Below are positions 1-64,000 of a DNA stretch of 64,000 nucleotides, one piece after another. This DNA comes from Aestuariivita sp. (GTDB taxonomy: Bacteria; Pseudomonadota; Alphaproteobacteria; Rhodobacterales; Rhodobacteraceae). Location of the stretch: the NCBI GenBank assembly GCA_018401465.1, contig JAGYKE010000004.1:1643857-1707856 (forward strand), read 5' to 3'. Numbering within the stretch: the first letter of the stretch is position 1; every line of letters begins with the position of its first letter. Below the pieces are notes generated by a model that made no database searches, was not told the DNA's origin, and saw nothing but the letters and a program-made list of their open reading frames with translations. The position numbers were made by a program, and so were the translations under genes.

Positions 1-1048
1 CGGGGGCGGGGGCATCCTCGGCGTCCCAGATCCCGATGATGTCGCCCCGGCAGAAGTCGAGCGCGAAGTTCAGCGCGCGGGGCTTGGTGGTGATCCGGCC
101 GATATCGGGGACTTCGACCACCCGGAACCAGACCGGCAGATCGGCGCGGGCGATGGCGGTGCGGGTGGCGTCGTCCTTTTCTTCGAGGACCAAGATGATG
201 TCGAGCAGCGCCTTGGGGTAGGTCAGGCGTTGCAAGCGGCGCAGAAGGGCGGTCGCGATCTCGGTCTCGCGGTAGAGCGGGACGATGACGCTGATCCGGG
301 GCAGGCGGTGCGGCCCGGTGGGCTGGGCAGGGTCGGGCCAGAGCCGGGTCCGGACTTCGCTGACCAGCCCCAGAAGCTTGAGCATGGTGATCGCGGCCAG
401 CGACAGGACCGCAAGCAGGCTGAGCACGGCAAAGGTGGTGGCGGGCCAGATCAGCATCAGCGTCGCCGCCATGGCCAGCGCGGCGGCCAGTGCCTTGGGC
501 CGGGCGGGCCGCCAGTTGCGGCAGCTATAGGCGGCGGGCACCCGGGCTTCCGCGCGCAGACCCAGTTCGTCGCGGAAGATCTGCCTGACCGCGCTCAGGA
601 TCTGGGGCTGCGGGGCGACCACGGGCAGGACCGGCGGAAAGCCCGGCGGCAGATCGGCGCGCAGGGCGTCGATGCGGTCGGGCCGGGTGCAGGCGACGGT
701 GATGACCGGACCCAGCCTTGCCCAGGGGATAGCGGCGTGGCGCAACCAGACCGAAGCCGGCACAAGCCGTGCAAGCGCGGGATCGGGCGCGTCGGTGTGC
801 AGATCGGCCATGTGCAGGCCCTGCTGTCGGGCGAGCGCCTGCAGCACCGCCGTTTCGGTCACAGCGCCCTCGGCCACAAGGATTTCGCCCAAGGGGGCGG
901 CCAGATGCGCTTGACGTGTCAGTGCCCGCGCAAGGTCGGGTGCCGACAGGAGCCCGTCCTCCATCAGGATCTGGCCCAGACGCCGCCGGGGCACCGCGTC
1001 CTGCGGCGCGGCGAAAGGGGCAGCGAAGGCGAGGCGCGGATCACTCAT
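1..1048 (-). CDS. Family 2 glycosyltransferase with N-terminal GspE/MshE-type domain (3' end cut by window)
   Basis: Open frame read leftward from an ATG at 1048 and running off the left edge, so the C-terminus is missing. The first 150 residues or so form a GspE N-terminal (MshEN-like) region: a repeated pattern of LGQILMEDGLLS and LGEILVAEGAV blocks, each followed by a helix. Two hydrophobic segments follow (around residues 185-225), then a GT2 start, with PRISVIVPLYRE as the nucleotide-sugar strand and an acidic GIWDAED motif as the metal-binding DxD-like site near the edge. GT2 enzymes move sugars from nucleotide donors to polysaccharide or lipid acceptors; this membrane-anchored build suggests exopolysaccharide synthesis. 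The acceptor cannot be told. The MshEN part is known from c-di-GMP-binding ATPases, so c-di-GMP control is possible but inferred. Confidence 0.8.
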   Translation of the reverse strand, partial: MSDPRLAFAAPFAAPQDAVPRRRLGQILMEDGLLSAPDLARALTRQAHLAAPLGEILVAEGAVTETAVLQALARQQGLHMADLHTDAPDPALARLVPASVWLRHAAIPWARLGPVITVACTRPDRIDALRADLPPGFPPVLPVVAPQPQILSAVRQIFRDELGLRAEARVPAAYSCRNWRPARPKALAAALAMAATLMLIWPATTFAVLSLLAVLSLAAITMLKLLGLVSEVRTRLWPDPAQPTGPHRLPRISVIVPLYRETEIATALLRRLQRLTYPKALLDIILVLEEKDDATRTAIARADLPVWFRVVEVPDIGRITTKPRALNFALDFCRGDIIGIWDAEDAPAP

Positions 1049-1112
1049 GGTCTGGTCACGGGGGCTGGTCAGTCCCCGAAGCCATGCCAAAACGCGGTTA
1101 ACGAAGGGTAAA

Positions 1113-1132
1113 GCCCGGACTGCCGCCCGGGC
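1113..1132 (-). terminator. Possible weak terminator after carA
   Basis: A 6-bp stem GCCCGG/CCGGGC with an 8-base loop lies just downstream of the carA stop on the minus strand and is followed by TTTAC. The stem is short and the T tract is only three bases, so this is tentative. Confidence 0.3.
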
Positions 1133-1141
1133 GCAAAGGCG

Positions 1142-2305
1142 TCAGGCGGGCTGACGCGCCGCCATGGCGCCCGCGAAGCGTTCGAACAGGTAGAAGCTGT
1201 CCTGCGGTCCCGGGCTTGCTTCGGGGTGATACTGGACCGAATAGACCGGTCGGTCGTGCATGCGGATGCCGCAGTTCGACCCGTCGAAGAGCGACCGGTG
1301 CGTTTCGATCACGCCCGCGGGCAGGGTCTGGGCGTCGACGGCGAAGCCATGGTTCATCGACGTGATCTCGACCTTGCCGGTCTCGAGGTCCTTCACCGGG
1401 TGGTTCGCGCCGTGATGGCCGTGGTTCATCTTGATCGTCTTCGCCCCCAGCGCCAGCGCCAGCATCTGGTGGCCAAGGCAGATGCCGAAGACCGGCAGAT
1501 CGGTGCGGTCGAGCACGCCGCGGATCATCGGCACGGCATAGGCGCCGGTCGCCGCCGGGTCGCCGGGGCCGTTCGACAGGAACACGCCGTCGGGTTGATA
1601 GGCCAGAACGTCATCGGCGGTGGCCGTCGCAGGCAGTACGGTCACGTCGCAACCGACGCTTGCAAGGCAGCGCAGGATGTTGCGTTTCGCGCCGTAATCG
1701 ACGGCGACGACGCGGAAGCGGGGTTCGGACAGGCGCGCATAGCCTTCGGGCCAGGCCCAGCGCATTTCGTCCCAGCGGTAGGATTGGGCGCAGGTGACGG
1801 TCTTCGCGAGATCGAGCCCGACCAGCCCCTTGAAGCCGCGCGCCGCGGCCACAAGTGCGGCGATGTCGAAGCGGCCTTCGGGGTCATGGGCCAGCGCCAC
1901 ATGCGGCGCGCCCTGCTGGCGGATCGCGCGGGTCAGGCGGCGGGTGTCGATGCCGCCGATGGCGATACGCCCGCGCCGTTCGAGCCAGCCCTTGAGCCCC
2001 TCGGCCGAGCGCCAGTTCGACGGGGCGGTCGGGTCCCATTTCACCACCATGCCCGCTGCCACCGGATCGGCGGTTTCGTCGTCTTCGGGGTTCACGCCGA
2101 CATTGCCGACATGGGGGAAGGTGAAGGTCACGATCTGCCCGGCATAGGAGGGATCGGTCATGATCTCCTGATAGCCGGTCATGGCGGTGTTGAAGCACAA
2201 CTCCGCCACCGTCTGTCCCGTCGCGCCGAAGCCCTGTCCGTAGAAGATGGTCCCGTCCGCAAGCGCGAGGCAGGCGGTCGGGGTCGACGGGGTCGCTTGG
2301 GCCAT
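1142..2305 (-). CDS. carA: Carbamoyl-phosphate synthase small (glutaminase) subunit
   Basis: CarA hydrolyses glutamine and channels ammonia to CarB for carbamoyl phosphate, the entry to pyrimidines and arginine. The 387-residue length is normal for the family. The N-terminal CPSase small-subunit domain carries the [10 protein letters not shown] motif near residue 40. The C-terminal class I amidotransferase domain shows SNGPGDP, the nucleophile elbow FGICLGHQ with its cysteine near residue 275, the [12 protein letters not shown] segment, and the His-Glu pair in YHPEASPG near 360. It is read divergently from the GatB/YqeY gene, an arrangement common in Rhodobacteraceae. carB is not in the window. 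There is a short AT-richer stretch just upstream (about 2380-2405). Confidence 0.98.
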
Positions 2306-2496
2306 GGCAGAGCCTTCCGGAAAACGGGTGAACGGGGCGGTGATAGGCCATGCGCAGGGGGTGGGTCAACCCTGATCACATTTTGGGAGTTTTCGTAAAA
2401 TCAATGCCTTAGGGCGTGGCGCGCCCGGTTGTGTCGGGGTTTCTCTTTCGCTATGGTCGCGTCTTGTCGTCCAGGGGATGGGGAACGGGACACACC

Positions 2497-2964
2497 ATGG
2501 ATATGCGCGGACGGGTCAATACGGCCCTGAAACAGGCCATGAAGGACAGAGACGCGCGCCGTCTGTCTACATTGCGCCTGATCAATGCCGCCATCAAGGA
2601 CAAGGACATCGAGGCGCGTGGCATGGGCGAGGACGCAGGAGGCGTCAGCGACGAGCAGGTGCTGGCGATTCTGGCCAAGATGACCAAGCAGCGTCAGGAA
2701 AGCGTGCGCGCCTACGAAGAGGGCGGGCGGCTCGATCTGGCCGAGCAAGAGCAGAACGAGATCGCGGTGATCGAGGAATTCCTGCCCCGCCAGCTGAGCG
2801 AGGCCGAAGTAACCGAGGCCATAGGCGCCACGGTGGCCGAAACCGGCGCCAGTTCGATCCGCGACATGGGCCGCGTCATGGCAGTACTGAAGGCGAAGTA
2901 CCCCGGGCAGATGGACTTCGGTAAGGTCGGCCCGATGGTCAAGGACCAGCTCTGCGGGAAGTAA
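2497..2964 (+). CDS. GatB/YqeY domain-containing protein
   Basis: A 155-residue helical protein of the GatB/YqeY family, related to the tRNA-binding tail of the Glu-tRNA(Gln) amidotransferase B subunit. It starts MDMRGRVNTALKQAMKDRDA and keeps the family motifs STLRLINAAIKDKDIEARG, ILAKMTKQRQESV and EEFLPRQLSE. The start at 2497 is chosen because the family begins just before the RxRVNxALKxAMK helix and a G-rich ribosome site sits upstream; an in-frame codon at 2416 would add 27 residues unlike the family. The precise cellular role of stand-alone YqeY proteins is unknown. It converges on the next gene with only four bases between the stop codons. Confidence 0.93.
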   Translation: MDMRGRVNTALKQAMKDRDARRLSTLRLINAAIKDKDIEARGMGEDAGGVSDEQVLAILAKMTKQRQESVRAYEEGGRLDLAEQEQNEIAVIEEFLPRQLSEAEVTEAIGATVAETGASSIRDMGRVMAVLKAKYPGQMDFGKVGPMVKDQLCGK

Positions 2965-2968
2965 CCGC

Positions 2969-3460
2969 TCAGCCTTTCAGCCGCCGCACCAGATCGTCGT
3001 AAAGGCTGACCCGTTCGTCCTCGGACAGGAAGGCGCCGATCTCGACCCGTCGGCCATTTCCGGAGAGCGTCACGTATTTCGGCACCGGCCCGTTGGTTTC
3101 ATGCAGTTCGGGCCGCACCCAGTAGCGGTTACAGTCCCATTCCTGCACGTCGCCGCGGGGATTGCGGCGCAAGAGGTGCGCGCGGTCGCCTGACAGTGTC
3201 AGCACCTCGAGGATCTGTGCGTCGCGGCGCGACCGCGTCAGCGCCGCCCAGATCCCCGCCACGGCCGCCAGCATGAAAGGCAAGATGCCCCACAGCACGA
3301 CCGACCCCAGCAGCGGCACAAGCGGAAATGTCAGCATCACGCAGGTCACGCCGATGAACAGCACGAAGCCCTTCGGCGGCAGGGATTGGTGCGGCCACAG
3401 ATGCAGTTCGATCACATCCGGCGCGGCGGGAGATTTCGTCCAATCATAGGGCATGACCAT
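2969..3460 (-). CDS. DUF2244 domain-containing membrane protein
   Basis: A 163-residue protein with two close membrane segments (about residues 33-78, a hairpin) and a soluble C-terminal part containing RNPRGDVQEWDCNRYWVRPEL and the conserved end VEIGAFLSEDER. This matches the integral membrane DUF2244 family common in alphaproteobacteria, often found beside cytochrome oxidase genes, as here with ctaD. Its function is unknown; a link to oxidase assembly is only suggested by position. Two start codons are possible, 3460 and 3454 (MPYDW); neither has a clear ribosome site. Confidence 0.85.
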   Translation of the reverse strand: MVMPYDWTKSPAAPDVIELHLWPHQSLPPKGFVLFIGVTCVMLTFPLVPLLGSVVLWGILPFMLAAVAGIWAALTRSRRDAQILEVLTLSGDRAHLLRRNPRGDVQEWDCNRYWVRPELHETNGPVPKYVTLSGNGRRVEIGAFLSEDERVSLYDDLVRRLKG

Positions 3461-3526
3461 GATTTAGCAGAGCCGCGACGCCTGTCGAGGGGGCAGGGCT
3501 GCGACGCCATGTCCCCGGGAACGGAA

Positions 3527-3556
3527 AAGGGCCCCGGAGTGTCCTCCGGGGCCCTT
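3527..3556 (-). terminator. Intrinsic terminator of ctaD
   Basis: A perfect 13-bp stem (AAGGGCCCCGGAG pairing with CTCCGGGGCCCTT) with a 4-base loop lies 22 bases past the ctaD stop. On the minus strand it runs into TTTTCCG. Confidence 0.85.
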
Positions 3557-3578
3557 GCGTGCATCACCGACCCGGGGG

Positions 3579-5252
3579 TCAGTGGGCGTGCTGCTTGTCC
3601 CAGTCCTCGCGCTTGGGAAGCTGCTCGAACGTGTGTTCGGGCGGCGGCGAGGGCAGGGTCCATTCCAGCGTGTCGGCGTATTCGTTCCAGGGGTTGTTCT
3701 CGGTCACGCGCGCGCCGCGGGTGAGCGTGTAGAACATGACCACGAAGAAGAACAGGAACGACGCGAAGGCGATGAAGGCACCGATCGACGACCACCAGTT
3801 CCAGTAGGCAAACGCCTCGGGGTAGTCGATGTAGCGGCGCGGCATGCCCTGACGGCCCAGGAAGTGCTGCGGGAAGAACGTCAGGTTCGAGCCGATGAAC
3901 ATCGCCCAGAAGTGCAGCTTGCCCGCCCATTCCGGATACATGCGGCCCGACATCTTCGGCAGGTAGAAATAGATCCCTGCGAAGATCGCGAAGACGGCGC
4001 CCAAGCTCATAACGTAGTGGAAGTGCGCCACGACGTAGTAGGTGTCGTGATAGTAGCGGTCGACTGCGGCCTGGCTCAGGACGATGCCGGTAACGCCGCC
4101 CACGGTGAACAGGAACAGGAAGCCGAAGGCCCAGAGCATCGGCGTCTTGAACTCGATCGAGCCGCCCCACATCGTGGCGATCCAGCTGAACACCTTCACG
4201 CCGGTCGGCACCGCGATGACCATGGTGGCCAGCATGAAGTAGGCCTGCTGGTTCACGCTCATCCCCACGGTGTACATGTGGTGCGCCCAGACAACGAAGC
4301 CCAGCGCGCCGATGGCGATGATCGCCCAGACCATCGGCAGGTAGCCGAAGACCGGCTTGCGCGAGAAGGTGGCGATGACGTGGCTGATGATGCCGAAGCC
4401 CGGCAGGATGATGATGTAGACCTCGGGGTGGCCGAAGAACCACAGGATGTGCTGGTACAGCACCGGGTCGCCGCCGCCTGCGGGGTCGAAGAAGGTGAAG
4501 CCGAAGTTGCGGTCCATCAGCAGCATGGTGATGGCACCCGCCAGAACTGGCAGCGCCAGAAGGATCAGCCACGAGGTGACGAAGATCGACCATGCGAAAA
4601 GCGGCACCTTGAACAATGTCATGCCCGGGGCACGCATGTTCAGGAAGGTGGTGATCATGTTGATCGCACCCAGGATCGACGAGGCGCCCGAGACGTGCAC
4701 CGCGAAGATGGCGAGGTCCATCGACATGCCGCCTTCGTTGGTGGACAGCGGCGGGTAAAGCACCCAGCCCACGCCCGAACCCATCTGATCGTTCCCGCCC
4801 GGTGCCAGAACCGATGCCACGGCCAGCGCGGTACCCGCGACATAGAGCCAGTAGCTGAGGTTGTTCATCCGCGGGAAGGCCATGTCCGGCGCGCCGATCT
4901 GCAGCGGCATGAAGTAGTTGCCGAAGCCCCCGAACAGCGCGGGGATCACCACGAAGAACATCATCAAGATGCCGTGCGCAGTGATCAGGACGTTCCAAAG
5001 GTGTCCGTTGGGCGTGCATTCGGCCGACGCATCGGCGAACATGCGCGCGCCTTCGAGGCACATGTACTGTACGCCCGGTTCCATCAGTTCCAGACGCATG
5101 TAGACGGTGAACGCCACGGCGATGAAGCCGACGATTGCCGAGGTGATCAGGTAAAGAATCCCGATGTCCTTGTGGTTCGTCGACATGAACCAGCGGGTGA
5201 AGAAACCGCGGGTATCCTCATGCTCGTGGCCGTGAATGGCTGCATCTGCCAT
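3579..5252 (-). CDS. ctaD: Cytochrome c oxidase subunit I (aa3-type)
   Basis: Catalytic subunit of the terminal haem-copper oxidase in the inner membrane; it reduces oxygen to water and pumps protons. The 557-residue length and twelve hydrophobic segments fit the aa3 type. Visible ligands include [22 protein letters not shown] for low-spin haem a, [15 protein letters not shown] with the cross-linked His-Tyr of CuB, HHMYTVGM for the other two CuB histidines, and [12 protein letters not shown] with the haem a3 and second haem a histidines. The N-terminus [13 protein letters not shown] is typical. The gene is alone: ctaC, ctaB, ctaG and ctaE are not nearby, as is usual in Rhodobacteraceae. A strong terminator follows, and 292 bases of non-coding DNA separate it from the divergent HIT gene. 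Confidence 0.98.
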
Positions 5253-5544
5253 TGTTGCCTCCTGCTAGAATTCTGCGCACGGGTGGCTGACCCGGCGCGG
5301 GGATTGACCCGGTTCTAGAAGGTCGAAAGGGCCTCTTCAACGCTGAACTTGATCTGCATCAAGACAGATGGCCGCAGCTTCCGGGGGCAATATTCACGAA
5401 TCTGCATGTAAAACAGGCCTTTGGCGCGCGCCCCGCCCGCGGGCCTGCGACAATGCGCACAGGCGGACCTGCTGCGGCGCGGTCGGCTTGACCGGGCGGG
5501 CGGGCCGGATAGAACAGGGGCGCAACCGCGCTGGGAGAGTGCCG

Positions 5545-5967
5545 ATGACCGCCGCCTATGACCCCGACAACATCTTCGCGAAGATTCTGCGAGGCGAGAT
5601 TCCGTCGTTCCGTCTGTACGAGGATGACGACACCTATGCCTTCATGGACATCATGCCGCGCGCGGACGGGCATTGCCTTGTCATTCCGAAGACGCCTTGC
5701 CGAAACGTGCTCGATGCCACGCCCGCGCAGCTGGCGGCGGTGATGAAGACGGTCCAGATCATGAGCCATGCGGTCATGAAAGCTTTTGAGGCGGGCGGCG
5801 TGACGCTGCAGCAGTTCAACGAGGCCGTGGGCGGGCAGGAGGTGTTCCACCTGCATGTCCACGTCCTGCCGCGGCACGAAGGCGTCGCCCTGCGTCCGCC
5901 GGGCAAGATGGCGGACATGGATGTGCTGAAGGCGCAGGCCGAACGCATCCGCGCCGCACTGGCCTAG
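5545..5967 (+). CDS. HIT family protein (histidine-triad nucleotide hydrolase/transferase)
   Basis: A 140-residue HIT protein with the N-terminal DNIFAKILRGEIPS motif of the Hint branch and the triad HLHVHVLPRH near residues 103-112. The family hydrolyses phosphoramidate or adenylated nucleotides; the physiological substrate here is unknown. The ATG at 5545 follows a GGGAGAG ribosome site. An earlier in-frame start would add low-quality sequence. It lies 17 bases before yciB and could be cotranscribed with it. Confidence 0.93.
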   Translation: MTAAYDPDNIFAKILRGEIPSFRLYEDDDTYAFMDIMPRADGHCLVIPKTPCRNVLDATPAQLAAVMKTVQIMSHAVMKAFEAGGVTLQQFNEAVGGQEVFHLHVHVLPRHEGVALRPPGKMADMDVLKAQAERIRAALA

Positions 5968-5984
5968 ACGCAGCCGGGCGCGGG

Positions 5985-6662
5985 ATGAGGACGAGGCCAA
6001 TCCCTCCGAAGCTCAGGGCGCTGCTCGAGTTCGGCCCGATCCTTGCGTTCCTGATCGTCTACCTCACCTACAGGAACGACACGTTCCTGATCGGCGGGAC
6101 CGAATACAGCGGCTTTCTGGCCGTGACGGCCGCGTTCATTCCGGTCTTCCTGATCGCGACCGGTGCGCTGTGGTATCTGACGGGTCGGCTGACGCGCCTG
6201 CAGATCGTCGTCGCCGGGATGCTGATCGTCTTCGGGGGGATGTCAGTCTGGCTGAACGATCCCGCCCTGTTCAAGATGAAGCCGACGGCGATCTATCTGC
6301 TTCTGACGCTCATCCTCGGGGCAGGGCTTCTGCGGGGGCAGTCCTGGCTGGAATTCGTGCTCGAGGATTCGCTGCCGCTCAAACACAAGGGCTGGATGAT
6401 CCTGACCCGGCGCGTGACGCTCCTGTTCTTCCTGTCCGCTCTGGCGAACGAGGTGGTCTGGCGCACCCAATCGGAAGAATTCTGGGTCATTTTCGAGACC
6501 ATCGCGATGCCGGTCATCGTCTTCGGTTTCTTCATGGCGCAGATCGGGCTGTTCATCGATCACGGCACGCTAACACCGTTGAGAAAACCGGTGAAGGCCC
6601 CCGGCAGGAAGCCGGGACAGGGCAAGAAGCGCAAGGCCCCGCGGCCGCAGGGCGACGGCTGA
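5985..6662 (+). CDS. yciB: Inner-membrane septation protein A (YciB/IspZ family)
   Basis: A 225-residue polytopic protein starting LRALLEFGPILAFLIVYLTY, then five or so membrane segments and the family motifs MKPTAIYLLLTLILGAG, LPLKHKGWMILTRR and ALANEVVWRTQSEEFWVIFE. Family members act with cell-envelope and septation machinery; the mechanism is unclear. The last 25 residues are a Lys/Pro/Arg-rich tail not present in the shorter Escherichia protein. Good confidence in the family, low in any specific role. Confidence 0.92.
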   Translation: MRTRPIPPKLRALLEFGPILAFLIVYLTYRNDTFLIGGTEYSGFLAVTAAFIPVFLIATGALWYLTGRLTRLQIVVAGMLIVFGGMSVWLNDPALFKMKPTAIYLLLTLILGAGLLRGQSWLEFVLEDSLPLKHKGWMILTRRVTLLFFLSALANEVVWRTQSEEFWVIFETIAMPVIVFGFFMAQIGLFIDHGTLTPLRKPVKAPGRKPGQGKKRKAPRPQGDG

Positions 6663-6670
6663 AGGGGCGG

Positions 6671-7330
6671 TCAGCTTCGCGCGCAGCCGCGCATCGCGTC
6701 CCCGAAGGTGCGTTTCAGAGCCACGTCGAGATCGTCCATCGTCACCGGCAGGCCCAGATCGACAAGGCTCGTCACGCCGTAGTCGGTGATCCCGCAGGGC
6801 ACGATGCCGTCGAAATGGGACAGATCCGGTTCCACGTTGATCGAGATCCCGTGAAAGCTGACCCAGCGGCGCAGGCGGATGCCGATGGCGGCGATCTTGT
6901 CCTCGGCCATGCGTCCATCGGGCAGGCGCGGCTTGTCGGGCCGGTCGATCCAGACGCCGACGCGGCCCGGGCGGATGTGTCCGGTCAGGCCGAACTCCCC
7001 CAGCGCGGCGATGACCCAAGTCTCGAGATCGCGCACGAAGCAGCGCACGTCACGCCCGCGCCGGTCGAGGTCAAGCATCACATAGACCACACGCTGACCG
7101 GGGCCATGATAGGTGTATTGCCCGCCGCGCTGCGCCTCGAAGACGGGAAAGCGGTCGGGATCGACCAGATCGGCGGGTTTCGCGCTGGTGCCCGCGGTGT
7201 AGAGGGGGGGGTGTTCCAGCAGCCAGATCGCTTCGTCTGCGCGGCCCGCGCGGATATCGGCGACCCGCGCTTCCATTATCGCGAGCGCGGTGTCATAGGC
7301 TGTCAGCCCGTCGGACTGAATCCATTCCAT
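6671..7330 (-). CDS. lipB: Octanoyl-ACP:protein octanoyltransferase
   Basis: LipB moves octanoate from acyl carrier protein to lipoyl domains, the first step of de novo lipoate synthesis. The 219-residue length is typical. The substrate-site motif [16 protein letters not shown] lies near residue 70; the catalytic lysine is in [12 protein letters not shown] and the catalytic cysteine in DGIVPCGI near residue 178. It converges on yciB, with 8 bases between stops. lipA is not in the window. Confidence 0.97.
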
Positions 7331-7441
7331 GATGCGGGATATCCCCTGCTGGCGCGCACCGGGCGCAGTTCAAAAGGCTTGGGACGCGACCCGATTCGGG
7401 TGTTTACTTTGCCCAATCCCTTTTTCCTTCGGAGAAATGCC

Positions 7442-8704
7442 ATGTTTTCCAAACGCCTTTCAACAATAGTTCTGGCGGCCTCGGTCGCATTCACCCCCGC
7501 CACGCGCGTCGCGGCCGATGCGGGGGATTTCGTGGCCGGCGCGCTGATCGGCGGGCTGATCGGGCATGCCGCCACCAAGGAAGCGCAGCGCAAGAAGGCG
7601 GCCCAGACCTCGGCCGCCAGTACCCAGAGGGCCCCTTCGGGCATCCCCTCGACGCAGGAGGGGCGCTTGATCCAGTCCTCGCTGAATTATTTCGGGTTCG
7701 ACGCAGGCGGCGTCGATGGCCAGCTGGGCCGGCGGTCGCGCGAGGCGATCGCGCGCTATCAGGTCTACATGGGCTATCCCGCGACAGGCCAGCTCACCGC
7801 GATCGAACAGGATATCCTGCTGACGTCCTACCAGCGCGCGCAGCTCAACGTGCCCGCGATCAACCAGGCGATGGCACTGCACCCCGATGGGCAGCGGGGC
7901 CTTCTCAAGACCTATCGCCAGGAACTGGCGGGCGTGCCTGCGGGCACGACGGCGGCGGTTCAGCCAGCCGCCGGGGTGCCGAATTTCGGCGTGGCGGCCG
8001 CCACTGGCGCGGTGCTGCCGAACTTCGCCGCGCAACCGGTGCCCACCTCGCTTGCCGCGCATTGCAATGCCACCGGGCTCGTCACCAACACCAATGGGGG
8101 CTATGTCCGGCTCGAGACGATGATCGATCCGGTGCAGGCGATGAACGAACAGTTCTGTCTTGCGCGCACCTATGCGATCGAAGACGCGGAACGCCTGAGC
8201 GCGCAGGTGCCCGGCATGACGCCGCAGCAGGTGGCCGATCAGTGCATGGCCTTCGGACCGGCGATGCAGCCCTATGTCACCATGCTGGGCACGTCGCCGC
8301 AGCCGATGGTGCTGCAGGCGGTGGCGGGCTTCGTGCCGACGACCGGCATGACGGCGGCGCAGATCCAGACCACGGCGCGAATCTGCATGGGCGTGGGCTA
8401 CCGCACCGACAACATGGGCGTGGCGCTGGGATCTGCGCTGCTGATGACGGCGACGGGGCAGGCGGTCTATTCCGAACTTGTCGGTCATCACCTGATGAAC
8501 GGCTTCGGCGTCGCACCGCGCCCCGATCTGGCGGGTGCCTGGTTCGACCAGAGTTTTGCCGCGCTCGCCTCGGGGCAGCAGGCGGTGTTCAACCCCGGCG
8601 ATCCCTCGCGCATGACGCTTCTTCAGCAGGCGGTTGCGCGGTCGGGCGGGGCGGTGCAGCCCGCCTCGGCCGGTGCCGTGCCGGTCTTCACCGTCAGGCC
8701 CTGA
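7442..8704 (+). CDS. Secreted protein with peptidoglycan-binding domain
   Basis: A 420-residue protein with a clear Sec signal (MFSKRLSTIVLAASVAFTPA, cleavage likely near the VAADAG region) and a short glycine-rich GALIGGLIGHAATKEAQ segment. A PG_binding_1-type domain follows at about residues 75-125 (IQSSLNYFGFDAGGVDGQLG, then SREAIARYQVYMGYPATGQL). The remaining 290 residues look like a conserved but unnamed periplasmic domain with several cysteines. Likely role: cell-wall-associated periplasmic protein; no catalytic motif was seen. The start at 7442 has a TCGGAGA ribosome site; a long upstream extension in the same frame overlaps lipB antisense and is not real. Confidence 0.85.
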   Translation: MFSKRLSTIVLAASVAFTPATRVAADAGDFVAGALIGGLIGHAATKEAQRKKAAQTSAASTQRAPSGIPSTQEGRLIQSSLNYFGFDAGGVDGQLGRRSREAIARYQVYMGYPATGQLTAIEQDILLTSYQRAQLNVPAINQAMALHPDGQRGLLKTYRQELAGVPAGTTAAVQPAAGVPNFGVAAATGAVLPNFAAQPVPTSLAAHCNATGLVTNTNGGYVRLETMIDPVQAMNEQFCLARTYAIEDAERLSAQVPGMTPQQVADQCMAFGPAMQPYVTMLGTSPQPMVLQAVAGFVPTTGMTAAQIQTTARICMGVGYRTDNMGVALGSALLMTATGQAVYSELVGHHLMNGFGVAPRPDLAGAWFDQSFAALASGQQAVFNPGDPSRMTLLQQAVARSGGAVQPASAGAVPVFTVRP

Positions 8705-8714
8705 GCCTTGCGAC

Positions 8715-8737
8715 CCCCGCGCACCGGCTGCGCGGGG
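8715..8737 (+). terminator. Stem-loop after the peptidoglycan-binding gene
   Basis: A 9-bp perfect stem CCCCGCGCA/TGCGCGGGG with a 5-base loop starts 10 bases after the stop at 8704. The trailing sequence ATCTTGTC is only weakly T-rich. Confidence 0.5.
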
Positions 8738-8815
8738 ATCTTGTCCCGGGGACGTGAAAAAACCCCTTCCCTTCCTTCGCAGGCTTCGCTAGACCGACGC
8801 CCGTGCCAAGGCAGT

Positions 8816-8902
8816 GCGGTCGTGGCGGAATTGGTAGACGCGCAGCGTTGAGGTCGCTGTTCCTTAACCGGAGTGGAAGTTCGAGTCTTCTCGACCGCAC
8901 CA
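8816..8902 (+). tRNA. tRNA-Leu (anticodon GAG)
   Basis: Complete class II tRNA: acceptor stem GCGGTCG pairs with CGACCGC, discriminator A, encoded CCA. The D arm reads TGGCGGAATTGGTAGACGC. The anticodon stem CAGCG/CGCTG frames the loop TTGAGGT with GAG at the anticodon. A long variable arm is followed by the T arm containing GTTCGAGTC. Its last 14 bases are repeated at 16293-16306 and mark the left end of an integrated element. Confidence 0.97.
8889..8902. repeat. attL core (3' end of tRNA-Leu)
   Basis: The 14-mer TCTCGACCGCACCA is the tRNA 3' end including CCA. An identical copy lies at 16293-16306 next to the integrase end, as expected for tyrosine-recombinase integration into a tRNA gene. 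Confidence 0.88.
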
Positions 8903-9013
8903 GCACCCCTAGAAAGACGTATATTTTTCAGGGGCTTCGGCGATTAATCCGAAAGTCGCTCCCCCAGAAAATCCCCCATCCCGCAGGTGGCACCCGTGTC
9001 TCAGCCTCTGTGC

Positions 9014-9059
9014 CACACCATACGGGGCATTGGTGTGCCGCCCCTTGATGTGCTATAAT
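9014..9059 (+). promoter_or_regulatory. Promoter with overlapping inverted repeat
   Basis: A perfect -10 TATAAT (9054-9059) lies 18 bases after TTGGTG (9030-9035). A 7-bp inverted repeat, CACACCA (9014-9020) and TGGTGTG (9031-9037), overlaps the -35 box, a typical place for a repressor site. Transcription would start near 9066, about 23 bases before the tiny ORF at 9089. Confidence 0.55.
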
Positions 9060-9088
9060 CAGGTGGGGTCATCAAAGGGAGATCAGAC

Positions 9089-9163
9089 ATGGCAGTCTCA
9101 CCCGAAACGCATGCCCTCCTCGAGCGTCTCAAGAAGATGTCCGAAGCAGGCCGAAAGAAATAA
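9089..9163 (+). CDS. 24-residue basic peptide
   Basis: Short frame starting MAVSPETHALLERLKKMS with a basic end (GRKK). It has a good ribosome site (AAGGGAG 8 bases upstream), a strong promoter just before it and an intrinsic terminator 30 bases after it, so it forms a complete small transcription unit directly inside the left end of the element. The peptide is predicted to be one amphipathic helix. No family is recognised. It could be a regulatory or toxic peptide, or the unit may work as an RNA and the frame be incidental. Confidence 0.5.
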   Translation: MAVSPETHALLERLKKMSEAGRKK

Positions 9164-9192
9164 GCCGCCCCTAAACAGGGTGTGCCCAAGAG

Positions 9193-9232
9193 AAGGCCCG
9201 GGTCAGAGTGTGGTGCTCCGCCCGGGCCTTTT
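9193..9232 (+). terminator. Intrinsic terminator of the small left-end unit
   Basis: A 10-bp perfect stem AAGGCCCGGG/CCCGGGCCTT with an 18-base loop, ending in TTTT. Confidence 0.75.
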
Positions 9233-9384
9233 ACTTTGAGCCAGTCTACCTCTAATCGTCAGCGAAGGCACTCGCGTATGCTTCTATTCCAACTATCGCG
9301 ACTGTGACCGAGAATCGAAAAGTTGAGCGGGCGATAGCCGCCTATGCCAAGAATGCGTGAACGAATCTGCCTGAGGACCCAGCC

Positions 9385-9630
9385 ATGATCCTGACCGCCA
9401 TGATCCTGTCGGCACCAATCCTCGCCGTGTGGCTGGCCCGCCGGGGCCAGCGTGTAGAGCCACCCCGTGAGTTCAATCCCGACTGGGGCAGTAGCTGTCC
9501 CTCCCGGGCGTCACACCAGCGCGCTGAGATGCGGAGGCTGTACGCCGAGAGCGGTCTGCCCCCTGAGCCGCGCCACCCATACTTCGACCATCTGCATCGT
9601 GAATCGTGGGGCGCGACGGGAAGTGGTTAA
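9385..9630 (+). CDS. Hypothetical small protein with N-terminal membrane segment
   Basis: 81 residues. The first 17 (MILTAMILSAPILAVWL) form a likely membrane anchor, followed by a basic stop (ARRGQR) and a polar tail rich in Arg, Glu, Pro and His. A CTGAGGA ribosome site precedes the ATG. No family is recognised. It lies in the cargo part of the element, upstream of the GIY-YIG unit. Confidence 0.45.
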   Translation: MILTAMILSAPILAVWLARRGQRVEPPREFNPDWGSSCPSRASHQRAEMRRLYAESGLPPEPRHPYFDHLHRESWGATGSG

Positions 9631-9642
9631 CGGCAATGGCTC

Positions 9643-9873
9643 GTGAGCTATTCTCGCATAGCGAGGGTTCTTCGCGCGGAGACGTGTAACGGCTTTGCTT
9701 TGCGCAGTCGTCCTGTTCGCGATTGCTTAGCAGCTTCAGCAGTCAGCATTGACCTTCACGACGGCCTTGCAGGCGATGCGGGACTGACACAAGCTCAAGC
9801 AAAAGCACTTCAAGAAGCTGCTATGCGATTTACTGGGATGCGACAGCTAACGAGCGAGGACGAGGCAAAATGA
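9643..9873 (+). CDS. Hypothetical 76-residue protein upstream of the GIY-YIG nuclease
   Basis: A frame opening with GTG at 9643 and ending in an ATGA overlap with the nuclease gene, which implies translational coupling. The C-terminal half (LTQAQAKALQEAAMRFTG) looks helical; the N-terminus is Arg- and Ser-rich without clear motifs. The start is uncertain since no good ribosome site is visible. It may be a small partner of the nuclease or only a leader frame. Confidence 0.4.
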   Translation: MSYSRIARVLRAETCNGFALRSRPVRDCLAASAVSIDLHDGLAGDAGLTQAQAKALQEAAMRFTGMRQLTSEDEAK

Positions 9874-10463
9874 CAAAGTCTAATGTGGCGCCTTACTACG
9901 TGTATGCGCTCAAGGATCCTCGCACTAACCCTGTGCTCCCATTTTACATAGGGAAAGGAACAGGCAATCGTGCTTGGGAGCATACTATTAACGTTGATGC
10001 GACCCGAAAGGGTCAGCGTATTCAGGAAATCATTGACGCCGGATACGAGGTTGTGACGACAAAGATGGCGGACGGCCTCACAGAAGAGCAAGCTCTGAGG
10101 TTGGAAGCGGAGTTGATTGCTGCCTTTGGGACCGAGGCGACAGGTGGGTTCTTGACCAATTCAGTGATGCCCTCTGGCAGGGAGAGGAGGCTTCGTCGCG
10201 ACCTGAAAGTCCCATCTGGCGTGGCCGAGAAAGCGGCGATAGGGCTTGGACTGATAAAGGAAGCTGTTGTCGAGTTGGCCAAAGCAAATCTGTATGGTGT
10301 TACTAATGCAGACTGCGCAAAAGCGCTTGGACTGCAAAGTAACTATAGGGGTGGGGCCAAAGATTATCTATCATTTATCGTCCTAGGTTTACTGCTTGAG
10401 GAAGGGCGGCTAAAGCGGGATGATAGCAGCGCCAGAGGACGACACGTATCCGTGCTTAAGTGA
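9870..10463 (+). CDS. GIY-YIG nuclease family protein with C-terminal winged-helix-like domain
   Basis: 197 residues. The N-terminal nuclease core shows YYVYALKD (GIY equivalent), FYIGKGTGNRAWEH (YIG equivalent with the catalytic Arg and His) and the metal-binding Glu in ALRLEAELIAAFG, giving a LEM-3/Z1-like GIY-YIG fold over residues 8-95. The C-terminal part (ADCAKALGLQSNYRGGAKDYLS) resembles the DNA-binding wing seen in some GIY-YIG restriction-type enzymes. It is predicted to cut DNA at a single strand per active site. Base composition is lower in GC than the chromosome. No methyltransferase is nearby, so it is not an obvious restriction-modification pair; homing or anti-phage roles are possible. 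Confidence 0.8.
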   Translation: MTKSNVAPYYVYALKDPRTNPVLPFYIGKGTGNRAWEHTINVDATRKGQRIQEIIDAGYEVVTTKMADGLTEEQALRLEAELIAAFGTEATGGFLTNSVMPSGRERRLRRDLKVPSGVAEKAAIGLGLIKEAVVELAKANLYGVTNADCAKALGLQSNYRGGAKDYLSFIVLGLLLEEGRLKRDDSSARGRHVSVLK

Positions 10464-10551
10464 GCAGATATTGCTGCGAAGCTTGGGAAAAGATAGGGGT
10501 GTAGGGCGTCCTGATCCAATCTCTGATACGCGGGTCCGGGAAAATCCGCGT

Positions 10552-10565
10552 CGATTTATAAATCG
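10552..10565. repeat. 14-bp perfect palindrome
   Basis: CGATTTATAAATCG in the AT-rich non-coding stretch 10464-10728 between the nuclease gene and the small membrane protein. It may be a regulator site; nothing else recognisable lies in that stretch. Confidence 0.4.
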
Positions 10566-10728
10566 GCGTAAACCTTGCGCAGCATTTTTGACCGTTGATT
10601 AAAATAATTGACGGGAGTGCTCCGCGTTGCCTCCAAGTGCTGCTCGGTCGCCGAGATCTTTCTGGGCTTCACAGGCACCACGTCTGTCCGTCTTCGGTAG
10701 AGTCTTTTGTGAATATGATCATAAAAAA

Positions 10729-10872
10729 TCAATCATTTAGCACGCACTCTGGCTTTTCCACATTTCCAACGCGATCGCATTTTTCTTCTTGCAAGACAAC
10801 GAAAAATAACAGCGCAAGTAAAAACAGCGCAGCGGTGACAGTGGCCAATAGCCACTTCAGGATAATCCGCAT
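10729..10872 (-). CDS. Small single-pass membrane protein
   Basis: 47 residues: MRIILKWLLATVTAALFLLALLF is one membrane helix, followed by a charged tail with two cysteines (EEKCDRVGNVEKPEC). An AAGGGAG ribosome site sits 8 bases upstream of the ATG at 10872. Length and build recall small phage or satellite membrane proteins, but no family is recognised. Confidence 0.5.
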   Translation of the reverse strand: MRIILKWLLATVTAALFLLALLFFVVLQEEKCDRVGNVEKPECVLND

Positions 10873-10963
10873 CGAGACAGCTCCCTTCTTTTTCCACCGA
10901 CTCGTTAAACGCAACTCCTTCTTGTGAGCCGCTCCGAGATCCTTGGACAGATTTCCGACCGGT

Positions 10964-11131
10964 TCAAGCTACCGCCTGCACCTGCTGATCGGTTTGGATT
11001 GTTTTGAAGTAAACCACGGCGGGCGGTTGTCGGCCATGGGCAGTTTGAGGGCTTTGGTGGTAGTAGAAGGTGATCCAGCGCCCGATGCCGACCCGAGCCT
11101 GCGACCCGGTTTCCCAAGCGTGCAGATGGAC
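10964..11131 (-). pseudogene. IS3-family transposase, C-terminal remnant
   Basis: The minus frame encodes VHLHAWETGSQARVGIG, RWITFYYHQSPQTAHG, then PPAVVYF, the conserved end of the IS3-type integrase core (normally W.FYN..RPH..LGG.TP..VY). Everything upstream of this tail is missing. It is broken off next to the IS1380 fragment near 11132. Confidence 0.75.
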
Positions 11132-11133
11132 GC

Positions 11134-11414
11134 GGCTGTCATGCCGCAAGTTCCGCGACAACGAGGTGCGGCTGCAACTTCACGCGCTGGCCTACAATCT
11201 GGCCACCTTCTTGCGCTGCGTCGAGTTGCCCGAAGCCATGGCCGACTTGTAGTTGACCAGCCTGCAACTGAAGTTGATCAAGATCAGCGCTCGCGTCCTC
11301 CGTCACGCCCGCGCCATCACCTTCCAACTGGCCGAGGTCGCCGTCACCGGTCCGATGGTGCGCGCCATCCTCGCCGCTATCCGCCGATTGCGAGCGCCAC
11401 CGCTATGCGCATGA
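11134..11414 (+). pseudogene. IS1380-family transposase, C-terminal remnant
   Basis: The plus frame gives FRDNEVRLQLHALAYNLATF and later LKLIKISARVLRHARAITFQ, then EVAVTGPMVRAILAAIRRLR, the well-conserved end of IS1380 transposases. An in-frame TAG at 11250 breaks the frame, and the N-terminal two thirds are absent. It lies on the opposite strand to the adjoining IS3 tail, so two IS insertions and deletions met here. The following stretch to about 11700 shows no coding signal. Confidence 0.75.
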
Positions 11415-11734
11415 TCGCGATCCACGCTCAAACTGAACGAAAGCGGCTGGACAGGTCTGTCCGCTGCGCTGAAAAACGCCGCCGACAGGCAAGCACGCTG
11501 CGGATTCGTGGTCCGATCCACCCGGTTCCAGCTGTCTGCGCGACTGCAGATGCCGGTCGGGGCGAAAAACGCTTGTCCAGAGGTCGGATTCAGGCGATCT
11601 TCACGTCAGTAGGCAGGCCACTTGGGGAATGTCGGTTAGAGATTTTGCGCTTTCCGGACCGAGACCAGCATTTGTTGGCTTGGCTCGCCGCATTTCCTAG
11701 CGCATCATCCGGACAACGAGAATTGGAATGGAAA

Positions 11735-11947
11735 ATGAAGAAACTCGCTCTGGCCGCCGCTTTCGCCGCGGCTGCATCCAACGCCCACGCCGGCAATGTG
11801 TCCGAGCCGGTGGTTGAAGCCCCGGTGATCGTCGCGGAAGCCTCGGATTCGTCGTCCGGTATCCTGCTGCCGCTCTTGCTGCTCGTGCTGGTCGCTATCG
11901 CGGTCGCAGGCTCGTCTGGTGGAACCGCACCGGTGCCTGTCGGGTAA
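11735..11947 (+). CDS. Small secreted protein with C-terminal hydrophobic segment
   Basis: 70 residues: signal peptide MKKLALAAAFAAAASNAHAG, an acidic middle (SEPVVEAPVIVAEASDSSS) and a hydrophobic tail GILLPLLLLVLVAIAVAGSS. Short proteins of this build are common in Rhodobacteraceae and are sometimes mislabelled as ferrochelatase; the function is unknown. The ATG at 11735 begins a canonical signal peptide, so the longer upstream frame is rejected. Confidence 0.65.
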   Translation: MKKLALAAAFAAAASNAHAGNVSEPVVEAPVIVAEASDSSSGILLPLLLLVLVAIAVAGSSGGTAPVPVG

Positions 11948-12280
11948 TCCAAGTTTATGTGAACATTGCTACCCCCGCCCCGATGCGGTTCTTAGAGCCC
12001 TTTCGTACCGCCGATCTGGTGCCGGTAAATCCTTCAGCCCAACCCGCGTAGATCTCAGGGCTGAGGTGAGCTTCGTACCTTTTCCGCGGCCTGAAGATGC
12101 TTTTTTATTACATTTGTACACGTTAAGGTTGCTTTGCGGCCGTTGAACTGCAAGGATCTGAAGCTACGCGTTTGCATTCTATGGCGCGGATATGGCCATC
12201 GATGTTCATGCTTGGCTCCTTGGCTCGATTTGGGCGGCGCTGAGTCGCGTCTTGTGCTTGTGATAGGGGGCATCAGGGGA
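11948..12280. other. Intergenic stretch of the element
   Basis: No convincing gene. On the minus strand a 28-codon frame (12123-12209, start MNIDGHIRAIECKRVAS) has an AAGGAG ribosome site, but it is too short to judge and may be a truncated gene. The rest shows nothing recognisable. Confidence 0.35.
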
Positions 12281-12454
12281 TCACAAGATGGGCCTCCTGA
12301 GGGCGTCAGGGCGCTTCTCCGGCGAGGTGGCTGTGCGGGCCGTCCGGCAGCTGTGACGCCAAACACGAGGTCTCTGTTGGCGATAGGCACTTGCGAGCGA
12401 TCCCGTGACGCTGTCGAGGGCGCGCAATTCGAGGTCGTTAACGGTGATCAGCAT
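12281..12454 (-). CDS. Small basic protein coupled to the HNH gene
   Basis: 57 residues beginning MLITVNDLELRALDSVTGSL, then strongly Arg-rich. Its ATG overlaps the HNH stop as TGATG, a sign of translational coupling, and an AGGAGG lies at its own end, suggesting a further gene once followed. No family is recognised. Confidence 0.4.
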   Translation of the reverse strand: MLITVNDLELRALDSVTGSLASAYRQQRPRVWRHSCRTARTATSPEKRPDALRRPIL

Positions 12455-13029
12455 CACGGGCAGTCCTCCGACCGCTGCGCTTTCAAAAGCTCGGTACGCA
12501 AGTAGGCCCTCCAGCCGTCCGGCATGCGGCGGGCGAACGCCTGACGAAACGTGACCCGGCCCGCTCCGTGGCGTGGCGAATAGCCAATGGTTGCCTCAGC
12601 CTTGGCACGGGCGGCGACCGCGTCCTCAAACCGGGCGAAGTACCCGAGGTGTTCACGTTGCCCTGAGCGTTGGATATAGGCCTGCCAGACCTTCCTGCCT
12701 TTGTACCAGCTAACGCAGGTTCTGCCAGAAGTGCTGCGTTTGGAGCGGGCGGCATTGCGCTGGTTGATGCCCCCCGAGCCAATGCGAAGGTTGGCCAGTC
12801 GGTTATCGGCGCGCTTGCCGTTAATGTGGTCGAGCGGTCCGAGGGGCCAAGAGCCGTACGCCAGCGCCCAGATGACGCGGTGTGCTTGGAGCTTTCGGCC
12901 AGCCACCTTGACAACGCGGCAACCTTCGCTGCCTAGACCGCCAGCCACCCGGCCAGTCTTTCGCCGCCGCAAAACGCCCGTGTCGAAGTTAGCCTCGATA
13001 TGATGGCGAAGGATGCCGACCGAAATCAT
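12454..13029 (-). CDS. HNH endonuclease with C-terminal AP2-like DNA-binding domain
   Basis: 191 residues. HNH core: AHRVIWALAYGSWP, LDHINGKRADNRLANLR, then a GGINQRN asparagine. The second half has the AP2/ERF-like pattern SWYKGRKVWQAYIQ, GYFARFEDAVAARAKAE, typical of free-standing phage HNH homing nucleases. The ATG at 13029 follows a TCGGAGG ribosome site; the GTG at 13038 is less likely. As part of the satellite-like backbone it may be a homing nuclease or act in packaging. Confidence 0.85.
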   Translation of the reverse strand: MISVGILRHHIEANFDTGVLRRRKTGRVAGGLGSEGCRVVKVAGRKLQAHRVIWALAYGSWPLGPLDHINGKRADNRLANLRIGSGGINQRNAARSKRSTSGRTCVSWYKGRKVWQAYIQRSGQREHLGYFARFEDAVAARAKAEATIGYSPRHGAGRVTFRQAFARRMPDGWRAYLRTELLKAQRSEDCP

Positions 13030-13081
13030 GCCGCGCACCTCCGAGCCAGAAAGTGGACGAAGTCTTGGGCTTCAAACAACC

Positions 13082-13780
13082 TTAGTTTCGGCTCCTGATC
13101 CGGCAGCGCGGTAGGTTTGGGCGTTGGCAGTGGGGGCATGCGCTCAAGCGCCGGCGCAACCCCTGCCACTGGTAATCTAGTAATGGACCAGTAGATGGTC
13201 CGGGCTCACCCCCTTTTTCAGGCGAAACTGGCCCAGCTTCTGGGCCACTTTGTGGGCCAATGGTCCGCGACTGGCCCACTGAGCGGTCAGGGACTGGCCC
13301 ATCTACTGGTCCGGGGTTTTGTTTTTTTCGTGAGGCCTGCGGCAGATGCGCTGCGTAAACTATGACCGGGTAGTCGCGCCCCGCCTCCCAGCGCTCCGGT
13401 TCCTTGGTCGCGGCCTTGCTGTTCCCTCCGTTCCCACTCGGGAACATCGTCAGCCGGAATTTTGCAGACTTGCCTTTGCCTTCGATGCCCAACTCCCATG
13501 TCTTCGTGCAGACAATCCAGCCTTTGGCTTGGAGTTCGGCCATTGCCGCGCTGGCTGTTTTGCGGTCGCAGCCAAGTTTCTTAGCCATTTCGCGAGGAGA
13601 AACGGAAATGCTTCCGTTATTGTTTCCGAACGTGCCGTTGACATACAGGTGTCGCTTGAGCCGCAGGTATGCAAGCCTTGCCCACGGCCCTAAAGCCGTC
13701 CACGCAGCCAGATCCTCCTCGCGATACTCAAGGCGAACGTGCTGATACTCGCGTTTCTCGTTTTTTTTGTCCCGTCCCAT
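13082..13780 (-). CDS. Helix-turn-helix protein, likely replication-associated
   Basis: 232 residues. Residues 20-110 contain WARLAYLRLKRHLYVNG, then VSPREMAKKLGCDRKTASAA, a MarR/replication-initiator-like winged helix. The middle is Pro- and Gly-rich and low in complexity (about residues 150-200). The end shows CPHCQRPN, one Cys-x-x-Cys pair of a possible zinc knuckle. Similar proteins occur in phages and satellites between AlpA and late genes. Its start overlaps the previous stop as TGATG. The exact role (replication or transcription control) is not settled. Confidence 0.6.
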   Translation of the reverse strand: MGRDKKNEKREYQHVRLEYREEDLAAWTALGPWARLAYLRLKRHLYVNGTFGNNNGSISVSPREMAKKLGCDRKTASAAMAELQAKGWIVCTKTWELGIEGKGKSAKFRLTMFPSGNGGNSKAATKEPERWEAGRDYPVIVYAAHLPQASRKKQNPGPVDGPVPDRSVGQSRTIGPQSGPEAGPVSPEKGGEPGPSTGPLLDYQWQGLRRRLSACPHCQRPNLPRCRIRSRN

Positions 13781-13992
13781 CAGTAAGCCTCCTTTCTGGC
13801 CATAAGGGTGGGGCCGTCCGCCAGGACGGACCCGCCCGTCAGGACTTCAGCGATGCGGCGCAGGGGAAGGGTTGCGACGGCTGTTTTGCAGGTGAGATTG
13901 GCTTGAAGCCTTACCGCCATAGCGGTGGCCTTCGCGTCGAGGATTGCGCCCGCCTTGGCCGCAGCAGGCATTGCAGCAGAACGCATATTCAT
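13780..13992 (-). CDS. Small unknown protein between AlpA and the HTH protein
   Basis: 70 residues (MNMRSAAMPAAAKAGAILDA...), alanine-rich with few distinctive features. It is coupled on both sides: ATGA overlap with alpA and TGATG overlap with the HTH gene. This tight packing is the main support. Confidence 0.5.
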   Translation of the reverse strand: MNMRSAAMPAAAKAGAILDAKATAMAVRLQANLTCKTAVATLPLRRIAEVLTGGSVLADGPTLMARKEAY

Positions 13993-14192
13993 TTGTCCGC
14001 CCCGCCGAGATTGTTGAAAAACTCGACCAATTCGTCAGAACGCCAGCGGGTGGCACCGCCGATCTTTGTGGGCTTGGGCAGAACACCGCTTTCGATATCC
14101 CGGTAGATAGAACTGCGGCCCTTTTGAGTGATCTCGCAGAGGTCGGCGACCTTCAGGTATCGGAAAGGGACTTCTTGCGTAGGGTTTGGCAC
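13989..14192 (-). CDS. AlpA-family transcriptional regulator / excisionase-like protein
   Basis: 67 residues with the MerR-like helix-turn-helix: RYLKVADLCEITQKGRSSIY, then RDIESGVLPKPTKIGGATRW, then RSDELVEF. This is the AlpA/phage regulator signature. In P4-like elements AlpA activates integrase or acts as an excision factor. It lies in the same leftward block as the integrase. Confidence 0.9.
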   Translation of the reverse strand: MPNPTQEVPFRYLKVADLCEITQKGRSSIYRDIESGVLPKPTKIGGATRWRSDELVEFFNNLGGADK

Positions 14193-14330
14193 TTCTTGCT
14201 TCCATCTGGTTTCGATGGGGCGCTGATACCAACAATGGGACGCAAATGGACGCGGCTTTAACTAAGCAGGGTATTTACCTCACCTTAAGAAAACGTCGCA
14301 AACTGCTGAAAAAATTGGATAGTTACGGCT

Positions 14331-14972
14331 TCATTCTGGCGTCGGGATGCCGCCTCTTGCTGCTTCAATTGCGCGTCGGAATAGCCTCACGTCCATCTTG
14401 TAGGCGTTCGCAACAGCGTCCAGCGTCGTGGCTTCGCCCTCAGCCCTAGCCGCCGAACACACAACCGCCACCGCAGACCCGGTGTAGTCGCCGCCATACC
14501 CGAGGGCGCTCAAGCCGTACTCCTCCGACACCTTTCGCACCAACGACCCATAGCGGTAATGCTCGGCATTCTTGCTGCGCCGCCCGCCGCGGCTCCGGGG
14601 TCGGGTAAGGCGACCCCGGAGCACTTCCGTAGAGAATTTGCACAGCGCCGGAGGTAGGGTGTCGCCGCGTTCCAGCACCGCGGCAGCCAAGGTCATCAGA
14701 CCGTCGAACGCCTTCGGGTCCACTGATGCCCTCTCGATATGGATCGCCACCTCCGCGTCATCGACGAAAACTGGGATAGGCACGGGGCGGCCCCTCACCC
14801 AATCTGAACTGTGCAACAGCAACCTCAAAAACCTAACTCTAGGGTGGCTGTGGATCAGGCTGGGCCGCGCCGTCAAGACGTACCACTCCGCATCGTTTGT
14901 AAGGGGGTCGCGGAGCATCCCCCGCAGCAACTGTCGGGCAAATGCCTCCATCTCCTCAAAAGTCGCACTCAT
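14331..14972 (-). CDS. Hypothetical protein following the integrase
   Basis: 213 residues, overlapping the integrase stop by ATGA. It begins MSATFEEMEAFARQLLRGML; the middle (VPIPVFVDDAEVAIHIERAS) and the end (DAVANAYKMDVRLFRRAIEA) look like alpha/beta and helical segments. Not recognised. Its conserved position next to integrase and AlpA suggests an element maintenance role. Confidence 0.65.
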   Translation of the reverse strand: MSATFEEMEAFARQLLRGMLRDPLTNDAEWYVLTARPSLIHSHPRVRFLRLLLHSSDWVRGRPVPIPVFVDDAEVAIHIERASVDPKAFDGLMTLAAAVLERGDTLPPALCKFSTEVLRGRLTRPRSRGGRRSKNAEHYRYGSLVRKVSEEYGLSALGYGGDYTGSAVAVVCSAARAEGEATTLDAVANAYKMDVRLFRRAIEAARGGIPTPE

Positions 14973-16147
14973 GCCCGTACCATTGGCAGGACAACAGCCG
15001 CCCCTTTCCCTGTCACAAGGTCAGCCCACCGCTGCAACAGTGCCGCCCGCTGCTCGAGGTAATCTGTCCTTCGATATGCCCTGACAACCGTGCTGTCGCT
15101 TTCGTGGGCCAGACACAGCTCTGCAACCTCATGCGGGGCATCTGTGCATTCTGCCAGCCAGACCCGCAGACTTGTCCGAAAGCCGTGTGGGCGTTCATCC
15201 CGTCCAGCCCGCCGCAGGACCGCGTTCATAGTCATGTCAGAGATTGGTTTGCCCTTCGTCCCTGCAAACAGGATGCCGCCCCGTTCAAACGGCATAGCAA
15301 GCTGGATCACCCGCAAAGCCTCATCCGACAGTGGGCAGCGCCACTCGCGGCCAGCCTTCATGGCCTCGGCAGGCGCGGTCCAGACCTTTGCGTCGAAGTC
15401 GATGTCCTGCAGCCGCATGGCACGGATCGAACCCGACCGCGCCCCTGTCAAAATCGTCAACCTGAGGGCCAGAGACGCCACCGTCTCGCCAAGGGTCGCG
15501 TAGTAGGCGGGCACCTCGACCCACGGCATCGCCGGGTGATGCTTGACCTCGTGGCGCTGGGCACCCAGCAGGGCTCGGGCTTTCATCACCGCATTCAGGT
15601 CGACATCGAGACCCAGTGCAGCACCGTGCTTCAACGTGATGCCGATCCGGTCCATTGCCTTGGCAGCTGTTGCGGCCTTCTCATGCCAGATCGGGCGCAG
15701 ACAATCGGCGATGTCCCGCTGCGTGATCTGCGTGACCGGCACCCGCCCGATCCGGTCGAAGACATGGACCTCCAGCGGCGACAACCACCTTGCAGGCACA
15801 CCGTCACCTTTCAGCTGAGCCTTGCGGGCCTCGAGGGCCGCCCGGGCCACCGCCTCGAAGGTGTGGCTCAGGGCGACATCGCGGTCACGGTCCCGCTGGG
15901 TGATCGGGTCGATGCCCTTGGCGACCAGCTGCCGTGCCTTCGCCGCCGCCTCGCGGGCCGCCTTCAACGTCACCGCTTCGATCGGACCCAGCCCCATCTC
16001 CCGCCTCCGACCGTGCAGGGTGAACCTGAACACCCAGAAGCCGCCGCCATCAGCCCGCTTCACCAGCCGCAGGCCGCCGCCGTCCTCATGCTTGCCCTCG
16101 GGCAATTTCGCGGCCGCATTCGCCGCCAGTTTGTTCAAAGCCCGCAT
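14969..16147 (-). CDS. int: P4-type tyrosine recombinase/integrase
   Basis: 392 residues. The N-terminal DUF4102 arm-binding domain (LPEGKHEDGGGLRLVKRADG, MGLGPIEAVTLKAAREAAAK) is followed by a core-binding domain and a catalytic domain with the first Arg in LTILTGARSGSIRAMRLQDI, HGFRTSLRVWLAE for the His-x-x-Arg pair, the second His in LAHESDSTVVRAYRRTD and the Tyr in the YRRTDYLEQR end. It integrates the element at tRNA-Leu. The ATG at 16147 has a GGGGGAGAG ribosome site; the GTG at 16165 is less likely. The gene starts about 145 bases from the right att site and reads inward. Confidence 0.95.
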   Translation of the reverse strand: MRALNKLAANAAAKLPEGKHEDGGGLRLVKRADGGGFWVFRFTLHGRRREMGLGPIEAVTLKAAREAAAKARQLVAKGIDPITQRDRDRDVALSHTFEAVARAALEARKAQLKGDGVPARWLSPLEVHVFDRIGRVPVTQITQRDIADCLRPIWHEKAATAAKAMDRIGITLKHGAALGLDVDLNAVMKARALLGAQRHEVKHHPAMPWVEVPAYYATLGETVASLALRLTILTGARSGSIRAMRLQDIDFDAKVWTAPAEAMKAGREWRCPLSDEALRVIQLAMPFERGGILFAGTKGKPISDMTMNAVLRRAGRDERPHGFRTSLRVWLAECTDAPHEVAELCLAHESDSTVVRAYRRTDYLEQRAALLQRWADLVTGKGAAVVLPMVRA

Positions 16148-16292
16148 TTTCTCTCCCCCGGCCACTCCCCCATTATGTATGCGACAGCGTGGGACAGATC
16201 AAGGCAAGATAGGGCGGGTTGTCCTTTATTTGCAAGGGGATCGCGGTTAGGTTGGGACGCCTCCGGGCTGCGTGAGTTAGGTCTCCGGTGCG

Positions 16293-16306
16293 TCTCGACC
16301 GCACCA
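16293..16306. repeat. attR core (14-bp copy of the tRNA-Leu 3' end)
   Basis: TCTCGACCGCACCA, identical to 8889-8902. It lies 10 bases before the stop codon of the AEC transporter gene, so the uninterrupted chromosome had tRNA-Leu directly beside that gene. Confidence 0.88.
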
Positions 16307-16316
16307 TCTTTCCCAG

Positions 16317-17249
16317 TCAGCCAAGGATGGTCAGCCATCCCCAGGCCGTGAGGAAGGACATCCCCGTGGCAATCAGCACAGACGAGGCCGCGACCCGCTT
16401 TGCCCGACCGTAGAGGTTGGCGAAGATGTAGGAATTGAAACCCGGCGCCATGGCCGCGGTCACCACCGCCGAGCGGAAGAGATCGTCGCGCAGTGCGAAG
16501 GTCTTGCCCAGCGTCCAGGTGATCGCCGGATGGACCAGCAGCGCGATCACGCAGACCATGGCGATGACGCGCAGGTCGCCTTCGGGGCGGTATTTCACCA
16601 GCACGCCACCCAGCGCGAACAGCGCCGAGGGAAGCGCCGCGGCGATGATGAGCAACAGCGCATCCTCGACCGCGCCGGGCAAGCGCAACCCCGTGACGTT
16701 GACGACGAAGCCCGCGAGGATCGCGAGGATGAGCGCATTGCTGAACATCGCCTTGCCCACCGCCAGCGCAAGCGCCCGCCCGGACCGTCCGCGGTTGCGC
16801 ACCATCTCCATCACCGTGATGCCGAGCCCGTAGCAGAAGGGCGAATGCAGCGCGATGATGGCGAAGTTGCCGGTCAGCGCGTCCGCGCCATAGGCGCGTT
16901 CGGTCAGTGGCAGGCCCAGCAGGACCGAGTTCGAGAAGAGGCAGCAGAAGCCGATGACGACGGCGTCTTCCGGATCGCGCCCGAAGACATAGCGCGCGCC
17001 GAGCGCTCCGAGCAGGAAGGCCGCCCCGGCCCCGGTGTAGAAGGACAACAGAAGCGCCGGATCGAAGCCCGCCCTGAGGTCGATATTGACCATCGCCCAG
17101 AACAGCAGCAGGGGAATCGCGAAGCCCTGCGAGAAGCGCAGGATGGCGTCGATATGGGCGGGCGTGAAATACCCCGCCCGCGTCGTGCCGTAGCCCGCCC
17201 CGATCACAAGGAAGACGGGCAGGATGACGTCGATCAGGGTCTGCAGCAT
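16317..17249 (-). CDS. AEC-family (auxin efflux carrier type) transporter
   Basis: 310 residues with about ten membrane segments in two halves. It begins MLQTLIDVILPVFLVIGAGY and has the conserved broken-helix motifs of the AEC/BART fold (NSVLLGLPLTERAYGADAL in the first half, ATGMSFLTAWGWLT at the end). Such carriers export or exchange organic acids or amino acids. The substrate is unknown. It is the last gene of the leftward run and is intact despite the neighbouring insertion. Confidence 0.9.
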   Translation of the reverse strand: MLQTLIDVILPVFLVIGAGYGTTRAGYFTPAHIDAILRFSQGFAIPLLLFWAMVNIDLRAGFDPALLLSFYTGAGAAFLLGALGARYVFGRDPEDAVVIGFCCLFSNSVLLGLPLTERAYGADALTGNFAIIALHSPFCYGLGITVMEMVRNRGRSGRALALAVGKAMFSNALILAILAGFVVNVTGLRLPGAVEDALLLIIAAALPSALFALGGVLVKYRPEGDLRVIAMVCVIALLVHPAITWTLGKTFALRDDLFRSAVVTAAMAPGFNSYIFANLYGRAKRVAASSVLIATGMSFLTAWGWLTILG

Positions 17250-17316
17250 CGGCGACGGTCGCGGGCGGTGGGGGCGGGATCTGCGCAGTCGTGACCGGAA
17301 GGAAGCAAGGCTGCGG

Positions 17317-18117
17317 TCACAGATCGGCCTCGATCACCATGCCGTCATAGGCGGGTTCGATGTGGTCCGGCGTTTCGGCGAGGACCGTGGCATAGTCTAG
17401 ATCGACATGCATGTTGGTCAGCACCGCCCGGCGCGGGGCGACGCGCGCGATCCAGTCCAGCGTCTGGGCAAGGTGCGAATGCGTCGGATGCGGCGTGCGG
17501 CGCAGGGCGTCGACGATCCAGACATCGAGGCCTTGGAGTTCCGCCCAGGCCGGATCGGGGATCTCGGCGACATCGGGCAGATAGGCGAGAGTGCCGATGC
17601 GGAAGCCCAGCGAGTCCATGCTGCCGTGGTTCACCTCGAAGGGACGGAAGGGGATGGGGCCGCCGGGGCCGTCCACCTCGAAGGGCCCGTCGATGGACCG
17701 GATGTCGAGGATTGGGGGATAAGGCGAATCTCCGGGTTGCACGAAGGCGTAGCTGAAGCGCGACAGGAGCGCGTTCTGGGTGTCACCATCGGCCCAGACC
17801 GGCACGCGCGCGCGCATGTTGAAGACGATCATGCGCAGGTCGTCGATGCCGTGGACATGATCTGCGTGGGAATGGGTATAGACCACCCCGTCAAGCCGAC
17901 CGGTCCCGGTGCCAAGCAACTGGTCGCGCAGGTCCGGCGAGGTGTCGATCAGAACGGAGGTCGTGCCGCCTGGCCCGTCGCGTTCCACCAGAACGGAACA
18001 GCGGCGGCGGCGGTTCTTCGGGTTTGCGGGGTCGCAATCGCCCCAGTGCCCGCCCAGCCGCGGCACCCCGCCCGAGGACCCGCAGCCCAGAATGGTGAGG
18101 CGGACGCGCGCGGTCAT
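17317..18117 (-). CDS. MBL-fold metallo-hydrolase (PhnP-like)
   Basis: 266 residues. The zinc site is clear: YTHSHADHVHGIDDLR near residue 80, a later GHis (FEVNHGSMDSLGFR), an acidic DVWIVDALRRTPHPTHSH segment and the final His in TNMHVDLDY. The N-terminal LGCGSSGGVPRLGG plus CDPANPKNRRRRCS match the PhnP/tRNase Z-like phosphodiesterase branch. The substrate is unknown; PhnP itself opens cyclic ribose phosphates. The start at 18117 overlaps the tatD stop (ATGA). Confidence 0.92.
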   Translation of the reverse strand: MTARVRLTILGCGSSGGVPRLGGHWGDCDPANPKNRRRRCSVLVERDGPGGTTSVLIDTSPDLRDQLLGTGTGRLDGVVYTHSHADHVHGIDDLRMIVFNMRARVPVWADGDTQNALLSRFSYAFVQPGDSPYPPILDIRSIDGPFEVDGPGGPIPFRPFEVNHGSMDSLGFRIGTLAYLPDVAEIPDPAWAELQGLDVWIVDALRRTPHPTHSHLAQTLDWIARVAPRRAVLTNMHVDLDYATVLAETPDHIEPAYDGMVIEADL

Positions 18118-18920
18118 GCCGCCGCCCTCCAGCAAGCGGCCTTGGAGAAGAGCCTGTCGAAATTCGCCTCGGTCCGCGCGGCGAAGGCGGCGTAGTCGAG
18201 GCCGAAGGCATCCGCGAGCGCGCGCGCGGTATGCGCGGCGTAGGCCGGTTCGTTCCGTTTGCCCCGGTGCGGCGGTGGCGCGAGATAGGGCGCGTCGGTT
18301 TCCACCAGGATACGGTCGGGGGAGGCGGAGGCGAAGATCGCGCGCAGATCGCCGCTTTTGGGGAAGGCGGCGATGCCCGAGGCAGAGAGGTAGAACCCCA
18401 GATCGAGTGCCGCGCGCGCCAGCGCCGCGCTGGATGAAAAGCAATGCATCACGCAAGAATAGGCGCCGCTGCGGTATTCTTCGGTCAGGATGCGGGCCAT
18501 GTCTTCGTCGGCGTCGCGGGCATGGATGATCAACGGCAGGCCGGTTTCGCGCGCGGCGGCGATGTGGATGCGCAGGCTCTCCTGCTGCCGGGCAGCGCTC
18601 TCGGCTGTGTAGTGGTAATCGAGCCCCGTCTCGCCGATGCCGACGCATTTGGGATGGCGCGCGATGGCCAGAAGCTGGTCGAGCGTGGCAAGCGGTTCTT
18701 CCGCCGCGCTCATCGGGTGGGTGCCGGCGGCGTAGAAGACGGTCTCATGCGCCTCGGCGATGGCGCGCACGCGGGGTTCGTTCTTGAGGCGCGTGCAGAT
18801 CGTGACCATGCGCGCCACACCCGCTGCGCGGGCGCGGGTGACGATATCGCCGATCTCTCCCTCGAAGTCGGGAAAGTCGAGATGGCAATGGCTGTCCGTG
18901 ATCCGGGGCGGAAGGGTCAT
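18114..18920 (-). CDS. tatD: TatD family metal-dependent hydrolase
   Basis: 268 residues of the TatD DNase/amidohydrolase fold: DSHCHLDFP metal motif at residue 10, GTHPMSA, GIGETGLDYHY near 95, PLIIHARDADED near 130, HCFSS near 160 and LVETDAPYLAPPPHRGKRNEP near 205. The family are 3' exonucleases. It overlaps holB (18917-18920) and the MBL gene, so the three are translated as a tight operon. Confidence 0.96.
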   Translation of the reverse strand: MTLPPRITDSHCHLDFPDFEGEIGDIVTRARAAGVARMVTICTRLKNEPRVRAIAEAHETVFYAAGTHPMSAAEEPLATLDQLLAIARHPKCVGIGETGLDYHYTAESAARQQESLRIHIAAARETGLPLIIHARDADEDMARILTEEYRSGAYSCVMHCFSSSAALARAALDLGFYLSASGIAAFPKSGDLRAIFASASPDRILVETDAPYLAPPPHRGKRNEPAYAAHTARALADAFGLDYAAFAARTEANFDRLFSKAACWRAAA

Positions 18921-20050
18921 GAGGGCTGGGCTTCGGCCGATCTTGAAAGGGTCAGCACCGTATCCAGCACCAGCGCGGCAGGGTCAAGGTTGACCGCCAG
19001 CCCGTGGCGCGCCCGCGCAGTGACCCGTTGCGCCGCATCGGCCCAGGCGCGGGCGGCGGCGGCGTCGGGGGCGAGGCGGGCGAAGGCCGCGGCCTCGCCC
19101 GGGGCGGCCTCGGGCAAAGGTGCGCCCTGCGCGCCGGTTCGGGCAAGGCGGGCCAGCGCGATATCGGTCAGATCGAAGAGAAGGCGCGCGCGGTCGGCGC
19201 CTTTCGGCCCCGCGACGCTGTCGGCCAAGGCCTGCGCCGCGGGGCGGTCGAAGCGGGGCAGGGTGGCCAGAAGCGCGATGAGCCGCGCGTAGAGTGCGAC
19301 CCCGTCTTGCGACAGGAGCCGGATCGCGGCACCCACCGACCCGCCCGACAATTCGGCGACCGCCGCGGAATCGGCGCCGTCGGGCAGGGGCTGTTCCGCT
19401 TGTGCGAGGGCCGCGCCCATGTCGTCGGGGGACAGCGGCGACAGACGCAGGCTGCGGCAGCGCGACCGGATCGTCGGCAGAAGCCGCGCGGGCTGGTGCG
19501 AGACCAGCAGCAACGTCGCGCGGGCCGGCGGTTCTTCGAGCATCTTGAGAAGCGCGTTGGCGGCTGCCGTGTTCATCTCGTCCGCGGCATCGACGATCAC
19601 CACGCGCCGCCCGCCGTCCGTGGCGGTCAGGCCGAAGAACTTGTGAAGCGCGCGGATGTCCTGAACCGAGATCACGTCGCGCATCCTTCCGCTGTCGGGG
19701 TTCACGCTGCGGGTCACCTGCGCCAGCCCCGCCTCGGACCGCGCCAGCATCCGCCGCGCCACCGGATGGTCCGGCGCGATGTCGAGCGTTTCGGGCGGCG
19801 GCGGTGCGCCGAACAGGCCGTCGGCGTCCTGTGGGGGTGTGGCGAGAAGGAAGCGCGCGATGCGCCATGCGAGGGTCGCCTTGCCCACCCCCCGTGGTCC
19901 TGTCAGCAGCCAGCCATGATGCAGCCTGCCATTGGCATAGGCGGTCAGGAACTCGGCCTCAGCCCCGGTCTGGCCGAGAAGGCGCGCGGTCTCGCGGGGG
20001 TGGGGCGCGCCGGGGATCTGGTCGGGCAGGGGGAGATCGGGATCGGTCAT
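18917..20050 (-). CDS. holB: DNA polymerase III subunit delta'
   Basis: 377 residues. A clamp-loader subunit of the AAA+ type with P-loop GPRGVGKATLAWR near residue 50, the VVIVDAADEMNTAAANALLK Walker B and sensor region near 150, and LEEPPARATLLLVSHQ with the SRC-like IRSRCRSLRL box. The usual zinc-binding cysteines of gamma-type subunits are not evident, as expected for delta'. It sits between tmk and tatD, the standard order in alphaproteobacteria. Confidence 0.95.
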   Translation of the reverse strand: MTDPDLPLPDQIPGAPHPRETARLLGQTGAEAEFLTAYANGRLHHGWLLTGPRGVGKATLAWRIARFLLATPPQDADGLFGAPPPPETLDIAPDHPVARRMLARSEAGLAQVTRSVNPDSGRMRDVISVQDIRALHKFFGLTATDGGRRVVIVDAADEMNTAAANALLKMLEEPPARATLLLVSHQPARLLPTIRSRCRSLRLSPLSPDDMGAALAQAEQPLPDGADSAAVAELSGGSVGAAIRLLSQDGVALYARLIALLATLPRFDRPAAQALADSVAGPKGADRARLLFDLTDIALARLARTGAQGAPLPEAAPGEAAAFARLAPDAAAARAWADAAQRVTARARHGLAVNLDPAALVLDTVLTLSRSAEAQPS

Positions 20051-20092
20051 GCCCCGTGGTCTAGCAGCAAGGGCCGCAAGCGCAAACCTGCT

Positions 20093-20734
20093 TCACGCGG
20101 CGGACCGTGCAGCCAGCGCCGGGGCGATTGCCGCCTGCACGCGGGCGGCGATGGTGTCTTCGGGGCCGGTGCCGTCGATCACGCGGAACCGCGCGGGGTT
20201 CGCGCGGGCGAGATCGAGGAACGCCGCGCGCATCCTGTGCTGCATGTCGGCGCCGAAATCCTCGAACCGTTCCTCGTGCCCCTTGCGGGCGCGGGCACGC
20301 GAGAGGCCGACATCGGGGTCGATGTCGATGAGGATGGTCAGGTCCGGTTCGCGCCCGATCATCAGGTCGTGCAACCGGTCGACGATGCCGCGCAGATCGC
20401 CGCGCGTGGCACCCTGATAGATGCGGGTTGAATCGGCGAAGCGGTCGCAGACCACGATCCGGCCCGCAGCGAGCGCCGGGCCGATCACGCGTTCGAGGTG
20501 ATCGCGCCGCGCGGCAGTGAAGAGCAGAATTTCCGTCTCGGGCGACCAGCGGTCGGGATCGCCTTCGAGGACAAGCGCGCGGATATCCTCGGCCCCCTTT
20601 GAGCCGCCGGGTTCGCGGGTGTGGAGCACGTCATGCCCGCCTTGGCGCAGGGTCTCGGCCAGACGGCGCGCTTGCGTCGACTTGCCCGACCCGTCGATGC
20701 CTTCGAAGCTGATGAACAGGCCGGGACCGGTCAC
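20093..20734 (-). CDS. tmk: Thymidylate kinase
   Basis: 213 residues. Phosphorylates dTMP to dTDP. P-loop FEGIDGSGKSTQARRL at residue 8, then the DR(Y/F) motif in VVCDRFADSTRIYQG and the lid GLSRARARKGHEERFE. It starts with GTG at 20734, overlapping the dacA stop (GTGA), so the two are coupled. Confidence 0.97.
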   Translation of the reverse strand: MTGPGLFISFEGIDGSGKSTQARRLAETLRQGGHDVLHTREPGGSKGAEDIRALVLEGDPDRWSPETEILLFTAARRDHLERVIGPALAAGRIVVCDRFADSTRIYQGATRGDLRGIVDRLHDLMIGREPDLTILIDIDPDVGLSRARARKGHEERFEDFGADMQHRMRAAFLDLARANPARFRVIDGTGPEDTIAARVQAAIAPALAARSAA

Positions 20735-21894
20735 ATCGTCGTCTCTGGCCCGGCGGCGAGCCGCGACAAAAGGGTCTGCGCCACCGTCGTGATCCGCACC
20801 ATGAACCCGCCCCGGGCGACCGCGGTGGCCGCAACCAGCGGCACACGTGTCTCGGGCAGACCTTCGGGGGCGAAGATCAGTTCGCCAAGCACCTGCCCAG
20901 CCGCGATCGGAGCCGAGACGGGGCCGGTGAAGACCACCTCGCCCGACAGGCCGGCGGCGGCCAGCACGGGGACCAGCGACACCACATCTTCCTGCGGGAC
21001 CAGCGTTACCGATCGTTCGGCCCCCATCCAGACGGGCGCTTCGGCAAGCGGGGTTCCTGCGCGGGCGATCTCGCGCTTGGTGAACTGGCGAAAGGACCAG
21101 TTGATCAGCGCCTCGGATTCTCGGGCGCGGTCCTGTGCGGTCTCGAGCCCCGAGACCACGAAGATCACCCGGCGGTCACCTTGCTTGGCCGACCCGACAA
21201 GGCCGAAGCCCGCCTCGCGCGTGTGCCCGGTCTTGAGTCCGTCAGCCCCGACACCGAGCCCGAGGATCGGGTTGCGGTTCTGGGTGTTCTTTGGCGCGCG
21301 GCCGTCGAATTCGAACGTCTCTTCGGCGAAGAGGGGGTAGAATTCAGGGAAATCCTCGATCAGGCGCTCGGCCACGATGGCGAGGTCGCGCATGGACATC
21401 ACATGGCCCGCCTGCGGCCAACCGGTGGAATTCATGAAGACGGAACCGGTCAGTCCCAGTTGCTGACCGCGCTGGGTCATCAGCCGGGAAAAGCCCGCTT
21501 CGGTTCCGTCCGGACTCAGCGCTTCGGCAAGCACGACGCAGGCGTCGTTGCCCGACAGCACGATGATGCCGCGGATCAGATCCTCGACCGTGACGCGGTC
21601 GGTGGTGTCGAGGAACATGGTCGAGCCGCCGAAGGACATGGCATGCTCAGAGACCGGCAGCCGTTCGTCGAGCGTCAGCCGCCCGTCGCGCACCGCCTCG
21701 AACGCCATGTAGAGCGTCATCAGCTTCGACATCGACGCCGGCGGCAGCGGCACGTCGGCGTTCTTGGCCAGAAGCAGGGTGCCGGTGGTCTGGTCGATCA
21801 CGATGGCCGCCCCGGCCTTCGTGTCAAAGGCCAGCGCGGGAAGCGCGGTCAGCGCGAAGGCGGCGGCAAGTGCGAGGCGCGGCAGCATGATCAC
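20731..21894 (-). CDS. dacA: D-alanyl-D-alanine carboxypeptidase (penicillin-binding protein 5/6 type)
   Basis: 387 residues. Signal peptide MIMLPRLALAAAFALTALPALA. Serine DD-peptidase motifs are all present: SxxK in ASMSKLMTLY, SxN in LSGNDACVVLAE, KTG in LKTGHTREAGFG. A C-terminal beta-domain (PBP5_C) follows. It trims terminal D-alanine from peptidoglycan in the periplasm. The GTG at 21894 is preferred since AAGGAGG lies 9 bases upstream; the ATG at 21888 is the alternative. Confidence 0.95.
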   Translation of the reverse strand: MIMLPRLALAAAFALTALPALAFDTKAGAAIVIDQTTGTLLLAKNADVPLPPASMSKLMTLYMAFEAVRDGRLTLDERLPVSEHAMSFGGSTMFLDTTDRVTVEDLIRGIIVLSGNDACVVLAEALSPDGTEAGFSRLMTQRGQQLGLTGSVFMNSTGWPQAGHVMSMRDLAIVAERLIEDFPEFYPLFAEETFEFDGRAPKNTQNRNPILGLGVGADGLKTGHTREAGFGLVGSAKQGDRRVIFVVSGLETAQDRARESEALINWSFRQFTKREIARAGTPLAEAPVWMGAERSVTLVPQEDVVSLVPVLAAAGLSGEVVFTGPVSAPIAAGQVLGELIFAPEGLPETRVPLVAATAVARGGFMVRITTVAQTLLSRLAAGPETTM

Positions 21895-21918
21895 GGGGGC
21901 GGTCCTCCTTCTTCGGGG

Positions 21919-22785
21919 TCAGTTGGTGACGGGATAGGCGTCGGTGAAGCCCACCTCCTTCACCTGTTTCAGAAGCGTGCCGCGTTCCGACGCGCTCTGC
22001 GCGGGGCCTACGAGCACGCGCCAGAACGACCTTCCATTGGCCGTCTGGGCCAGCACCGTCGGCACCATGCCGGCATTGCGCATCATCGCGGCAGTGTTCT
22101 GTGCGTTTTTCTCGATGCTGAAGATACCGATCTGAATGAAGGGTTTGTCAAGCGAAGAGGCGGCGCGCGGAGCAGCGGTCGCCGGGGCCGGGGCAGGGGC
22201 CACCGTGGAAATGGCTTCGGGCGCGGGCGTGTCGAGCACGGCTGCTGCCGCAGCCACCGGGTCGAGCGTCTGTTCGGTGATTTCCTCTGCCGTCTCGATT
22301 CGGTCGACCTCTTCCGGCGGGGCGACGGCGTCGGGCACGCTCTCGCGGCGCAGCGCGGTGACGTTCAGCTGCACCGGCGCGCCCGCCAGCATGCCGAGCG
22401 CCGCCGCCGCGTCGGAAGACGTCTGCAGCCGCGGCCCGGGAATGTCGCGTTCGCGCCGGAACAGCGCGCCGATCACGAATTTGCCGTTTGCGGAATTGCG
22501 GATGATGACGCGTTCGGGCTCGACCACGTCGGGATGCGCGACCCAGACCCCGCCGAGCGAAGGTCGCCCATCCCAGAGCCCGGCTTCCGTCACCTGGAAG
22601 ACCTCGGGCGCCTCGACGTCGCGTTCTATCAGCCGGGTAGAGGTGCTGGGGGTGGCCGAGCCGTCCGCGGCGCGGTCCTTCGGCTGCAGGAATGCCAGTC
22701 CCTGCGGCGGGTTCTCGCAACCCGCCAGTAACACGGTCGCCGTGATCAGCCCGAAGGCCCTGACCGGAAAACGTCGTTTCGTCAT
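21919..22785 (-). CDS. SPOR domain-containing lipoprotein
   Basis: 288 residues. The lipoprotein signal ends ATVLLAGCENPPQG, with the lipobox cysteine near residue 22. A long Ala/Pro/Thr-rich linker follows, then a C-terminal SPOR domain (about 215-288: KPFIQIGIFSIEKNAQNTAA, FWRVLVGPAQSASERG). SPOR domains bind denuded septal glycan. It is the head of the leftward dacA-tmk-holB operon. The start at 22785 is chosen because it begins the signal peptide; the ATG at 22806 would add seven residues. Confidence 0.9.
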   Translation of the reverse strand: MTKRRFPVRAFGLITATVLLAGCENPPQGLAFLQPKDRAADGSATPSTSTRLIERDVEAPEVFQVTEAGLWDGRPSLGGVWVAHPDVVEPERVIIRNSANGKFVIGALFRRERDIPGPRLQTSSDAAAALGMLAGAPVQLNVTALRRESVPDAVAPPEEVDRIETAEEITEQTLDPVAAAAAVLDTPAPEAISTVAPAPAPATAAPRAASSLDKPFIQIGIFSIEKNAQNTAAMMRNAGMVPTVLAQTANGRSFWRVLVGPAQSASERGTLLKQVKEVGFTDAYPVTN

Positions 22786-23010
22786 GTCGTTGCCCTTAGC
22801 CTGCATGCTTGGCGCATTTTTGCGCTTCTGGCCCCGTCCGGCCCGGGGGCGGCGGGGCATTTTGTTTGTCTGCCTCTAATGATACCGCTAGAGTGCCTTG
22901 AAGGGAAGCTTGTGCCGCGTGCGTCGGCAAATTTCCCCGTCAGCCCCGCCGTTCTTCAGCCTTGCCCAGCGGGACACGGCGGCTTAGACCTGCGACGGAC
23001 CTCAGGCACC

Positions 23011-23100
23011 GGGGAGGTGGCAGAGTGGTCGATTGCGGCGGTCTTGAAAACCGTTGGGCGTGAGAGCGTCCCCAGGGTTCGAATCCCTGTCTCCCCGCCA
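23011..23100 (+). tRNA. tRNA-Ser (anticodon TGA)
   Basis: Complete class II tRNA with acceptor GGGGAGG pairing with TCTCCCC (one G-T pair), discriminator G and encoded CCA. The anticodon stem GCGGT/ACCGT frames the loop CTTGAAA. A long variable arm is present and the T arm is AGGGTTCGAATCCCT. Confidence 0.97.
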
Positions 23101-23124
23101 CTTGCACATCGCAAACCTGAGATG

Positions 23125-23148
23125 AGGTCCCTTGAGGGGCCTTTTTTC
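23125..23148 (+). terminator. Terminator after tRNA-Ser
   Basis: A 7-bp stem AGGTCCC/GGGGCCT (one T-G pair) with a TTGA loop, followed directly by TTTTTTCTTTTTG. Confidence 0.85.
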
Positions 23149-23494
23149 TTTTTGTTTCAAAGGGGTTTAGCGAGGCGTCCAACCTTTGGAGACTGGCCGT
23201 TGGCTCGGAATCGGTCTCTCAACGCCCCGCGTCTCCTTCCATCCGCCCTTCACCCAAATCGAGGCGGATTAAAAAAGAGCAATACTTTCAGTGCCTTGGA
23301 GAGATTGAGCTGTGCCGTAGTTGATGCGGGTTCGTCTGCTCTCGATGCAAACAGCGACACCCGAAGGCGGCGTGTTTGTGCGGGTCGGTGCGTTTTTCAG
23401 CGGGCTGCTGGTCAAGAGGCCGGCGTTCGCAACGGGCGGCGTGCGGACGATCGCTGCACTTGGAGCGAAGATCTGTTTCCTCTGAGGCTGCACG
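23149..23494. other. Non-coding stretch between tRNA-Ser and the IS remnant
   Basis: No convincing gene. Short open frames exist on both strands without ribosome sites or motifs. It probably holds further decayed mobile-element DNA, since the IS3 fragment runs into it. Confidence 0.4.
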
Positions 23495-23609
23495 CAGATC
23501 TGATGCACCGCGTCCCGCTTGAACTCGTCGCTGTAATTGCTTGTCCCCATCTCGGCCTCCGCGCCTCAAAGTTAGGGGGCCAAGCGTCTACAAATCTAGG
23601 GGCACCTCA
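23495..23609 (-). pseudogene. IS3-family element, left end and first codons of OrfA
   Basis: The minus strand starts with a terminal-repeat-like TGAGGTGCCCC (at 23609), then the OrfA start MGTSNYSDEFKRDAVHQI, a typical IS3 beginning. Homology stops after about 18 codons. CAGATC occurs at the break and again 27 bases on, which could mark a deletion. The end lies 28 bases past the FAH gene stop. Confidence 0.7.
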
Positions 23610-23637
23610 GACCGCGCCGGGATGCGATGCGGGCGGG

Positions 23638-24483
23638 CTAGACGGCTTCGTCGACGATGCCGTTCACCAACGTGCCAATGCCGGTCACCTCGACCTCGAC
23701 GCTCATGCCGGGTTCCAGGAACAATTGCGGCTTGCGGTAGCGGCCGACGCCACCCGGCGTGCCGGTCAGGATCACATCGCCCGGCTGCAGCGTGATCACG
23801 GTCGAGGCATAGGCGATGATCTCGGGGATACCGATGGCCAGATCGCTGATCGGGGTATGCTGTTCCACATTGCCGTTGACCCTTGTGGTCAGGGTCTGGC
23901 GGGTGATGTCGCCGACCTCGTCCGACGTCACGATCCAGGGGCCGAGCGAACCCGAGCGTTCAAAGCTCTTGCCGGGCCAGAACTGGGTGGTGTGGTTCTG
24001 GTAATCGCGGACCGAGCCTTCGTTGGCGATGCTGTAGCCCAGGATATGCGACTGGGCGTCCTGCGCAGCAATGTGGCGTCCGGCCTTGCCGATGACGACG
24101 GCCAACTCGCCCTCGTAGTCGAATTCACGGCTGGCGCTGGGGCGCTCCAAGGGCACGCCATGGCCGACCAGAGACTCGGGGTAGCGGGTGAAGATGGACG
24201 GATGCTGCGGGTGGGGGCGGCCCGATTCGAGGATATGGGGCAGATAGTTCAGCCCGATGCACAGCACCTTGTCGGGATTGGGCACGGGCGGCAGCATCGT
24301 CACGCTGTCCATCGCCAAGGCATCGCCCAGGCCCTGAAGGCGCGCCACGGCACCCGCCGCCAGCACCGATTTCAGATCGGGAAAGGCGTCGCCCAATGCG
24401 GCGCCCGCATCGTGCACCATGTCGCCTGCGGCGGTGCCATAGCCTGCTGTGCCATCCGCGCGCAGGAAGGAAACCAGTTTCAT
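23638..24483 (-). CDS. Fumarylacetoacetate hydrolase family protein
   Basis: 281 residues. The FAH fold spans residues 70-280: CIGLNYLPHILESG, FDYEGELAVVIGKAGRHI with the metal Glu residues, SEVGDIT-like core, and QPGDVILTGTPGGVG. The family includes acylpyruvate hydrolases, oxaloacetate decarboxylases and ring-cleavage hydratases. In this cluster it may cleave a C-C bond of a diketo acid from ring fission; this is inference. The start at 24483 begins the family-typical MKLVSFLRADG. It is the last gene of the leftward catabolic block, 31 bases after the FMN reductase. Confidence 0.92.
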   Translation of the reverse strand: MKLVSFLRADGTAGYGTAAGDMVHDAGAALGDAFPDLKSVLAAGAVARLQGLGDALAMDSVTMLPPVPNPDKVLCIGLNYLPHILESGRPHPQHPSIFTRYPESLVGHGVPLERPSASREFDYEGELAVVIGKAGRHIAAQDAQSHILGYSIANEGSVRDYQNHTTQFWPGKSFERSGSLGPWIVTSDEVGDITRQTLTTRVNGNVEQHTPISDLAIGIPEIIAYASTVITLQPGDVILTGTPGGVGRYRKPQLFLEPGMSVEVEVTGIGTLVNGIVDEAV

Positions 24484-24514
24484 GTGTCTGTCCTTGTGTC
24501 TTGTCGGTGCGGGT

Positions 24515-25042
24515 TCAGGCCAGCTTGGCCAGGAAACCCGCCAGTTGTTCCTCGGCGAATGCGAGCGTTGCATCGTCCTTCAGGATGCCGTCCTCGACCT
24601 TGGTATTGGCCATGGCCACGGCGATTTCCTTGCAGGGCCAGATATCGGCCAGCAGGCCGTTCAGGATGTATTTCAGATGCCCCTGCGCGCGCACGCCCCC
24701 CATCGCGCCGCCGGATACGCTGACCACGGCGCAGGGCTTTCCGACGAAGACCGAGGCAAAGGCTAGACGCGACGCCCAGTCGATCGCGTTCTTGAGCACG
24801 CCGGGAACCGAGTAGTTGTATTCTGGCGTCACGAACACGACGCCATCGGCAGCGCCCACCTGCGCGACAAAGGCCGCGACGGCGGCGTTGTCGGTCACAT
24901 CGGCGTTGTAGTGGGGCAGGGCGGCGATATCGGCAGTGTCGCATTGGGCCCGCGCTCCCACCATTGCGATCAACGCGCGCGTGGTCGCGCGCGAGGCCGA
25001 GGCCGCGCGCAGCGATCCGGTGATGAAGAGAAGCTTGGTCAT
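24515..25042 (-). CDS. NADPH-dependent FMN reductase
   Basis: 175 residues, flavodoxin-like fold: ITGSLRAASASRATTRAL phosphate loop and the signature TPEYNYSVPGVLKNAIDWAS near residues 72-91, then VSVSGGAMGGVRAQ. It reduces FMN or quinones with NAD(P)H. In an aromatic degradation cluster it could supply reduced flavin or reduce a quinone intermediate. No partner monooxygenase is seen in the block. Confidence 0.93.
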   Translation of the reverse strand: MTKLLFITGSLRAASASRATTRALIAMVGARAQCDTADIAALPHYNADVTDNAAVAAFVAQVGAADGVVFVTPEYNYSVPGVLKNAIDWASRLAFASVFVGKPCAVVSVSGGAMGGVRAQGHLKYILNGLLADIWPCKEIAVAMANTKVEDGILKDDATLAFAEEQLAGFLAKLA

Positions 25043-25089
25043 GTGATGTCCTTTGGCATTCGGAGGTCTGTCAGGGCTGGGTGATCCGG

Positions 25090-26403
25090 TTATAGCCGGG
25101 CCAGCCAGGTGGCAATGGAGGGAAACACGATCAGGATCGCCAAGGCCGCAAGCATTGCCAGCACGAAGGGGACCGCACCCGCGAAGATCTCGCCCACGCG
25201 GAGGCTGTCGTCGTTCATCGCGGACTTGATCGTATAGACCGACAATCCGAATGGCGGCGTCAAAAGCCCGATTTCCACAGCGATCACCGTCATCACGCCG
25301 AACCAGATCATGTCGAAGCCCGCCGCCTGCGCGACAGGCAGCGCGACCGGCAGGACGATCAGCATGATCGAGATGGAGTCGATGATGCAGCCCAGCGCGA
25401 TGATCAGCACGAGGTAGAGCAGGAGAAACCCATAAGGCCCGATACCGCCGGACAGGAAAACCTGCGCCAGGCTCTGCGGGACGCCCGACAGGGCCAGCAT
25501 GCGGCTGAAGAAGGTGGCGGCCAGAATCAGGAACAGGACCGACACGGTGATCTGCCCGGTTTCGACCAGCAACGCCCAGAACGTGCGGCGGTCCAGCGAC
25601 CGGCGCAGAAGGGCGATGACCAGAGCTCCGAAGGCCCCCGCGGCGCCGGCCTCGGTCGGGTTCAGGAAACCGCCATAGAGGCCACCCAGCACCAGCGCCA
25701 TCAGCGACAGGATCGGCAGCGCCTTGCGCGCGATCTCGGCCAGGCCGATGGCGGCGTCTTCGGGCGCGTGGTCCGCGGTCTCGAACACAAAACGCGGGCG
25801 CGTCACGGCCAGGATCACGATGGTCACGCAGAAGAGCGCTGACAGAAGAAGGCCGGGGCCCACGCCGGCAAGGAACATCCGGCCCACGGATTGTTCGGCC
25901 AGAACGGCATAGACGATCATCAGCAGCGACGGCGGGATCAGCATGCCCAGCACCGAGGATCCCGCGACCACGCCGGTCGCAAAGCGGCGGGTATAGCCGT
26001 GACGGCGCATTTCGGGCACCGCGATGCGACTGAACACGGTGGCCGAGGCGATGGAGATGCCCGTGATCGAGGCGAAGACCGCGTTGGCGAAAACAGTGGC
26101 CATGCCAAGGCCCGCCATGACGCGCCGCAAGAGGCGCTGGAAAACATCGAACGTGTCGCGCCCGACGCCGGACACGGTGACCAGCAGCCCCATCAGAACG
26201 AACAGCGGCACAACCGCGAAGAGATATTCCTCGAGGCTGTCATTGGCGACCTGCGCCATCATGCGGACGGCCACGGTATCGTTGCGGATGAAGGCCACGC
26301 CCGCGAAACTGACCGCCAGCATGCCGATACCGATGGGCAGGCCGATCACGATCAGCACGATCAGCGCGACCAGCGCATAGCTTCCGATTTCGACGGGACT
26401 CAT
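25090..26403 (-). CDS. TRAP transporter large permease (DctM), system 1
   Basis: 437 residues with about 12 membrane segments. Typical DctM features include ASATVFSRIAVPEMRRHGY, LGMLIPPSLLMIVYAVLAEQ, LNPTEAGAAGAFGALV and the C-terminal LLTPPFGLSVYTIKSAM. It forms the sodium-driven channel for substrate delivered by DctP. The start overlaps the dctQ stop (ATGA). It belongs to the catabolic island, so its cargo is probably the acid being degraded. Confidence 0.96.
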   Translation of the reverse strand: MSPVEIGSYALVALIVLIVIGLPIGIGMLAVSFAGVAFIRNDTVAVRMMAQVANDSLEEYLFAVVPLFVLMGLLVTVSGVGRDTFDVFQRLLRRVMAGLGMATVFANAVFASITGISIASATVFSRIAVPEMRRHGYTRRFATGVVAGSSVLGMLIPPSLLMIVYAVLAEQSVGRMFLAGVGPGLLLSALFCVTIVILAVTRPRFVFETADHAPEDAAIGLAEIARKALPILSLMALVLGGLYGGFLNPTEAGAAGAFGALVIALLRRSLDRRTFWALLVETGQITVSVLFLILAATFFSRMLALSGVPQSLAQVFLSGGIGPYGFLLLYLVLIIALGCIIDSISIMLIVLPVALPVAQAAGFDMIWFGVMTVIAVEIGLLTPPFGLSVYTIKSAMNDDSLRVGEIFAGAVPFVLAMLAALAILIVFPSIATWLARL

Positions 26404-26939
26404 CTGCCTGCTTTCACGACGGCGCGGATCGCGCCAAGGGTGGCAACCACGAATTCGATGGCGGCTACGGCAAAGCCCGCCAGGATCAGCGCCCGGAAGG
26501 GCCAGGTGGGCAGGGTCGCCATTCCGGTGATGCCGATGTATTCGGCGGCGTTCAGGTCCTTCTCCAGCACCCGGATCGAGGCCCAGGCGATGGTGCCGAG
26601 GATCGCCGCTCCGATGGCGTTGAAGGCTGCCTGCATGCAGGCGGCCGCGCGCGGGGCGCGGGTCGCCACGACGTCGAGCACGAATTCGGTCCGGGCCAGG
26701 CGGCCCGCGCGCACGGTCGCGGCCAGTTGCAGGGCGACCAGTGTGACAACCAGCAGTGCGCCCCCTTCGGAGACCAAAGGCAGCGACGCGCCCATCAGGT
26801 TGCGCGCAGCGATGTCGGCGCAGATGATCAGCATGAGCACCCCGATCAGCACGGTTCCGATCGCGGCGAAGGCCTCGACGATGAAATGCCAGCCGCGAAT
26901 CACGCGGCTGGCTTCGGTCTGGCTGTGGGCCATGTTCAT
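26400..26939 (-). CDS. TRAP transporter small permease (DctQ), system 1
   Basis: 179 residues with four membrane segments; DctQ motif ARNLMGASLPLVSEGGALLV near residue 50 and RTEFVLDVVATR. It partners DctM. The ATG at 26939 lies 10 bases past the dctP stop; the family-typical first helix (FIVEAFAAIGTVLIGVLMLI) starts about 17 residues in. Confidence 0.9.
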   Translation of the reverse strand: MNMAHSQTEASRVIRGWHFIVEAFAAIGTVLIGVLMLIICADIAARNLMGASLPLVSEGGALLVVTLVALQLAATVRAGRLARTEFVLDVVATRAPRAAACMQAAFNAIGAAILGTIAWASIRVLEKDLNAAEYIGITGMATLPTWPFRALILAGFAVAAIEFVVATLGAIRAVVKAGR

Positions 26940-26949
26940 GGCTGAGGGA

Positions 26950-28017
26950 TCACTCGTCCCAGGCACGGACCGGCTGTTCGCCGCGGGCGCGCAGGCCGGC
27001 CAGATATTGCGCCAGGAATTCCGATGCGGGAATGCCGCGGGCATCCAGCGGTTCGGCCCATTCCTTGGCGATGTTGGGCAGCTTGCCCGCCCATTTGGCC
27101 AATTCGCCCTCGGGCATCTGGACGATCTGAACCGGAACCGATTGGCCCGCGCCCAGTTCGACCATCTTGTTCAGCGCGAATTCGTGCCGGGTGACCAGGT
27201 CCTGTCCATGGCTGACGGTGTAGTACTTCCCCGCCTCGATCATGGCGTTCTGCACCTCTTCGGGCAGTGCGTCCCAGCTGTCGCGGTTGATGGCGATGGC
27301 ACCCGAGAACGAGCCACCCGCGTCGAAGCGGTTGATGTAGGGGGCCACTTCATACAGCTTGATCGGCAGCGCACCCAGCGCGAGCGTCAGCGCTCCGTCC
27401 GACACGCCGGTCTGCACGTCGGTGTAGTAGGTCGTCAGCGCGCCGTCGACGGCATTGGCATCGGTGCCGCGCAGCCAGTTGCCCAGCACGCCCGGCGCCG
27501 AGATCTTCATCCCCGCGATGTCGTCGATGCCGGTCAGCGGCTCCTTGGTGTAGATGTCATAAAGGTCGGTGCCGGTCAGGCCGAGAACCTTGAGGTTGTA
27601 CTGCTCCCATTCGTTGCGGAAGGCCTCGTTGGTCTCCATCAACTCCATGTGCACTTCCAGCTGGAGCGCGGGATTGTCCGTGGAGAAGGGCGCATTGGAC
27701 GAGGCCTGGCTGAGCGGCAGCTTGGCCTGTTCGAGGAACGAGAACACCCAGCCGATGTCGGTGACGCCTTCCTCGACCGAGGTCAGCGTGGCGTTGGCCT
27801 TGTAGAGCTGGCCGCCGAAGGCTTCGTTCCATTCGATCTTGTATTTGCCCGTGCTGGCCAGGATCTCGTCCGTGCGGGCCATGAAATGGGTCTGGATCAT
27901 CCCGACCCACGGCACGACCGTCGGGTGGCTGGATGCGATGGTCAGGTTGATCGTTTCCTGCGCCTGAACGGGCAGGGCAAGCAGGCTGGCCAGAATGGCA
28001 CCGTGTAGTATCTTCAT
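26950..28017 (-). CDS. TRAP transporter substrate-binding protein (DctP), system 1
   Basis: 355 residues. Sec signal MKILHGAILASLLALPVQAQ. Periplasmic binding protein of the DctP fold, with ISAPGVLGNWLRGTDANAVD (near 160-180) covering the usual carboxylate-binding Arg. GGAGGAAACC just before the ATG at 28017 is an excellent ribosome site. It leads the transporter genes and is preceded by the YCII gene. Substrate inferred only from context: an aromatic-derived or branched carboxylate. Confidence 0.94.
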   Translation of the reverse strand: MKILHGAILASLLALPVQAQETINLTIASSHPTVVPWVGMIQTHFMARTDEILASTGKYKIEWNEAFGGQLYKANATLTSVEEGVTDIGWVFSFLEQAKLPLSQASSNAPFSTDNPALQLEVHMELMETNEAFRNEWEQYNLKVLGLTGTDLYDIYTKEPLTGIDDIAGMKISAPGVLGNWLRGTDANAVDGALTTYYTDVQTGVSDGALTLALGALPIKLYEVAPYINRFDAGGSFSGAIAINRDSWDALPEEVQNAMIEAGKYYTVSHGQDLVTRHEFALNKMVELGAGQSVPVQIVQMPEGELAKWAGKLPNIAKEWAEPLDARGIPASEFLAQYLAGLRARGEQPVRAWDE

Positions 28018-28050
28018 GGTTTCCTCCCTCAAGGATCTCTGTGAGTGGCG

Positions 28051-28452
28051 TCAGCTGAAGCTGAACGTCTGGTTCGAATTGTTGAGCGTGATCGTGACCG
28101 TACCTTCGTTGATCAGCCAGGGCCGCACGCGGAAGCTGCGCGCGCCCGATTTGTGCATCGGATCGCGTTCTGCGATCGCGACCGCCTCGGCGCGCGAAGC
28201 AGCCTTGACGATGACGAGGCCTTCGCCTTCCCAGCTTTGCTCGTCATCGGTCCACATCGGACCCGCGGCATAGAGGATACCGTCGCGTTCCAGCTGGACC
28301 TGAAACTTCAGGTGCTCCTCGATCACGGCGAAAACGGGACCCAGCCCGTCGTTGGGCGTGGTGAAGATCGCGTAGAGCTGGCGCTGGAGCATCCCCTTCG
28401 AGGCCTCCAGCACCGCCGCGGCGGGCACGGATTTCGGATTGTCTTCGGCCAT
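28051..28452 (-). CDS. YCII-related domain protein
   Basis: 133 residues. A YCII-like ferredoxin fold: MLQRQLYAIFTTPNDGLGPV, HLKFQVQLERDGILYAAGPM, ASRAEAVAIAERDPMHKSGA, close to the YciI pattern in which a conserved His-Asp pair and the DPxxxxG motif form the active site. Relatives resemble muconolactone isomerase, so an isomerase or dehydrohalogenase-like step on a ring-cleavage product is plausible. The ATG at 28452 follows GATGGGAGAAG. Confidence 0.8.
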   Translation of the reverse strand: MAEDNPKSVPAAAVLEASKGMLQRQLYAIFTTPNDGLGPVFAVIEEHLKFQVQLERDGILYAAGPMWTDDEQSWEGEGLVIVKAASRAEAVAIAERDPMHKSGARSFRVRPWLINEGTVTITLNNSNQTFSFS

Positions 28453-28492
28453 TGTGCTTCTCCCATCGCACGTGTCAGGTCGCCTCGGATCG

Positions 28493-29638
28493 TCAGCTTG
28501 CCTTCCTCCTGGCAAGTTCGGACCGGATTTCTGCGCCATGCTCGTCCAGGACGGGCGGCGGCACGACGTCCAGTTCGGGCTGGCCGTCAAAGTTGTAGGG
28601 CGCGCGCACGGTTGTGAAAGTTCCCAATTCACGCGAGGGCGCGGAAATCTTCAGGTTCAGGTGCCGCGCCTGCGGATCCTCCAGCGCCTCGTCACTGTCA
28701 TAGGCGGGGCTGTGGGGCACTTCATGGTCCAGCAGGGCCGCGCACCACGCGTCGCGTGTCTTCTTCAGGAAGACGGGCGTGAAATGGGCGATCAAGTCGT
28801 CCTGGTGGCGGATACGCTCGGGCCGTTCGGCAAAGCGTGGATCCTGCGCCAGATGATCCTGCCCGGTAGCCGCCAGAAAACTCAGCCAGAATTTGGTGGG
28901 CGAGGACATGTGGATCGCCACCCATTTTCCGTCTGCGCATTCGAAGGTGTAGGATTGCGACACCATGGGGCGCGACAAGGGCCCCATGACTTCGCCCGCG
29001 CTGTAGTAATGGGTGAAGCTGTCGAGGTTGAAGTGGCTCATCGCCTCCAGCATCGAGATGTCGAGGCGGCGACCCCGGCCGGTCTTCGTTCGCTCGATCA
29101 GCGCGGCCAGGATGCCCATCGCGGCATACTGGCCGGTCAGGCTGTCGGCGATGGCGGGTCCGATCACGCGCGGATCGGTGGGAGGGGTCAACAGGCGCAG
29201 GTATCCGCTGGCAGCCTGCGCCACGCTGTCGAAGGCGGGGCGGTCGCGGGATGGCCCGGTCTGCCCGAACCCCGAGATCGCGCAATAGATCAGGTCCGGG
29301 CGCGCGCGGCGCAGGTCTTCTTCGCCCACGCCCAGATTCTCGGCCACGCCGGGGCGGAAGTTCTGGATGAAGACATCCGCCGTTGCGATCAGGTCGAGGA
29401 AAACCGCAAGATCGTCGGGCTTGGTCGTGTCCAGCGCGATGGAGCGCTTGTTGCGGTTATAGGCCTGATAATGCGCGCTGTAGAGCCCGCCCTTGAACTC
29501 GCGGAACGGATCTCCCTTACCGGGGCGCTCCACCTTGATGACGTCGGCGCCCAGGTCGGCGAGGTGCATGCCGGCCGCCGGGCCGGTGATGTAGGTGCCC
29601 AGTTCGACGACACGGATGTCCTTGAGGATCTTGACCAT
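28493..29638 (-). CDS. CaiB/BaiF family (class III) CoA-transferase
   Basis: 381 residues. Class III CoA-transferases move CoA between carboxylic acids. Family marks: VELGTYITGPAAGMHLADLG, ADVIKVERPGKGDPFR, NRNKRSIALD, and RDRPAFDSVAQAASGYLRLL with the catalytic-region aspartate. A GHis/GTKxxG-type turn and a C-terminal VPPPVLDEHGAEI are also typical. It lies 4 bases after the citryl-CoA-lyase-like gene, so the two are probably consecutive steps: CoA activation of a dicarboxylic or hydroxy acid, then lyase cleavage. Confidence 0.93.
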   Translation of the reverse strand: MVKILKDIRVVELGTYITGPAAGMHLADLGADVIKVERPGKGDPFREFKGGLYSAHYQAYNRNKRSIALDTTKPDDLAVFLDLIATADVFIQNFRPGVAENLGVGEEDLRRARPDLIYCAISGFGQTGPSRDRPAFDSVAQAASGYLRLLTPPTDPRVIGPAIADSLTGQYAAMGILAALIERTKTGRGRRLDISMLEAMSHFNLDSFTHYYSAGEVMGPLSRPMVSQSYTFECADGKWVAIHMSSPTKFWLSFLAATGQDHLAQDPRFAERPERIRHQDDLIAHFTPVFLKKTRDAWCAALLDHEVPHSPAYDSDEALEDPQARHLNLKISAPSRELGTFTTVRAPYNFDGQPELDVVPPPVLDEHGAEIRSELARRKAS

Positions 29639-29642
29639 CGGA

Positions 29643-30443
29643 TCACTCGGCCGCGCGTCTGGCGGGCATGGCGCCGTCATAGGCGATCGCCTGATCCGCC
29701 TTGTGCGACATGACAAAGCCGATCGAGCGCAGGCTTTCCTCGTAAAGATGCGCCGACAACCCCGCCGCGCGCGCCAGAAGGGGCACGGCCTTCATCGCCT
29801 CGAGGGGCCAGCCTGCATCCAGCATGCAGGCCGGGATCGCGCCCGAGACATTGATCGGAAGGGGGCGCTCGACGATGGCACTGGCATGTTTGTCCAGAAC
29901 ACGCAGAGCGTGGACATGGCGCCCGCTCAGGCCCAAATTGTCCGCGATCGCCAACAGCCGGTCAGCGCGCGGGTCGCCGCCCGAATGCTGGGGATGACCC
30001 AGGCCCGCGACCTTGCGGCGCTCGGCCTTGTGCTGGCGCAGGCTGTCGATCACGACAGGTTCGACATCGCCATCCCCGGCAGATTTCACCAGGTCCGCGA
30101 GGTAGCGGCCGGCAGTCTCGGAGCTGCCCGCGACCACGCTGCCCATCCCCAACAGACCTGCGGCCATCGCGCCCTGCCAGGCATCCGGGCCCGCCGCCAG
30201 CGTCATCCGCGCGGCCTGCACCGATGGCACCAGCCCGTGTTCGGAAATCGCCACCAGACAGGCGTCCAGCATGCGGCGTTGCGCCTCGCTGGGCGTCTTT
30301 CCGATGACCAGAAGCCAGAAATAATCGCTGAACCCGATCTTGCCGATCAGGTCGTCGCACAGGTCATGACCGCGCACAGTGATCGTGTCGGCGTCCGAGG
30401 TTGCGATCGCGGTGAAGGCCTGGTCCTGTTTCCCGATGCGCAT
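29643..30443 (-). CDS. Citryl-CoA lyase / citrate-synthase-like protein
   Basis: 266 residues, shorter than citrate synthase (about 430) and lacking its N-terminal domain. Motifs: GKIGFSDYFWLLVIGKTPSE and the CoA/substrate loop GLGHPQHSGGDPRADRLLAI near residues 142-160, as in stand-alone citryl-CoA lyases. It likely cleaves a citryl- or citramalyl-type CoA ester to acetyl-CoA and a keto acid. The ATG at 30443 has GGGGGA upstream; a TTG at 30461 is unlikely. It is the first gene of the leftward block, next to the divergent operator. Confidence 0.85.
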   Translation of the reverse strand: MRIGKQDQAFTAIATSDADTITVRGHDLCDDLIGKIGFSDYFWLLVIGKTPSEAQRRMLDACLVAISEHGLVPSVQAARMTLAAGPDAWQGAMAAGLLGMGSVVAGSSETAGRYLADLVKSAGDGDVEPVVIDSLRQHKAERRKVAGLGHPQHSGGDPRADRLLAIADNLGLSGRHVHALRVLDKHASAIVERPLPINVSGAIPACMLDAGWPLEAMKAVPLLARAAGLSAHLYEESLRSIGFVMSHKADQAIAYDGAMPARRAAE

Positions 30444-30464
30444 GATCAGTCCCCCACCCAATAA

Positions 30465-30503
30465 TTTCGCCTAGCGAAAAGATTTTCTCTTGCCGAATAT
30501 AAT
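30465..30503. promoter_or_regulatory. Divergent operator-promoter, probable IclR site
   Basis: Perfect inverted repeat TTTCGC-CTA-GCGAAA (30465-30479) followed by a TATAAT box (30498-30503) for the rightward dioxygenase gene; the repeat overlaps the expected -35 position. No good -35 hexamer is present, consistent with regulator-dependent transcription. The adjacent IclR gene is the obvious candidate. Confidence 0.65.
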
Positions 30504-30575
30504 GACCCGCTTTACCGTTACGTCAAGACGCAATTTGAAGGGGTCTGTCGCTGCACCGCCCCGGGGGAGAAGACC

Positions 30576-31439
30576 ATGCGCAACATCAATGAATTCACCA
30601 TCACCCAGGCGGTGAAAGACACTTTCAGGACCCAGGAGGGCAGCCGGTTCGAGCAGTTGCTGCACGGCCTGATCGACCACCTGCACGACTTCACGCGCGA
30701 AAACCAGCTGACCCATGAGGAATGGATGCGGGTTTTGATGTTCCTGTATGACTGCGGCAAGATCTCGACCCCGGAGCGGCACGAATTCATCCTGTTGTCA
30801 GACGTTCTGGGCTTTTCGGCGCTGGTCGACATGATCAATTCGAAAGGCGGGGCGACCGAGGGGTCCAATCTTGGGCCCTTCTACCTTGACGATGCCCCGC
30901 GCAAGGCGCTGGGGGCCGATCTGTCCGACGGCCGCGAGGGGGTGAACGTGCTGGTGCGCGGCAAGGTCACCGACAACCTGCACAAACCTCTGCCCGGCGC
31001 CATCGTCGATACCTGGCAGGCCGATGCGGCAGGCACCTATCCGATCCAGGAGCAGGCGCAGGGTCAGGACAAGATGGACCTGCGCGGCGTGTTTCAGGCC
31101 GACGACAAGGGAAATTACTGGTACACAACCGTTCTGCCCAAGCCCTATACCGTTCCCTATGACGGCCCGGTGGGGGAATTGCTGCGCGCAGGCGACCGCC
31201 ATGCGTGGCGGCCCGCGCACCTGCATTTCATCGTGCGCGCGCCCGGCATGTCCTCGATCACGACCGAGGTCTTTTTCGAGAACATGGAATATCTCGACAA
31301 TGATGCGGTCTTCGGTGTCCGCACCGGGCTGATCGCCAAGTTGCGCCCTGTCAAGAAAGGCGAGGATCTGGGTGTGACCACCGAGCGGACGCCCGAGGCC
31401 GTCGTCGATTTCGACTTCGTGCTGGCCCCGACCGGCTGA
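30576..31439 (+). CDS. Intradiol ring-cleavage dioxygenase (hydroxyquinol 1,2-dioxygenase type)
   Basis: 287 residues. N-terminal helical dimerisation domain (about 1-95) then the catalytic beta-sandwich. Non-haem Fe(III) ligands fit Tyr155 (AAGTYPIQ), Tyr191 (LPKPYTVPYDGP), His215 and His217 (WRPAHLHFIV). The DTWQADAAGTY and PVGELLRAGDRHAWRPAHLH patterns are closer to hydroxyquinol than to catechol enzymes. It would open a 1,2,4-trihydroxybenzene-like ring to maleylacetate or a substituted version. The ATG at 30576 has CCGGGGGAGAAG upstream. It leads the rightward IclR-MetE-like unit. Confidence 0.92.
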   Translation: MRNINEFTITQAVKDTFRTQEGSRFEQLLHGLIDHLHDFTRENQLTHEEWMRVLMFLYDCGKISTPERHEFILLSDVLGFSALVDMINSKGGATEGSNLGPFYLDDAPRKALGADLSDGREGVNVLVRGKVTDNLHKPLPGAIVDTWQADAAGTYPIQEQAQGQDKMDLRGVFQADDKGNYWYTTVLPKPYTVPYDGPVGELLRAGDRHAWRPAHLHFIVRAPGMSSITTEVFFENMEYLDNDAVFGVRTGLIAKLRPVKKGEDLGVTTERTPEAVVDFDFVLAPTG

Positions 31440-31444
31440 GCCAC

Positions 31445-32248
31445 ATGTCCAGCAGCGCCGCCAGACCTGCCGAATTCGTCGAAGCCCTCGCCAAGGGCAT
31501 CGGCATATTCGAGGCGTTCGATGCTGATCACACCGCGATGACACTGTCCGAAATCGCCCGGCGCGTCGGTCTGTCGCCCGCCGCCGCGCGCCGGTCGCTG
31601 ATCACGCTGCAGGCGTTGGGATATGTGGGCAAGTCAGAGAAGCTGTTCTTCCTGCGCCCAAAGGTGATGACGATAGGGTCGGCCTTCCATTTCTCGGCCC
31701 ATTTCGACGAAGTGCTGCAACCCGACCTGCGGATGATCGTGGACCGCTTCGGCGATGCCTCTTCGGTCGGGACGCTGGAGGGGAGCGACGTGATCTACGT
31801 GGCCCATGTCTCGGTCCAGCGCGCCCGGCGTGCGGCGGCAGTGCCGGGGGCACGCTATCCGGCGCATTGCACGTCGATAGGGCGGGTCTTGCTGGCCGGA
31901 CTGCCGCGCGAGAAGTGCGATGCCTGGCTGGACGCGGCCCGGCTGACGCCGATGACCGAGAAGACCGTCACCGACAAGGCGCGCTTTGCCCGCATCCTGG
32001 ACCAGGTCCGCACCGAGGGCTGGGCGACGACGGTCGATCAGCTGGATTACGGGATCACCGCGCTGGCGGTGCCCATCCGCGACGCCAGGGGCCATACGAT
32101 CGCGGCGCTGAACACGTCGGGTTATACCGGGATGGTGACGGCCGAAGACCTGGTGCGCGACCGCCTTCCCGCCCTGCGCGAGGCGGCCTCGCATATCGCC
32201 CATGAAATCCGGCGCTTCCCGGTGCTGCAATCGGTTCTTGGCGGCTGA
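31445..32248 (+). CDS. IclR family transcriptional regulator
   Basis: 267 residues. The winged helix (MTLSEIARRVGLSPAAARRS, LITLQALGYVGKSEKLFFLR) is followed by the IclR effector domain (VIYVAHVSVQRARRAAAVPG, AHCTSIGRVLLAGLPREKCD, ALAVPIRDARGHTIAALNTS). The pattern is closest to PcaR/PobR-type regulators of aromatic degradation. It lies 5 bases after the dioxygenase and probably controls both directions from the palindrome at 30465. Confidence 0.95.
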   Translation: MSSSAARPAEFVEALAKGIGIFEAFDADHTAMTLSEIARRVGLSPAAARRSLITLQALGYVGKSEKLFFLRPKVMTIGSAFHFSAHFDEVLQPDLRMIVDRFGDASSVGTLEGSDVIYVAHVSVQRARRAAAVPGARYPAHCTSIGRVLLAGLPREKCDAWLDAARLTPMTEKTVTDKARFARILDQVRTEGWATTVDQLDYGITALAVPIRDARGHTIAALNTSGYTGMVTAEDLVRDRLPALREAASHIAHEIRRFPVLQSVLGG

Positions 32249-32301
32249 GGCGCCGCCCCTGTCTTGTCGGGCCAGAAACCCATGAAATCGTGAGGATACA
32301 C

Positions 32302-33327
32302 ATGCTTTTCCCAACCTCTCTTGTCGGATCCTATTGCCAGCCCGACTGGCTGATCGACCGCGATAAGCTGAAAGGCCAGTTTCCGCCGCGCACCCGCGCG
32401 AAGGAATTGTGGCGCATCCCCGAGGACAGGCTGCAACAGGCTCAGGACGACGCCACGCTGATCGCGATCCGTGACCAGGAACGCGCGGGCCTCGACATCC
32501 TGACCGATGGCGAAATCCGCCGGGAAAGCTATTCCAACCGCTTCGCGACCGCGCTGGAGGGGCTGGATCTGGACAATTACGCCGAAGTGATGACCCGTTC
32601 AGGCAAGCCCGTCCCGGTGCCGCGCATCACGGGCCCCATCCGCCGCACCGGTCCGATCGAGGTCGAGGATCTGAAGTTCCTGCGCGCCAACACGGACCGG
32701 CAGATCAAGATCACCCTGCCGGGCCCCTTCACGATGTCCCAGCAGGCGGTGAACGAATATTACCCGACCGTCGCCGATGCGGCGATGGATTACGCCCGCG
32801 CCGTGCGCGAGGAGATGGCTGAACTGTTCGCAGCCGGGGCTGACGTGGTGCAACTGGACGAACCCTGGATGCAGGCCAAACCCGATCTGGCCGAGGAATA
32901 TGGCCTGGCCGCCCTGAACGCCGCCCTTGAGGGCGCGGCGGGCAAGACGGCGGTGCATGTCTGTTTCGGCTATGCCGCGCTGACCAAGGACCGGCCCGAT
33001 GGATATTCCTTCTTGCCGCAGATGAAGGATTGCCTCTGCGACCAGATCAGCATCGAGACGGCGCAGGCGAACCTCGATACTTCTGTCCTGGAGGAGGTGC
33101 GGGGCAAGACGATCATCCTCGGCGTGCTGAACCTGGCCGACATGGGCATCGAGACGCCCGAGATCATCGCCCACCGCATCCGCCGCGCACTGCCCCATGT
33201 GGACGCCGACAAGGTGGTGGTGGCGCCCGATTGCGGCCTGAAATACCTGCCGCGCAATGTGGCTTTCGGCAAGATGAAGGCCATGGCGGACGGGGCCGCG
33301 ATCGTGCGGGCGGAACTGGGCGGCTGA
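32302..33327 (+). CDS. MetE-like cobalamin-independent methyltransferase (C-terminal catalytic domain only)
   Basis: 341 residues, half the length of full MetE. TIM-barrel motifs: LVGSYCQPDWLID, GLDILTDGEIRRESYSNRF, LPGPFTMSQQAVNEYY, VVQLDEPWMQAKPD. Zinc ligands are visible as His-x-Cys in TAVHVCFGY (about residue 220) and Cys in VAPDCGLKYLPR (about 312). Full MetE makes methionine from homocysteine and methyl-folate. The truncated, catabolic-cluster version may take a methyl group from an O-methylated aromatic or another donor; this is inference. The ATG at 32302 has TGAGGAT upstream. Confidence 0.88.
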   Translation: MLFPTSLVGSYCQPDWLIDRDKLKGQFPPRTRAKELWRIPEDRLQQAQDDATLIAIRDQERAGLDILTDGEIRRESYSNRFATALEGLDLDNYAEVMTRSGKPVPVPRITGPIRRTGPIEVEDLKFLRANTDRQIKITLPGPFTMSQQAVNEYYPTVADAAMDYARAVREEMAELFAAGADVVQLDEPWMQAKPDLAEEYGLAALNAALEGAAGKTAVHVCFGYAALTKDRPDGYSFLPQMKDCLCDQISIETAQANLDTSVLEEVRGKTIILGVLNLADMGIETPEIIAHRIRRALPHVDADKVVVAPDCGLKYLPRNVAFGKMKAMADGAAIVRAELGG

Positions 33328-33337
33328 AACCTGCCGG

Positions 33338-33523
33338 TCATGGTCCCATCAGGAACATGGCCAGCGGCACCGGCAGGATGGCGAGGCTGATGGCAAGAAA
33401 AGTGGGCAAGGGCGTGAAAATGCCGCTCAGGCCCGCTGTCATCATGGTTACGCCGCCACCCACCACGACATTGCCGGGGGCGTTCAGCGCATTGGTGAGG
33501 GCGGGGTTGCGATAGAGCGGGCC
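33338..33523 (-). pseudogene. C-terminal fragment of an unidentified membrane protein
   Basis: The minus frame reads GPLYRNPALTNALNAPGNVV, then a hydrophobic stretch (LSGIFTPLPTFLAISLAILP) to a stop at 33338. Upstream is an immediate in-frame TGA and then unrelated sequence, so the gene is broken at 33523. Probably the end of a permease; the family is not recognised. Confidence 0.45.
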
Positions 33524-33596
33524 TCACTCGACCCGAACGAGCGGTGCGCCTCGGCCAGCAGCGAAGCTGCGCGCGCCACCATCGCAGCAGCGTGCG

Positions 33597-33673
33597 ATGG
33601 CCAAGAAGGTCACAGAACGACGGGGCCTCAGCATCGCGCTGGCCTGTCGGGCCTTCGGGGTCAGCGAGACCTG
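33597..33673 (+). pseudogene. IS3-family OrfB N-terminal fragment
   Basis: Reads MAKKVTERRGLSIALACRAF then GVSETC, the start of IS3-type OrfB (usually followed by YRY), after which homology stops. Together with the fragment before it, this marks an IS-related scar. Confidence 0.6.
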
Positions 33674-34034
33674 TCATCCTGTCCGGGGTCGAGAACGGGG
33701 TGATCGCCGATCTGCCGACAGGGCTGACGGATGTGCGCAGGACTTGGGGGTTTGAGGACGTCGCCGGCCTCTGGCGCGGGCGCTTCCGCAGCGATGGCAG
33801 AAAGGCGTGTGATGCGGCGCCCGGGCTGATCTTCGAGCAAAGATGACCGAAGCGGACATCAATTCGGAAAACCTCTGCAACCTGTTCAGAGACAGTGAAA
33901 CACTTATGTTGTTTTTCGCGATCTTTTGATCTCTCGCGGGGAATTCGGCTCCGCTGCCAAGCCCTCTTGCCTTGCGTATTGCAAGGAAGAACCCGCTGAG
34001 CTACCCGACGCAGGCGCATACGAGCCGGGCTGAG
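33674..34034. other. Decayed stretch before the PstS-like gene
   Basis: A 57-codon tail on the plus strand (VILSGVENGVIADLPTGLTD ... LIFEQR, stop at 33846) looks protein-like and may be the end of a broken gene, but no family is recognised. 33850-34034 is more AT-rich non-coding DNA and should contain the promoter of the next gene. Confidence 0.35.
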
Positions 34035-35045
34035 ATGAGTGGTCATGACGTTCAAGCTACCATGAGCGGTCATCGTCTGACGCGCCGCTTCCTTTTGGCA
34101 GGTGCTGCGGCCGCTGCAGGTGTCTCCGGGAAAATGGCCGGGGCTGCAACGCCGGTGATAACTGGCGCAGGGGCGACGGTTCCGGCGCCGCTGTTGCGTC
34201 TCTGGGCGGACCGCCTCGGGGGCGCGGCCATGTTCCGCTTTGCCTACCGCCCCATCGGCTCCGGCGCCGGGGTCGAGGCCATCACCGCCCGTAGTGTCGA
34301 TTTCGGGGCCTCTGACATCCCCCTCCATCCTCCCGCTCTTGAGCGCCATGGGCTGGTGCAGTTCCCTATGCTGCGTGCCGCCTTGAGTGTTGTGGCGCAT
34401 CTGCCGGGTATCGGTCAGAACCAGCTGCGGCTTGATCCCGATCTTCTGCTCGACATTTTCGCTGGACGTATCCGCGCATGGAGCGACCCACGCCTGCGCG
34501 CGGCCAATCCCGATCTCGTGCTGCCGCATCTTCAGATCACCCCCATCGTGCGGGCCGATCGTTCGGGCTCGTCTGACTGGCTCGCCAAGTACATCGCCCG
34601 TGGCCATCCCAACCTGAGCGCGGACGCGAACAGGGCTTTGGCCCAGCCCTTCGGCCTTGCGGCATTCGGGGGCTACGGGATGGCCAGCACCGTGGCCCGG
34701 ATCGAAGGCGCGATCGGGTATGTCGAGCTTTCGATGGCTGTCGAGCACGGGCTGACTCGCTGCGCCTTGCGCGCCGCCGATGGCCGGTATTCCCGCCTTG
34801 TCCGCAGCACCCTTACCCCCGGCAATCTCGGCACGGGCCCGGGCTGGCCGATCATCTTCCAAAGCCATGCGCTTCTTGCCCGAGAGGCTGGCCGGCGTGA
34901 TCTCAACGCCGAAGTGATCCGGTTTTTCGAGCTTGCCTTCCAAAAGGGTGACGAGCTTGCCTGGGAGGCGGGCTTTGCCCCGCTCGACGCCGCTGCCAAA
35001 GCCTCTGCCCGGAACGCGTGGACCGAGCTGGCACAGGGTGACTGA
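34035..35045 (+). CDS. PstS-like phosphate-type substrate-binding protein with Tat signal
   Basis: A twin-arginine-like leader (LTRRFLLAGAAAAAGVSGKM) precedes ITGAGATVPAPLLRLWADRL, YRPIGSGAGVEAITARSVDF and FGASDIPL, which match PstS (GAGATFPxPxYxxW, YxxxGSGxG, FxxSDxPL). Phosphate-contact residues appear as RSGSSDW, the SG-rich loop near residue 180. About 336 residues in this start; ATG 34062 or TTG 33972 are alternatives. No pstCAB follows; instead a TAXI-like protein does, 93 bases on. It may be a sensor-linked binding protein rather than a transporter part. Confidence 0.85.
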   Translation: MSGHDVQATMSGHRLTRRFLLAGAAAAAGVSGKMAGAATPVITGAGATVPAPLLRLWADRLGGAAMFRFAYRPIGSGAGVEAITARSVDFGASDIPLHPPALERHGLVQFPMLRAALSVVAHLPGIGQNQLRLDPDLLLDIFAGRIRAWSDPRLRAANPDLVLPHLQITPIVRADRSGSSDWLAKYIARGHPNLSADANRALAQPFGLAAFGGYGMASTVARIEGAIGYVELSMAVEHGLTRCALRAADGRYSRLVRSTLTPGNLGTGPGWPIIFQSHALLAREAGRRDLNAEVIRFFELAFQKGDELAWEAGFAPLDAAAKASARNAWTELAQGD

Positions 35046-35138
35046 CGTGACAGGCCTGCAGCCATCCTCCGACGGACCAAAAGTCTGCAAACCTGCCCGG
35101 GCCTCCGTGTGCCGGGCCCGCATCCAGCGAGTGAATTC

Positions 35139-36386
35139 ATGAAACTGCATCGCCTCATCATGGTCGCAGCGATCGCTATCCTCGCCTGGCTTGGGATCGC
35201 GCAAGTGCGCAGCGCCCTGCCTCCGCGCTCGATCGTGATCGAGACCGGACCGGTCGGCGGCAGCTATCACCGAAACGCCGAACGCTATGCCGAGATCATG
35301 CGCGATCATGGTTTTGACCTGCAGTTGCGTCCCAATCCCGATTCTCTGACGATCGTCGACCATGTTTCGCGCAGGCAGGATGGCGCCGTGATCGGTTTTT
35401 CGGCGCAAGAGATCGACCCCGCCCTTGTCCCCGATGCCGTCTCTGTCGCCGTTGTGGAGTTTCAACCTCTCTTTCTTTTCTACGATACGGCCTTGGGCCG
35501 CATGGGATCTCCGGTCAACCTGCGCAGCCGTCACATCGTTCTGCCTTTCGAGAACAGTGCAACGTCGCGCGCCGCGCTGGATGTCATGGCGCTCTATGGC
35601 GTCACCCGCGAAAACAGCCGGATAGACTTCATGCCGATTTCAGAGGCCGCCGAAGCACTGCAGCAAGGCCGTGCCGATGCGGGGTTCTTCATGCTCGCCT
35701 CGGAACACGCCATGATCCGCGCAATGGCCGAGGATCGGGAGCTAGCCCTCTATTCGTTTCAGGAAGCACAAAGCATCTCGATCAACCTCAAGTATCTCGG
35801 ACCTGCCCACATCCCTGTCGGTGCCTTCAGTCTTGAAGGAATTCTGCCGCCCGTACCACTGGACCTGATCGGCGCGCCGATCAATGTCGTCGCCCATCGC
35901 GATCTGCACCCGGCCGTGATCTACGCGCTGATCGAGGCGCTGCAACAGGTGCATGGTGAACGCACAGCGGTGTCAGAGGCCGGTCAATACCCCGCCTTCA
36001 CCGGCACAGCCCTTCCGCTTCACGAAGGCTCACAGACCTTCCAAGCCGGAGGCAGGCCATGGTCGCACAGGGTCTTCTCGCCGACGCTTGCCAGCCTGAT
36101 CGACGAGTTCTTCATTTTTGCCCTCGCGGTCTTTCTGGTCACCGAGGTCTATCGTACGGTGAAGTACGCCAATGAACTGCTTGAGGTTTCGCTCGATTCC
36201 ATGCTGTTTCGGATCCTCGCCAAGGTTGAGCTCCGTGGGCAGGGCGGTCGTCCCCTGCGGTGGCCGGACCGGATACTCATCAGCATCGGTCGGCGTGTAT
36301 CGCAACGCATCAAGGCCCAGCAAAAGCTGAAGGACACGATGGCGCGTATCGACAGCTTGCAACTGGAGGCAACCCGCGAGAGGTAA
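35139..36386 (+). CDS. TAXI-family solute-binding protein with C-terminal membrane anchor and coiled coil
   Basis: 415 residues. N-terminal anchor or signal (LIMVAAIAILAWLGIAQV), then the TAXI periplasmic domain: IVIETGPVGGSYHRNAERYA (residues 31-50), QGRADAGFFML near 180, and DLIGAPINVVAHRDL near 245. After residue 320 a second membrane helix (IDEFFIFALAVFLVTEVY) leads to a cytoplasmic tail ending in a basic coiled coil (RVSQRIKAQQKLKDTMARID). No TRAP-fused permease (DctQM) is next to it on this strand. The build, with periplasmic ligand domain, membrane helix and coiled coil, suggests signalling or a membrane-tethered binding function. Confidence 0.82.
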   Translation: MKLHRLIMVAAIAILAWLGIAQVRSALPPRSIVIETGPVGGSYHRNAERYAEIMRDHGFDLQLRPNPDSLTIVDHVSRRQDGAVIGFSAQEIDPALVPDAVSVAVVEFQPLFLFYDTALGRMGSPVNLRSRHIVLPFENSATSRAALDVMALYGVTRENSRIDFMPISEAAEALQQGRADAGFFMLASEHAMIRAMAEDRELALYSFQEAQSISINLKYLGPAHIPVGAFSLEGILPPVPLDLIGAPINVVAHRDLHPAVIYALIEALQQVHGERTAVSEAGQYPAFTGTALPLHEGSQTFQAGGRPWSHRVFSPTLASLIDEFFIFALAVFLVTEVYRTVKYANELLEVSLDSMLFRILAKVELRGQGGRPLRWPDRILISIGRRVSQRIKAQQKLKDTMARIDSLQLEATRER

Positions 36387-36492
36387 GCTCTCGGATCAGA
36401 TACCGCTGGTTTCGGCTGGATGAGCCTCGACGCCGGGCGGTACGCGTGCATTCGTCATCGGGCAGGCCGGGCCCGACGACTGCGCGCTGCGA

Positions 36493-37803
36493 TCACAGCA
36501 AACCCGGCAGCCAAGTCGCCAACGGCGGCCACAGGACCACCAGCGCCAGCACGGCCAGCTTCAGGACCACATAGGGCAGGACCGAGGCATAGACCGTCAT
36601 CATGCCGATATGGGGCGGCGCGACGCCGCGCATGACGAACAGCAGCAGGCCGAAGGGTGGTGTCAGCAGCCCGATCTCCATCGTCAGCAAGTAGACGACG
36701 CCCAGGATCAGCGGGTCGATGCCAGCCGCGTTGGCCAGCGGCACGAAGATCGGCACCGTGACCATCAGCATCGACACCTGATCGATGAAGCAGCCCAGAA
36801 GCAGCAACAGCGCGATCATGCCCAGAAGGATCTGTAGCGGCGACAGGTCGTAGGCCTCGATCACCCGGATAAGGCCGCCCGTCGCCCCGGAGAAGCTCAG
36901 GACCTGCGCAAAGGTCTGGGATGCGGCGATGATGAATAGGATCATCACCGAGAGTTTCACCGTCTCCATCACCGCCGTTACCAGCCGCGCCCAGGTGATC
37001 GAGCGGTAGAGCACCCCCACCAGCACCGCCCCGAGCGATCCGAGTGCCGCGCTCTCGGTGGGCGTCGCGATCCCGGACAGAAGGCTGCCGATCACGATCA
37101 CGAACAGAAGCGACAGCGGCAGGACGTAGATGCAAAAGGGCCGCCAGCGGTCCCAGAGCGTCATGTCGGGCAGCGGTTCGGACGGCGCCAGCGCCGGGTT
37201 CTGCATGGCGCGCATGACGATCCACACCACGCACAGCAGCGACAGAAGGAGCGCGGGCAGAATGCCCGCCACCAGAAGCCCCGCAATCGAGATCCCCGCG
37301 AGAGAGCCCACCAGCACCGCCAGCGCCGAAGGCGGGATCAGCATGGCGATGGCCCCCGAGGCCATGATCGGGCCCATCGCCATGGTCGGCGCATAGCCCT
37401 TCTTGAGCATGGTGGGCAGCAGGGTCGAGCCCAGCATCGCGGTATTCGCGATGGTCGATCCCGAAAGGGCCGCGAAGATCGTGCCCCCGAAGATGGTGAC
37501 GACCGACAATCGGCCCGGAATGCGCGTCACCACCCGTTCGACCGCGTCGATGGCCCTGTGCGCCACCCGGGTCTGGAACAGGATTTCCCCCATCAGGATG
37601 AAGAGCGGGACCGGCGCCAGCTGGAAATTCGCGATCGACAGCGAGGCGTTGCGCGCCAGCTGCATCAGGCCGCGTTCGCCGCCCAGCACCTCGTAGGCGC
37701 CCAGCATCGTCACCGCGATGAAGGCGAAGGCGACCGGCAACCCGATCAGGAGCATGAGCCCCAAACCGCCCAGCATCAGACCAAGGACAAGCGGCCATTC
37801 CAT
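36493..37803 (-). CDS. TRAP transporter large permease (DctM), system 2
   Basis: 436 residues, about 12 membrane segments. Typical features: LSGSTIANTAMLGSTLLPTM, ASGAIAMLIPPSALAVLVGS, ATPTESAALGSLGAVLVGVL and EIGLLTPPFGLLLFVMRGVA. It partners the DctQ at 37808. Substrate unknown; no clear catabolic gene is attached, as the neighbouring sequence is broken up. Confidence 0.96.
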   Translation of the reverse strand: MEWPLVLGLMLGGLGLMLLIGLPVAFAFIAVTMLGAYEVLGGERGLMQLARNASLSIANFQLAPVPLFILMGEILFQTRVAHRAIDAVERVVTRIPGRLSVVTIFGGTIFAALSGSTIANTAMLGSTLLPTMLKKGYAPTMAMGPIMASGAIAMLIPPSALAVLVGSLAGISIAGLLVAGILPALLLSLLCVVWIVMRAMQNPALAPSEPLPDMTLWDRWRPFCIYVLPLSLLFVIVIGSLLSGIATPTESAALGSLGAVLVGVLYRSITWARLVTAVMETVKLSVMILFIIAASQTFAQVLSFSGATGGLIRVIEAYDLSPLQILLGMIALLLLLGCFIDQVSMLMVTVPIFVPLANAAGIDPLILGVVYLLTMEIGLLTPPFGLLLFVMRGVAPPHIGMMTVYASVLPYVVLKLAVLALVVLWPPLATWLPGLL

Positions 37804-37807
37804 GTGC

Positions 37808-38308
37808 TCAGAGCCCCGTTTCGGTCGTGGCCCGCGCCGGGGGCCAGATGGCCTGACGCAGGAATTCGACAGAGATCAGCGCGAAGGACAGCGGCGCGAC
37901 GCTCAGGGTCCACCATTCGGGGATGGTGAAGGCGGTGCGGATCATCGAGCCGCGCGCCATCGACATCGCCATCGCCTGAAACGCGTAGATCAGAAAGATC
38001 AGCGCCACGACGCAGCCGATCAGGTTCGTGACCCGCGCCAGCACGCGGCCCGGGCCCGGGGGCAGGCCCCGGCTGATCAGGTCCACGGTGACGTGGGCGT
38101 TTTTCGACAGAACCCAGGGCGCGCCCAGAAAGGTCATCGCCAGAAGGCCGTATTCGATCGCGTCGAAGAGGCCGTAGATCGTCTCGCCCAGAATGTTGCG
38201 CAGGGCCACATTGAGACAGATCGCAAGAACGATGGCTGCCGCGATCGCGCCCGCCAGCCAGGCCAGCGCGGTCAGCAGCCGGTCGAAAAGGGAAAGGGCG
38301 GTCCTCAT
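37808..38308 (-). CDS. TRAP transporter small permease (DctQ), system 2
   Basis: 166 residues, four membrane segments; NVALRNILGETIYGLFDAIE and KNAHVTVDLISRGLP are typical DctQ positions. The ATG at 38308 is preferred over TTG at 38317. It stops 4 bases before dctM starts. Confidence 0.92.
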   Translation of the reverse strand: MRTALSLFDRLLTALAWLAGAIAAAIVLAICLNVALRNILGETIYGLFDAIEYGLLAMTFLGAPWVLSKNAHVTVDLISRGLPPGPGRVLARVTNLIGCVVALIFLIYAFQAMAMSMARGSMIRTAFTIPEWWTLSVAPLSFALISVEFLRQAIWPPARATTETGL

Positions 38309-38318
38309 GCTGCGCAAG

Positions 38319-38350
38319 GGTCGGGGCAGACCGCAGGGCCCGCCCCGACC
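38319..38350 (-). promoter_or_regulatory. Stem-loop between dctP and dctQ, system 2
   Basis: 9-bp perfect stem GGTCGGGGC/GCCCCGACC with a 14-base loop just past the dctP stop, without a T tract. It may stabilise the upstream dctP message or partly stop transcription; compare 44553-44579 and 54937-54961. Confidence 0.5.
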
Positions 38351-38354
38351 TGTC

Positions 38355-39308
38355 TCACTTCACGAGACAGGCGCGCAGCGCCTCGGCCTTGGCGGCGTCG
38401 ATCGCGGCCATTTCCGCCCAGCCCGCTTCCTGTGCCGTTTCGGACCAGAGCGCGGTGCCCGCTGCGTCGAAGGTGATCGTCTGGATCCCGGCCTCGGCCT
38501 GTTTCACGGCCTCGGCGGCATTGATGGCGATGTTCTCGGCGCTCTGCGCCTCGGTCCATTCGGCCGCGGCCTGCAGGACTGCCTTCGCCTCGTCCGACAG
38601 GCTGTTCCAGCGGTCGAGGTTCACGAGGAAGTTCACGTCCACCTGGTAGAAGCCCGGGTCGATGCGGAACTTGGTCTGTTCGTCCCAGCCGAGATCGAGC
38701 ACACCCTGCACCGGCCAGCCGTAGCCGTCGATCGAGCCGCGTTCGAGCGCGGTATAGACCTCGCCCGGCGCGGTCTGCACCGGCGTGGCACCCAGCGCTT
38801 CCAGCATCGCACGGTAGACCGGCGTCGTGCGGATCGTCAGGCCCGACAGGTCGGGTGCTTTCACTTCCGAGGTCAGGTAGATGTGGAACTGGATGTTGTC
38901 GCCGGTCCGCGCCAGATATTTCACGTTCATCTGTTCGCGGTGCATGGCGTCGATCATGTTGAAGCAACCGTTCGCGCGCTGTTCCTGGATCGTCGTCGTG
39001 GCCAGTTTCAGCGCGCCGCCCATGGGCAGAAGGGGCGCATAGAAGGCGGTGGTGTTGTTCGCGATATCCACGATTCCGGTCGAGACGGCGTTGCCCAGCT
39101 CGAATGTCGGCACCGCTTCCGGTCCGCCCACGAACTCGATCTGCACGACGCCTGCGCCGGTTTCGTTCACGCGCGCCACGAAGGCCTCGAAGGGGCGCGA
39201 GAAGGTTGTGCCCGCCGCGAAGGCGGTGACGCCCCGCAGCGTGACCTCTTCGGCCATGGCCGGCACGGCGAGCGCGAGTGTGATCGCTGTGGCTGCAATA
39301 TATTTCAT
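38355..39308 (-). CDS. TRAP transporter substrate-binding protein (DctP), system 2
   Basis: 317 residues. Signal MKYIAATAITLALAVPAMAE. DctP fold with KAPDLSGLTIRTTPVYRAML (the Arg-containing ligand loop) and TALERGSIDGYGWPVQG near residue 195. CGGGAGAAAAAC precedes the ATG. It leads the transporter genes. Confidence 0.93.
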   Translation of the reverse strand: MKYIAATAITLALAVPAMAEEVTLRGVTAFAAGTTFSRPFEAFVARVNETGAGVVQIEFVGGPEAVPTFELGNAVSTGIVDIANNTTAFYAPLLPMGGALKLATTTIQEQRANGCFNMIDAMHREQMNVKYLARTGDNIQFHIYLTSEVKAPDLSGLTIRTTPVYRAMLEALGATPVQTAPGEVYTALERGSIDGYGWPVQGVLDLGWDEQTKFRIDPGFYQVDVNFLVNLDRWNSLSDEAKAVLQAAAEWTEAQSAENIAINAAEAVKQAEAGIQTITFDAAGTALWSETAQEAGWAEMAAIDAAKAEALRACLVK

Positions 39309-39467
39309 GTTTTTCTCCCGGTTGCTGGTGTTTCGCTGCCGTTTCACGGCGAGTCGTTTATGTCTTGGGCGAGTATCGCGCGACCAAAATGGCGCGTAAA
39401 TGCCTTTCGGGCTGAATGTCGGCGATATGTGATTTAGTGCATCCTCCCGCTGGTCTTCTGTCGCCCG

Positions 39468-39719
39468 TCAGGCCATGTAGGCGCCTCCGTTCACGTGCAG
39501 GACCTGCCCGGTGATGTCGCCCGCACCGTCGCCCAGCAGGAACAGGATCGGGCCGATGCCGCCCCGCAGGAACGGGGTGTCCACCGCCGAGGGCGCCACG
39601 CAATTGACCCGGATGTGCGGCGCCAGTTCCAGCGCAAGTTGGCGCGTCAGCGCGGCGATCCCGGCCTTGGAAACGGCGTAGGCGTCGACGCCCATGCCGA
39701 GCCGGTGGTCGAGGCGCAT
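39468..39719 (-). pseudogene. Short-chain dehydrogenase, C-terminal fragment with internal deletion
   Basis: Minus frame contains the SDR active-site YAVSKAGIAALTRQLALELA and VNCVAPSAVDTPF, then jumps to LGDGAGDITGQVLHVNGGAYMA, so about 30 residues between the two parts are missing. The N-terminal half (Rossmann motif) is absent at 39719. Confidence 0.75.
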
Positions 39720-40064
39720 GGCGCGGTGCTACTTGCGGTCGGAAGCAAGCTCAAGCTTGCCGTGAACCTCTATTGGCCGCAATCGTTCAGCCCGTCGGTG
39801 CCTTGCTCTCTCGAAACCATCATGGGGCGCCTTGCGCTCGTGCATTTCGAAGCGCGGCCCGAGCACAGTTACCCTGCACCTCTTGCGGTCCTGTCCGAAC
39901 GGGAACGCGCGGTCTGTCTGGGGATCCTGTCAGGCAAGAAGGCCGAAGCGATCGCCGCAGATCTCGGTGTCGCAGTCACAAGCGTGTTCACCTACAGAAC
40001 CCGCGCCTATCAGAAGCTTGGCATTTCGTCGCGCGGCTCCCTGTTTGCGGTTTGCGGCAGGTGA
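39720..40064 (+). pseudogene. LuxR-type regulator, C-terminal HTH fragment
   Basis: The plus frame shows LSERERAVCLGILSGKKAEA, IAADLGVAVTSVFTYRTRAY and QKLGISSRGSLFAV, a complete LuxR_C/GerE helix-turn-helix. The upstream sensor domain is cut off where the SDR fragment begins, so the gene is a remnant. An internal ATG at 39822 could still give an 80-residue DNA-binding protein. Confidence 0.7.
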
Positions 40065-40130
40065 TCGGCTTGGCCGGCAGGGCCCACCAGACCCGCAGGA
40101 CATTCCCGTTCCAAGTGCCCCAAGCATGGC

Positions 40131-40267
40131 GCGGCCTGACAATCACATGCCGGTCCGCCATCAGTCACCAGCGTCTGAGCGGTTGCCTGGCGTGACCCCG
40201 GCGAGGCGCAGTACATCATCGCCTCGGCAAGATCTTCGGGCCTGGTTACCCGGCCGAGCGGCAGCAA
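40131..40267 (-). pseudogene. Second short-chain dehydrogenase C-terminal fragment
   Basis: The minus frame reads MLPLGRVTRPEDLAEAMMYC, ASPGSRQATAQTLVTDGG, the usual C-terminal helix and substrate-loop end of an SDR. No active site or Rossmann part precedes it. Confidence 0.6.
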
Positions 40268-40442
40268 TCTGCCGGGGATGCCGACAGGCGGGTGAAGGCA
40301 GGCTTGTTGCTTGAGATGGTGCTGGCTGCCGGTTTGTCGCGTGGGGACATCGCGCCCCGTTCTGCCGGGCCCTCAGATCCTTGGCGCCGGATGGCATCCC
40401 TGACGGACCCGACACCTCGGCGGCCCACGTCGCCCCGGTTGT

Positions 40443-41297
40443 TCACCGCAGCAACAGGACGGGAACCTTGCAGGACCGCATCATCTCGGTCGTGGTCGAT
40501 CCGATCACCAGACTGCGGATGCGGCTGTGACCATAGGCGCCCATCACCAGCATGCCGAAGCCGTCGTGATCGACCATCTTGCCCAACTCGACCTCGGGTT
40601 GGCCGGGGACGATCCGGGTCTCGGCCTCGATCCCGGCCGCCGCGAGGATGGCGCGGGCGTCGTCGAGGCCTTTCCTATCCTCGGCTGTCCCGGAACCCAC
40701 GGTCACCACCGTGACGGACATGTTCTCGAAGACGGAACTGCGTGCGATGTGATCCACCGCCTTCATGGCCGAGCGTCCGCCGTCACAGGCGACAAGCACC
40801 GTTTCGATGGGCCGGAATGCGCGCGCGGCGACAAGGACGGGTCTGTGTGCGGCGCGCACGATGCGTTCGAGGTTCGAGCCCAGATGCCCCTTGGCGAAAT
40901 CCGCCGCCTCGCCGCGTTTGCCGATGACGATGACGCGGGCCTCGGCCTCGATCTCTCCGATGGTTTCGACCACGTCGCCATGGCGCAGCCGCGTGGTGAT
41001 CCCGGTCACGCCGTCCCGGTCGACGATGGCGCGGGCGTCCTCCAGGACCGCGCGCCCCCGTTGACTGATCAGTTTCGCGCGCTGTGCGTCGAGCTCGGCC
41101 AATTCCTCCATCAGCTTGCTGCGCGCGCCCAGACGGATCGCGCCGGACAGGTCGCTTGTTTCCGGTGCCTCGCGGCGGCCCAGCACATGGATCAGTTCCA
41201 CCGGTGCCTGCGTCCGCTGCGCGATCCAGGCGGCATGATGGCAGACGCTTTCGGAATAGACGGAACCGTCCACCAGCGCGATGATCTTGTCGGTCAT
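40443..41297 (-). CDS. Tandem universal stress protein (UspA family)
   Basis: 284 residues, two UspA domains: ALVDGSVYSESVCHHAAWIA at the start and the second from about residue 155 (VLVACDGGRSAMKAVDHIAR). The ATP-binding pattern of the C-terminal domain is visible as VMGAYGHSRIRSLVIGSTT (Gly-2x-Gly-9x-Gly-Ser/Thr). It follows the SulP transporter by 13 bases, a recurrent pairing, so it may regulate or sense the transporter. Confidence 0.93.
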   Translation of the reverse strand: MTDKIIALVDGSVYSESVCHHAAWIAQRTQAPVELIHVLGRREAPETSDLSGAIRLGARSKLMEELAELDAQRAKLISQRGRAVLEDARAIVDRDGVTGITTRLRHGDVVETIGEIEAEARVIVIGKRGEAADFAKGHLGSNLERIVRAAHRPVLVAARAFRPIETVLVACDGGRSAMKAVDHIARSSVFENMSVTVVTVGSGTAEDRKGLDDARAILAAAGIEAETRIVPGQPEVELGKMVDHDGFGMLVMGAYGHSRIRSLVIGSTTTEMMRSCKVPVLLLR

Positions 41298-41310
41298 GGT
41301 CGGGTCCCCC

Positions 41311-42801
41311 TCAGTGGCTCATCAGCTTGTCCACGGCGCCTTGCTTGTCGTGAATGGCAAGCCGGTCGACCAGCGTCTCGGTCGCCTCGTTCATACCCAC
41401 GATCTCGACCTCGGCCCCGTCACGGCGGAACTTCAGGATCGCCATGTCGAGCGCCTGCACCGAAGAGATATCCCAGATATGAGCGCGGCTGACGTCGATC
41501 ACGACACGCTCGGGCGCTTCGCGGAAGTCGAAGGCGGCCATGAAATCCTCGACCGATCCGTAGAAAAGCTGCCCCTCCACCCGGTAGGTCCGCACCCGCC
41601 CGTCATTGCCGATGTCAGAGGTGACGCGGAACAACTGCGCGATCTTTCCGGCGAAGAAGATGCCAGACAGAAGCACGCCGACCAGAACGCCGATTGCGAG
41701 GTTGTGGGTGTAGACCACGGTCACGACCGTCGCGATCATCACGATGGAGGACGAACGCGGATGAACTGCCAGATTCCGGATCGACGACCACGAGAAGGTG
41801 CCGATCGACACCATGATCATGATCGCGACAAGCGCAGGCATCGGAATGATGCTGACCATATCACCAAGGCCCACGACGAGGATCAGCAAGAACACCCCCG
41901 CCACGAAGCACGACAGCCGCCCGCGGCCGCCGGATTTCACGTTGATGATCGACTGGCCGATCATCGCGCAGCCCGCCATGCCGCCGATGAAGCCGGTCGC
42001 TGTATTGGCCAGCCCCTGACCCACGCATTCCTGGTTGCGGTTCGATTTCGTGTCGGTCATGTCGTCAACGATATTCTGGGTCATCAGGCTTTCGAGCAGC
42101 CCCACGATCGCAACGGCGACCGAGTAGGGAAAGATGATCGCCAGCGTTTCGAATGTGAGCGGGATGTCGGGGATCAGGAAGACCGGCAGCGTGTCGGGCA
42201 GGGCGCCCATGTCGCCCACGGTGCGTACGTCGAGCCCGAGCGCGACGGTGAGCGCGGTCAGCACGATGATGGTGACGAGAGGCGAGGGGATCGCCTTCGT
42301 CAGCAGCGGAAAAAGATAGATGATCGCCAGCCCCGCCGCCACCAGCACATAGGTCAGCCCGGTCACCGCGCGCGGGTCGAGTTCTGGCAGCTGCGCCATG
42401 AAGATGAGCAGGGCGAGCGCGTTGACAAAGCCCGTCATGACCGATTTCGACACATAGCGCATCACGAAGCCGAGCTTCAGTACCCCCGCCGCGATCTGGA
42501 GCAACCCGGCCAGCACAGTGGCGGCAAGCAGGTATTGCAGACCGTGCTCCTTCACAAGGGTCACCATCAGGACCGCCGTCGCCGCCGTCGCCGCCGAGAT
42601 CATGCCGGGCCGCCCGCCCGTGATCGCGGTGATCACGGCGATGGAGAAGCTTGCGTAGAGGCCCACCTTGGGGTCCACGCCCGCGATGATGGAAAAGGCG
42701 ATGGCTTCCGGGATCAGCGCCAGCGCGACGACAAGACCGGCGAGCAGATCACCGCGGATATTGCCCAGCCACTGGGCGCGGTAAGCGTCGAGGGTGATCA
42801 T
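41311..42801 (-). CDS. SulP family inorganic anion transporter with C-terminal STAS domain
   Basis: 496 residues with 10-12 membrane segments. [60 protein letters not shown] and the C-terminal STAS domain ([34 protein letters not shown]) are standard SulP. Substrates of the family are sulfate, bicarbonate or related anions. The ATG at 42801 starts the family-typical [18 protein letters not shown]. Confidence 0.95.
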
Positions 42802-43401
42802 GAAGGTTTTCCCGATACCGTTGCCGCGCATCTCGCACGGCATAGGCGTGCCTTGGCACCCTTGGTCGTCGTTGTCCGGCGGATCGGCGGCCGGAAGAGC
42901 CACCCGGCATTGCATCCGGGTCCAGGTTCGCTGCGTTGGCGCCTAATGGCCGGGGCCGGGAATGGCAACCCCAATGACCGCTTGGGGCAGGAAGCGACGC
43001 TTCCTGCCAGCCCCGGGCGAGGCGCGCTTGAAGAACAGGCGGCATGGGTCACTGCGTCGCCAGCCGGAGTTTCGCCCCGTTTCGCCGGTGCGCGCGACCT
43101 CCCGGCCATCCCGGCAGGCCGCCTTCAAGCCCGCGCCTGTACGCACCGCAGCCCAACCGCCGAACGGCCGCTTCCGGACTGGTGCAGCCGGGAGTTTCCG
43201 AGCCTGATAGATGCTGTGCCGCCATTGGAAGACAGTCGGAGTTCTTCCGCAGGTGCCACAAAACTGCCCCCGCTGGACAGAAATCCTGACCAATTCGGCT
43301 TGTCTCGGCCGCCCCGGGTGCTAACCTAGGGGTTCCGACGCGTTGACCCTGTGATTTCGGGGGGGCGCATCGGCCATACGGACACTCGGGGAGGAAATGG
43401 A
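42802..43401. other. Intergenic region between sulP and TRAP system 3
   Basis: About 600 bases without a convincing gene. Frames on both strands are Arg/Pro-rich shadows without ribosome sites. The region holds the perfect hairpin 42986-43008 and must contain promoters for both flanking operons. A GGGGAGGAAAT ribosome site lies just before dctP. Confidence 0.5.
42986..43008. repeat. Perfect 11-bp inverted repeat with one-base centre
   Basis: GGCAGGAAGCG and its exact reverse complement separated by one A. Adjacent GGGG/CCCC could extend it with a small bulge. It is 185 bases upstream of the sulP start and not in terminator position for any gene. Confidence 0.6.
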
Positions 43402-44532
43402 ATGTCCAATACACAGAAACTCGATCGCCGCTCGTTCCTGCGCAAGACCGCGCTGGGTGGGGGTGCGGCCGCAACTGGCGTGCTGGCCGCTCCGGCCGTT
43501 ATGGCGCAGGCTCCGCTTGTTGTGAAAATGCAGACCTCGTGGCCGGCATCGGACATCTGGATGGATTTCGCGCGCCAGTACACCACCCGCGTCGAAGAGA
43601 TGTCGGGCGGCCGCATGACCGTCGATCTGCTGCCCGCGGGCGCAGTCGTCGGCGCGTTCCAGGTGATGGACGCGGTCAATGACGGCGTGCTCGACGCCGC
43701 GCACACCGTGCCGGTCTACTGGTACGGCAAGAACAAGGCCGCATCGTTCTTCGGCACCGGCCCGGTCTTCGGCGGCAACGCCAACACCATGCTGGGCTGG
43801 TTCTATCAGGGCGGCGGCGCGGAACTCTACCGCGAACTGACCCAGGACATCATGGGCCTGAACGTCTATGGTTTCATGGGCTTCCCGATGCCGGCGCAGC
43901 CCTTCGGCTGGTTCAAGGGCGAAGTGAACACCGTCGCCGACCTGCAGGGCTTCAAGTACCGCACCGTGGGTCTTGCAGCCGACCTGCTGCAGCAGATGGG
44001 CCTTTCGGTCGCCCAGCTTCCGGGCGGCGAAATCGTGCCCGCTATGGAGCGCGGCGTGATCGACGCGTTCGAGTTCAACAACCCGTCCTCGGACAGCCGC
44101 TTCGGCGCGCAGGACGTGGCCAAGAACTACTACCTGTCGTCCTATCACCAGGCGTCGGAATCGTTCGAATTCCTGTTCAACAAGGATTTCCTTGACGATC
44201 TCGATCCTGATCTGCAAGCGATCCTCAAGTACAGCGTCGAGGCCGCCTCGACCGCGAACACTGCTCTGGCGCTGCGCGAATACTCGAGCGACCTGCAGAA
44301 GCTGCAGACCGAAGCCGGCGTCACGGTGCACCGGACCTCGGCAGACATCCTGTCGGGCCAGCTGGCCGCATGGGACGTTCTGATCGCCGATCTTGAGCAG
44401 GATCCCTTCAACAAGAAGGTGATGGACAGCCAGCGCGCATGGGTCGAGAAAGTCGCTTATTACGAGCTGATGAACTCGCCCGACCTCGCCCGCGCCTACG
44501 AGCACTACTTCCCGGGCCGTCTCAAGCTCTAA
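43402..44532 (+). CDS. TRAP transporter substrate-binding protein (DctP), system 3, Tat-exported
   Basis: 376 residues. Tat leader LDRRSFLRKTALGGGAAATG with cleavage near AVMAQAP. The DctP fold of the family often labelled mannitol/chloroaromatic-type: KMQTSWPASDIWMDFARQY, YQGGGAELYRELTQD, LQGFKYRTVGLAADLLQQMG (ligand Arg loop) and AMERGVIDAFEFNNPSSDSR. GGGGAGGAAATGG precedes the ATG. It heads the operon with dctQM, an amidase and more. Confidence 0.95.
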   Translation: MSNTQKLDRRSFLRKTALGGGAAATGVLAAPAVMAQAPLVVKMQTSWPASDIWMDFARQYTTRVEEMSGGRMTVDLLPAGAVVGAFQVMDAVNDGVLDAAHTVPVYWYGKNKAASFFGTGPVFGGNANTMLGWFYQGGGAELYRELTQDIMGLNVYGFMGFPMPAQPFGWFKGEVNTVADLQGFKYRTVGLAADLLQQMGLSVAQLPGGEIVPAMERGVIDAFEFNNPSSDSRFGAQDVAKNYYLSSYHQASESFEFLFNKDFLDDLDPDLQAILKYSVEAASTANTALALREYSSDLQKLQTEAGVTVHRTSADILSGQLAAWDVLIADLEQDPFNKKVMDSQRAWVEKVAYYELMNSPDLARAYEHYFPGRLKL

Positions 44533-44552
44533 TACAGCGACATGGCATGATC

Positions 44553-44579
44553 GGCCCCGGCGGAGATTCCGCCGGGGCC
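44553..44579 (+). promoter_or_regulatory. Strong stem-loop between dctP and dctQ, system 3
   Basis: 12-bp perfect stem GGCCCCGGCGGA/TCCGCCGGGGCC with a GAT loop, 21 bases past the dctP stop and 25 bases before dctQ. It has no T tract, so it is more likely an mRNA-stabilising or attenuating structure than a full terminator. Confidence 0.65.
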
Positions 44580-44604
44580 AATTCGTGCAAGTGGGGGAAG
44601 CTTA

Positions 44605-45189
44605 GTGATCGACTTCATCCGTTTCGCCGACAACCTGTCGGCCTGGTTCGGCAAGGCCTTCGCCTGGCTGATCGTTCTCATGGCCGTGGGCACCGGCTAT
44701 GAGGTATTCGTGCGCTATGTCATGAATGACCCGACGGCCTGGGCGCTGGACGTGTCTTTCATCATGTATGGCACGCTCTTCATGATGGGCGGGGCCTACA
44801 CGCTGTCGCGCGGCGGGCATGTGCGGGGTGACTTCCTCTTCCGGCTCTGGCAACCGCGGACACAGGCCAAGGTGGACCTTGTCCTTTACATCCTGTTCTT
44901 CTTCCCTGGGGTCTCGGCTCTGATCTTCGCGGGGTGGAAATACGCGTCGCGGTCTTGGGGCTTCGGCGAGGTTTCGGTCAACAGCCCTGCGGGCGTGCCG
45001 ATCTACCAGTTCAAGACGGTGATCGTCGCCGCGGGCATCCTTCTTTTCATTCAGGGACTCGCGCAGGTCTGCCGCTGCATTCTCGCGATCCGCACGAACG
45101 AATGGCTTGCCGCCGACGAGGACGTCTTCGAGACCGAAGACCTGCTCATTCGCGAAGCCCAAAAGGCCGAAAGGGGCAACCATCCATGA
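44605..45189 (+). CDS. TRAP transporter small permease (DctQ), system 3
   Basis: 194 residues, four membrane segments; VFVRYVMNDPTAWALDVSFI and LSRGGHVRGDFLFRLW mark the DctQ fold, and FKTVIVAAGILLFIQGLAQ is the last helix. GTG start at 44605 with a GTGGGGGAAG ribosome site. Its stop overlaps dctM (ATGA). Confidence 0.92.
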   Translation: MIDFIRFADNLSAWFGKAFAWLIVLMAVGTGYEVFVRYVMNDPTAWALDVSFIMYGTLFMMGGAYTLSRGGHVRGDFLFRLWQPRTQAKVDLVLYILFFFPGVSALIFAGWKYASRSWGFGEVSVNSPAGVPIYQFKTVIVAAGILLFIQGLAQVCRCILAIRTNEWLAADEDVFETEDLLIREAQKAERGNHP

Positions 45190-46601
45190 CCGACCCGCAG
45201 GTCGCCCTGCTGATGCTGGGGCTGTTCATCGTTTTCGTTTTCCTGGGGTTCCCGATCGCCTTCACGCTGATGGCAATGGGTATCGGCTTCGGATACTACG
45301 CCTATTACGACGAAGGCCGCATGTGGCGTGCCTTCAACCGCCTCGGAGAGGAGGCGGGAGGCTGGGAAAGCTTCACTCTCTGGATACAGGGGTTCTTCAA
45401 TAACCGAATATTCGACCTCTTCATAAACCAGACGTATACCGTAATGTCGAACGAGGTCCTGACAGCGGTGCCGCTGTTCCTCTTCATGGGCTATATCGTC
45501 GAACGCGCGAACATCGTCGACAAGCTTTTCGGCACGCTCAATATCGCGGCCAAGAACGTGCCGGGTTCGATGGGCGTCGCGGCGCTGATGACCTGCGCGC
45601 TTTTCGCGACCGCAACCGGCATCGTGGGCGCGGTGGTCACGTTGATGGGCCTGCTGGCGCTGCCGCAGATGCTCAAGGCGCGCTATAGTCCATCCTTTGC
45701 CAGCGGGATCATTTGCGCCGGCGGCACGCTGGGCATCCTGATCCCGCCGTCGATCATGCTGATCGTCTATGCCGCAGCCTCGGGCGTATCGATCGTGCGG
45801 CTTTACGCGGCGGCGCTGCTGCCGGGGCTGACGCTGGTGGGTCTGTATCTCGTCTATGTCATCGGACGGTCGATCCTGCAGCCGTCGGTCGCGCCCAAGC
45901 CGTCGGCTGACGAAGTGCCCGACGTGCCCTTCTGGCGGCTGTTCGGGATGATCGTTACGTCCTTCGTGCCTCTGGCCTTCCTGATCCTCGCGGTGCTGGG
46001 TTCGATCCTGTTCGGTCTGGCCACGCCGACCGAGGCGGCCTCGATCGGGGCGTTGGGCGGCATCTTTCTGGCCTTCATCTACCGGGCGATGACGTGGCAG
46101 AGGATGCGGGAGAGCGTCTATCTGACGGTGCGGACCACTGCGATGGTGTGCTGGCTGTTCGTGGGGTCCTACACGTTCTCGGCGGTGTTCTCCTATCTTG
46201 GCGGCGAACACGTGATCTCGGAATTCGTGCAGAGCCTCAGCCTCGAGCCCTGGCAGTTCCTGATCCTTGCACAGCTCATCATCTTCCTGCTGGGCTGGCC
46301 GCTCGAATGGTCCGAGATCATCATTATCTTCGTGCCGATCTTCCTGCCGCTGCTGGCCTTCTTCGGGATCGACCCGCTGTTCTTCGGGGTGCTTGTGGCA
46401 CTGAACCTGCAGACCAGCTTCCTGACACCACCCATGGCGATGTCAGCCTATTACCTGAAGGGGATCGCGCCACCTGAAGTGCAGCTGACGATGATCTTCC
46501 GGGGCGTCATGCCGTTCCTGGTCTGCGTGATCATCTCGATGGTGCTGATGTATCTCTATCCGCAGATCGTCTACTATCTGCCGACGCTGTTCTATGGTTG
46601 A
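45186..46601 (+). CDS. TRAP transporter large permease (DctM), system 3
   Basis: 471 residues. Standard segments: FLFMGYIVERANIVDKLFGT, GTLGILIPPSIMLIVYAAAS, GLATPTEAASIGALGGIFLA and FLTPPMAMSAYYLKGIAPPE. An insertion after the first helix (YDEGRMWRAFNRLGEEAGGW) makes it longer than system 1 and 2, as in the FcbT3-like subgroup. Its end overlaps the amidase start (46594). Confidence 0.96.
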   Translation: MTDPQVALLMLGLFIVFVFLGFPIAFTLMAMGIGFGYYAYYDEGRMWRAFNRLGEEAGGWESFTLWIQGFFNNRIFDLFINQTYTVMSNEVLTAVPLFLFMGYIVERANIVDKLFGTLNIAAKNVPGSMGVAALMTCALFATATGIVGAVVTLMGLLALPQMLKARYSPSFASGIICAGGTLGILIPPSIMLIVYAAASGVSIVRLYAAALLPGLTLVGLYLVYVIGRSILQPSVAPKPSADEVPDVPFWRLFGMIVTSFVPLAFLILAVLGSILFGLATPTEAASIGALGGIFLAFIYRAMTWQRMRESVYLTVRTTAMVCWLFVGSYTFSAVFSYLGGEHVISEFVQSLSLEPWQFLILAQLIIFLLGWPLEWSEIIIIFVPIFLPLLAFFGIDPLFFGVLVALNLQTSFLTPPMAMSAYYLKGIAPPEVQLTMIFRGVMPFLVCVIISMVLMYLYPQIVYYLPTLFYG

Positions 46602-47955
46602 GACAGCGATCAGAACCCGGGCCGCGCAGGCCGCCACGTCGCTGAGCGCGGCGGACCTGCGGGGCCGGCTTGTCTCGGGCGCGCTCCGCGCGGCCGAGCT
46701 GACCGAGGCCTATCTGGCCCGCATCGCCGAGGCCGAGCCCGGGGTGCAGGCCTGGGCCTGGCTTGACGGCGATCACGCGATGGAACAGGCGCGCGCGCTG
46801 GACCGGTACCGGGAAAGCGGGCGCGCCCCGGGCCCCCTGCACGGGCTACCGGTCGGCATCAAGGACATCATCGACACGGCGAAGATCCCCACGTCGAACG
46901 GCTGCGCGCTTGATGCAGGCCGCGTGCCGTCGCACGACGCCTTCGTTGTCGAACGGCTGAAGGCGGCGGGCGCCATCGTCATGGGCAAGACGGTCACGAC
47001 CGAACTGGCCTTCATGCATCCCGGCAAGACACGCAATCCGCACAACCCCGCCCATACCCCGGGCGGGTCGTCCTCGGGGTCGGCAGCCGCGGTCGCCGCA
47101 GGCATGGTGCCGCTGGCCATCGGAACCCAGACCGGCGGATCGGTGATCCGGCCCGCCGCCTTCTGCGGCGTCACCGGGTACAAGCCCAGCTTCGGGGCGA
47201 TCCCGCGCCGGGGCATCCTACCGCAATCGCCCTTCCTCGACACCGTCGGCGTCTTTGCCGCCGACCCGCGGTCGGCCGCACTCATCGCCGAGGCGCTGTT
47301 CGGCCATGACGAGGCCGATCCCGCCACGCGGCCCGCGCCCCATCCGCGGCTGTTCGAGACCGCCTGCGCGAAACCGCCCGTCCTGCCCACCTTCGCCTTC
47401 GTCCGCCCCCCGGGCTGGAAGGAAGAGGCGACCGACGACACGAAGGAGGCCTTCGCTGAACTCGTCGCCGCGCTGGGCGAACAGGTCTTCGAGGTCGAGC
47501 TTCCCCGCGTCTTCAACGGTGCCGCCACCGAACGGCTGCGCATCAATCTTGCCGAGATGGCGCGCTGCTATCACCGGTATGGCCGCGACGGCGCCGATCA
47601 CCTGTCGTCCGAAACGCTGGAGGCGCTGTCGCAGGGCAATGCGACGCTGGCGCGCGATTATCTGGCCGCGCTCGACTGGAAGCCGGTGCTGAACGCGGCG
47701 CTGGGCGAGATATTCGAGCGCTGCGACGCCATCCTGTGCCCCGCGGCACCCGGCGCCGCGCCGGAAGGGCTAGCCACCACCGGCAGCGCGGTCTTCAACG
47801 GGCTCTGGACGTTCTGCGGCACACCTGCCGTAACGGTGCCGATCCTGACCGCCGCAAACGGCCTGCCCATGGGCGTCCAGCTTGTCGGGCGCATCGACGA
47901 CGATGCGCGCCTTCTCAGAACGGCGCAATGGCTCCATGATTGGGCCGAGGGATGA
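46594..47955 (+). CDS. Amidase (amidase-signature family)
   Basis: 453 residues. The Ser-cisSer-Lys triad is present: LHGLPVGIKDIIDTAKIPTS carries the Lys (near 90), and TPGGSSSGSAAAVAAGMVPL plus GTQTGGSVIRPAAFCGVTG carry the two serines (near 165-190). Members hydrolyse aliphatic or aryl amides. It overlaps dctM by 8 bases, so the transported substrate may be an amide or a precursor of one; this is inferred. The exact substrate is unknown. Confidence 0.94.
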   Translation: MVETAIRTRAAQAATSLSAADLRGRLVSGALRAAELTEAYLARIAEAEPGVQAWAWLDGDHAMEQARALDRYRESGRAPGPLHGLPVGIKDIIDTAKIPTSNGCALDAGRVPSHDAFVVERLKAAGAIVMGKTVTTELAFMHPGKTRNPHNPAHTPGGSSSGSAAAVAAGMVPLAIGTQTGGSVIRPAAFCGVTGYKPSFGAIPRRGILPQSPFLDTVGVFAADPRSAALIAEALFGHDEADPATRPAPHPRLFETACAKPPVLPTFAFVRPPGWKEEATDDTKEAFAELVAALGEQVFEVELPRVFNGAATERLRINLAEMARCYHRYGRDGADHLSSETLEALSQGNATLARDYLAALDWKPVLNAALGEIFERCDAILCPAAPGAAPEGLATTGSAVFNGLWTFCGTPAVTVPILTAANGLPMGVQLVGRIDDDARLLRTAQWLHDWAEG

Positions 47956-47974
47956 CTTCGGAAAGGACATCGCC

Positions 47975-48145
47975 ATGAATCGCTTTCTCGCTCTCTTCGC
48001 CTTTGTCGTCCTTGCGGGGTTCCTCGGAATCCTGATCATGGGCGTGCCCAGCCCGGACCTGATCGTGATCGTCCTTCTGACCGTGGGCCTTGTCGCCTAT
48101 GACATGGCGACGTCCAGCGGGAAGAAACCCGACAGCGATGCCTAG
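47975..48145 (+). CDS. Small two-helix membrane protein
   Basis: 56 residues: LALFAFVVLAGFLGILIMGV and LIVIVLLTVGLVAYDMATSS are two membrane helices joined by a short PSPD turn. The GGAAAGGACATC ribosome site supports ATG 47975. It overlaps the next gene by 8 bases. Function unknown; possibly an accessory of the transporter. Confidence 0.7.
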   Translation: MNRFLALFAFVVLAGFLGILIMGVPSPDLIVIVLLTVGLVAYDMATSSGKKPDSDA

Positions 48146-49097
48146 GCCCGTCGTCTGGATCCCGCGGCGGCTGTCGGAGGCGACGCTGGCGCGGGCGCGC
48201 CGCGACTATGACGTGATCCTCAAGGACGACGACAGCCCCGGTACCGCCGACGAGATCGTCGCGATGAGCGCGCGCGCCGACGCCATGATCCCCTGCCATT
48301 CCGAACGCTTCGGCGCCGACGTCGTCGCGCGGCTCGATCCGCGGCTGAAGATCGTGGCGAATCATTCGGTCGGGACGGATCATTGCGATCTGCCCGCACT
48401 CAGGTCGCGCGGGATCGCGGTGACCAATACGCCGGGCGTTCTGTCGGACGCGACGGCAGAGCTCGCCATGATGCTGATGCTGGGCGCGGCGCGCCATGCG
48501 GTGACGGGTGATCGCATCGTGCGGTCTGGGGGCTGGGATTTCTGGTCGCCTGCCTTTCTTGTGGGCAAGCAGGTCACCGGCGCGCGGCTGGGCATTGTCG
48601 GCATGGGGGGCGTGGGCAGGTCGCTTGCGCGCAAGGCGCGCGGCTTCGACATGGAGATCCATTATCACAACCGCCGCCGCCTGCCGCCCGATGAAGAGGC
48701 GGGCGCGATCTTCCACGCAGATCTCGACAGCCTGCTGACGGTGTCGGATTTCCTGTCACTGCACTGTCCCGCGACGCCCGCGACCGAAGGTCTGATGAAC
48801 GCCGACCGCCTTGCGCGACTGCCGCGGGGGGCGATCCTCGTCAATGCCGCGCGTGGGTCGCTGGTGGACGAAACAGCCCTTCTGGCGGCGATCAAAAGCG
48901 GGCATCTGGCTGCGGCGGGGCTGGATTGTTTCGTGACCGAACCGGGCGGCAACCCCACCTTCGCGGGGCATGAGAACATCATGATGATGCCGCATGTGGG
49001 CAGCGCCACGGTGCGCACCCGCGATGCGATGGGGTTCAAGGCGCTCGACAATCTCGACGCCTTCTTTGCGGGACGCAGGCCGCCCGACCTGCTCTGA
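48138..49097 (+). CDS. D-isomer specific 2-hydroxyacid dehydrogenase
   Basis: 319 residues. NAD(P)-binding LGIVGMGGVGRSLARKARGF near residue 150; catalytic Arg in LVNAARGSLVDETAL, Glu in DCFVTEPGGNPTF, His in MMPHVGSATVRTRDAM. It interconverts 2-hydroxy acids and 2-keto acids such as glyoxylate/glycolate or hydroxypyruvate. It follows the amidase, so a released hydroxy acid could be its substrate. Confidence 0.94.
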   Translation: MPRPVVWIPRRLSEATLARARRDYDVILKDDDSPGTADEIVAMSARADAMIPCHSERFGADVVARLDPRLKIVANHSVGTDHCDLPALRSRGIAVTNTPGVLSDATAELAMMLMLGAARHAVTGDRIVRSGGWDFWSPAFLVGKQVTGARLGIVGMGGVGRSLARKARGFDMEIHYHNRRRLPPDEEAGAIFHADLDSLLTVSDFLSLHCPATPATEGLMNADRLARLPRGAILVNAARGSLVDETALLAAIKSGHLAAAGLDCFVTEPGGNPTFAGHENIMMMPHVGSATVRTRDAMGFKALDNLDAFFAGRRPPDLL

Positions 49098-49295
49098 CGC
49101 GCGTCCCGCCCCGGTCTGCCCGTGACCTGGCAGGCTGACGGACACGCCACCGTGTCAACGTTTCGTTGCATTGTCAGTGCTACATTTATCGTGCAACCTG
49201 TGGCAGAGTTGATGCGGCAGGCTCCGCCTTTCACGATGCTGCCCGATCCGTCACGCTGCATCACCAGTTCGACAAGTAACGAGGAGAGACGGTCC
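49098..49295. promoter_or_regulatory. Intergenic region upstream of the leader ORF and amidohydrolase
   Basis: No gene. The middle (around 49150-49200) is AT-richer than its flanks and is the most likely place for a promoter, but no clear -35/-10 pair was found. Confidence 0.3.
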
Positions 49296-49388
49296 ATGTG
49301 CTTGACCCGCCCCGCACCCATCGAAAACCGCGCGGCCCTCCATTACCCCGGCCCGGCCAAGGCAGATCTAGTCACCCGGGCACGGTGA
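49296..49388 (+). CDS. Possible 30-residue leader ORF
   Basis: Frame MCLTRPAPIENRAALHYPGP followed by ten more residues, with a GAGGAGAG ribosome site. Its stop (49386-49388) lies immediately before the amidohydrolase ribosome site, so ribosomes leaving it would re-start on the next gene. It could be a regulatory leader peptide; no family is recognised. Confidence 0.4.
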   Translation: MCLTRPAPIENRAALHYPGPAKADLVTRAR

Positions 49389-49401
49389 AAGGATGAGATG
49401 G

Positions 49402-50931
49402 ATGCGACTGGATTTCGAGGAAGACTGGGTTTCCACGGGCCTTGGCCGCCGCGCGCTTCTGCGCAATGCGGTCGCCGCCGCAGCCGTGGCCGCCGTTGGG
49501 GTTCCCGCGCGGGCGGCCCCGCCGTCGGCGATGCGGGCCGGGGCCGCGGTCGACGCCGTGCACGACACGATCACCGCCATCTCGCGCGAGGTCTGGCGTC
49601 TGGCAGAACTGGGGCTGAACGAAGTCGAATCCGCCCGCGTGCACCTGCGCTCGCTCGAGGCGGCCGGGTTCCGGATCGTCAGCACGGGAACAGCCGGTGT
49701 GCCGACCGCGTTTCTGGCCGAATGGACCCAAGGGTCGGGCGGACCTGTGATCGCCTATCTTCCCGAATACGATGCGCTGCCCGATCTGGGCAACGCCGCC
49801 GAACCCACGCGCGTGGCCGGTCCGACGACTTCGGGCCATGGCTGCGGCCACAACCATCTGGGCGCGGGATGCACGGGGGCGGCCATCGCGCTCAAGTCGA
49901 TGATGGAGGGTGACGGTACGCCCGGCACCATCCGCGTTTATGGCTGCGCCGCCGAAGAGACCGAGGGCGCGAAGGTCTACATGGTGCGCGCCGGTCTGTT
50001 CGACGACGTGGATGCGGCATTTGCCTGGCATGCGGCACCCTTTTCCGGCGTGGCGCAGGCGCGGCTTGCCGCCAACGTCAAGGCGAAGGTGCGGTTCTTC
50101 GGCACCTCGGCCCATGCGGGCAACAGCCCATGGGAAGGGCGCAGCGCGCTGAAGGCGGCGGAACTCTTCGGGACGGGCGTGCAATACATGCGCGAACACC
50201 TGCAATCCACCGCGCGCGTCCACTATGTCTATGACTCGGCCGGGACCGCGCCCAATGTGGTGCCCGATTTCGCCCAGACCTGGATCGTTGCGCGCGAATT
50301 CGATCGCCCCCGGGTCGACGAGCTTGCCGGCTGGCTGCGGGAAATCGCCGATGGCGCGGCGCTGATGACCCAGACCCGTGCCGAATTCGAGGTGTTCATG
50401 GGCGTGCACAATCTGCTGCCTAACCGCACGCTGACCGATCTTGCCTTCGCGCACATGACCGAAGACCCGCTTGACTGGACCGAAGAGGAACAGGACTTCG
50501 CCCGCGCTTGCCAACGCGCCGATGGCCTGCCCGAGCGGGGGCTGTTCCGGGGTGCCATGCGGATGGGCGAGGTCGTCGCCGGTGCCTCGACCGATATCGG
50601 CGACATCAGCTTCAAATGCCCCGTCGGGCTGTTCGGTCTCGCGACCTTTCCTCAGGGCTTCGGTCTGCACACATGGGCGGTCACGGCGGCGGGCGGCATG
50701 TCGATCGGGGACAAGGTGGCGGTCGTCTCAGCCCGCATTCTGGCGGGCATGGGATATGACTACATGACCGACGCCGCCTTGCGCGCCGCTGCCGCCGAGG
50801 ACTTCCGCCTCGTGCGGGGCGACATGCCCTATGTGTCCCCCATTCCGCCTGATCGCACGCAGCCCCTCGGCCTGCCGGACTACATGGTGAAGACCGGTCA
50901 GGACGAACTCTTCGCGGTCTGGCCGACATGA
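49402..50931 (+). CDS. Tat-exported M20-family amidohydrolase (AbgB-like)
   Basis: 509 residues from this start (ATG 49393 is 3 residues longer). The twin-arginine leader is GLGRRALLRNAVAAAAVAAV, ending near ARAAP. M20/amidohydrolase motifs: YLPEYDALPDLGNA, SGHGCGHNHLGAGCTGAAIA (metal site), YGCAAEETEGAKVYM (catalytic Glu), and FFGTSAHAGNSPWEGRSALK (dimerisation lid). AbgB-like enzymes cleave p-aminobenzoyl-glutamate or indole-acetyl-amino acids. Export to the periplasm would place hydrolysis before uptake by the TRAP system. Confidence 0.92.
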   Translation: MRLDFEEDWVSTGLGRRALLRNAVAAAAVAAVGVPARAAPPSAMRAGAAVDAVHDTITAISREVWRLAELGLNEVESARVHLRSLEAAGFRIVSTGTAGVPTAFLAEWTQGSGGPVIAYLPEYDALPDLGNAAEPTRVAGPTTSGHGCGHNHLGAGCTGAAIALKSMMEGDGTPGTIRVYGCAAEETEGAKVYMVRAGLFDDVDAAFAWHAAPFSGVAQARLAANVKAKVRFFGTSAHAGNSPWEGRSALKAAELFGTGVQYMREHLQSTARVHYVYDSAGTAPNVVPDFAQTWIVAREFDRPRVDELAGWLREIADGAALMTQTRAEFEVFMGVHNLLPNRTLTDLAFAHMTEDPLDWTEEEQDFARACQRADGLPERGLFRGAMRMGEVVAGASTDIGDISFKCPVGLFGLATFPQGFGLHTWAVTAAGGMSIGDKVAVVSARILAGMGYDYMTDAALRAAAAEDFRLVRGDMPYVSPIPPDRTQPLGLPDYMVKTGQDELFAVWPT

Positions 50932-51056
50932 CCGGGCCGACCGAAGCGTGAATTCCGGCCCGCGGATCACGGTCGCTTTCTTCGACAGGATCACCCCGGC
51001 CCGGTTCATGACCCTGTCGTGATCTTCGGGGCCGTTCTCACGCCCCCCGATGCGCG

Positions 51057-52727
51057 TCAGGGAACGTTCCGACAGCCCAGCTGAAAGCCCAGATCGCAAT
51101 GCGCGATCAGGCGTGCGGTGTCTTCCTCTGTCCAATCCTTGGGCGCGGTCACCTGCACCCAAGGACCGATGTAATCACGCGCATAATAGGCATGCCCATG
51201 TCCCGGCGGCGACCCGAAGGACAGCGCCATGTCCAGCGCCAGCTGGAACTGCGTTACGATGGGCATGAAGGCGAAATGCCCGGACATGTCCGCGGCGGGT
51301 GCATCGCGCATCCACGGCGGCGCGCGCCAGAGCGAGTAGGGGTCGTAGAAGACCACCGGGTCGCTGGAATACTGCAGGAAGACGATGCGCATCGCGCCCC
51401 AATCCGCCCCGTCGGACCCGTCCGTCACATGCGAGGCATATCGAACAAGCGATCCGTCCCCTATGGTCGGCAAAACCCAGGGGCTGCCCGGGTTGCGCTG
51501 GTTCTGGACATAGTTCCAGAAGGCCGACGGAAAGGGCGGACCGGCCCAGAACGCGCCGTCGATGGGATCGTCGAGCAGCCGGAACAGGTTCGTGGCATGC
51601 ATCGACGACCATGCGCCAAGGCTCAGCCCGTGAACGTAAAGACGCGGGCGGGCATCGGGCGGAAGCGTCTTCCAGTATCCCTGCACGACCTCTTGCAGGG
51701 CTGTCGCCTGTTCGAGGCCCGCATCCGTCTCAAGGATCAGCGCCAGCGGCGATTGCAGATAGGAATACTGCGCAGCGACCGTGGCGATGTCGCCGCTATG
51801 CATGTATTCCACCGGATCCGCCGCGCCGGGGTCCATCCAGCCGGTGCCGGTGGGGCTTGCCACGATCAGCACCTCGCGCTCGAACGCGCCAAGACGGATG
51901 AGTTCGGCCAGCGCCAGTTCGGCCCGTTCGCGGGGCGTCCCGGCATTGGCGCGCCCGACATAGACCCGGATCGGGTCAAGCGCGGGGCGTCCCGTGAAGG
52001 CGGCGATGGCCGCGGCGTCGGGGCCTGACGTGATGAAGTCGCGCCCGGGTTCGCCGATGGCGTCCCAGTCGATCAGCGACGCGGCGCTGCCGGTCCTGCG
52101 CGGGTCTTCGGGGCGTGGCGGTGCACGGTCGAACAGGGCCTGCGCGGCCTCGTAGCTTTCATCAAGCGCCGTCACCACCCGGTCGAAAAGCCCGTCGCGG
52201 CTGACGACGAACAGCACGATCACGACCGTCACGAAGCCCAGCACATTCGCCCGGCGCGGCGGCATCACCCGGTAGAACCACGCCCGCACCAGCCTGAACA
52301 GCGATGCGACCGCCCGCCCAAGCAGGAAGGCCAACGCGCAGGTGACGGATGCGATGGCAAGGATGCGCGCCAGTCGCAGCGCATCGGCGGGCGGCATGCC
52401 CATCTTTGCGCGCAGGTCGTTCTGCCAGGTCAGGCTTGACCCCAGCACCCAGAGAAAGAGCGCGACCACGCCTACCGCCGCGATCCAGGTCACCGCCCGG
52501 GCCGCCCCCGCGGGCAGGCGGGGCAGGTCGGCGGCGCGCCACACAAGCCCCGCGATCACCCCGGTCAGGTATCCCAACGCCGTCACCAGCCCGCCGAGGA
52601 TGCCCTGCATCTCTGGTCCGCGCGGGATCAGCGACGGGGTGAGCGATGCCGCGAAGAACACAAGGCCCAGAAGCAGGCAGGGAACCGAAACAGGACCGGC
52701 GATGCGGGCGGCAAGACTGCGGGTCAT
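51057..52727 (-). CDS. Alpha/beta-hydrolase family membrane protein (Abhydrolase_9 type)
   Basis: 556 residues. Four to five membrane helices in the first 190 residues, then a soluble alpha/beta-hydrolase domain: PIRVYVGRANAGTPRERAEL, IVASPTGTGWMDPGAADPVE (near 315, a family hallmark), and the nucleophile elbow in YVHGLSLGAWSSMHA with a serine near 390. The end is cysteine-containing (CDLGFQLGCRNVP). The substrate is unknown; a lipid or ester hydrolase is likely. The ATG at 52727 follows CCCGGAGACCC. It lies 61 bases past the dctM of system 4. Confidence 0.85.
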   Translation of the reverse strand: MTRSLAARIAGPVSVPCLLLGLVFFAASLTPSLIPRGPEMQGILGGLVTALGYLTGVIAGLVWRAADLPRLPAGAARAVTWIAAVGVVALFLWVLGSSLTWQNDLRAKMGMPPADALRLARILAIASVTCALAFLLGRAVASLFRLVRAWFYRVMPPRRANVLGFVTVVIVLFVVSRDGLFDRVVTALDESYEAAQALFDRAPPRPEDPRRTGSAASLIDWDAIGEPGRDFITSGPDAAAIAAFTGRPALDPIRVYVGRANAGTPRERAELALAELIRLGAFEREVLIVASPTGTGWMDPGAADPVEYMHSGDIATVAAQYSYLQSPLALILETDAGLEQATALQEVVQGYWKTLPPDARPRLYVHGLSLGAWSSMHATNLFRLLDDPIDGAFWAGPPFPSAFWNYVQNQRNPGSPWVLPTIGDGSLVRYASHVTDGSDGADWGAMRIVFLQYSSDPVVFYDPYSLWRAPPWMRDAPAADMSGHFAFMPIVTQFQLALDMALSFGSPPGHGHAYYARDYIGPWVQVTAPKDWTEEDTARLIAHCDLGFQLGCRNVP

Positions 52728-52788
52728 GCGGGTCTCCGGGGCAGGGCGCGGATGCATTCCACGCCATCACCCCCGGTTGCGCAAGGCC

Positions 52789-54366
52789 TTACCTGAACAG
52801 GTAATCCGGCAGCCCTGTCGCCAGAACCGGGAAGGCCGCGATCATCACCAGCGCCAGAAGCTGCAGCGCGATGAACGGAATGACGCCTGAATAGATGTCC
52901 TGCGTCCGCACCGACGCCGGCGCCACTCCGCGCAGGAAGAACAGCGCGAAGCCGAAAGGCGGCGTCAGGAAAGAGGTCTGCAGGTTCACCGCGATCATCA
53001 CGCCCAGCCAGACGGGATCGGCCCCCATCAAGATCAGCGCGGGGCCGACGATGGGCACGAGGATGAAGATGATCTCGAGGAAATCGAGGAAGAAGCCCAT
53101 CACGAACATCAGCAGCATCACGAAGATCATCGCGCCGGTCAGCCCGCCGGGCAGGCTTTCGAGCAGGTGATGCACCGTCTCTTCCCCGCCCAGACCCCGG
53201 AAGGTCAGCGAGAAGAGGCTCGCCCCGATCAGGATGGCGAAGATCATGCCGGTGATCCGGGCGGTGTTCTCGATCACCGGGGTCAGAACCTGGGTGCGGA
53301 AGACATAGACCAGAGACAGGCCGATGCTGAAGGCGAGGACCGCGACCAGCCCGAACGAGACATAGAGCATCGCCTGTTCCGACGCATTGAAGTCCTGCCG
53401 CTGGATCAGCAGGTTGAACCCCAGACCGTTGATCACCATCAGCGCGACCGCCGCGCCCACGCCCGACAGGATGACCCATGTCCGGTCGGGCCGCGCCCGG
53501 ATGCCGGCGAGGATCGTCGCGCCGACCGCGCCGACGCCCGCCGCCTCGGTCGGCGTCGCGATGCCCGCAAGGATCGAACCCAGCACCGCCACGATCAGCC
53601 CCGCGGGCGCCAGAAGCCCGTTCGCGAAAAGCCGCCAGCGTTCGGCGCGGGTCAGCTGCTCCTTCGGATCGGCGCGCACCGCGGGCGCGGAAGACGGCTG
53701 CAGCCAGGCCAGAACGACGATGTAGATGGCGTAGAACAGCACAAGCATCAGCCCGGGTACGAGCGATCCGGCGAAAAGATCGCCGACGCCCACCGACTTG
53801 CCCGCGAAGTTGCCGGAACTAAGGTTCGCCTGCTGGTTGGCATAGGTCAGGATGTCGCCGAGAAAGACCAGCACGATCGACGGCGGGATGACCTGACCCA
53901 GCGTGCCCGAGGCGCAGATCGTGCCGGTGGCAAGCTTCGGGTCGTAGCCATGCCGCAGCATCACCGGCAGCGCGATCAGGCCCATGGTGACGACGGTTGC
54001 GCCCACGATCCCGGTCGAGGCGGCCATGAGCATCCCCACCATCACGACCGACAGGGCGAGGCCGCCCCGCAATTCGCGGAACAGCTTGGTCATGGTGACC
54101 AGCAGGTCTTCCGCCACCTTGGAGCGTTCGAGCATCAGACCCATGTAGATGAAGAGCGGCGCCGCGATCAGCACCTCGTTCGACATGATGCCGAAGATGC
54201 GCTGGGGCAGGAAATTCAGCTGGCGGAACTGGAAGATGCCGAACCAGTCGCCGATGATCGCGAAGGCCAGCGCCGTGCCCGCCAGCGTGAAGGCCACCGG
54301 AAAGCCCAGCAGCATCAGCACGATGGCCGTCAGGAACAGGCCGATCTCAAGGTATTCGTTGATCAT
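52789..54366 (-). CDS. TRAP transporter large permease (DctM), long form, system 4
   Basis: 525 residues, about 90 longer than ordinary DctM. Standard blocks are present (MAASTGIVGATVVTMGLIAL, ASGTLGQVIPPSIVLVFLGD, GIATPTEAAGVGAVGATILA, LQTSFLTPPFGFALFFLRGV). The extra length is a central insert with two more membrane helices (about 300-370: TWVILSGVGAAVALMVINGL, MLYVSFGLVAVLAFSIGLSL). It starts within the dctQ stop (ATGA). Confidence 0.95.
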   Translation of the reverse strand: MINEYLEIGLFLTAIVLMLLGFPVAFTLAGTALAFAIIGDWFGIFQFRQLNFLPQRIFGIMSNEVLIAAPLFIYMGLMLERSKVAEDLLVTMTKLFRELRGGLALSVVMVGMLMAASTGIVGATVVTMGLIALPVMLRHGYDPKLATGTICASGTLGQVIPPSIVLVFLGDILTYANQQANLSSGNFAGKSVGVGDLFAGSLVPGLMLVLFYAIYIVVLAWLQPSSAPAVRADPKEQLTRAERWRLFANGLLAPAGLIVAVLGSILAGIATPTEAAGVGAVGATILAGIRARPDRTWVILSGVGAAVALMVINGLGFNLLIQRQDFNASEQAMLYVSFGLVAVLAFSIGLSLVYVFRTQVLTPVIENTARITGMIFAILIGASLFSLTFRGLGGEETVHHLLESLPGGLTGAMIFVMLLMFVMGFFLDFLEIIFILVPIVGPALILMGADPVWLGVMIAVNLQTSFLTPPFGFALFFLRGVAPASVRTQDIYSGVIPFIALQLLALVMIAAFPVLATGLPDYLFR

Positions 54367-54914
54367 GCCTTGGTTCCCGGCACGCCCAGCGGATCGGCGT
54401 CGGGATCATGGCCCAGGATCAGCGTGCGCAGGTTGCGCAGCGCGAAGGACAGGGCCTGGATCCCCAGCGTCACCACGAAGACGAGGATGAAGGTCTTGAG
54501 AAGATAGATATAGGGCAGGCCGGCCACTTCGGCCGAGGTCTCGCCCAGCCGCCAGGACCGCTGCACATAGGGCAGGCCTGTCGTCCACACGACCCAGAGG
54601 ATCGGTGCAAGAAGGAAGATCGTGCCCAGAAGGTCCGTCAGTGCCCGTATCCGTGGCGACCGGCGGCCATAGAAGATGTCGATGCGCACATGTTCGTTGC
54701 GCTGCAGCGTCCAGGCGGCGGTCGAGGTCAGCACGATCGCGAAGGCATAAAGCACGGTCTCGATCAGCGCGATGTTTGAATAGCCGTACATGTAGCGCGC
54801 CACCACGTTGGCGAAGGTCATCAGCACCATGTAGAGCACAAGCCACGACACCGCGCGGCCGAAGAGCTGCGTGATCCCGTCGAGGACGGCGATGGAAAGA
54901 TCTAGAAGACGCAA
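54363..54914 (-). CDS. TRAP transporter small permease (DctQ), system 4
   Basis: 183 residues, four membrane segments; NVVARYMYGYSNIALIETVL and QRNEHVRIDIFYGRRSPRI are the DctQ landmarks. It begins with TTG at 54914, preceded by GCGGAGTC at good spacing. Cotranscribed with dctM. Confidence 0.9.
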   Translation of the reverse strand: MRLLDLSIAVLDGITQLFGRAVSWLVLYMVLMTFANVVARYMYGYSNIALIETVLYAFAIVLTSTAAWTLQRNEHVRIDIFYGRRSPRIRALTDLLGTIFLLAPILWVVWTTGLPYVQRSWRLGETSAEVAGLPYIYLLKTFILVFVVTLGIQALSFALRNLRTLILGHDPDADPLGVPGTKA

Positions 54915-54936
54915 GGCGGGACTCCGCAGATCGAAA

Positions 54937-54961
54937 TCCGGCCGGGATGGTCCCGGCCGGA
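54937..54961 (-). promoter_or_regulatory. Strong stem-loop between dctP and dctQ, system 4
   Basis: 11-bp perfect stem TCCGGCCGGGA/TCCCGGCCGGA with a 3-base loop; on the minus strand only TTT follows. Same place and build as in system 3. Confidence 0.65.
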
Positions 54962-54980
54962 TCGGTCTTGTCAGACGGGC

Positions 54981-56093
54981 TTATGCGCCGTTTGCAAAGG
55001 CGAGACGACGCGCGTTGTACATCGGGAAATCGACGAGCACCGAATACTGCAGGGCTTCGTCACGATAGGCCTTCCAGCTGGCGTAGATTTCCTTGGCGTA
55101 GTCGTCGATGCCGGCCAGTTCTGCAACGACCTCCTGCGAGGTCTTCGCCAGTGCGATCACCACGTCATCGGGATAGTTGCGCACGTCGACATTGTGCTCC
55201 TTGCGCAGGGTCTCCATCGCCTTAGCGTTGTAGTAGGGCCATTCGCCGATGTTGATCGAGTTGGCCGACTGCGCCGCGTGCTGCATGATCTTCTGTTCAT
55301 GCGGCGTGAGCGAATCAAACAGATCGGCGTTGATCCCGATTTCGCCCGCGCTGTTCACTTCCTGCCAGCCCGGGGTGTAGTAGTACTTGGTGTGCTGCTG
55401 GAAGCCGTTGGCGCTGTCGAGCCATGCGCAGCACAGTTCGGTCGCGTCGATCGCGCCCGACTGCAGCGAGGTGAAGATTTCCTGCGGCGGGATCATCACG
55501 GCGCTCGCGCCGACGCGGCGCATCACTTCGCCCGCGATGCCCGAGCTGCGCATCTTCACGCCCTGGAAGTCTTCCAGGCTGTTGATCTCCTTGTTGAACC
55601 AGCCCGCCATCTGCGTGCCGGTATGGCCGCAGGTGAAGGCAACCATGTTGAAGAGATCGCGATACGCCTTGTGCTGAAGCTCCTGACCGCCGCCGTGATA
55701 CATCCACGCGCAGTGCTCCATCGCGTTCAGCCCGAACGGCACGAGGCCGAAGAAGGTGACCGCCTGCCACTTGCTGGCAAGGAACATGGGCGAAGAGTGG
55801 TAGCAGTCCGCGGTGCCCTGGCCGACGGCGTCGAAGACCTCGAACGCGCCGACAAGCTCACCCGCGGCGTTCACCTTGATGGTGATGCTGCCGTCGGTCA
55901 GTTCCTCGACATATTTTGCGAAGTTGTAGGCGATGGAGGCCAGGCCGGGAAAGTTGTGGGGCCAGGCCATGACCATGGTCAGCTCGCGCTTGCCTTGCGA
56001 GATGGCCGGAGTGGCCAGACCGGCGGCAAAGGCTGCCGCCCCTGCGCCTGCGACGGCCGATTGCTTGAAAAACTTGCGACGGTTCAACGTCAT
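54981..56093 (-). CDS. TRAP transporter substrate-binding protein (DctP), system 4, Tat-exported
   Basis: 370 residues. Tat leader LNRRKFFKQSAVAGAGAAAF. Same subgroup as system 3: VMAWPHNFPGLASIAYNFAK, YHGGGQELQHKAYRDLFNMV, FQGVKMRSSGIAGEVMRRVG (ligand loop) and LQSGAIDATELCCAWLDSAN. CAGGGAGGAGACG precedes the ATG at 56093. It is divergent from the aldolase gene across the motif at 56221. Confidence 0.95.
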   Translation of the reverse strand: MTLNRRKFFKQSAVAGAGAAAFAAGLATPAISQGKRELTMVMAWPHNFPGLASIAYNFAKYVEELTDGSITIKVNAAGELVGAFEVFDAVGQGTADCYHSSPMFLASKWQAVTFFGLVPFGLNAMEHCAWMYHGGGQELQHKAYRDLFNMVAFTCGHTGTQMAGWFNKEINSLEDFQGVKMRSSGIAGEVMRRVGASAVMIPPQEIFTSLQSGAIDATELCCAWLDSANGFQQHTKYYYTPGWQEVNSAGEIGINADLFDSLTPHEQKIMQHAAQSANSINIGEWPYYNAKAMETLRKEHNVDVRNYPDDVVIALAKTSQEVVAELAGIDDYAKEIYASWKAYRDEALQYSVLVDFPMYNARRLAFANGA

Positions 56094-56220
56094 CGTCTCC
56101 TCCCTGTGATTGACTTTCGCCGCCTGAAGGCAGTCTCGTTCATGCATGTTGCAGACCCTTCAGGCCGGCGATCGTCCCATGTGCCGTCAGCGGCTCGCGC
56201 GCGGACCAGCGCGGATAGCC

Positions 56221-56235
56221 AAACAAACACCTGTT
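56221..56235. promoter_or_regulatory. Operator-like motif between dctP and the aldolase gene
   Basis: AAACAAACACCTGTT. It matches 14 of 15 bases of the motif at 59683-59697. It lies 128 bases upstream of dctP and 102 bases upstream of the aldolase. Confidence 0.55.
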
Positions 56236-56336
56236 CAAATTGACGAAAAACAACTAGCCTCGCAAGCATTATTCGCAGCCCCGTGCGATCGAACATCGAA
56301 ACCGGGCTGCCATGCAAGACAGGGGAGGGAGGGCCC

Positions 56337-57110
56337 ATGACAGCCGCCACAGATTTCCGCCGCGCCAAGCCCGCGCATATGAGCGACGAGGAATGGGCCA
56401 CGCGTGTCGATCTGGCCGCCTTCTACCGGCTGGTCGCGCATTTCGGGATGGATGACCTCATCTACAACCACATCTCGGCGCGCGTCCCGGGCCCGGAAGA
56501 GCATTTCCTGCTGAATCCCTTCGGCCTACTCTATGAAGAGGTGACCGCCTCGAACCTCGTGAAGGTCGATCTCGACGGCACCATCGTCGAAGACACGCCC
56601 TACCGCATCAACCCGGCGGGATTCGTCATCCATTCCTGCGTGCACCGGGAACGGCACGATCTTCTGTGCGTCGCGCATACGCACACGACGGCGGGCGTGG
56701 GTGTGTCCGCGCAGGATGGGGGCTTGCTGCCGATCAGCCAGACGGGGCTCCTCTACAAGGACCTGATCGGCTATCACGATTACGAGGGCCTCGCGCTCAA
56801 CCTCGAGGAACAGAAGCGGCTTCTGGCCGATCTGGGGACGGACAAGCAGCTTCTCATCTTGCGCAATCACGGGCTTCTGGCCTGCGGGCGCACGATCCCC
56901 GAGGCGTTCATCATGCTGTTCTATCTCGAACAGGCCTGCCGCATTCAGGTCGCGGCGCAGGCGGGCGGCAAGCTGGTCCTGCCGCCGCAATCGGTGCAGG
57001 ATCTGGCGCACAAGCAGGCGATGGGCGGCTTCGGCGCGGGCCTGGGCGAGATGGAATTCACCGCGCTCAAGCGCAGGCTCGACCGGATGGGCGCCGATTA
57101 CGCGACCTGA
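56337..57110 (+). CDS. Class II aldolase/adducin family protein
   Basis: 257 residues. AraD-like fold with metal histidines in VAHTHTTAGVGVS (near residue 115) and in ILRNHGLLACGRTI (near 185). Family members are fuculose/ribulose-phosphate epimerases, aldolases or decarboxylases; many in catabolic clusters have unknown substrates. The ATG at 56337 follows AGGGGAGGGAGGG. Its end overlaps the end of the opposite-strand reductase gene by 13 bases. Confidence 0.93.
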   Translation: MTAATDFRRAKPAHMSDEEWATRVDLAAFYRLVAHFGMDDLIYNHISARVPGPEEHFLLNPFGLLYEEVTASNLVKVDLDGTIVEDTPYRINPAGFVIHSCVHRERHDLLCVAHTHTTAGVGVSAQDGGLLPISQTGLLYKDLIGYHDYEGLALNLEEQKRLLADLGTDKQLLILRNHGLLACGRTIPEAFIMLFYLEQACRIQVAAQAGGKLVLPPQSVQDLAHKQAMGGFGAGLGEMEFTALKRRLDRMGADYAT

Positions 57111-58033
57111 CCGGCCGCGTTCGGCTTCAAGAGAGCGTAGCCCATGGCGTGCAACGGCACGGGCACGCCCAGCCTTGCCGCTTCGCGCACCAGCCAACCG
57201 ATGGTCGCTTCCAGCTCCAGCGGTCGCCCCCGTTCCAGATCGTCGAGCATCGAGGCCCGCGTGCGCCGGTCGGCGGTGTGCAGGCTGAAATCGAGATTGC
57301 GCTGCACAAGGCCCGGGGGCAGGGCGACGCCGCGCGCGCGGGCGACGGCGGCTACCTCCTCCATGCCCTGCGCATAGAGGTTGCGCGCCTCCTCCACCTC
57401 GATCCAGCCGCCCAGCGGCAGCCGCGTCAGCGCCGAGACCATGTGATACGGCGCCAGCATCACGAACTTGGCCCAGATCTCGCCCATCGGGTCATCCATC
57501 AGGGACATGTCGAGCCCCGCCTTGACCCCCAACGCGGCGAAGCCCCATGCGGCCCGCGGCACGGCGCCGGGTGCTGCGGGGCCGAAGACGAACTTGCGCA
57601 CCGCGCCGGTGTGGCGGACGTGGCCCGGTTCCGGCACGCTGGCGGGCACATATGTGACACCGGCCAGAACGCGCCCGGCGCCGAACCGCTCCACAAGGTG
57701 TTCGACCCCGTACAGCCCGTTCTGGAAGCTCAGCACCTGCGTATCGGGGCCGATCATCGGCGCCATGGCGTCCGCCGCCGCGACGCTGTCCTGTCCCTTG
57801 ACCGTGAACAGGCAGATATCGACCGGCCCGATGCTGCGCGCGTCGTCGCTCACCTGCGCGGGCGCGACGGTCACGCTGCCTGCGTCGTCGGTCAGCCGCA
57901 GACCCTGCGCCGTGATGGCCTGCAACGTCGCCCCCCGCGCCAGCAGGTGCAGCGACCCGCCCGCACGCGCCAGGTGCACGGCGAGAAACCCGCCGATGGC
58001 GCCCGCGCCCATGACGCCGATGCGCAGGCTCAT
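57098..58033 (-). CDS. 2-dehydropantoate 2-reductase-like protein (ApbA/PanE family)
   Basis: 311 residues. NADPH site IGVMGAGAIGGFLAVHLARA at residue 5; ICLFTVKGQDSVAAADAM with the catalytic-region Lys near 80; FQNGLYGVEHL; and GEIWAKFVMLAPYHMVSALT with the second Lys near 190. The family reduces ketopantoate; many paralogues in catabolic clusters reduce other 2-keto acids. The ATG at 58033 overlaps the acyl-CoA synthetase stop (ATGA). Confidence 0.92.
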   Translation of the reverse strand: MSLRIGVMGAGAIGGFLAVHLARAGGSLHLLARGATLQAITAQGLRLTDDAGSVTVAPAQVSDDARSIGPVDICLFTVKGQDSVAAADAMAPMIGPDTQVLSFQNGLYGVEHLVERFGAGRVLAGVTYVPASVPEPGHVRHTGAVRKFVFGPAAPGAVPRAAWGFAALGVKAGLDMSLMDDPMGEIWAKFVMLAPYHMVSALTRLPLGGWIEVEEARNLYAQGMEEVAAVARARGVALPPGLVQRNLDFSLHTADRRTRASMLDDLERGRPLELEATIGWLVREAARLGVPVPLHAMGYALLKPNAAGQVA

Positions 58034-59592
58034 TCGCTTGCCGCCCAATAGGGATCGCGCAGAAGCCGCTTGAGCACCTTGCCCAGCGCGTTGCGCGGGA
58101 ACTCGGCCCGCGTCTCGACCGCGATCAGCCGCTGCGTCTTGGCGAGCCGTTCGTTCGCCCAGTCGCGCAGCGCGTCGCAGTCGATCGCGACGCCTTCGCG
58201 CGGGATCACCAGCGCAAGGCAGCTTTCGCCCCATTTGTCATGCGGCACGCCGATCACGGTCACGTCGAAGACATCCGGGTGACCGCCCACGATGGCCTCC
58301 ACATCCGTCGGGAAGACGTTGAAGCCGCCCGAGATGATCATGTCCTTCTTGCGGTCGATGATGTGCAGGAAGCCGTCTTCGTCCAGTTTCCCGATATCCC
58401 CCGACCGAAGGAAGGTGCGCCCGCGCTCATCCCGCCAGATCAGCTCCGCCGTCGCCTCGGGGCGCTTGTAGTATTCCGTCATGATCCCCGCGCCATATCC
58501 CGCGATCTCGCCCGGAACGTCGGGCGGGCACTCGTTGCCCTCCTCGTCAAGGATGCGCAGCTCGAACCCCAGAACGGGTGTGCCGACAGACGCGAACTTC
58601 TCGGCATGCTGGTGCGGTTTCAGCATCGTCGCGAAGCCTTCGGAATAGCCGTAAAGCTCGTAAAGACCGGGCGAGATACGCTCGATGATCTGGCGCTTGG
58701 TGTCGCGGCGGAGCGACGATCCGGCGGACAGCACGGTCTTCAGGCTTGAGAGGTCCGCGCCTTCCAGCGCGGGATGGGCCAGCACCATCTGGTATTGTGC
58801 GGGCACCATGAAGGTATGGGTGATCTTTTCGCGCGCGACGGTGGCAAGGAATTCGCCCACGTCGAAGGATTTCATCGCCACAAGCGTGCCGCCCGCGAAC
58901 AGGCAGGGCAGCATCATCAACCATGTCCCGTTGGAATAAAGCGCCGTCGTCGTCAGCGCGCGCGACGACGATCCGAAGCCCATTTCGATCGCGTTGGAAA
59001 AGGCCCAGTGCAGCCGCGCGCGATGCGTCTGCACGATCCCCTTGGGCAGGCCGGTGGTGCCCGAGGAATAGATGATGTTGAAGGCGTCCGTCAGGTCGTA
59101 GCGCACGTTGGGCAGCGTCGCGGGCTGGCCCGCCATGAAATCGGCAAGCGTGATCCAGCCGTCGCCCGAAAACCCCTGCGCGATCCAGCCGCCCGGCGGA
59201 ATCGCCCCCAGATCGGCGCGGATCGCATTCACTGTATCGGCGAATTCGGCCGACACGAAGGCGCGCGTCGCGTCGCAATCGCCCATCAGCCCGCGCAGCT
59301 GATCCGCCGTCAGCAGCCCCGATAGCGGCACCACCACGCCGCCCGCCCGCACGACGGCGAACAGGCATTCCAGCATTTCCGCCGAATTGCCCATGAGAAG
59401 CGCGACTTTCTCACCCTTCTGCAACCCGTCGGCCACCAGTGCATTGGCGATCCGGCTGATATTGGCGTCGAAATCGCCCCATGTGCGCCGCGTGTCGCCG
59501 CAGATCACCGCCTCCTTGCGCGGAAAGAACCGGGCATGGGTGGCAAGCAGGTCAGGCAGATAGACCTGCGGGTCGTCGATACGGTCGGACAT
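58030..59592 (-). CDS. AMP-dependent acyl-CoA synthetase (first)
   Basis: 520 residues. ATP-binding IIYSSGTTGLPKGIVQTHRA near residue 175, ELYGYSEGFATMLKP (A5), DIGKLDEDGFLHIIDRKKDM (A7/A8 hinge), and the catalytic Lys in RNALGKVLKRLLRD at the end. It activates a carboxylic acid via acyl-AMP to its CoA ester. Divergent from the P450 gene across the motif at 59683. Confidence 0.95.
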   Translation of the reverse strand: MSDRIDDPQVYLPDLLATHARFFPRKEAVICGDTRRTWGDFDANISRIANALVADGLQKGEKVALLMGNSAEMLECLFAVVRAGGVVVPLSGLLTADQLRGLMGDCDATRAFVSAEFADTVNAIRADLGAIPPGGWIAQGFSGDGWITLADFMAGQPATLPNVRYDLTDAFNIIYSSGTTGLPKGIVQTHRARLHWAFSNAIEMGFGSSSRALTTTALYSNGTWLMMLPCLFAGGTLVAMKSFDVGEFLATVAREKITHTFMVPAQYQMVLAHPALEGADLSSLKTVLSAGSSLRRDTKRQIIERISPGLYELYGYSEGFATMLKPHQHAEKFASVGTPVLGFELRILDEEGNECPPDVPGEIAGYGAGIMTEYYKRPEATAELIWRDERGRTFLRSGDIGKLDEDGFLHIIDRKKDMIISGGFNVFPTDVEAIVGGHPDVFDVTVIGVPHDKWGESCLALVIPREGVAIDCDALRDWANERLAKTQRLIAVETRAEFPRNALGKVLKRLLRDPYWAASE

Positions 59593-59682
59593 CCGTAACT
59601 CCCTGTTTTTCTTGTCTTCGGGCCCCGGCTTGCACGGACGGCACGCAGAGACTTGTGCGCGAAACGCGGCTGCCCTAATACT

Positions 59683-59699
59683 AAACAAACAACTGTTTG
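59683..59699. promoter_or_regulatory. Operator-like palindrome between the acyl-CoA synthetase and P450 genes
   Basis: AAACAAACAACTGTT (59683-59697), containing the perfect palindrome CAAACAACTGTTTG (59686-59699), which fits a CAAAC-N4-GTTTG layout like that described for the fatty-acid regulator PsrA. It lies 91 bases from the synthetase start and 45 bases from the P450 start. Confidence 0.6.
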
Positions 59700-59743
59700 G
59701 TGACAACGCCGATCGTCACCCCGAAAAACGGGAGCTGAACGAG

Positions 59744-60985
59744 ATGAAAACCGCAGAGATGCAAGCGGCCCTCGTCTACGATCCGTCCGATCCCGCCGTC
59801 ATGGCCGATCCCTTTCCGGTCTATGCCCGCCTGCGCGAGGAAGACCCGGTGCATTGGAGCCCGTCGCTCAAATCCTGGATCGTGACGCGTTATACGGATG
59901 TGCGCGACCTCCTGCTGTCCGACCACCTGTCAGTCAACCGGCTGATGAAGTTCTATACCGCGCTGCCCCCGCAGGACGCCGTGCTTCTGCGCGACATCAT
60001 CCATTACCTCAACCTCTGGCTCGCCTTCCGCGATCCGCCCGATCACACCCGCCTGCGCCGCATCATGCGTCATGCCTTCACGGCGGACGCCATCGAACAG
60101 ATGCGCCCCAATATCGAGGAAATCACCGATCACCTTCTTGACAGGCTCGAAGCGGGCGGCGGCGACCGGATCGACCTGATCCGTGAATTCGCACAGCAAC
60201 TGCCGGCCTATGTGATCATGGACCTTCTCGACGTGCCGCGCGACATGCTCGGCGCGTTCAAGGAATGGTCCGACGACATGGCCATCTTCATCGGCGGCGC
60301 GCGCAATTCCGATGACAAATACGAACGCGCCGCGCGCGGCTGCCGCCTCATGTCCGGCTATTTCCGCGACCTCGTGGCCCAACGCGCCGCCAACCCGCGC
60401 CCGGGCTTCCTGATGGACCTTATCAACGCCCGCGACGAAGGCGACAAGCTGAGCGACGACGAACTGGTCGCGACCTGCATCCTGATCCTGTTCGCCGGGA
60501 ACGAGACGACGACGAACCTGATCGGCAACGCCACGTTGATGCTGCTGCGCCACCCCGGCGAACTCGCCCGCCTGCGGGCCGACCCCGCCTTGATCGACAG
60601 CGCCATCGAGGAGGTGATGCGCTTCGACGGGCCGACCAACGCGCTGGTGCGGGTGGTGGCGGAAGATCACCACCTGCACGGACGCGACCTGAAGGAGGGC
60701 GAACGCGTCTTCGTCATGGTGAATTCCGCCAACCGCGACCCGCGCATCTTCGACAACCCGGACGTCTTCGACATCACCCGCCGCCAGAACCGACACCTGA
60801 CCTTCGGGCAGGGTATCCACCTGTGCATGGGCGCGAAACTGGCGCGCGAAGAGGGCCGCATCGCGGTGCAGAAGCTCTTCGACCGCTTCCCGGCCCTTGC
60901 GCTGGACCCCGAAGAGGGGCCGGAATGGCTCGACGCGATGGTGCCGCGCGGCACACGCCGCCTGCCGTTGCGCCTGAGGGGCTGA
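59744..60985 (+). CDS. Cytochrome P450
   Basis: 413 residues, a soluble bacterial class. I-helix LFAGNETTTNLIGNATLMLL near 246-265 (oxygen-activation Glu-Thr), K-helix EEVMRF (Glu-x-x-Arg), and haem-ligand loop FGQGIHLCMGAKLAREEGR near 355. Hydroxylates a substrate using electrons from a ferredoxin partner, which is not seen nearby. The ATG at 59744 has CGGGAGCTGAACGAG. It heads the rightward thiolase-ligase run. Confidence 0.95.
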   Translation: MKTAEMQAALVYDPSDPAVMADPFPVYARLREEDPVHWSPSLKSWIVTRYTDVRDLLLSDHLSVNRLMKFYTALPPQDAVLLRDIIHYLNLWLAFRDPPDHTRLRRIMRHAFTADAIEQMRPNIEEITDHLLDRLEAGGGDRIDLIREFAQQLPAYVIMDLLDVPRDMLGAFKEWSDDMAIFIGGARNSDDKYERAARGCRLMSGYFRDLVAQRAANPRPGFLMDLINARDEGDKLSDDELVATCILILFAGNETTTNLIGNATLMLLRHPGELARLRADPALIDSAIEEVMRFDGPTNALVRVVAEDHHLHGRDLKEGERVFVMVNSANRDPRIFDNPDVFDITRRQNRHLTFGQGIHLCMGAKLAREEGRIAVQKLFDRFPALALDPEEGPEWLDAMVPRGTRRLPLRLRG

Positions 60986-61013
60986 TACGGAACATGACAG
61001 GGGAGGGACGGCG

Positions 61014-62195
61014 ATGACCGCCGAGATCGTGATCAGTGCCGGAACGCGGACGCCGCTGGGCAATTACGGCGGCTCGCTCAAGGGGGTGGAGCTGACCGAC
61101 ATGGCGGGTCATGCCGCGCGCGCGTGCGTGGCGAAATCGGGCATCGCGCCCGACAAGATCGACCACATGGTCTTCACGACCACCGTGCCCACCGACCGCG
61201 ACACGCTGTTCGCTGCGCGCGTGGTCGGCGTGAAATCGGGCATCCCGGAAGAAGCGGGTGCCCTACATGTCGTGCGCGCCTGCGCTTCGGGCCTGCAGGC
61301 GATCCTGTCAGCGGGACAGCAGGTCGAAACGGGTCATTCGCGGCTCGCGCTTGCCGGGGGCGCCGAATGCTATTCCCGCGCGCCGCACGCGGTGGCGTCG
61401 GCCCGCTGGGGCGTCGGGCGCGGCCCGATGCAGCTGGAAGACATGCTCGACTGGGCCTATCGCTGCCCGTTCAGCCAGGACTACATGGGCGAGACGGCCG
61501 AGAACCTGGCCGAGGACTTCCAGTACGACCGCGACGCCATGGACGACTGGGCCGAGATGAGCCAGGCCCGCGCCATCGCTGCGATCGACAACGGCTTCCT
61601 TGCCCGCCAGATCACGCCGATCGACGTGCCCGACGGCCGGACCACGCGCGCCTTCACCACCGACGAATCGGTGCGCCGGGACGCGACGCGCGAGAAACTT
61701 GCCCGCCTGCGCCCCGCCTTCCGCGAGGGCGGCAAGGTCACCGCCGGCAACTCCTCGGGCGTCACCGACGGGGCGGGTTTCGTCATCGTGGGCGACCGCG
61801 CGGCGATGGAAGCGGCAGGCGGCACGCCCGAGGCGCGGTTGGTCGACTGGCACGTCGTGGGCGTGCCCCCGCGCATCATGGGCCACGGGCCGGTGCCCGC
61901 GATACAGGGCCTTCTCGACAAACGCGGGCTGAAGGTGACGGACATCGACTATTTCGAGATCAACGAGGCCTTCGCGGTCGTCAACCTGCACGCCGAACGC
62001 CATCTCGGCATCCCGCGCGATCTGCACAATCTTTACGGCGGCGGCATCTCGGTCGGGCATCCGCCGGGACTGACCGGGGTGCGGATGTGCATGACGGCGA
62101 TCGAACATCTCAAGGAAACCGGCGGACGCCGCGCGGTCCTGTCCATGTGCCTTGGCGCGGGGCAGGGCATGGCCATGCTGATCGAGCGGGTGTGA
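61014..62195 (+). CDS. Thiolase (acetyl-CoA acyltransferase)
   Basis: 393 residues. Nucleophile Cys in HVVRACASGLQAILSAGQQV near residue 89, active-site His in EINEAFAVVNLHAERHLG near 325, GGISVGHPPGLTG near 348, and Cys in VLSMCLGAGQGMAML near 380. The GHPP replaces the usual GHPxGASG, so substrate pocket differences are likely. It lies 28 bases after the P450 and 1 base before the second ligase. Confidence 0.95.
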   Translation: MTAEIVISAGTRTPLGNYGGSLKGVELTDMAGHAARACVAKSGIAPDKIDHMVFTTTVPTDRDTLFAARVVGVKSGIPEEAGALHVVRACASGLQAILSAGQQVETGHSRLALAGGAECYSRAPHAVASARWGVGRGPMQLEDMLDWAYRCPFSQDYMGETAENLAEDFQYDRDAMDDWAEMSQARAIAAIDNGFLARQITPIDVPDGRTTRAFTTDESVRRDATREKLARLRPAFREGGKVTAGNSSGVTDGAGFVIVGDRAAMEAAGGTPEARLVDWHVVGVPPRIMGHGPVPAIQGLLDKRGLKVTDIDYFEINEAFAVVNLHAERHLGIPRDLHNLYGGGISVGHPPGLTGVRMCMTAIEHLKETGGRRAVLSMCLGAGQGMAMLIERV

Positions 62196-62196
62196 C

Positions 62197-63870
62197 ATGG
62201 CGCGTCCGCTGCCCGACCTGATCGACGGTGCCCCGGCGCGGGCCGCGGCCGAAGCGCTTGCCGCAGGCAGCGCGACCGTCTTCGACGCTTTCGCCGTCGC
62301 TGCCGTGATGCAGCCCGACCTGCCTTTCCTCTGTATCCCCGCGCGCGAAGAGCGCGATTATCACCCCGAGGGTTTCGAGATCACCTATGGCGCGGCGCTG
62401 GCCGAGGTCATGGCCCGCCGCGACCGGCTGGAGGCCGCGGGATACCGCGCGGGCCACCGTGTCGCGCTGATGCTGGACAACCGGCCCGAACATGTCTTCT
62501 CGCAGCTGGCGCTTTATGCGCTGGGCGTGACGCAGGTGCCGGTGAACCCCGACTACCTCGACCACGAACTGACCTACCTGCTTGAGCATTCCGAAGCCGA
62601 TCTGGCCCTGGGCCTGCCCCACAACGTCGACCGGCTGAGCCGTGTGGCCGATGCGCTGGGCGTGCCCGCCATGCTGGAAGCCACCCCCGGCGATCTTCCC
62701 GCGCCGAAGGGCCCCCCGCGCGCGGCCGCCACCGGGCGGCAGGCCGAGGCGGCGCTGATCTACACCTCGGGCACGACGGGGCGCCCCAAGGGCTGCGTGA
62801 TCGACCATGAATACCATTTTGCGGTGGGCCTGTCCTATGCCCGCATCGGGGGGCGGCTGGCGCTTCGGAACCGCGCCGACCGCGTCTTCGTACCGCTGCC
62901 GGTCTTCCATGTGAACGCAGGCATCAACACGCTGACCGCGCTGATCCTGACCGGCAACTGCCTGATCCTGCCCGACCGCTTCCACCCCGCGACCTGGTGG
63001 CGCGACATCAAAGCGACTCGGGCGACGGCTATGCATTATCTGGGGATCATCCCGCCCATCTTGCTGAAACGCGCGCCCTGCGAAGACGAAACCGCGCATT
63101 CCCTGCGCTTCGGCCTTGGCGCGGGGCTCGACCCGCAGATCCATCAGGAATTCGAGGCGCGCTTCGGCGTGCCCATGGTCGAGGTCTGGGGCATGTCCGA
63201 AACCGGCCGGTTCCTCGGCGATTGTCATGAGCCCCGCCGCATCCACACCCGCGCCTTCGGCAAGCCCAGCGAAGACCTCGACGCCCGCGTGGTGGACGAA
63301 GACGGCAACCCCGTGCCCCCCGGCACCGAAGGCGAACTGGTCGTGCGCGCGCACGGGAAAGACGCCCGCCACGGGTTCTTCCGCGAATACCTCAAGAACC
63401 CCGACGCCACCGCCGAGGCTTGGCGCAGCGGCTGGTTCCACACCGGCGACGTGGTCGTGCAGGAACCGGACGGGATGCTGCACTTCGTCGAACGGCGCAA
63501 GAACATCATCCGCCGCTCGGGCGAGAACATCTCGGCCGCCGAGGTGGAAAACGCGCTCATCGGCCACCCGGGCGTCGAGGCGGTCGCCGTGATCGGTGTC
63601 ACCGACGAGATGCGCGACGAGGAAGTGATGGCCTGCGTCATCCCCATGGCGGGCACCCCGCGCGACGAGGCCAACGCGCGGTCGATCTTCGATCACGGGC
63701 GCGATCTGGTCGCCTATTACAAGCTGCCCGGCTGGATCGCTTTCGTCGATGACCTGCCGCGCACCGGCACGCAGAAGGTGCGCAAGGGGCTGATCTTTCC
63801 GGGTCTCGACGACCCGCGCCAAGCGCCGGGCGTCGTCGATCTGCGTGCACTCAAGAAACGGGGGGCCTGA
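62197..63870 (+). CDS. AMP-dependent acyl-CoA synthetase (second)
   Basis: 557 residues. IYTSGTTGRPKGCVIDHEYH near 188, EVWGMSETGRFLGDCHEPRR near 330, FHTGDVVVQEPDGMLHFVER near 418, and the catalytic Lys in PRTGTQKVRKGLIF near the end. The pattern is close to crotonobetaine/carnitine-CoA ligase-like and long-chain members. Only 1 base separates it from the thiolase, so both are translated from one message. Confidence 0.94.
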   Translation: MARPLPDLIDGAPARAAAEALAAGSATVFDAFAVAAVMQPDLPFLCIPAREERDYHPEGFEITYGAALAEVMARRDRLEAAGYRAGHRVALMLDNRPEHVFSQLALYALGVTQVPVNPDYLDHELTYLLEHSEADLALGLPHNVDRLSRVADALGVPAMLEATPGDLPAPKGPPRAAATGRQAEAALIYTSGTTGRPKGCVIDHEYHFAVGLSYARIGGRLALRNRADRVFVPLPVFHVNAGINTLTALILTGNCLILPDRFHPATWWRDIKATRATAMHYLGIIPPILLKRAPCEDETAHSLRFGLGAGLDPQIHQEFEARFGVPMVEVWGMSETGRFLGDCHEPRRIHTRAFGKPSEDLDARVVDEDGNPVPPGTEGELVVRAHGKDARHGFFREYLKNPDATAEAWRSGWFHTGDVVVQEPDGMLHFVERRKNIIRRSGENISAAEVENALIGHPGVEAVAVIGVTDEMRDEEVMACVIPMAGTPRDEANARSIFDHGRDLVAYYKLPGWIAFVDDLPRTGTQKVRKGLIFPGLDDPRQAPGVVDLRALKKRGA

Positions 63871-63871
63871 C

Positions 63872-64000
63872 ATGAAACGCGCCATCTTCCGCCGCCACGG
63901 CGACCCTGCGGAAGTGATTGAGGTGATCCATGAACCCGATCCGGTTCCCGGCCCCGGGCAGGTGCGCGTGCGCCTGAAGGTGATGACGATCAACCCCGCC
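63872..64000 (+). CDS. MDR-family alcohol dehydrogenase/quinone oxidoreductase (3' end cut)
   Basis: The first 43 residues, MKRAIFRRHGDPAEVIEV..., then PGPGQVRVRLKVMTINPA. This is the N-terminal GroES-like part of a zinc-type or quinone oxidoreductase. It begins 2 bases after the ligase and continues past the window. Confidence 0.85.
   Translation, partial: MKRAIFRRHGDPAEVIEVIHEPDPVPGPGQVRVRLKVMTINPA

Follow-up and report, generated by a model that had tools for sequence, protein, structure and literature searches.

We start from the described regulators that come closest to the locus considered here. KstR2, from mycobacteria and Rhodococcus, is a local regulator beside a CoA-dependent catabolic cluster; close to its gene, three regions between divergent genes hold a palindrome each, one of these regions being its own promoter (PMC3068626). 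For PsrA the published motif is C/GAAACN2-4GTTTG/C (PMC13104628, PMC10304680), which agrees with the layout that a first-pass annotation of the present DNA had given for it. EdcR (PMC8700777) and BkaR (PMC3920632), both TetR regulators as well, belong to different clusters and have different palindromes. Among the openly licensed papers listed by literature searches, no title or opening of an abstract describes the present cluster or its operator.

The window (the whole stretch of DNA analysed, 64,000 nucleotides from Aestuariivita sp.) has AAACAAACA[C/A]CTGTT at 56221-56235 and at 59683-59697, in two divergent promoters. As the first-pass annotation had observed, the two copies (AAACAAACACCTGTT and AAACAAACAACTGTT, respectively) differ by one mismatch, and the 17-mer form AAACAAACAMCTGTTYR, with 0 mismatches allowed, occurs in the 3.74-Mb genome at these two sites only, which we call S1 and S2. 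When up to 3 mismatches are tolerated, the 15-mer is still found just twice in the window, both times exactly (mean expected 0.39; two or more such matches in 9 of 100 shuffles). S1 separates the leftward TRAP DctP gene, with the TRAP operon, from the rightward class II aldolase gene; S2 separates the leftward ligase A and ketopantoate-reductase-like genes from the P450, thiolase 1 and ligase B genes, which follow one another rightward. The annotated CAAAC-N4-GTTTG is indeed present inside S2, at 59686-59699, and the repeat looks like an operator. S2 alone fits the form C/GAAACN2-4GTTTG/C exactly, while S1, like the third site S3 introduced below, matches well in one half and departs from the core palindrome by 2 mismatches.

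The next question is "how much does the bare palindrome tell us?" In the genome-wide scan that the first-pass annotation had proposed, exact CAAACN4GTTTG occurs at 3 places in the 3.74-Mb genome vs 1 for a control pattern, and at up to 1 mismatch there is no excess (29 places vs 33 for the control). With 2 mismatches allowed, the window itself has fewer (9) than its shuffles (14.15). Because these counts stay near control levels, the palindrome carries little weight by itself.

The window stops within the cluster, and the remaining genes are found in a locus designated L023 (Table 1). Among them, about 3.1 kb past the window end, is a TetR gene divergent from the enoyl-CoA hydratase gene. Its protein scores above the curated cut-offs for both TetR_N (61.5 bits, cut-off 24) and TetR_C_24 (59.4 bits, cut-off 26.4). 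The genome has 18 TetR_N matches, of which 17 are over the cut-off, and three TetR_C_24 matches including this one; compared by eye, the recognition helices of the other two TetR_C_24 proteins differ from it. Between the TetR and hydratase genes lies S3 (CAAACAAACATTCGCTAG, also given as TTCAAACAAACATTCGCTAG), so that a TetR gene preceded by the motif, as the first-pass annotation had suggested looking for, is found here at the 2 mismatches already mentioned. As for the pathway substrate, the solved relatives of the TRAP protein include one named ketoacid-binding and another named sorbitol/mannitol, while the matches of the P450 and ligase B are too general to name it; the extra genes in the relatives' loci do not single it out either.

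Table 1. Genes, candidate operators and promoter of the cluster (window positions unless a locus or contig is named).
Feature	Position	Strand	Remarks
TRAP transporter genes	52789..56093	-	large membrane 52789-54366 and small 54363-54914 (both by inspection); DctP 54981 to about 56093
S1, operator-like site	56221..56237	+	AAACAAACACCTGTTCA; between TRAP and aldolase
Class II aldolase-like gene	56337..57110	+	
Ketopantoate-reductase-like gene (ApbA)	57098..58033	-	
Acyl-CoA ligase A (AMP-binding)	58030..59592	-	
Promoter-like pair of ligase A	59678..59706	-	TTGTCA-N17-TAGTAT; 9/12 consensus bases; shuffles mean 0.0
S2, operator-like site	59683..59699	+	AAACAAACAACTGTTTG; between ligase A and P450
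Cytochrome P450 gene	59744..60985	+	
Thiolase 1 gene	61014..62195	+	
Acyl-CoA ligase B (AMP-binding)	62197..63870	+	
Cluster continuing beyond window end	63871..64000	+	remaining genes in L023
Quinone-oxidoreductase-like gene	L023:2729-3721		named by inspection; past window
Thiolase 2	L023:3711-4973		past window
Enoyl-CoA hydratase gene	L023:4970-5773	leftward	past window
S3, third site	L023:5827-5844		two overlapping registers; between enoyl-CoA hydratase and TetR genes
TetR gene, matched part	G000:C3:1710924-1711577	opposite to hydratase	TetR_N + TetR_C_24

Relatives of the cluster TetR were collected by a scan with an alignment of this protein and six relatives, the best 80 of at least 552 loci being kept, and a zone that starts 300 bp upstream of each TetR match and ends 30 bp into it was scored for operators. 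Within these best 80, the exact CAAACN4GTTTG appears in the zones of 23, vs 0.1 in random windows of the same loci; at up to 1 mismatch it appears in 37 (near-identical loci counted) vs 0.6 expected, and the other 43 have none at that level near the TetR start. When the same 80 are divided into recognition-helix classes by a simple pattern, the site accompanies 35 of the 61 proteins with YYHF/YYYF, none of the 11 with YHHI/YAHI and 2 of the 8 others. A symmetric matrix was then built from the sites of 34 relatives (up to 1 mismatch), with the known carriers of the cluster itself in that set (L045, L046, L047 and L051) dropped; the 24 distinct sites that remain all come from TetR relatives outside the cluster, and the consensus is AAAACAAACGATCGTTTGTTTT.

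Applied to the window, this matrix ranks S2 first (27.4) and S1 second (12.4), with the next non-overlapping position at 6.9; applied to L023, it places S3 on top in two overlapping registers (15.2 and 14.5). The S2 score is never reached in 3.84 Mb of order-1 Markov DNA. S1 and S3 fit the consensus weakly: when such DNA is generated with the window as model, 3.74 Mb of it reaches the S1 score about 3.9 times and the S3 score about 1.9 times, a few times per genome, and the case for both therefore rests also on their position and conservation. The extended consensus at up to 2 mismatches is found in the genome at S2 alone (2 per strand for a control pattern). Among the stretches of the own genome that were scored, the only other place near the scores of the cluster relatives is C1:296924 (21.8). 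This place adjoins a gene named by inspection as SPFH/flotillin-type-like, with no known link to the pathway.

We turn to the conservation of the sites. A P450 search at E<=1e-100 selects 7 of 394 genomes of the family, the window's own included; the 20 kb around the P450 in the six others, together with L045, L046, L047, L051 and the window, make 11 loci. Where aligned, the loci share about 72-80% DNA identity in pairs, with L167 aligning to none, and the cluster with its own type of TetR is present in ten genomes, that of the window and nine more. In 10 of the 11 loci the 250 bp in front of the P450 hold a site (scores 23.1-31.7; 37-132 bp from the P450 start), and all ten have the cluster TetR. 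L167 (in G229, a 91% complete genome) has the P450, no site there (best 7.1) and no match to the cluster TetR at E<=1e-10. Upstream of the TetR gene a site is found in nine of the ten loci that have the gene, eight by script plus L165, which counts as the ninth since the genome search ends its TetR match before the site at 2687 while the protein match ran across it. L164 has no site upstream of TetR, and its second site is 3' of that gene, 414 bp before ligase A. All six loci with an orthologue of the TRAP DctP gene have a site upstream of it, with scores of 12.4-26.6 and the largest distance, 355 bp, in L166; other TRAP binding proteins have upstream sites in L045 (named by inspection) and L168. 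For ligase A, a site is within 250 bp in 4 of 8 loci.

The closest comparison is with G195 (locus L165), which has the same cluster order and all three sites. There 26 consecutive bases that include S1 are identical, in an alignment with 52% identity elsewhere (a run this long comes up in 2 of 20,000 column shuffles), while the longest runs are 12 bases for S3 (195 of 20,000) and 10 bases for S2 (3,443 of 20,000). By itself, the G195 comparison thus argues strongly for S1, moderately for S3 and weakly for S2. Taken over all the loci, the sites stay in front of the same genes even where the cluster is rearranged, and none is present in the one TetR-less locus seen. The existence of the sites, the fact that they are conserved and the link to the cluster TetR can be read directly from the DNA.

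Putting this information together, we consider it likely that a single TetR_C_24 repressor, whose gene lies at the cluster end, has S1, S2 and S3 as its operators. In the simplest reading, a TetR dimer bound on the extended palindrome AnCAAACnnnnGTTTGnT would repress by standing in the way of RNA polymerase at every divergent promoter. S2 spans the spacer of the promoter-like pair of ligase A, and TetR there would occupy the stretch separating the -35 box of ligase A from its -10 box, some 50 bp before the P450 start, shutting off both directions. At S1, bound TetR would block transcription of TRAP import and the aldolase, and at S3 that of enoyl-CoA hydratase and of its own gene (autoregulation); a search for promoter pairs came up empty at both S1 and S3. 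An acyl-CoA formed by the ligases of the pathway itself would cause release, upon which import, ligation to CoA, oxidation by the P450, hydration and thiolysis would be switched on together. The CoA ligand is suggested by structure: the fold predicted for the L045 orthologue (mean pLDDT 89), a protein 67% identical over the match, resembles PfmR, DarR, KstR2, AibR, FadR and FasR, and the entries for AibR, FadR and FasR hold isovaleryl-CoA, stearoyl-CoA and C20-CoA, respectively. Since these neighbours hold CoA esters, an acyl-CoA is the likely inducer of the cluster TetR; DarR, in the same list, binds c-di-AMP. Several observations speak against this overall reading: the weak fit of S1 and S3 to the consensus and the missing promoter pairs there, the 43 relatives that lack the site, the TetR gene of L164 with nothing upstream, the 4 of 8 count for ligase A, the strong place at C1:296924 and the unremarkable S2 run in the G195 comparison.

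A shared operator and a single predicted regulon are well supported by the sequence comparisons. The first-pass annotation had tied TRAP import, aldolase, ligase, P450 and thiolase into one regulon, and the matrix, the relatives and the conserved sites all favour this grouping. The predicted regulon is in fact larger, and takes in the ketopantoate-reductase-like gene, the second ligase, the quinone-oxidoreductase-like gene, the second thiolase and, through S3, the hydratase and the regulator itself.

Could another regulator read these sites? The first-pass annotation had named PsrA, and S2 does fit the published C/GAAACN2-4GTTTG/C (PMC13104628, PMC10304680), so a fatty-acid-responsive PsrA encoded elsewhere in the genome would be a ready candidate. 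No protein of the genome, however, exceeds the cut-off of the PsrA model TranRepPrsAVib: the best reaches 34.3 of 300 bits, over the N-terminal part only, and the cluster TetR, at 34.6 bits of 300, likewise stays far below that cut-off. The model may be narrow, and a very diverged PsrA may escape it. We set PsrA aside as the binder on this score and on the lack of a genome-wide excess of the palindrome (29 vs 33). In addition, a different TetR is encoded in the cluster and its relatives share the operator, while just 1 of 24 relatives matches the PsrA model at 1e-10 or better. PsrA is thus probably not the regulator, and we rate its binding here as very unlikely. Since the operator also lies upstream of relatives of the cluster TetR, CAAAC-N4-GTTTG is not a PsrA signature, and the layout is instead common to PsrA and this TetR_C_24 branch. 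Least probable of all, in our estimation, is that another TetR of the genome or no protein reads the sites, the match being due to chance or to a promoter element. The 18 TetR_N matches, three of them with TetR_C_24, leave room for this, as do the scores of S1 and S3, but their recognition helices set the other two TetR_C_24 proteins apart, and the sites keep their placement through rearranged loci and are missing from the one locus seen without the cluster TetR. A chance origin is set aside by the operators of 37 of the 80 relatives, the independent matrix ranking and the conserved placement in the cluster loci.

It is more conceivable, though still improbable, that the cluster TetR is an activator, or that it controls just one of the two directions at each divergent promoter. 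Some TetR proteins do activate, for instance PsrA at rpoS (PMC13104628), and at one of its three sites KstR2 represses in a single direction (PMC3068626); the lack of a recognised promoter pair at S1 and S3 would agree with this. The placement of S2 across the ligase A promoter spacer, and of the P450 sites close to the P450 start, is rather that of a blocking repressor, and we retain repression from all three sites by the cluster TetR as the more probable reading.

With this, a repeat noticed by eye becomes a regulon that can be tested: it has a candidate for the regulator gene, three sites and a consensus for the operator. It also brings the caution that CAAAC-N4-GTTTG alone does not imply PsrA. 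The genes predicted to share the switch (TRAP uptake, two CoA ligases, P450, two thiolases, hydratase) outline one pathway, which narrows the search for the substrate. While the switch itself is an ordinary kind of bacterial gene control, the loci of the TetR_C_24 relatives are alpha-, beta- and gammaproteobacterial, and we see an even chance that they represent a largely undescribed branch of acyl-CoA sensors with a PsrA-like operator, each copy governing a local catabolic island, here a TRAP-ligase-P450-thiolase island for a carboxylic acid.

How does this system compare with the known ones? PsrA of Pseudomonas shares the operator layout, the TetR protein and acyl metabolism, but it controls a wide network (PMC13104628) and the regulator here would control a local cluster. 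AibR, FadR (Bacillus), FasR and PfmR, which have solved structures, share a similar fold at 19-29% identity. FadP of betaproteobacteria, likened by its description, is also a TetR regulator of acyl catabolism (PMC5343134), and may be related to some of the betaproteobacterial loci among the relatives. The likeness of the cumate repressor CymR is at the operator letters: its P2-CuO also starts AACAAACA and has TGTTTG on the other side, with the half-sites further apart than here (PMC1654148). In architecture, the closest analogue is KstR2, which is among the sequence and fold matches; S1, S2 and S3 likewise lie in divergent regions with one at the regulator, an arrangement repeated in the relatives. 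By eye, the KstR2 operator AnCAAGnnCTTGnT has another half-site and a shorter spacing than the consensus found here, and KstR2 governs sterol genes in a system tested at the bench (PMC3068626).

Several of the putative CAAAC-N4-GTTTG-type operators, S3 beside the enoyl-CoA hydratase gene included, allow two overlapping readings whose registers are offset by 4 bp. This arrangement could accommodate two dimers or could simply be an extended half-site.

Elsewhere in the window's own genome, a strong exact palindrome (score 21.8) lies close upstream of a gene that we name, by inspection, as SPFH/flotillin-type membrane protein-like; no connection of this site to the pathway was seen. A further TetR_C_24 gene, at 1727995 of G000:C3, has directly upstream of it a near-perfect palindrome that is unlike the cluster operator, and that is probably the gene's own operator. 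About 8 kb beyond the cluster TetR gene, an open frame carries long GGNAGGNT-type and charged repeats.

Coordinates of the sites and of the repeat-rich frame
Feature	DNA stretch	Own genome (G000)
Double-register site S3	L023:5827-5844	
Double-register site, relative's cluster locus	L045:5384-5401	
Double-register site, relative's cluster locus	L046:1081-1098	
Double-register site, relative's cluster locus	L047:3817-3834	
Exact palindrome CAAACGGACGTTTG	L001:1501-1514	C1:296924-296937
Near-perfect palindrome CTGAACAAGTGTTCAG	L011, ~1427-1443	C3
Exact palindrome, three copies	L078: 7040, 7067, 10675	
Repeat-rich open frame	L023:14569-16029	

The L078 stretch has a more distant TetR relative (38%), and its three exact CAAAC-N4-GTTTG palindromes lie around acyl-CoA genes, which suggests that this relative has a similar regulon of its own.
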